Positions 1 to 16,335 of a stretch of 16,335 nucleotides of DNA are shown here, one piece after another. Source of the stretch: Eubacterium sp. (GTDB lineage: Bacteria; Bacillota_A; Clostridia; Lachnospirales; Lachnospiraceae); the NCBI GenBank assembly GCA_023663915.1, contig JAMPGN010000079.1:1-16335 (forward strand), in the 5' to 3' direction. Each line of letters opens with the position of its first letter. Position 1 is the stretch's first letter. The notes beneath the pieces were generated by a model. It was not told the origin of the DNA, ran no database searches, and saw only the letters and a list, made by a program, of their open reading frames with translations. The position numbers and the translations under genes are program-made.

Positions 1-2
1 AA

Positions 3-92
3 GATAATACAGTCGCGCTTGTAACTAAAGTATTGGATAACGAAGAATTTGTTAAACTGATACAGAATGAAACCACACAGATTATTTTTTAA
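3..92 (+). CDS. 3' end of an unidentified protein gene (partial)
   Basis: An open frame enters from the left edge and encodes 29 residues ending KLIQNETTQIIF before a TAA stop. The fragment is too short to assign to a family. It lies about 90 bases upstream of the Trypco2-like gene on the same strand, so it could be the upstream member of the same system (a protease or NTPase would be expected), but that is inference from position only. AT-rich composition matches the genes that follow. Confidence 0.55.
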   Translation, partial: DNTVALVTKVLDNEEFVKLIQNETTQIIF

Positions 93-137
93 AACAAATT
101 AAATAAGGTATGCCAAGCGTTAGTTCAGACATAAGTC

Positions 138-143
138 TATAAT
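138..143 (+). promoter_or_regulatory. possible -10 box upstream of the Trypco2-like gene
   Basis: A perfect TATAAT lies about 40 bases before the chosen start codon, but no good -35 hexamer sits 16-18 bases upstream. A short AGAC/GTCT inverted repeat overlaps it. It may be a weak or activator-dependent promoter, or only AT-rich background. Transcription from the upstream partial gene is equally possible. Confidence 0.3.
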
Positions 144-181
144 CTTTTATTGAAATTTTTACAGAAAGGTGGATGATACAT

Positions 182-553
182 ATGAGAAATATAGTGGAAA
201 AAGGGATATCGTTGAGTGATACTATTGGGGCGATTCAAGATGAGTTGATTAAAAGCCAGAAAAAACGGAAAGATCAGAATAAGCCAGCCCTTTTTGAAAC
301 GGATCGGCTTGTGCTGGAGGCAAATTGTATAATTACAAAAAATGTGGCCGTGGAAGGTGGTGTAGAATTTAAACTGATTCCGTGTCTGCCGGTTGACGCA
401 AAGGCGGATTATGCAAGTGAGAAAAGTATGGTGCATAAAATTACGATTGAATTTAAAACAGTTTCTTCTGAAACAACTGAGACGAGGAAACTTATGGGTG
501 AAATGAGTGGAAAGTATCCCAAAGCTACGGTTTTAAAATCACCGGAAAGATAG
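182..553 (+). CDS. Trypco2-like (trypsin-co-occurring domain 2) protein
   Basis: A 123-residue protein. Residues 8-24 form an amphipathic helix (ISLSDTIGAIQDEL), followed by a variable linker and a beta-rich part: FETDRLVLEANCIITKNVAVEGG, then a VEFKLIPCL strand, then HKITIEFKTV. This order (LSDaI..L..EL, then F....LELe..V, then GV.F..., then H.i.l.l.pv) is the pattern I know from the Trypco2 family. That family was described as co-occurring with trypsin-like peptidases in predicted NTP-dependent bacterial conflict systems; its biochemical role is not established. It is about the usual length for a stand-alone Trypco2 protein, with roughly 30 extra residues at the C-terminus. I chose ATG 182 rather than the in-frame ATG 173 because AAAGGTGG at 164-171 gives proper ribosome-binding spacing only for 182. 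It is the first complete gene of a three-gene same-strand block with a metallopeptidase-like and a TPR protein. The family call rests on pattern recognition without a profile search. Confidence 0.72.
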   Translation: MRNIVEKGISLSDTIGAIQDELIKSQKKRKDQNKPALFETDRLVLEANCIITKNVAVEGGVEFKLIPCLPVDAKADYASEKSMVHKITIEFKTVSSETTETRKLMGEMSGKYPKATVLKSPER

Positions 554-605
554 ACCATCTGACTGCATACAGAATGATTGTCGATTTGAAGGGATGATGC
601 TGCCT

Positions 606-2066
606 ATGAATTTATATGACATGACTGTTGTGAAAAATATATTTTGGAAGGCGCAGGAAGCAGAAGACTATTACAGTACGCAGGACTATAAGATAAATTT
701 GGATATGACATATGACGAATATCAACGTACATTGGAGGGATTCCGCAGCCGGCGAGCTGTCAGTGAAAATACGCGGACTATTCTGCATGAATATGGACAC
801 TGGCTGCAGGCGTCAGCAACCCCATATGGAATGTATCTGGAATGTCTTTCTATGCGTTCAAATGCAATACTGGTATATCTGATCCGAACAATTATACAGA
901 AATGCAAAGGAAAAACAGATGCCAGGATTCCGCTTCTGGATTTGCTGGAAGATAATTTTTTTCTCCGTAATGATACTGATATTACATGGCTGCTGTATAA
1001 ATGGCTGGATTTATTAGTGGTTCGACGTTATTTAGAAATGTCACTTTATGAATATCAGGAATATGCAGAAGCTTATCAGTCTATCAGGAGAGATGTGTCG
1101 AATTATCTGATGATTTCAAGCTATATACGGGATTTGGACAGGGATACAGCAAGGGAGTTTCAGAAACAGTCAGGCGTTAAATTTCCTTACAAACCTTCGG
1201 ATAACTTTATTTATAACTTAGACGAACGTGAGAGGGTGCAAGGTTTTGAATTGGCAATGGCAGAATACAAAGCCTGCTTTCGGATATCTATGAGGAGTTT
1301 ATATGAAAGTTTCAGCACGGCATTGGAGTGGTGTCTGGCGCCTGATGAATTTCACATACCAAATAAAATAGATAGGGAAATATCGGATTATTATTTTCCG
1401 CTTTCTATCCTGAAGAAATCGTTGGGGAAATGCAGCAATGGGCAGTTTCTATATTCTTGCATTGCTATATTTGACATCATTTTTTCTCCACCAATTTTTC
1501 CCCAGTGCAGTTTAATGCGCTCATATAAGTTTAATCTGTGTGACTATGATGTAAGCGCGAGATTTTATAGCATTATTTGGATTTTAGGGAATATAGGGCC
1601 TATACAGGGCGGGGAAGTTATTGAAGAATATCAGAGAAAAATCTGTCGAAGTCTGAACTGGGCAACCCCTATGGAAATTTCTGCAAAATTAGTTGAATGT
1701 AGCAATGCTTTGCCGCAGACGCCCACGACCAGAATTTTTTTGAATTTTCAAAACTGGCGTTTGAAGGGCTTTTGGCCTTTTTATGATATGGAAGAATATT
1801 TGTCTGAATTATCCACAAATATGATATCGGTTCCAGTACTACAGCTGACAGACGGGGTTTATATTGACCACGTGATAAACAATGAGATGGACTTTGCAAT
1901 GCCTTCCTTATTACAGCAGTTTTTAATACAGGCCATGACTTCGGAATCGTTTGATCTACGCTTGCCGTTTAAGATGGATTTGACAAAAAAAGTATTGGAA
2001 AAACAAATGCAGGAAATGCTGGAGGCGCTGGGAATTAGTATTGATTTACAGTTACAGAATCCATAG
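606..2066 (+). CDS. putative HExxH zinc metallopeptidase-like protein, family not recognised
   Basis: About 486 residues. The clearest motif is TILHEYGHWLQ near residues 58-68, a classic HExxH zinc site: two His ligands (61 and 65) and the catalytic Glu (62). Further on, SLYESFSTALEW (residues 231-242) resembles the helix that gives the third Glu ligand in gluzincin peptidases, so E234 is a candidate ligand. The rest is mostly predicted helix with many aromatic residues. I see no signal peptide or clear membrane segment, so it probably acts in the cytoplasm. I do not recognise a named family and the substrate is unknown. The gene follows the Trypco2-like gene by about 50 bases and precedes the TPR gene by 64 bases, which suggests one operon. 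In-frame ATGs also exist at 594 and 597; the AAGGG just before 594 is too close to serve that start, and 606 gives more normal spacing, so the exact start is uncertain. A peptidase in a Trypco2 setting suggests an effector or processing role (inference). Confidence 0.7.
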   Translation: MNLYDMTVVKNIFWKAQEAEDYYSTQDYKINLDMTYDEYQRTLEGFRSRRAVSENTRTILHEYGHWLQASATPYGMYLECLSMRSNAILVYLIRTIIQKCKGKTDARIPLLDLLEDNFFLRNDTDITWLLYKWLDLLVVRRYLEMSLYEYQEYAEAYQSIRRDVSNYLMISSYIRDLDRDTAREFQKQSGVKFPYKPSDNFIYNLDERERVQGFELAMAEYKACFRISMRSLYESFSTALEWCLAPDEFHIPNKIDREISDYYFPLSILKKSLGKCSNGQFLYSCIAIFDIIFSPPIFPQCSLMRSYKFNLCDYDVSARFYSIIWILGNIGPIQGGEVIEEYQRKICRSLNWATPMEISAKLVECSNALPQTPTTRIFLNFQNWRLKGFWPFYDMEEYLSELSTNMISVPVLQLTDGVYIDHVINNEMDFAMPSLLQQFLIQAMTSESFDLRLPFKMDLTKKVLEKQMQEMLEALGISIDLQLQNP

Positions 2067-2130
2067 GAATCATAATAAGAGGATCATCAAGGGTTCAAAC
2101 TGCCATATATAAGTTAAAAGGAGCATAAAT

Positions 2131-2874
2131 ATGGAAGAAATTATAAAAAAGGCAATGGAATTAGAAGAGGCAGGAAACATATCAGAGGCTATCATGTTGA
2201 TTGAAAGCTATGACGGATATATGTCAGATGAACTCTGGTATGTAAAAGGGAACTGTTTTCAAGATATGGGAAGGGATTACGAGGCGGTTACATGTTATCA
2301 AGAAGCGTTGCGTATTAATCCGTTTGGCGCAGAATACTTGAATAACATGGGTTTGTCGTATCTGTACATGAATAATCCGGTGGAAGCATTATATTATTTT
2401 GAACAGTCTATAAAGGCTGATCCCACACATGTAGAGGCTTTACTCAACAAGGCAGGGGTACAGGATGATTATTTTGCTGATTATGAGGATGCACTTGAGG
2501 CAATTAATGCGGCGGAAAAATTACAGCCGGATAATCATTTGGTTTATTATACAAAAGCAAATATTCTGTCTGATATGGGAAGTTATGTTCCCGCGCTTGT
2601 TAATTATGATAAGGCAATATTGCTTAAGCCCGATTTCCATGGTTTATATAACAACAAAGGCTTATGTTATAAGAGAATGGGAGAGTATGAAAAGGCGTTG
2701 GAATGTTTTAACAAAGCTTTAGAGCTGGGCGGAGAGGATGAAGTTTTAAACAATATGGGCCTGGTTTACCATTTTTTGGGAAAACATGAGGAGGCCATAG
2801 ATTGTTTTAAAAGATGTGATAAAATTGAAGGTCATAAAAATCTTCAGCTGTTTTATCCAGAGGCAGAAGATTGA
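2131..2874 (+). CDS. tetratricopeptide repeat (TPR) protein
   Basis: A 247-residue protein made almost wholly of about six TPR units between residues 35 and 235. Typical 34-residue units are visible: AEYLNNMGLSYLYMNNPVEA, then GLYNNKGLCYKRMGEYEKA, then EVLNNMGLVYHFLGKHEEA, each with the W/L-G-Y-A-F-A-P pattern (for example ALECFNKALEL). There is no signal peptide or membrane segment, so it is probably a cytoplasmic protein-binding scaffold. The start is well supported by AAAGGAG about eight bases before the ATG. It lies 64 bases behind the metallopeptidase-like gene on the same strand. TPR proteins often act as sensors or adaptors in multi-protein systems; here it could recognise a partner or regulate the peptidase (inference). 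No catalytic motif is visible. Confidence 0.85.
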   Translation: MEEIIKKAMELEEAGNISEAIMLIESYDGYMSDELWYVKGNCFQDMGRDYEAVTCYQEALRINPFGAEYLNNMGLSYLYMNNPVEALYYFEQSIKADPTHVEALLNKAGVQDDYFADYEDALEAINAAEKLQPDNHLVYYTKANILSDMGSYVPALVNYDKAILLKPDFHGLYNNKGLCYKRMGEYEKALECFNKALELGGEDEVLNNMGLVYHFLGKHEEAIDCFKRCDKIEGHKNLQLFYPEAED

Positions 2875-2879
2875 AAGCT

Positions 2880-2907
2880 AAAAAACGGTAAAAATGGCTG
2901 AACCGTT
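2880..2907 (-). terminator. Rho-independent terminator of the sensor-GGDEF gene
   Basis: Read on the minus strand, AACGGT and ACCGTT arms flank a 12-base loop and run straight into a T stretch. It sits just past the stop of the minus-strand cyclase gene. The plus-strand side has no T run, so it is not a good terminator for the TPR gene that converges from the left. Confidence 0.65.
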
Positions 2908-2908
2908 G

Positions 2909-4816
2909 TCAGGTATGTGCGGCGTGGTGTTTTCTTTTTGCTTCATACATTTTTTGATCTGCCTTGGCAAACAATTCCTGAATGTGCTCCGGTGTAAAGT
3001 CCGGGGCAGGGAGTGCAGTGCAGAAACCGCAGCTACAGGAAATGCGGTATTCTTTGCCGCTTAATCGGTTGTAATTATCGAGGTAGGATTCGATTGCCTC
3101 TATGCGGAGCTTGGCTTCTTTCTCGGAAAGACCGACGGTGAGCATATAAAATTCATCTCCCGAAAAACGGGCGCATAAGTCGTCTTCCTCTGCGGTGCTT
3201 TCCAATGCCTGTCCCAACACTCGGATTGCGAAATCACCCTCGCTGTGTCCATAGGTGTCATTGATTGTTTTCAGTTCGTCTATATCGATCAGAAATGCAG
3301 TGAGCGGAAGGTTGTCGGAAACGGCGCGGTTTAAAATCTGTTCTTCCATATGATTGTAGCCGTGTTTGTTATACAGTCCGGTCAAAGAATCTCTCATGTA
3401 GATATCTTCCAGACGGGTGACAAGCATTCCGGTGCGTTTGGCTTCAAAGATACTCTGTAACATCTGGTTTATGTTGATCTGCCATTGCACCAGCCGGAAA
3501 TGGTAGTCAATCTGGTTATCCTTATAGGAAAGAGCGATATAGCCGAATTTTTTATCCTCAAAAAACAGAGGAGTGTAAATGTATGCGCAGTCGGAATTGT
3601 TATAGATATAGTCCGGAAGCAGGTTCTTTTTCCGGTAGCTGCATTCGGGCAGTCTCTTTCCGTTTTTGAAGGCAAATTTTAGTGAGATCGTATCCGTGTC
3701 TGTCCGGGTTTCTTTGGTGTTTGTGAGAGCGAGAATATGGCTTGAAACGGAGTCCCAGTCGGAGTACAGGCAGAGATAAAATTCTTGGCAGTTTTCTATT
3801 TTTTGCACAAATTGTTCCAGAAGATCCATGCCGCAGTCAAGATCAGAGACATGCTGTAAGGCAGCGGACATGCTCATGGAAACGAGAATGGAGCTTTCTA
3901 ACGCCTCAATTCGTGAGGACAATTCCCTGACAAAAAAGACAGAGTTTGCATTTTCGGAAGAACTGCATCCACAGGAGTTATGGATAAGCGGTTTCGCGGA
4001 CAATAAAGTTGTGTCCGGCAGATCGCCGCCATGGATCAAGGTAAGCAGATTCTCGACCGCGCAAGTTCCAAGTTCATAGACCGGAAAAGAAACGGTGGTA
4101 AGCATAGGGGAAGTGTTATGTCCTTCCGGTGTGTCATCACAGCCGGTTATGGCGATGTCTTCCGGGATGCGGAAACCTGCGGCAAGCACGGCGGCAAGAA
4201 ACAATAGCGCCAGCCGGTCATTGTAACAGACCACGGCTTGCGGCGTTCCTGCTTCGAGGAAAAAGGCAAGTGCCTCATTGACGGCGGCGGCATCATAAAC
4301 GCAATGGTAAATATCTTTTTCGCCAGGTGTTTTCCCATGCTTTTTCAAGGCTTCCCGATAATAGTTTTCCCGCAGATCTGAAATGAAAGATTCTTCCGAA
4401 CAACCAAGGTAACAGACGCGGTCGGCATGATGCACGGTAAGAAAATGTGCAGTCAGTTCTCCAGCCATGGAACTATTCTCTAAAGAGACTGCCGGAAACT
4501 GGTTGTCTGCCACGGCAATTTCCACGATGGGACAGGAGAGGGACTGTAATTTGTTTTGGATTTTATGTTTTAAATCGGAAGAGATATAGGTGTTCGAGGC
4601 GAAAATAACGCCATCAAAACTGTCATAATTGGGAATGTGCAGAATGCTTTCCTCGCCGATCTCGTATGCGCCGAGATTTTCTCCGTCGAGTGAGGTAAAA
4701 ATTTCCGCAGTGTATCCGTACTCCAACGCTTTGTCGATAATGCCCTGGCATACGCCCTGCTGATAGGCTCCGAATATATGTGAGATAAATACGCCGATTT
4801 TTTGGGAATGGTACAT
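2909..4816 (-). CDS. diguanylate cyclase with LacI/periplasmic-binding-like sensor domain
   Basis: A 635-residue protein predicted to make cyclic di-GMP in response to a small ligand. Residues 5-275 are a LacI-type (PBP1-like) sugar-binding fold without a DNA-binding helix-turn-helix or signal peptide: IGVFISHIFGAYQQG at the start, FDGVIFAS at 67-74, VVCYNDRLALLFL at 195-207, DIAITGCDD at 220-228. A Cys-rich NSCGC (280-284) ends the domain. Residues 300-460 look like a GAF-like or linker region, and 470-632 are a GGDEF domain with RDSLTGLYNKHGY (475-487), FLIDIDELKTIND (508-520) and the active-site loop FSGDEF (551-556). SGDEF replaces GGDEF. The residues where an RxxD inhibitory site would lie read AEEDD, so product-feedback control seems absent. 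The start has a strong AGGAGG seven bases upstream. It is cytoplasmic, since no membrane segment is seen, so it would sense an intracellular metabolite. The specific ligand cannot be told from sequence. Confidence 0.9.
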   Translation of the reverse strand: MYHSQKIGVFISHIFGAYQQGVCQGIIDKALEYGYTAEIFTSLDGENLGAYEIGEESILHIPNYDSFDGVIFASNTYISSDLKHKIQNKLQSLSCPIVEIAVADNQFPAVSLENSSMAGELTAHFLTVHHADRVCYLGCSEESFISDLRENYYREALKKHGKTPGEKDIYHCVYDAAAVNEALAFFLEAGTPQAVVCYNDRLALLFLAAVLAAGFRIPEDIAITGCDDTPEGHNTSPMLTTVSFPVYELGTCAVENLLTLIHGGDLPDTTLLSAKPLIHNSCGCSSSENANSVFFVRELSSRIEALESSILVSMSMSAALQHVSDLDCGMDLLEQFVQKIENCQEFYLCLYSDWDSVSSHILALTNTKETRTDTDTISLKFAFKNGKRLPECSYRKKNLLPDYIYNNSDCAYIYTPLFFEDKKFGYIALSYKDNQIDYHFRLVQWQININQMLQSIFEAKRTGMLVTRLEDIYMRDSLTGLYNKHGYNHMEEQILNRAVSDNLPLTAFLIDIDELKTINDTYGHSEGDFAIRVLGQALESTAEEDDLCARFSGDEFYMLTVGLSEKEAKLRIEAIESYLDNYNRLSGKEYRISCSCGFCTALPAPDFTPEHIQELFAKADQKMYEAKRKHHAAHT

Positions 4817-4838
4817 GAAGAGTCCCTCCTGTCTGTAT

Positions 4839-4909
4839 TAGGAAATTCCTATGCTTATTCCGAGTTTGCCGAAGGCAAATCTCGCAAACGAGCGTTAGCT
4901 CGTTTTTTT
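4839..4909. repeat. interspersed palindromic repeat, copy A
   Basis: Shares two blocks with 10398-10484. The left 26 bases (4839-4864, beginning TAGGAAATTCCTATGC) match at 22 of 26 positions, and AATCTCGCAAACGAG (4878-4892) matches at 15 of 15. Between them copy A has a hairpin, CGAG-TTTGCC-GAA-GGCAAA-t-CTCG (4861-4884). Both ends are rich in inverted repeats and there is no coding content. This looks like a small non-autonomous element of REP or MITE type, placed 23 bases upstream of the cyclase start codon. Confidence 0.6.
4886..4909 (+). terminator. terminator-like hairpin inside repeat copy A
   Basis: AAACGAGC - GTTA - GCTCGTTT is an 8-bp perfect stem with a 4-base loop, followed by four more T residues (seven T in all). 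It fits a Rho-independent terminator for plus-strand transcription. No plus-strand gene ends nearby, so it may belong to the repeat or block antisense transcription into the region ahead of the HipA-like operon. On the minus strand it lies in the likely 5' leader of the cyclase gene but is not followed by a T run. Confidence 0.55.
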
Positions 4910-5035
4910 AATTGTAATGGAATGGAGAAGAATTTGCAATCGCTGGATTGGATTATAAAAGGAGATTGTTTGGGGAGGCATAACCGGATTACTTTAATAT
5001 GTGTGATGGTTTGTTTCTATTTTTAGGAGTTTGAA

Positions 5036-5064
5036 TTGACGATATTTTTGTATGCTAATATAAT
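5036..5064 (+). promoter_or_regulatory. sigma-A type promoter for the 80-aa protein / HipA-like operon
   Basis: TTGACG (5036-5041), a 17-base spacer and a perfect TATAAT (5059-5064) lie 48 bases before the start of the 80-aa gene. Transcription would begin near 5071. This is among the best promoter matches in the window. Confidence 0.75.
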
Positions 5065-5112
5065 AAAAATAACGGTGGCATAAGTTTTGATGGAAGGGCA
5101 GTTGAGGGCGCA

Positions 5113-5355
5113 ATGGCGGATCAGTGGGAAGAAAAACAGATGAAATCTACACGGGAAGAGGCATATGAATATGGTCTGCCGGAATATTTACAGCATGACC
5201 TTGACGCATACAAAGCCGCATTACAGCATGGTTCGAGTATATTAGACTGCTTGTGGGGAGAATTATACGGAAGCATCAATGCAGCCGAGATTACCGACGG
5301 CGTCATTACGGCGGAGCATGCGGATTATTTAAGGAAAAAGTATTTGTTGGGGTAA
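5113..5355 (+). CDS. small protein of unknown function paired with HipA-like kinase
   Basis: An 80-residue acidic protein with no signal peptide or membrane segment. The central part, YGLPEYLQHDLDAYKAALQH, looks helical. It is followed by the segment SSILDCLWGELYGSINAAEI and a C-terminal EHADYLRKKYL helix. I do not recognise a domain, and there is no helix-turn-helix as in HipB. It is preceded by GAGGG four bases before the ATG; an alternative internal start at 5140 also has an upstream purine-rich site. It is five bases upstream of the HipA-like kinase and shares its promoter. The arrangement allows an antitoxin or kinase-adaptor role, which is inference only. Confidence 0.72.
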   Translation: MADQWEEKQMKSTREEAYEYGLPEYLQHDLDAYKAALQHGSSILDCLWGELYGSINAAEITDGVITAEHADYLRKKYLLG

Positions 5356-5360
5356 TAGAT

Positions 5361-6266
5361 ATGGTTGATTTTACGGAATGCAGAAGAATATTTGCAAAAG
5401 CGTATAATGGTGCGAACGGAAAGAAAATCGCGGTTGAATATGCGGGTGAGCAGTATATGTTGAAGTTTCCGGCTTCCGGCAAAGAAAAGCCGACGGAATT
5501 ATCCTATACAAACAGTTGCATCAGTGAGCATATTGCAAGCAGTGTTTTCAATATGCTTGGAATATCTGCGCAACAGACATTGCTCGGCATCTATCGGGTA
5601 AATGGCAAAGAAAAAATTGTGTGTGCCTGTAAAGATTTTACGGCTGGTGGTAAAATCCTGTATGATTTCTGTTCCATCAAAAACTCGGTGATCGATTCCG
5701 AACATAACGGCAGTGGGACAGAATTGGCAGATATCCTGGAAACGATAGAAAAACAGCAGTTTGTCAATCCGGCAATGCTCTTAGGGCATTTTTGGAATGT
5801 GTTTGTCGTGGATGCGCTGCTGGGGAATTTTGACAGGCATAACGGTAACTGGGGATTTCTGGTCGATCCGGTTTCCCAGACAGCAGAATTAGCCCCAGTA
5901 TATGATTGCGGGAGCTGCCTTCTCCCGCAGGCTGATGAAAAGGTTATGCTGCGCGTGCTGGAAAACGAAGCGGAGTTAAATGCCAGAGTATATCAGTTTC
6001 CGACATCCGCAATCAAGCAGACAGACAGAAAAATAAATTACCATGATTTTCTTATGAATCCGGGATATCAGGAGTGCGACGAGGCGTTACTTAGAATTGT
6101 TCCGAGAATTGATATAGGAGAAATAACGGCTTTTGTGGAGCAGGTGCAATCGATATCGGAACTTCAAAAGAGGTTTTATAAGACTTATCTTTCTGCCAGA
6201 TATGATAAAATGATTAAGCCGGCATATGGACTGGCTTTGAAAAGACTTGGAAGGGACGAGGAATAA
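5361..6266 (+). CDS. HipA/CtkA-like serine/threonine kinase
   Basis: A 301-residue protein with the HipA-like C-terminal kinase pattern. A beta-rich N-terminus carries QYMLKFP with the likely ATP-binding K35. The catalytic loop is LLGNFDRHNGNWGFL (residues 153-167) with D158 as catalytic base and N163 as metal ligand, followed by PVYDCGSCL (179-187), where D182 takes the role of the second metal-binding Asp. The order N-F-D-R-H-x-G-N-W then YDxGSxL is typical of HipA and of the shorter CtkA-type kinases, which lack the HipA N-terminal subdomain. HipA toxins phosphorylate aminoacyl-tRNA synthetases, but the substrate here is unknown. I chose ATG 5361. A longer frame from 5253 would lie inside the upstream gene and carries no family sequence before this point. 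The ribosome-binding site is weak (TTGGGGTAA), consistent with translational coupling to the gene five bases upstream. Confidence 0.85.
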   Translation: MVDFTECRRIFAKAYNGANGKKIAVEYAGEQYMLKFPASGKEKPTELSYTNSCISEHIASSVFNMLGISAQQTLLGIYRVNGKEKIVCACKDFTAGGKILYDFCSIKNSVIDSEHNGSGTELADILETIEKQQFVNPAMLLGHFWNVFVVDALLGNFDRHNGNWGFLVDPVSQTAELAPVYDCGSCLLPQADEKVMLRVLENEAELNARVYQFPTSAIKQTDRKINYHDFLMNPGYQECDEALLRIVPRIDIGEITAFVEQVQSISELQKRFYKTYLSARYDKMIKPAYGLALKRLGRDEE

Positions 6267-6279
6267 CAGGGATAATTCT

Positions 6280-6301
6280 TTCTAATTTGAGGGAATTAGA
6301 A
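6280..6301. repeat. AT-rich inverted repeat between the kinase gene and panT promoter
   Basis: TTCTAATT and AATTAGAA form a perfect 8-bp inverted repeat around the 6-base loop TGAGGG. No T run follows on the plus strand, so it is a poor terminator. It ends eight bases upstream of the panT -35 box, a position suited to an operator, but no known regulator site is recognised. Confidence 0.4.
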
Positions 6302-6309
6302 TAAAATTA

Positions 6310-6338
6310 TTGTCAAAAAAATATCAATGTGGTATGAT
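6310..6338 (+). promoter_or_regulatory. sigma-A type promoter of panT
   Basis: TTGTCA (6310-6315), 17 bases, then TATGAT (6333-6338). The predicted start near 6345 leaves a leader of about 43 bases before the panT ATG. The match is strong and also shows that a longer reading frame beginning at 6310 cannot be the true protein start. Confidence 0.75.
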
Positions 6339-6387
6339 GACACCGTATTGTATCTCGAATGAGAATAATAACAGGAGGAATTGTACC

Positions 6388-7248
6388 ATGAAAAATGAAA
6401 AGACTTATGAACTCGTGCTTACGGCACTGTTCACCGCCATAATCGTGATTATGGCATTCACCCCACTGGGATACATCCCGCTTGTAGTCATCAATGCGAC
6501 GATCATTCATATCCCGGTCATCCTAGGAGCACTATTTCTCGGACCGAAGAAAGGTGCATTTTTGGGATTCGTATTTGGTTTCACCAGTTTTATCAACAAC
6601 ACATTCAAGGCGGCTACCGCATCGGCATTCGTGTTCTCGCCGGTGTTAGCCTACAACGTGGTCGGCGTGTCCGGTATTTTTAAGAGCTTGTACATCTGCT
6701 TTGTACCGAGGATTTTAGTCGGCGTAGTTCCCTATTTTATCTACGTTCTGATTCGTAAGGCATTAAAAAGCGAACAGAAAGCAGGAGGGATCGTTGTCAA
6801 TGTGCTGGCATCTCTGATTCTTTTTATTTCCGTCAGGGCGTTTCTCATACGTCTGTTTCCGGAGAGTTTAAATGCGTTTGTGTGCACCTCGGTCGGTCTG
6901 GCGGCAGGTGTCGCGCTTATGGCAGTGCTTACCGTAAGCGGCAGTAAGAAGAGTTCGGCAAATATCGCCCTCGCATACGCGGGTCTTGCCGGAGCTTTTA
7001 CCAATACACTGTTTGTTATGAGCGGTATTTTTATCTTATATAAAGACGCTTACGCGCAGGCGGTCGGCGTGGCGGGTGAGGCGGTACTGGATGTCATTAT
7101 GGGTGTCGTGACCTTCAATGGTATCGTGGAGGCGGTCGTGGCGGCGATCATCGTAGCGGGTGTCGGTTTTGCGCTGACAAGGATCAAACCCATCTATTCC
7201 AAACCAGAGCGGTCGTTGGATATGGGGAAGAGAGCGGCGAAGATATAA
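6388..7248 (+). CDS. panT: ECF transporter substrate-binding (S) protein, probably for pantothenate
   Basis: A 286-residue hydrophobic membrane protein with about six predicted membrane segments. The first is YELVLTALFTAIIVIMAF near residues 7-24, and the signature INATIIHIPVILGALFLGPK follows near 38-57. The GAFLGFVFGFTSFINNTF and FVFSPV segments match the S components of energy-coupling factor vitamin transporters, specifically the PanT-type group as I remember it. The S protein captures the vitamin and works with the shared EcfA/A'/T module encoded elsewhere. Pantothenate is inferred mainly from the next two genes, coaX and coaBC, which consume it. The start at 6388 has AGGAGG nine bases upstream. 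A frame from 6310 would run through the promoter and is rejected. A central basic, variable stretch (residues 119-132) lies between membrane segments. Confidence 0.85.
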   Translation: MKNEKTYELVLTALFTAIIVIMAFTPLGYIPLVVINATIIHIPVILGALFLGPKKGAFLGFVFGFTSFINNTFKAATASAFVFSPVLAYNVVGVSGIFKSLYICFVPRILVGVVPYFIYVLIRKALKSEQKAGGIVVNVLASLILFISVRAFLIRLFPESLNAFVCTSVGLAAGVALMAVLTVSGSKKSSANIALAYAGLAGAFTNTLFVMSGIFILYKDAYAQAVGVAGEAVLDVIMGVVTFNGIVEAVVAAIIVAGVGFALTRIKPIYSKPERSLDMGKRAAKI

Positions 7249-7394
7249 TCGACGCAAGGCATGTGGAACGGTCCGCGTATGTCTGTGTAATGGAAGCATA
7301 TTTCAGCAGGCATTTGTTTGCGGTAAAAATAAATAACAGAAGACAGAGAACAATACAGGACAATAGAAACAAGATAAAACAAGGTAAAACGACG

Positions 7395-7426
7395 GATCAG
7401 CCGATGCAGAAGCGCTCCGGCTGATC
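7395..7426 (+). promoter_or_regulatory. hairpin in the panT-coaX intergenic region
   Basis: The 210-base gap 7249-7458 holds no gene. It contains a purine-rich, T-poor run (about 7330-7390) followed by this stem: GATCAGCCG and CGGCTGATC are a perfect 9-bp inverted repeat around a 14-base loop. No T run follows, so it is not an intrinsic terminator. It ends about 20 bases before the coaX ribosome-binding site and could affect mRNA stability or translation. No known riboswitch is recognised. Confidence 0.4.
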
Positions 7427-7458
7427 TGCTGCCTAGGAATGGAAAGCAGGGAACAGGC

Positions 7459-8229
7459 ATGATCTTAGCGGTTGACATCGGCAATACAAACATCGTGATC
7501 GGTTGCATCGAGAAAGAAAAGGTAAGTTTTGTGGAACGTGTGTCCACGAATCTGTCCAAGACAGAGCTAGAGTATGTGGTGGAGTTTCGGACATTGTTTG
7601 AACTGTATCATATCGGCATGGCGGATATTACAGGCAGTATCATCTCTTCGGTCGTGCCGCCCCTGACGAATATTGTCAAAGCGGCGCTTGGAAAGTTATT
7701 TCACAAAGCGCCGCTGATCGTGGGACCGGGAGTGAAGACCGGGCTGAATATCCTGATGGACAATCCGGGACAGCTTGGCTCTGACCTGGTGGTAAACGCG
7801 GTCGCCGGACTGCACTATTACGGCGCACCCATCATCATGATCGATATGGGAACGGCGACCACCATCAGCGTAGTGGATGACAAGAAAAATTATATCGGAG
7901 GAATGATTCTGCCTGGCGTCAAGGTTTCTTTGGATTCGCTGGTCAATAGAACATCTCAGCTTCCGCGTATCAGTTTAGAAGCTCCGAAGAAAGTGATCGG
8001 CAAGAATACGATCGAATGTATGAAAAGCGGTATCGTGATGGGGCAGGCGGCATGTCTGGACGGCATGATCGAGCGCATCTATGAGGAACTCGGTTACGAG
8101 GCGCCTGTGGTAGCGACCGGGGGATTATCCGGAAGCATTGTGCCATATTGCAAGAGAAAGATTGTGTACGATAATGAATTAACCTTGAAAGGGCTGGATA
8201 TCATATATCGAAAAAATATGGAAAGCTAA
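7459..8229 (+). CDS. coaX: type III pantothenate kinase
   Basis: A 256-residue cytoplasmic enzyme that phosphorylates pantothenate, the first committed step of coenzyme A synthesis. It belongs to the ASKHA fold. The N-terminal phosphate-binding motif is VDIGNTN (residues 5-11), the substrate-binding GSDL (107-110) includes the catalytic Asp 109, and IDMGTATT (128-135) is the second ATP-binding motif. A late glycine motif VATGGLSG follows near 218-225. Length matches the family. Type III kinases typically need a monovalent cation and are not inhibited by CoA (family knowledge). The usual Arg after the GxD motif is Leu here. AGGGAA upstream supports the ATG. It follows panT and precedes coaBC, so uptake and use of the vitamin are linked. 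Confidence 0.95.
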   Translation: MILAVDIGNTNIVIGCIEKEKVSFVERVSTNLSKTELEYVVEFRTLFELYHIGMADITGSIISSVVPPLTNIVKAALGKLFHKAPLIVGPGVKTGLNILMDNPGQLGSDLVVNAVAGLHYYGAPIIMIDMGTATTISVVDDKKNYIGGMILPGVKVSLDSLVNRTSQLPRISLEAPKKVIGKNTIECMKSGIVMGQAACLDGMIERIYEELGYEAPVVATGGLSGSIVPYCKRKIVYDNELTLKGLDIIYRKNMES

Positions 8230-8255
8230 AACTATCGCCATATGGGAGAGTTTTT
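8228..8255 (+). terminator. weak terminator-like hairpin after coaX
   Basis: AAAACT..TC.CC pairs with GG.GA.AGTTTT around an ATAT loop, with one bulge and one mismatch, and ends in five T residues. It overlaps the coaX stop codon. It could reduce read-through into coaBC, but the stem is imperfect and coaBC shows no clear promoter of its own in the 74-base gap. Confidence 0.35.
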
Positions 8256-8303
8256 GTAACAACATCATATATTCAAGGCGAAAGAGGATCGGAGGAAGAT
8301 AAG

Positions 8304-9497
8304 ATGTTAGCAGGGAAACATATCGTGCTTGGCGTGACAGGCAGTATCGCGGCATATAAAACGGCGTCGCTTGCCAGTATGTTAGTGAAGCAGAAAGCGG
8401 ATGTGACCGTGATCATGACGCAAAACGCCACGAACTTTATCCATCCGATTACATTCGAGTCGTTGACCGGAAACAAATGTCTCGTGGATACGTTTGACCG
8501 GAATTTTGAGTTCCAGGTGGAGCATGTGTCGCTTGCAAAGCAGACGGACGTAGTTCTCGTGGCTCCCGCGTCGGCAAATGTGATCGCTAAGGCGGCGCAT
8601 GGAATTGCCGACGATATGCTGACGACGACGTTGCTTGCCTGCACATGCCCGAAGATATTTGCCCCGGCGATGAATACCAGAATGTATCAGAATCCTGTGG
8701 TGCAGGATAATAGGAAGATGCTTATGCATTACGGCATGGAAGTGATCGCGCCGGCAAGCGGTTATCTTGCCTGCGGAGATACGGGCGAGGGCAAAATGCC
8801 GGAGCCGGATGTGCTTTATGAATATGTCGTAAAAGCGTTGACGCCCAAAGACATGACGGGTAAGAAAGTGCTTGTCACGGCGGGTCCCACACAGGAAAAG
8901 ATTGATCCGGTGCGCTATATCAGTAATCATTCTACCGGCAAAATGGGTTACGCCATTGCAAGGCAGGCGATGATGCGCGGCGCAGAAGTGACACTCGTGT
9001 CGGGAAAAGTGGATCTTCAGCCGCCTATGGGCGTGCGGATGATATCCGTGGTGTCGGCGGCGGATATGGCACAGGCGGTCAAGGCATTGGCGGACGAGCA
9101 GGATATCATTATCAAGGCGGCGGCGGTGGCTGATTATCGTCCACGCACGGCGGCGGATGAGAAACTCAAGAAAAAAGACGAGGAGCTCTCTATCGAATTA
9201 GAACGCACAGAAGACATACTCGCCTATCTAGGAGCACACCGCAGGGAAGGGCAGTTTTTGTGCGGCTTTTCCATGGAGACGGAACATATGGTGGAAAATT
9301 CCCGCGTGAAGCTGGAAAAGAAGAATATTGATATGATTGTTGCCAATAATCTGAAACAGGAGGGTGCAGGGTTCGGCACGGACACCAATGTTGTGACTTT
9401 TTTGACAAAGGACGGAATCGAGGAGCAGCCGATGATGAGCAAAGAGGAAGTGGCGGATAAGCTGCTCGATCGGATTATAAAGGAAATGGGGGAATAA
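8304..9497 (+). CDS. coaBC: bifunctional phosphopantothenoylcysteine decarboxylase / phosphopantothenate-cysteine ligase
   Basis: A 397-residue enzyme that joins cysteine to 4'-phosphopantothenate using CTP (CoaB) and then decarboxylates the product to 4'-phosphopantetheine (CoaC). The N-terminal flavin-dependent CoaC domain (1-180) shows GSIAAYK (13-19), the active-site H74 in EHVSLAK, the substrate clamp [11 protein letters not shown] (121-131) and active Cys157 in [16 protein letters not shown]. The C-terminal CoaB domain (185-397) shows [16 protein letters not shown] (189-204), [12 protein letters not shown] with N208, the dimer/CTP region AAAVADYRP (272-280) and K289 in EKLKKKD. All key catalytic residues are present and the length is normal. 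GGAGGA lies seven bases before the ATG. ispF starts one base after this gene's stop, so the two are translationally coupled. Confidence 0.97.
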
Positions 9498-9498
9498 T

Positions 9499-10041
9499 GT
9501 GAGAATCGGAATGGGCTATGACGTGCACCGTCTAATCGAGGGGCGTAAATTGATCCTGGGCGGTGTGGAGATACCATATGAAAAAGGGCTTTTGGGGCAT
9601 TCGGATGCGGACGTGCTCTTGCATGCCATTATGGATGCGCTACTTGGCGCGGCAGCGCTCGGCGATATCGGCAAACATTTTCCGGATACCGATTCCGCCT
9701 ACAAAGGTATTTCCTCGATCGAGCTGCTTAAGCGCGTGGGGAAATTGTTAGAAGAAAACAGGTTTCTGATTGAGAATATCGATGCGACCATCATCGCGCA
9801 GGCTCCGAAAATGCGCCCACACATCGACCGTATGCGGGAGAATATTGCGGCGGTGCTCGACATTGAGACGGAACAGGTCAACGTCAAGGCAACGACGGAG
9901 GAAGGGTTGGGTTTTACGGGAACAGGCGAGGGAATCTCCGCACAGGCAATCTGTATGCTGACAAGCCCAAGGGAATTGTACAGTGAGAATGTCAGTGCAG
10001 GGAAGTGCGATGAGTGTAGCGGCTGTCCTCATGCACGGTGA
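9499..10041 (+). CDS. ispF: 2-C-methyl-D-erythritol 2,4-cyclodiphosphate synthase with Cys-rich C-terminal tail
   Basis: A 180-residue enzyme of the MEP isoprenoid pathway; it closes the cyclic diphosphate ring with loss of [15 protein letters not shown] carries zinc ligands D8 and H10, and [12 protein letters not shown] (33-44) supplies the next metal and substrate residues, including H42. [10 protein letters not shown] (56-65) and the C-terminal [15 protein letters not shown] (132-146) are typical. The start is GTG at 9499, one base after the coaBC stop; ATG at 9497 would meet a stop at once. IspF proteins usually end near residue 157-160. This one runs about 20 residues further and ends [12 protein letters not shown], with three cysteines in CxxCxxC spacing. 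The tail may bind a metal (inference). A short DNA repeat (GGCTGTCC) starts within this tail. Confidence 0.95.
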
Positions 10042-10070
10042 AGGTTGTCCAAATTGGCTGTCCTTATGCA
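10021..10070 (+). repeat. short direct repeats GGYTGTCC at the ispF end
   Basis: GGYTGTCC occurs at 10021, 10043 and 10056. The first and third copies extend to GGCTGTCCTYATGCA with 14 of 15 bases equal and a 35-base offset. The first copy encodes part of the Cys-rich ispF tail and the others lie past the stop. Origin and role are unknown; it may be a small local duplication. Confidence 0.45.
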
Positions 10071-10103
10071 AAATCCAGTTGACAAAATCCCCATTTTTGC
10101 ATA
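10065..10103. promoter_or_regulatory. 9-bp inverted repeat flanking the upstream -35 box
   Basis: TATGCAAAA (10065-10073) and TTTTGCATA (10095-10103) are perfect inverted copies with 21 bases between them. They enclose TTGACA and reach into the first -10 box. The position would suit a repressor operator, but it may also act as a weak end for the ispF transcript. No known regulator is recognised. Confidence 0.35.
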
Positions 10104-10107
10104 TTCT
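10079..10107 (+). promoter_or_regulatory. upstream promoter of the cysteine T-box / cysES operon
   Basis: A perfect TTGACA (10079-10084), a 17-base spacer and TATTCT (10102-10107) give a strong sigma-A match, with transcription expected near 10114, ahead of the T-box leader. Confidence 0.65.
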
Positions 10108-10108
10108 A

Positions 10109-10137
10109 TTAGCAGAACTTAACAGATTCGATATAAT
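10109..10137 (+). promoter_or_regulatory. second candidate promoter of the T-box leader
   Basis: TTAGCA (10109-10114), 17 bases, then a perfect TATAAT (10132-10137). Transcription would start near 10144, right before T-box stem I. It competes with or adds to the promoter 30 bases upstream. Confidence 0.55.
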
Positions 10138-10143
10138 TTGAAT

Positions 10144-10396
10144 GTGATAGATATGGACGCTGAAAGGGAAGAGTACCTTTGCCAGAAGCAGACAGAGAGG
10201 AGCCGCCGCCGGCTGTAAGCGGTTCCTGCTAAGACAATGGGAAGTGCGCCCCGGAGTCCGGCTTATGCCCGGCTGACCCCGTTACAGGTTATGAGTGAAA
10301 GAATGCAGTTATAGGGCATCCTTTAAGTAGAGTGGAACCGCGGATTATTTCGTCTCTATTTCCGAACCGGAGTAGGGAGAAGGACGCGGTTTTTTT
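10144..10396 (+). ncRNA. T-box leader responding to uncharged tRNA-Cys
   Basis: This leader reads uncharged tRNA and controls read-through into cysE-cysS. The stem I landmarks GGAAGAGTAC and AGAGAGG precede an apical stem of GGAGCCGC with GCGGTTCC. The specifier region GGGAAGTGCGCC holds the Cys codon TGC at 10245-10247. The conserved T-box AGTGGAACCGCGG is at 10331-10343. The TGGA within it (10333-10336) would pair with a tRNA 3' end UCCA, which matches the U discriminator base of tRNA-Cys. Two independent parts therefore point to cysteine. When tRNA-Cys is fully charged, the downstream terminator forms and stops transcription. Confidence 0.92.
10337..10396 (+). terminator. T-box regulated terminator
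   Basis: ACCGCG (10337-10342) pairs with CGCGGT (10385-10390), with further pairing of TCTCT and GGGAGA inside, followed by seven T residues (10390-10396). Its 5' arm overlaps the T-box sequence, so the antiterminator and terminator exclude each other. Confidence 0.85.
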
Positions 10397-10397
10397 G

Positions 10398-10484
10398 TAG
10401 GAAATTTCTATGCTAACTTCGAGTTCGTGACGAGTTTTCTAAAATGCGAGGTATCTTAGGAATACTCATAATCTCGCAAACGAG
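10398..10484. repeat. interspersed palindromic repeat, copy B
   Basis: Partner of the repeat at 4839-4892, with the same left block (10398-10423) and the same 15-base right block (10470-10484). Its centre differs: it is about 33 bases longer and has a stem GCGAG-GTAT / ATAC...CTCGC (10446-10477). It lacks the terminator-like hairpin and T run of copy A. It sits directly after the T-box terminator and pushes cysE about 130 bases from it, so the T-box transcript must cross it. Confidence 0.6.
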
Positions 10485-10527
10485 GTTTTCAGTTTGTTCG
10501 ATTTATTACAGGAAGAAGGAATGAGAT

Positions 10528-11208
10528 ATGGGTTTTATGCAAAACATCAAGGAAGAGATCCGGATCATACGCGAGCGCGATCCGGCGATCCATTCCAATA
10601 TGGAAGTTTTTTTATACCCCAGCTTTAAAGTGATGCTCTATTACCGCGTGGCACATAAGATGTATCTGAAGAAACACTATTTTCTGGCGAGATGGATCTC
10701 ACAGAAGGCAGTGCGCAGGACGGGCATCGAGATTCACCCCGGTGCGCAGATCGGCAAGGGCTTCTTCATTGACCATGGCAACGGTGTGATCATAGGGGAG
10801 ACGACCGTGATCGGCGACAACGTCACGTTGTATCAGGGAGTCACTTTGGGCGGCACAGGCAAGGAACACGGCAAAAGACATCCTACCATCGGCAATAATG
10901 TCATGATCAGTACAGGCGCGAAAGTGCTGGGATCGTTTAAAATCGGCGATAACAGCAAGATCGGAGCGGGCAGTGTGGTACTAAAAGAAGTGCCACCCAA
11001 TTCTACAGTCGTTGGTGTGCCCGGACAGGTGGTGAAGCGCAATAACAGGTTGCTGCCACAGGAAGAATTGGATCAGATCAACCTGCCCGATCCCGTGCGG
11101 GAGGATATCACAGGATTGCAGCGGGCAAATGCTGAGCTGACCAATCGTCTACTTGACTTGGAGTGGGAAATGAGGGTTATGCGTTCTGCCATGCAGGCGC
11201 AAAAGTAA
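10528..11208 (+). CDS. cysE: serine O-acetyltransferase
   Basis: A 226-residue enzyme that moves an acetyl group from acetyl-CoA to L-serine, the first step of cysteine synthesis. The N-terminal helical part (1-65) is followed by a left-handed beta-helix of hexapeptide repeats (66-165): IEIHPGAQIGKG, then FIDHGNGVIIGE with catalytic H83, then VTLGGTGKEHGKRHPTIG with H118. E68 occupies the place of the catalytic Asp in enteric CysE, as in Bacillus-type enzymes. It is the short Gram-positive form, lacking the long N-terminus of E. coli CysE. Residues 200-222 form a short helix, possibly involved in trimer contacts. GGAAGAAGGA precedes the ATG. It is the first gene after the cysteine T-box and is followed by cysS after 31 bases. 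Confidence 0.95.
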   Translation: MGFMQNIKEEIRIIRERDPAIHSNMEVFLYPSFKVMLYYRVAHKMYLKKHYFLARWISQKAVRRTGIEIHPGAQIGKGFFIDHGNGVIIGETTVIGDNVTLYQGVTLGGTGKEHGKRHPTIGNNVMISTGAKVLGSFKIGDNSKIGAGSVVLKEVPPNSTVVGVPGQVVKRNNRLLPQEELDQINLPDPVREDITGLQRANAELTNRLLDLEWEMRVMRSAMQAQK

Positions 11209-11239
11209 AATAGATGAATTGTAAAGAGGAGCGTACAAT

Positions 11240-12649
11240 ATGAAAGTTTTTAACACACTATCGAGGCAAAAAGAGGAGTTTGTACCTTTGCAGGAAGGAA
11301 AAGTCAGCATGTATGTGTGCGGACCCACCGTGTATAACCTGATCCATATCGGAAACGCCAGACCGATGATCGTCTTTGACACGGCAAGGCGTTATATGGA
11401 GCACAAGGGGTATGCGGTTAATTACGTCTCCAATTTTACCGATGTAGATGATAAGATCATTAAAAAAGCAAATGAGGAAGGCGTGGATGCCTCCATGATC
11501 TCCGAGCGTTACATCGAAGAGTGCAAAAAGGACATGAAGGCGCTCAATGTCAAGGAGGCGACCACGCACCCCAAGGCGACCGAGGAGATCGGCGGCATGA
11601 TCGAGATGATTCAGACTTTGATCGATAAGGGTTATGCTTATGTGGCGCAGGACGGCACGGTATACTATAAGACGAGGAGTTTTAAACAGTACGGGAAACT
11701 TTCGCATAAGAATCTGGACGACTTAAGGAGCGGCGGGCGTTCCCTTCTGGTGTCCGGCGAAGACCAGAAACAGGATCCGCTTGACTTCGTGCTCTGGAAA
11801 CCGAAAAAAGAAGGAGAACCCTATTGGGAGTCCCCGTGGTGCGAGGGGCGTCCGGGCTGGCATATCGAATGCTCCGTCATGAGCAAGAAATATCTTGGCG
11901 ATGAGATCGATATTCATGCGGGCGGGGAAGATCTGATCTTTCCACACCACGAGAATGAAATCGCACAGTCGGAGGCAGCCAACGGCAAAGAGTTTGCCAA
12001 ATACTGGCTGCACAATGGCTTTCTGAATATTGACAACAAAAAGATGTCCAAATCAGACGGAAATTTCTTCACGGTGAGGGATATCAGCGAGAAGTATGAT
12101 TTACAGGTGCTCCGTTTCTTCATGCTCTCGGCGCACTACAGAAGCCCGCTTAACTTCAGTGCAGATCTGATGGAGGCGGCTAAAAATGGGCTGGACCGCA
12201 TTGTCACAAGTGTGGCAAACCTCAATTATCTGCTTGAAAATGCGGCGGATGGCGGAATGTCGGAAGGAGAGCAGGAACTGCAGAAACAAGCGCAGGAGTT
12301 TGTCGCCAAATTCGATGAGGCGATGGACGATGACTTTAATACGGCGGACGCAATCTCTGCGATTTTTGAGCTTGTGAAGTTTGCGAACACCAACGCATCC
12401 GAACAGTCCGGCAGGGCTTTTGTCCAGGCACTCAAGGACGAGATCGTCATGCTGTCCGATATCTGCGGGCTGGTCGTGGATAAAAAGGAAGAAATCTTAG
12501 ATGCCGAGATCGAGGCGTTGATTCAGGAAAGGCAGGATGCACGAAAAGCGAAGAATTTTGCAAGAGCGGACGAGATCAGGGATACTCTGGCGGCACAGGG
12601 TATTATTCTGGAGGATACACGAGAGGGCGTTAAATGGAAGAGAGCATAA
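11240..12649 (+). CDS. cysS: cysteinyl-tRNA synthetase
   Basis: A 469-residue class I synthetase that attaches cysteine to tRNA-Cys. The zinc site that selects cysteine is visible: C27 in [11 protein letters not shown]211 in WHIECSVM, and H236 and E240 in FPHHENE. The ATP-binding signatures are HIGNARP (36-42) and KMSKSDGN (268-275). The C-terminal helical anticodon-binding part ends with [15 protein letters not shown] and [13 protein letters not shown]. Length is normal. AGAGGAG precedes the ATG. Control by the upstream T-box gives direct feedback: low charging of tRNA-Cys raises both cysteine synthesis and this enzyme. The last 16 bases overlap mrnC. Confidence 0.98.
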
Positions 12650-13074
12650 CGATCTTAGATGCGATCAGGAGGGATTTTGCCTGTAAAGACGTGGATGTCC
12701 GCACATATTCGCCGCTGACACTTGCGTATATCGGCGATGCGATCTATGATCTGGTGATACGTTCGATCGTGGTGGAGCGGGGAAATCGATCTGCGAACAA
12801 CCTACACAAGAAGACGGTGGCGTATGTGAATGCCCGCGTTCAGGCGAAAATGATTGATGCGCTGGAAAGTGAGCTGACTGAGGAGGAGGCGGCGGTGTAC
12901 CATCGCGGACGTAACGCGAAATCCTACACTGCCGCGAAAAATGCATCGATTATTGAGTACCGTAAAGCGACGGGGTTAGAAGCAGTCTGCGGTTATCTGT
13001 ATCTGCAGGGGCAGCAGGAACGGATGCTGTATCTGATTCGTGAGGCAATCACAAGGATTGGTATGGAGATTTGA
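12634..13074 (+). CDS. mrnC: Mini-ribonuclease III
   Basis: A 146-residue dimeric RNase that matures the ends of 23S rRNA. It is an RNase III catalytic domain without the double-stranded-RNA-binding domain. [14 protein letters not shown] (residues 30-43) carries metal ligands around D35 and D39, and [12 protein letters not shown] (113-124) carries E116. Residues 51-65 ([15 protein letters not shown]) match the family pattern. The start codon lies inside the end of cysS with a 16-base overlap, so it is translationally coupled and the ATG is well placed after GAGAGGGCG. The order cysS-mrnC-rlmB is conserved in Firmicutes. Confidence 0.95.
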
Positions 13075-13123
13075 TGGATACGCTGTGATGGATGCGTCTG
13101 CAATGCGCAGGACAGATAACTTG

Positions 13124-13166
13124 TTGGCATTGCCAAGGATTACAGCTTCTATGATTATAATATAAT
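13124..13166 (+). promoter_or_regulatory. possible promoter/operator region before rlmB
   Basis: The 148-base gap between mrnC and rlmB holds a perfect palindrome TTGGCA-T-TGCCAA (13124-13136) and two overlapping TATAAT boxes (13156-13161 and 13161-13166). The -35-like TTGCCA stands 20 bases from the first, longer than ideal. It may be an internal promoter with an operator. No specific regulator is recognised. Confidence 0.35.
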
Positions 13167-13222
13167 GTATATGTAGTCGAAATATGGACGATCTGTTTTG
13201 AGAAAGGAACACAACAAGCACA

Positions 13223-13963
13223 ATGGGATACAACGAATTTACAATCGAGGGGCGTAACGCCGTGATCGAGGCGTTGCGTGCCGGCAGGACGATAGACAAG
13301 CTTTTTATATTAGATGGCTGCCAGGATGGACCGATCCTCACCATTAAGAGGGAAGCCGCGAAAAAGGGCACGCAGATTAAATATGTGGCGAAGGAGCGGC
13401 TCGATCAGCTTTCCGAGACGGGCAAGCATCAGGGAGTCATCGCCTACGCGGCAGCATATACCTATGCGGATGTGCATGATATTCTGAGAAGAGCACGGGA
13501 AAAAGGCGAGCTACCTTTCCTTTTCCTGTTGGACAATATCGAAGATCCCCACAATTTAGGTGCGATCATCCGTACCGCGAATCTGGCGGGGGCGCATGGC
13601 GTCATTATTCCCAAAAATCGTGCGGTGGGTCTGACAGCGACGGTGGCGAAGGCTTCTGCGGGGGCGCTCAACTATACGCCGGTCGCGAAGGTGACGAACC
13701 TCGGACAGACCATCGAGGAACTCAAGAAAGAAGGATTGTGGTTTGTCTGTGCGGACATGGACGGAACACGCATGTACGATCTGGACTTGAAAGGACCGAT
13801 CGGTCTGGTGATCGGCAGTGAAGGAAACGGCGTGGGGCGGCTTGTGAAAGAAAAATGTGATTTTACGGCAGCCATCCCGATGTACGGCGATATCGATTCT
13901 TTGAATGCATCTGTAGCAGCAGGCGTGCTGGCATACGAGATTGTGCGGCAGAGACAGCCGTAG
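13223..13963 (+). CDS. rlmB: 23S rRNA (guanosine-2'-O-)-methyltransferase, TrmH/SpoU family
   Basis: A 246-residue enzyme that uses S-adenosylmethionine to methylate a guanosine ribose in 23S rRNA. An N-terminal substrate-binding domain (FTIEGRNAVIEALRAGR, residues 6-22) is followed by the knotted SPOUT domain: motif 1 DNIEDPHNLGAIIRTA (101-116), motif 2 IGLVIGSEGNGVGRLV (193-208) and motif 3 IPMYGDIDSLNASVAAGVLAYE (220-241). The catalytic Asn and Arg of motif 1 are present. The length fits RlmB. The exact target base is inferred from the family and from the cysS-mrnC-rlmB order. AGAAAGGAA lies about 13 bases before the ATG, which is a little far. Confidence 0.93.
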   Translation: MGYNEFTIEGRNAVIEALRAGRTIDKLFILDGCQDGPILTIKREAAKKGTQIKYVAKERLDQLSETGKHQGVIAYAAAYTYADVHDILRRAREKGELPFLFLLDNIEDPHNLGAIIRTANLAGAHGVIIPKNRAVGLTATVAKASAGALNYTPVAKVTNLGQTIEELKKEGLWFVCADMDGTRMYDLDLKGPIGLVIGSEGNGVGRLVKEKCDFTAAIPMYGDIDSLNASVAAGVLAYEIVRQRQP

Positions 13964-14084
13964 AGAAATCAAATCAACTGGTATGGTTCAGAACTGCTGT
14001 AAAAATGGAAAAGCCTAAGCGTTTGGCGATAGGTTCCGGGATAAGCAGCATCGGATAAAAGTTAGGAAAGTCAGATGATGGGAA

Positions 14085-15497
14085 ATGAAAAGAGTAAATG
14101 AAATTTTATTGGTGATGATCTTTGTATTGACGGCGGTTCTGGCGGCGGCGGTCGGTCTGAAAGCGTATGATATTTACGACACGGACAGGCGGCTTGCCAA
14201 GGAGCAGGAAGAGCTGGAGATCGCACAGGTGTATGCGCGTAACGAGGAGGCGCAGAGCCGTGTCCAGGAGATGCAGGCGGAGATCATGCAGCTGACGGAA
14301 GACAAGGAGGATCTGGAACGCTTTATCACCCAGATACAAAACGGTGAAGTGGGAAAAGGTAGCGATTCGGCGCAGTCAGATAGTACCATATCCGGTAACA
14401 GTGCGGCATGGGAAAACGGTACGGTATCGGGAAACCAGACGGTATCCGGTAACGCCACGGTATCCGGTAATGGTACAGTGTCCGGCAATGGTACGGTATC
14501 CGGCAATAGCACGGTGTGGGGCAACGGTACGGTATCCGGCAATGATACCGTGTCGGGCAACGATATGGTGTCTGGTAACAGCCTTTCCTGGTTCGATAAA
14601 AGCAGCGTGTCCGCAAACGGCGAGATCAATTATTATGACGGTTCGATGACGGAGCATAGCATTTTTGATGCGTGGCGTTACATTTATGAACAGCCCGACA
14701 ATATGTCCTTGGAAGAGCGTCGCCAGCTCCGCACTTCGCTGGAGGAGACGCTGGAGGTAAACCAGTCTGACCGGGAGCGGATCGCTGAGAATAGGAGAGA
14801 TTTTTCGGAGCTGAAAATTGCCTGCTTAGGCGATAGCATTACGGCGGCGGCAAATCTGGAAAATGAGGAAGACTATCAGCAGCATGCGTATCCGGCAAGG
14901 CTTAAGGAACTGCTTGGAGCGGAGGAAGTCTACAATCTCGGAATTGGCGGTTCGTCGATCGGCAGATATTGGGCGGACGCATATGTGGACAGATATCAGG
15001 AAATACCGGAAGATTCGGATATTATTATTGTCATGGGCGGCACGAATGACGGATTCTGCGTTTCGGACAAGGAGTTTGGCAGTCTGGAAGAGCGCAGTTA
15101 CAGGACTTTCTGCGGGGATCTGGACGAGCTGATGAGAGGGCTTCGTGAGAATTATCCCGACGCGGAAATCTTTTTTGCAACGCCTCTGCCGAATATTTTA
15201 CAGGATTATCTGATGATCGAGCGCGATTATCTGCTGCCGCAGCAGGCTTTCGTGAATGTGATCCTGACGCTGGCGAAGGAATATGATTTTGAGGTGGTTG
15301 ATCTGTATAATTCCAACATTCTGGATTCCCATGATGCAAATGTGGTGGCGGACTATGTACCGGACGGGGTACATGCCAACCACGAGGGCTACCAGATCAT
15401 GGCGGAGCATTTTGCCTCGGAAATCATACAGCATTACGAAGATCTCGATGAGGAGCAGGGGTCGGTGTCAGCAAATGACCTGCAGGATGGTGAGTAG
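14085..15497 (+). CDS. membrane-anchored SGNH/GDSL hydrolase with VSGN hexapeptide repeats
   Basis: A 470-residue predicted surface protein. Residues 7-27 are a membrane segment (LLVMIFVLTAVLAAAVGL) that works as a signal anchor. Residues 35-85 are a charged coiled coil, 100-165 are eleven hexapeptide repeats of the type GTVSGN, and 240-455 are an SGNH hydrolase domain. The hydrolase blocks are all present: CLGDSIT (247-253) with nucleophile S251, NLGIGGSS (284-291) with G286, MGGTND (317-322) with N321, and PDGVHANHEG (426-435) with D427 and H430. Enzymes of this fold deacylate lipids, glycans or peptidoglycan; the substrate here cannot be told. VSAN also appears at 175-178 and 461-464. GATGATGGGA precedes the ATG. 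It sits between rlmB and sigH, two bases before the latter, where other Firmicutes often have yacP, so the gene is a lineage-specific insertion in a conserved order. A role in the cell envelope or in sporulation is possible (inference). Confidence 0.88.
   Translation: MKRVNEILLVMIFVLTAVLAAAVGLKAYDIYDTDRRLAKEQEELEIAQVYARNEEAQSRVQEMQAEIMQLTEDKEDLERFITQIQNGEVGKGSDSAQSDSTISGNSAAWENGTVSGNQTVSGNATVSGNGTVSGNGTVSGNSTVWGNGTVSGNDTVSGNDMVSGNSLSWFDKSSVSANGEINYYDGSMTEHSIFDAWRYIYEQPDNMSLEERRQLRTSLEETLEVNQSDRERIAENRRDFSELKIACLGDSITAAANLENEEDYQQHAYPARLKELLGAEEVYNLGIGGSSIGRYWADAYVDRYQEIPEDSDIIIVMGGTNDGFCVSDKEFGSLEERSYRTFCGDLDELMRGLRENYPDAEIFFATPLPNILQDYLMIERDYLLPQQAFVNVILTLAKEYDFEVVDLYNSNILDSHDANVVADYVPDGVHANHEGYQIMAEHFASEIIQHYEDLDEEQGSVSANDLQDGE
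14382..14579 (+). repeat. in-frame tandem 18-base repeat encoding VSGN hexapeptides
   Basis: Eleven 18-base units encode STISGN, SAAWEN, GTVSGN, QTVSGN, ATVSGN, GTVSGN, GTVSGN, STVWGN, GTVSGN, DTVSGN and DMVSGN. The consensus DNA unit is close to GGTACGGTATCCGGCAAT, with mostly third-position differences, so protein sequence appears to be conserved while DNA has drifted. The unit number could vary between strains by slippage. Confidence 0.9.
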
Positions 15498-15499
15498 GA

Positions 15500-16126
15500 A
15501 TGGAAAAAGATTATGGGCAATACAGTGACGAAGAACTCATCGTCCGGCTTAGGGATGGGGAAAACGACATCACAGAGTATCTTATGAACAAATATAAGAA
15601 TCTGGTGCGCAGCAAAGCGAAATCTATGTATATCCTCGGAGCGGATAATGACGATCTGATCCAAGAGGGGATGATCGGGCTTTTTAAGGCGCTTCGGGAT
15701 TATGACTGCGGCAGGGATGTGAGTTTCATGACTTTTGCCGACTTGTGCGTGTCGAGGCAGATGTACACGGCAGTCCAGGCTTCGAGGCGGCAGAAGCATA
15801 TTCCCTTAAATACCTATATATCCCTATATGGCAGTGCAGGCACAGACCATGAGGGTGAACAGGAAGAACTGGTAAACATACTTGCGGCACATAAGGAGCG
15901 CAGCCCGGAGGAAATGCTGATCGACCGGGAGAACGTGACGCAGCTGGAACAGGCGATCGAGCAGGAACTCAGCAATTTTGAGAAACAGGTGCTCGATCTG
16001 TACTTAACGGGCATGGGCTATCAGCAGATCGCCAAAGTGCTGGCGCGTGATGACAAATCGACCGACAATGCATTGCAGAGGATTAAGACAAAACTCAGGC
16101 GAAGACTGAAAAAGGCGGCGGAATGA
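15500..16126 (+). CDS. sigH: RNA polymerase sporulation sigma factor SigH (Spo0H type)
   Basis: A 208-residue sigma-70 family protein. Residues 7-35 (YSDEELIVRLRDGENDI) open region 2, DLIQEGMIGLFKALRDYD (52-69) is the core-polymerase-binding region 2.2, and FMTFADLCVSRQMYTAV (76-92) is region 2.4, which reads the -10 box. The C-terminal helix-turn-helix MGYQQIAKVLARDDKSTDNAL (172-192) is region 4.2. The sequence and the gene order after cysS-mrnC-rlmB fit SigH, which directs early sporulation and transition-phase genes. The start ATG lies two bases after the hydrolase stop, with GGATGGTGAGTAGGA as ribosome-binding site, so it is probably co-transcribed and coupled. A specialised ECF sigma is less likely because of the length and conserved region 2. 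Confidence 0.93.
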   Translation: MEKDYGQYSDEELIVRLRDGENDITEYLMNKYKNLVRSKAKSMYILGADNDDLIQEGMIGLFKALRDYDCGRDVSFMTFADLCVSRQMYTAVQASRRQKHIPLNTYISLYGSAGTDHEGEQEELVNILAAHKERSPEEMLIDRENVTQLEQAIEQELSNFEKQVLDLYLTGMGYQQIAKVLARDDKSTDNALQRIKTKLRRRLKKAAE

Positions 16127-16145
16127 ACGGATAATGGAAGAGGCG

Positions 16146-16179
16146 GATATCATCTGATGGTATCGAAAAGTATCGAAAA
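16146..16179. promoter_or_regulatory. palindrome and tandem decamer downstream of sigH
   Basis: GATATCATC-T-GATGGTATC (16146-16164) is a 19-base near-perfect palindrome. It overlaps two tandem copies of GTATCGAAAA (16160-16179). There is no T run, so it is not a normal terminator. It lies just upstream of the tRNA promoter -35 box and could be a regulatory or recombination site. No known site is recognised. Confidence 0.3.
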
Positions 16180-16191
16180 TCTGTCCCGGTA

Positions 16192-16221
16192 TTGACAAAG
16201 CCAAAACGTCTATGATATACT
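16192..16221 (+). promoter_or_regulatory. sigma-A type promoter of the tRNA-Thr gene
   Basis: A perfect TTGACA (16192-16197), an 18-base spacer and TATACT (16216-16221). Transcription would begin near 16228, about 30 bases before the tRNA sequence, a usual layout for a stand-alone tRNA gene. Confidence 0.7.
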
Positions 16222-16257
16222 ACAACACAGTGATTGAGCAGGACTCATTGTCAATAT

Positions 16258-16295
16258 GCTGCTGTGGCTCAGTCGGTAGAGCGTCGCATTGGTAG
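16258..16295 (+). pseudogene. 5' half of tRNA-Thr(GGT), interrupted after the anticodon loop
   Basis: The sequence folds as the first 38 positions of a tRNA: 7-base acceptor strand GCTGCTG, TG, D-arm GCTC-AGTCGGTA-GAGC, G26, anticodon 5' stem TCGCA and loop TTGGTAG with anticodon GGT (threonine). The 3' stem should then read close to TGCG, but GGATATTCTTAATAG follows, and no T-arm or acceptor 3' strand appears in the remaining 40 bases. The tRNA is thus broken exactly at the end of the anticodon loop, a well-known integrase target and intron position. It could be an element junction, an intron in a functional gene, or a contig-end artefact. Confidence 0.7.
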
Positions 16296-16335
16296 GGATA
16301 TTCTTAATAGTTTGAAAAATTTCATACTAAGCTGC

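What the first reader, a model, noticed from the sequence alone, without database searches (positions are those of the whole stretch)
1..2874. Trypco2 + HExxH metallopeptidase + TPR gene set: a possible undescribed conflict system
Three same-strand genes encode a Trypco2-like protein (182-553), a protein with HEYGH (606-2066) and a TPR protein (2131-2874). Trypco2 is known from predicted NTP-dependent conflict systems, where a trypsin-like protease is the usual partner. Here the adjacent protease candidate is a zinc peptidase, and no ATPase is visible inside the window. A peptidase effector, a small Trypco2 regulator and a TPR sensor would make a logical defence or regulated-cell-death module.
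Basis: partly seen in the sequence, partly recalled or inferred. Interest (0 to 1): 0.72.

Follow-up and report, generated by a model that had tools for sequence, protein, structure and literature searches.

The report
Trypco2-linked zinc peptidase gene module
An accessory gene set in a Lachnospiraceae-like bacterium joins a small protein best known as a neighbour of trypsin-like proteases with an uncharacterised zinc-peptidase-like protein and a repeat protein; it may be a protease-based defence or cell-death module, but no function has been shown.

Summary
182-553 encodes a true Trypco2 protein (PF19631, E 1.3e-9). 606-2066 encodes an orphan family with 8 relative clusters in the large protein set; HE[YN]GHWLQ is invariant in 9 of 9 members, and the densest invariant stretches fall on it and on ESFSTxLEW. 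2131-2874 encodes a TPR protein. Trypco2 and zincin appear to travel together: 5 of 8 zincin clusters share their longest-contig length with a Trypco2 cluster (contigs not read). TPR linkage beyond the window was not tested. None of the three was found in 77 genomes of the genus nearest by a neighbouring gene. They lie in a low-GC stretch absent from relatives. Elsewhere one Trypco2 gene adjoins a trypsin-TPR fusion, another a trypsin with sub-threshold TPR, so the window resembles that arrangement with the peptidase exchanged. Trypco2 here also has a short recurring C-terminal motif behind a variable linker. Defence is inference: no defence model hits Trypco2 or zincin, and an upstream gene is cut off. 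New variant of a known kind.

The parts
3..92 (+). last 29 codons and stop of an upstream gene cut off by the contig end; possible fourth member, identity unknown
   Evidence: open frame to TAA; no Pfam or PHROGs hit; best match in the 23 loci then held has E 1.5
182..553 (+). Trypco2 protein, 123 aa (an in-frame ATG at 173 is possible)
   Evidence: PF19631 E 1.3e-9, 38.6 bits, cut-off 24.2, residues 9-92; 14 clusters of relatives beside its own entry
509..550 (+). short recurring C-terminal motif GKYPKATVLKSPER behind a variable linker; possible docking or cleavage peptide
   Evidence: G-x(1,2)-P-[KH] behind a linker of 16-44 residues in 15 of 15 sequences, followed by V[LI]xS in 12 of 15; mean pairwise identity of the motif 0.61 against 0.99 for the last 12 residues of the domain, first 13 sequences (pattern chosen after seeing the alignment); residues 97-123 have pLDDT <50
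606..2066 (+). zinc-peptidase-like protein, 486 aa (zincin candidate)
   Evidence: orphan family, 8 clusters at 38-87% identity; no Pfam, NCBIfam, PADLOC or PHROGs hit at E 1 and no PDB relative
786..800 (+). HEYGH, proposed zinc-binding and catalytic motif
   Evidence: H61, E62, G64, H65, W66, L67, Q68 invariant in 9 of 9
1305..1331 (+). ESFSTALEW, proposed helix with third zinc ligand (E234 or E241)
   Evidence: 12-residue windows starting at 231, 233, 234 and 235 have 9 invariant positions, the family maximum; ligand role inferred
1866..1886 (+). DHVINNE: second invariant His with D and E; alternative ligand site
   Evidence: D421, H422, N426, E427 invariant in 9 of 9
2131..2874 (+). TPR-repeat protein, 247 aa, proposed sensor or scaffold
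   Evidence: PF00515 E 3.7e-44, 5 stretches; AAGGAG seven bases before its ATG; no match at E 1e-20 in 77 of 77 genomes of the genus of G001, weaker TPR matches not listed

Best explanation
An accessory, probably horizontally acquired operon encodes a regulated zinc peptidase. The HExxH protein is the enzyme. The Trypco2 protein is its dedicated partner that holds, targets or gates it, as Trypco proteins may do for trypsin-like proteases, probably using its folded domain plus the C-terminal tail. The TPR protein supplies the protein-binding surface that senses the trigger or presents the substrate, a job that in a Trypco2-trypsin locus seen here is done by TPRs fused to the protease. When triggered (most likely by phage or another invader), the peptidase would cleave a cell or phage protein. 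Shown: gene content, family membership of Trypco2, conservation of the HExxH signature, presence of the genes in a stretch absent from relatives. Inferred: catalysis, gating, the TPR role, the trigger, and defence.
For: Trypco2 profile hit. HExxH invariant in 9 of 9, with the densest invariant stretches on it and on ESFSTxLEW. Identical longest-contig lengths for 5 zincin/Trypco2 cluster pairs: 18494, 14390, 35917, 7212, 29002; distances of the six pairs (window included) correlate, r 0.94, 15 of 720 permutations as high. None of the three genes found in 77 genomes of the genus of G001. DNA similarity to L001 begins at 2887, just past the TPR gene; GC is 0.36-0.41 within 1-2700 and 0.47-0.53 from 6601 on. 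Parallel architecture: Trypco2 next to a Trypsin_2-TPR protein in L035, and next to a Trypsin_2 protein with sub-threshold TPR on a Tunicatimonas plasmid that also bears SieB. Those two trypsin-type proteins hit defence models such as RT-Protease_XI and LmuA, mostly weakly. Precedent for a peptidase effector: T4 Gol peptide can activate the Lit protease, which cleaves EF-Tu, when both are overproduced (passage of PMC9712102).
Against: No PADLOC hit for Trypco2 or zincin; no match in phages, plasmids or viral contigs. AF2 model of the zincin is poor (pLDDT 49) and has no PDB match at E 0.001, so the fold is not shown. The clustering of invariant positions is only modest by itself: 2.8% of permutations reach the same peak. 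TPR linkage untested outside the window. Without the divergent P0007/P0022 pair the distance correlation falls to r 0.32 (13 of 120), so co-divergence rests on one pair. Three of 8 zincin clusters and 9 of 15 Trypco2 clusters have no matching contig length; 6 of those 9 have contigs long enough to hold both genes. In 6 related loci no defence gene was recognised at this site, by eye only.
Confidence: 0.4

Rival explanations
1. Peptide-processing pair: the small protein is the substrate. The zincin cuts the disordered linker of the Trypco2 protein and releases the C-terminal peptide as a signal, with the TPR protein as its receptor.
For: Linker of 16-44 residues ending in a recurring short motif, low confidence in the model as expected of a disordered tail. 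Precedent: zincin-like peptidase plus small precursor with conserved C-terminal peptide in VMAP ternary systems (passages of PMC7159879).
Against: The passages do not give that precursor a Trypco2 domain; here the folded domain is better conserved than the tail (0.99 against 0.61). A C-terminal motif is equally expected for docking. Two of 15 sequences end soon after the G-x-P part.
Confidence: 0.2
2. Ordinary regulated proteolysis, not immunity: an accessory cytoplasmic peptidase with adaptor and TPR scaffold that controls some cell process such as stress response or secretion.
For: No defence-model hit for Trypco2 or zincin and no match in phage or plasmid records. Some Trypco2 proteins elsewhere look exported or lipid-anchored by eye, so the domain is not confined to immunity.
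Against: Very patchy: zincin in 0 of 397 family and 0 of 77 genus genomes, Trypco2 in 0 of 77, TPR in 0 of 77, unlike a housekeeping regulator.
Confidence: 0.25
3. The real module is larger: an upstream NTPase or other gene cut by the contig end is the sensor, as in MoxR-vWA or STAND systems, and the TPR gene may be a passenger.
For: A same-strand gene ends 89 bases before Trypco2. One Trypco2 in L033 lies beside a 1438-aa NACHT protein on the same strand.
Against: The 29 residues seen match nothing, which is weak evidence for so short a piece.
Confidence: 0.1
4. The HExxH is incidental or the protein is a dead enzyme, used only for binding.
For: No profile or fold match to any peptidase. Inactive peptidase domains are frequent in the effector position of related systems (passage of PMC7159879), and inactive zincin-like domains are mentioned in iSTAND2 systems (passage of PMC8195603).
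Against: 41 of 20,000 shuffles give the motif by chance; it is invariant in 9 of 9.
Confidence: 0.05

Closest known systems
Trypco2-trypsin pairs of VMAP (MoxR-vWA) ternary conflict systems (PMC7159879, passages seen)
   Same: Trypco2 gene next to a peptidase gene
   Different: peptidase is zincin-like, not trypsin; no vWA, MoxR or VMAP among the 6 window proteins scanned; Lachnospiraceae-type host
Trypco2 beside Trypsin_2 proteins outside a visible ternary system (L035; Tunicatimonas plasmid NZ_CP120686.1)
   Same: Trypco2, peptidase and TPR together (TPR sub-threshold in the plasmid case)
   Different: there trypsin and TPR are one protein; here zincin and TPR are separate genes
Lit peptidase (abortive infection, EF-Tu cleavage)
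   Same: a zinc peptidase acting on phage trigger (Lit's zinc and HExxH are recalled; the EF-Tu cleavage is from a passage of PMC9712102)
   Different: no Pfam hit at all for the window protein; no Trypco2 partner of Lit is known to me (recalled)
FxSxx-type peptide-processing systems (zincin plus small precursor; PMC7159879, passages seen)
   Same: zincin next to a small protein with a recurring C-terminus
   Different: small protein here carries a Trypco2 domain; host is not actinobacterial

Membership tests
Trypco2 (PF19631) | profile score above curated cut-off | tested here: met
   38.6 bits against 24.2
Trypco2-trypsin conflict module | trypsin-like peptidase next to Trypco2 | tested here: not met
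   the downstream neighbour has no trypsin domain; it has HEYGH; of the upstream neighbour only 29 residues are seen
VMAP / MoxR-vWA ternary system | MoxR AAA ATPase, vWA protein and VMAP | tested here: inconclusive
   none among the 6 window proteins scanned; contig ends upstream
zincin (MA-type) metallopeptidase | conserved HExxH | tested here: met
   invariant in 9 of 9
zincin (MA-type) metallopeptidase | zincin fold and third ligand | tested here: inconclusive
   model pLDDT 49, no PDB match at E 0.001; E234 and E241 invariant
Lit peptidase | match to a Lit-type Pfam family | tested here: not met
   no Pfam family for the window protein at E 1 or 10; that Pfam holds a Lit family is recalled
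known anti-phage defence system | PADLOC model hit | tested here: not met
   none for Trypco2 or zincin; three weak TPR-region hits for the third gene
known anti-phage defence system | protection from phage | not testable with these tools
   needs an experiment

The most novel reading that the evidence does not exclude
A zinc-peptidase branch of Trypco2 conflict systems: Trypco2 is a general peptidase-gating adaptor that works with unrelated catalytic folds (serine or zinc), with the TPR sensor fused in one branch and free in the other, and with a C-terminal tail that docks to, or is cut by, the peptidase.
Probability: 0.35. Interest if true: 0.7.

Novelty: new variant of a known kind. Interest (0 to 1): 0.5.

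Why it matters
Trypco domains were named for the company they keep (passage of PMC7159879), and I saw no demonstrated function for them in the passages read. A locus where the same domain accompanies a peptidase of another catalytic class would mean that Trypco2 acts on something other than the trypsin fold, such as substrate choice or activation, which could be tested directly with three genes. It would also add a rare, unnamed zincin-like family to the candidate immune effectors.

Tried and rejected
Searches for the zincin in phages, plasmids and viral contigs: no match. The genome contigs pattern scan with the zincin alignment: 18 pattern matches, none a relative. Whole genomes with the zincin profile: 0 of 11, 0 of 397, 0 of 77 and 0 of 295 (sets overlap in part); the tool notes that without a genome known to match, such an empty answer shows nothing. 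Trypco2 family in whole genomes: 0 of 391, 0 of 11, 0 of 77, 0 of 200, and 7 of 297 (6 over the cut-off) in the phylum of an Aminicenantes genome; the tool's control rang in 2 of 14. Window Trypco2 in phages and plasmids: no match; in viral contigs 150 pattern matches, none a relative. Trypco2 of L034 in plasmids: none; of L035: 1 record. TPR protein in viral contigs: 5 pattern matches, none a relative.

Fold searches of both models gave no match at E 0.001; the models are weak (pLDDT 49 and 65). PDB sequence search of Trypco2: 4 hits, best 8ub3 'DpHF7 filament' E 7.1e-5 over residues 26-81, no single stretch passing; I take these as chance likeness to designed helical proteins (designed: recalled). 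Zincin profile in PDB: two hits at E about 1; in Pfam two families at E 0.28 and 0.4, each in 1 of 9 members. Promoter and terminator scan: 17 and 4 sites against 17.0 and 4.8 in shuffles. The stretch after the TPR gene does not fold better than shuffles. Repeats that would bound an element: none convincing; one AT-rich 14-base inverted pair at 84-97 and 2802-2815 is taken as chance. No tRNA in the window.

Rejected: a MoxR-vWA ternary system as shown (no part visible); a Lit homologue (no profile hit); phage or plasmid cargo (no match in those collections).

Full report
WHAT IS THERE. The window is 16,335 bases, and the entry for its own Trypco2 protein gives that as its longest contig; no whole genome is held. 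Most of it looks like core chromosome of a Lachnospiraceae bacterium: the GGDEF gene from 2887 and the stretch from about 6297 on align with L001, L002, L003 and L005, all titled Lachnospiraceae, mostly at 73-86% DNA identity, with a few short pieces at 70-76%. Bases 1-2874 hold three same-strand genes and the tail of a fourth. Gaps are 89 bases (tail to Trypco2), 52 (Trypco2 to zincin) and 64 (zincin to TPR) by the coordinates, with an AAGGAG seven bases before the TPR start. That is compatible with one operon; the promoter and terminator scan adds nothing above chance.

TRYPCO2. The 123-aa product scores 38.6 bits against PF19631, cut-off 24.2. Its search returned 15 clusters, one of them the window's own. 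Trypco2 is rare in this lineage as sampled: 0 of 391 genomes of the class, 0 of 77 of the genus and 0 of 200 of the family of G001, the genome of L001. The 15 sequences share a domain, then a linker of 16-44 residues, then a short end with G-x(1,2)-P-[KH], followed by V[LI]xS in 12 of 15. I chose that pattern after seeing the alignment; the motif is less conserved (mean pairwise identity 0.61 in the first 13 sequences) than the last 12 residues of the domain (0.99), and linker identity was not measured. The model puts a long helix before three strands and has pLDDT under 50 at 97-123 (mean 65). No solved structure matches at E 0.001.

THE PEPTIDASE CANDIDATE. The 486-aa product has no Pfam, NCBIfam, PADLOC or PHROGs hit at E 1 and no PDB relative. 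The large protein set gives 8 clusters at 38-87% identity, and a second, profile-based search added none; the window's own entry, listed for Trypco2, is not in this list, for reasons unknown to me. In the alignment of 9, 109 of 486 positions are invariant; the densest 12-residue windows (9 of 12) start at residue 64 and at 231, 233, 234 and 235, that is GHWLQ...TPYG behind the HE, and ESFSTxLEW. 2.8% of permutations reach the same peak, so the clustering by itself is modest; what carries weight is that it falls on the HExxH. Shuffling the protein gives HExxH in 41 of 20,000 trials. I read this as a gluzincin-like site (class features recalled) with E234 or E241 as third ligand; D421-H422 and E427 are an alternative. 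The fold is not shown: the model has pLDDT 49 and no match.

DO THEY TRAVEL TOGETHER. No gene neighbourhood of the relatives could be read. The protein tables give the longest contig per cluster, and 5 of 8 zincin clusters share that exact length with a Trypco2 cluster: 18494, 14390, 35917, 7212 and 29002. With the window that makes six pairs, one at 44% zincin identity. Three zincin clusters (6670, 8743, 7076) and nine Trypco2 clusters have no such match; of those nine, three have longest contigs of 986-1245 bases, too short to hold both genes, and six do not have that excuse, though a cluster's other contigs are not listed. This is inference from lengths, but five coincidences are hard to credit; it says nothing of the distance between the genes. 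The six pairs' distances correlate (r 0.94, 15 of 720 permutations), but without the most divergent pair r is 0.32 (13 of 120), so co-divergence is weakly supported. The TPR gene was not searched in that set. It has no match at E 1e-20 in the same 77 genomes in which the other two were not found.

SURROUNDINGS. DNA similarity to L001 starts at 2887, 12 bases after the TPR stop codon. In 5 of the 6 loci that I listed (L001, L002, L003, L005, L008) the gene next to the GGDEF gene there begins with VLIVE or close to it and looks by eye like a response regulator; genes that look like transport genes follow except where the L005 stretch ends; L004 has a different one first. No domain search was made on these. 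GC is 0.36-0.41 in windows within 1-2700 and 0.47-0.53 from 6601 on, with values between in the GGDEF and HipA-like part. So the three genes sit in an accessory stretch, not in a recognised defence island. No repeats or tRNA mark its ends.

COMPANY OF TRYPCO2 ELSEWHERE. Of 297 genomes in the phylum of an Aminicenantes genome, 7 had a match, 6 over the cut-off, at 9 places. I saw about 3.2 kb around each of the 9 and asked for longer stretches for 3 (one was 3.7 kb in all). L035 has Trypco2 followed by a Trypsin_2-TPR protein, L033 lies beside a 1438-aa NACHT protein, L034 beside a DUF4760 protein. A plasmid of Tunicatimonas pelagia runs SieB, hypothetical, Trypco2, serine protease; that protease has Trypsin_2 above and TPR below the Pfam cut-off. 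The two trypsin-type proteins hit PADLOC models such as RT-Protease_XI and LmuA (best E 2e-15 and 1e-6), while the Trypco2 proteins and P0007 and P0008 hit none. [quoted passage not shown] Another calls Trypco1 and Trypco2 adapter domains and tells of a locus with Trypco2 and no complete VMAP system (PMC10907252). A third mentions inactive zincin-like domains in related systems and has no Trypco text (PMC8195603). Text searches for Trypco2 found two papers; two combined word searches found none and two papers. In the passages seen there is no Trypco2-zincin pair; the library lacks most subscription journals and I did not read supplements.

READING. One locus clearly, and a second more weakly, show Trypco2 beside a trypsin with TPRs; the window has Trypco2, a zincin candidate and a free TPR protein. 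The simplest account is a regulated peptidase with Trypco2 as partner and TPRs for recognition. Defence or regulated death is plausible from rarity, accessory state and the company of Trypco2, but nothing here tests it, and some Trypco2 proteins look exported by eye, which speaks against a single immune role.

Noticed in passing
about 4822-6296: A second stretch without similarity in L001, L002, L003 and L005, on the other side of the GGDEF gene: an 80-aa ORF (5113-5355) and a HipA_C-like protein (5355-6266; PDC-M03A in PADLOC, best E 2e-27).
   Followed up: partly
2909-4816: Protein joining a LacI-type sugar-binding domain to a GGDEF domain, with no DNA-binding domain among its Pfam hits; relatives at 67-86% identity in 12 loci, L001-L012.
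   Followed up: no
14085-15497: Protein that looks by eye like an SGNH-type hydrolase, with a run of VSGN-type repeats in its N-terminal half and out-of-frame ORFs over the same stretch.
   Followed up: no
L036 5687-9419: Tunicatimonas plasmid with SieB, a hypothetical gene, Trypco2 and a Trypsin_2 protein in a row on one strand, a compact candidate defence cassette.
   Followed up: partly
L027 1123-1737 and L028 1492-2127: Trypco2 proteins with what look by eye like lipoprotein signal sequences, each with two Trypco2 matches in one frame, beside a gene that looks by eye like guaA: perhaps an exported kind of Trypco2.
   Followed up: no
L033 8129-12736: Trypco2 match next to a 1438-aa NACHT protein on the same strand.
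   Followed up: no
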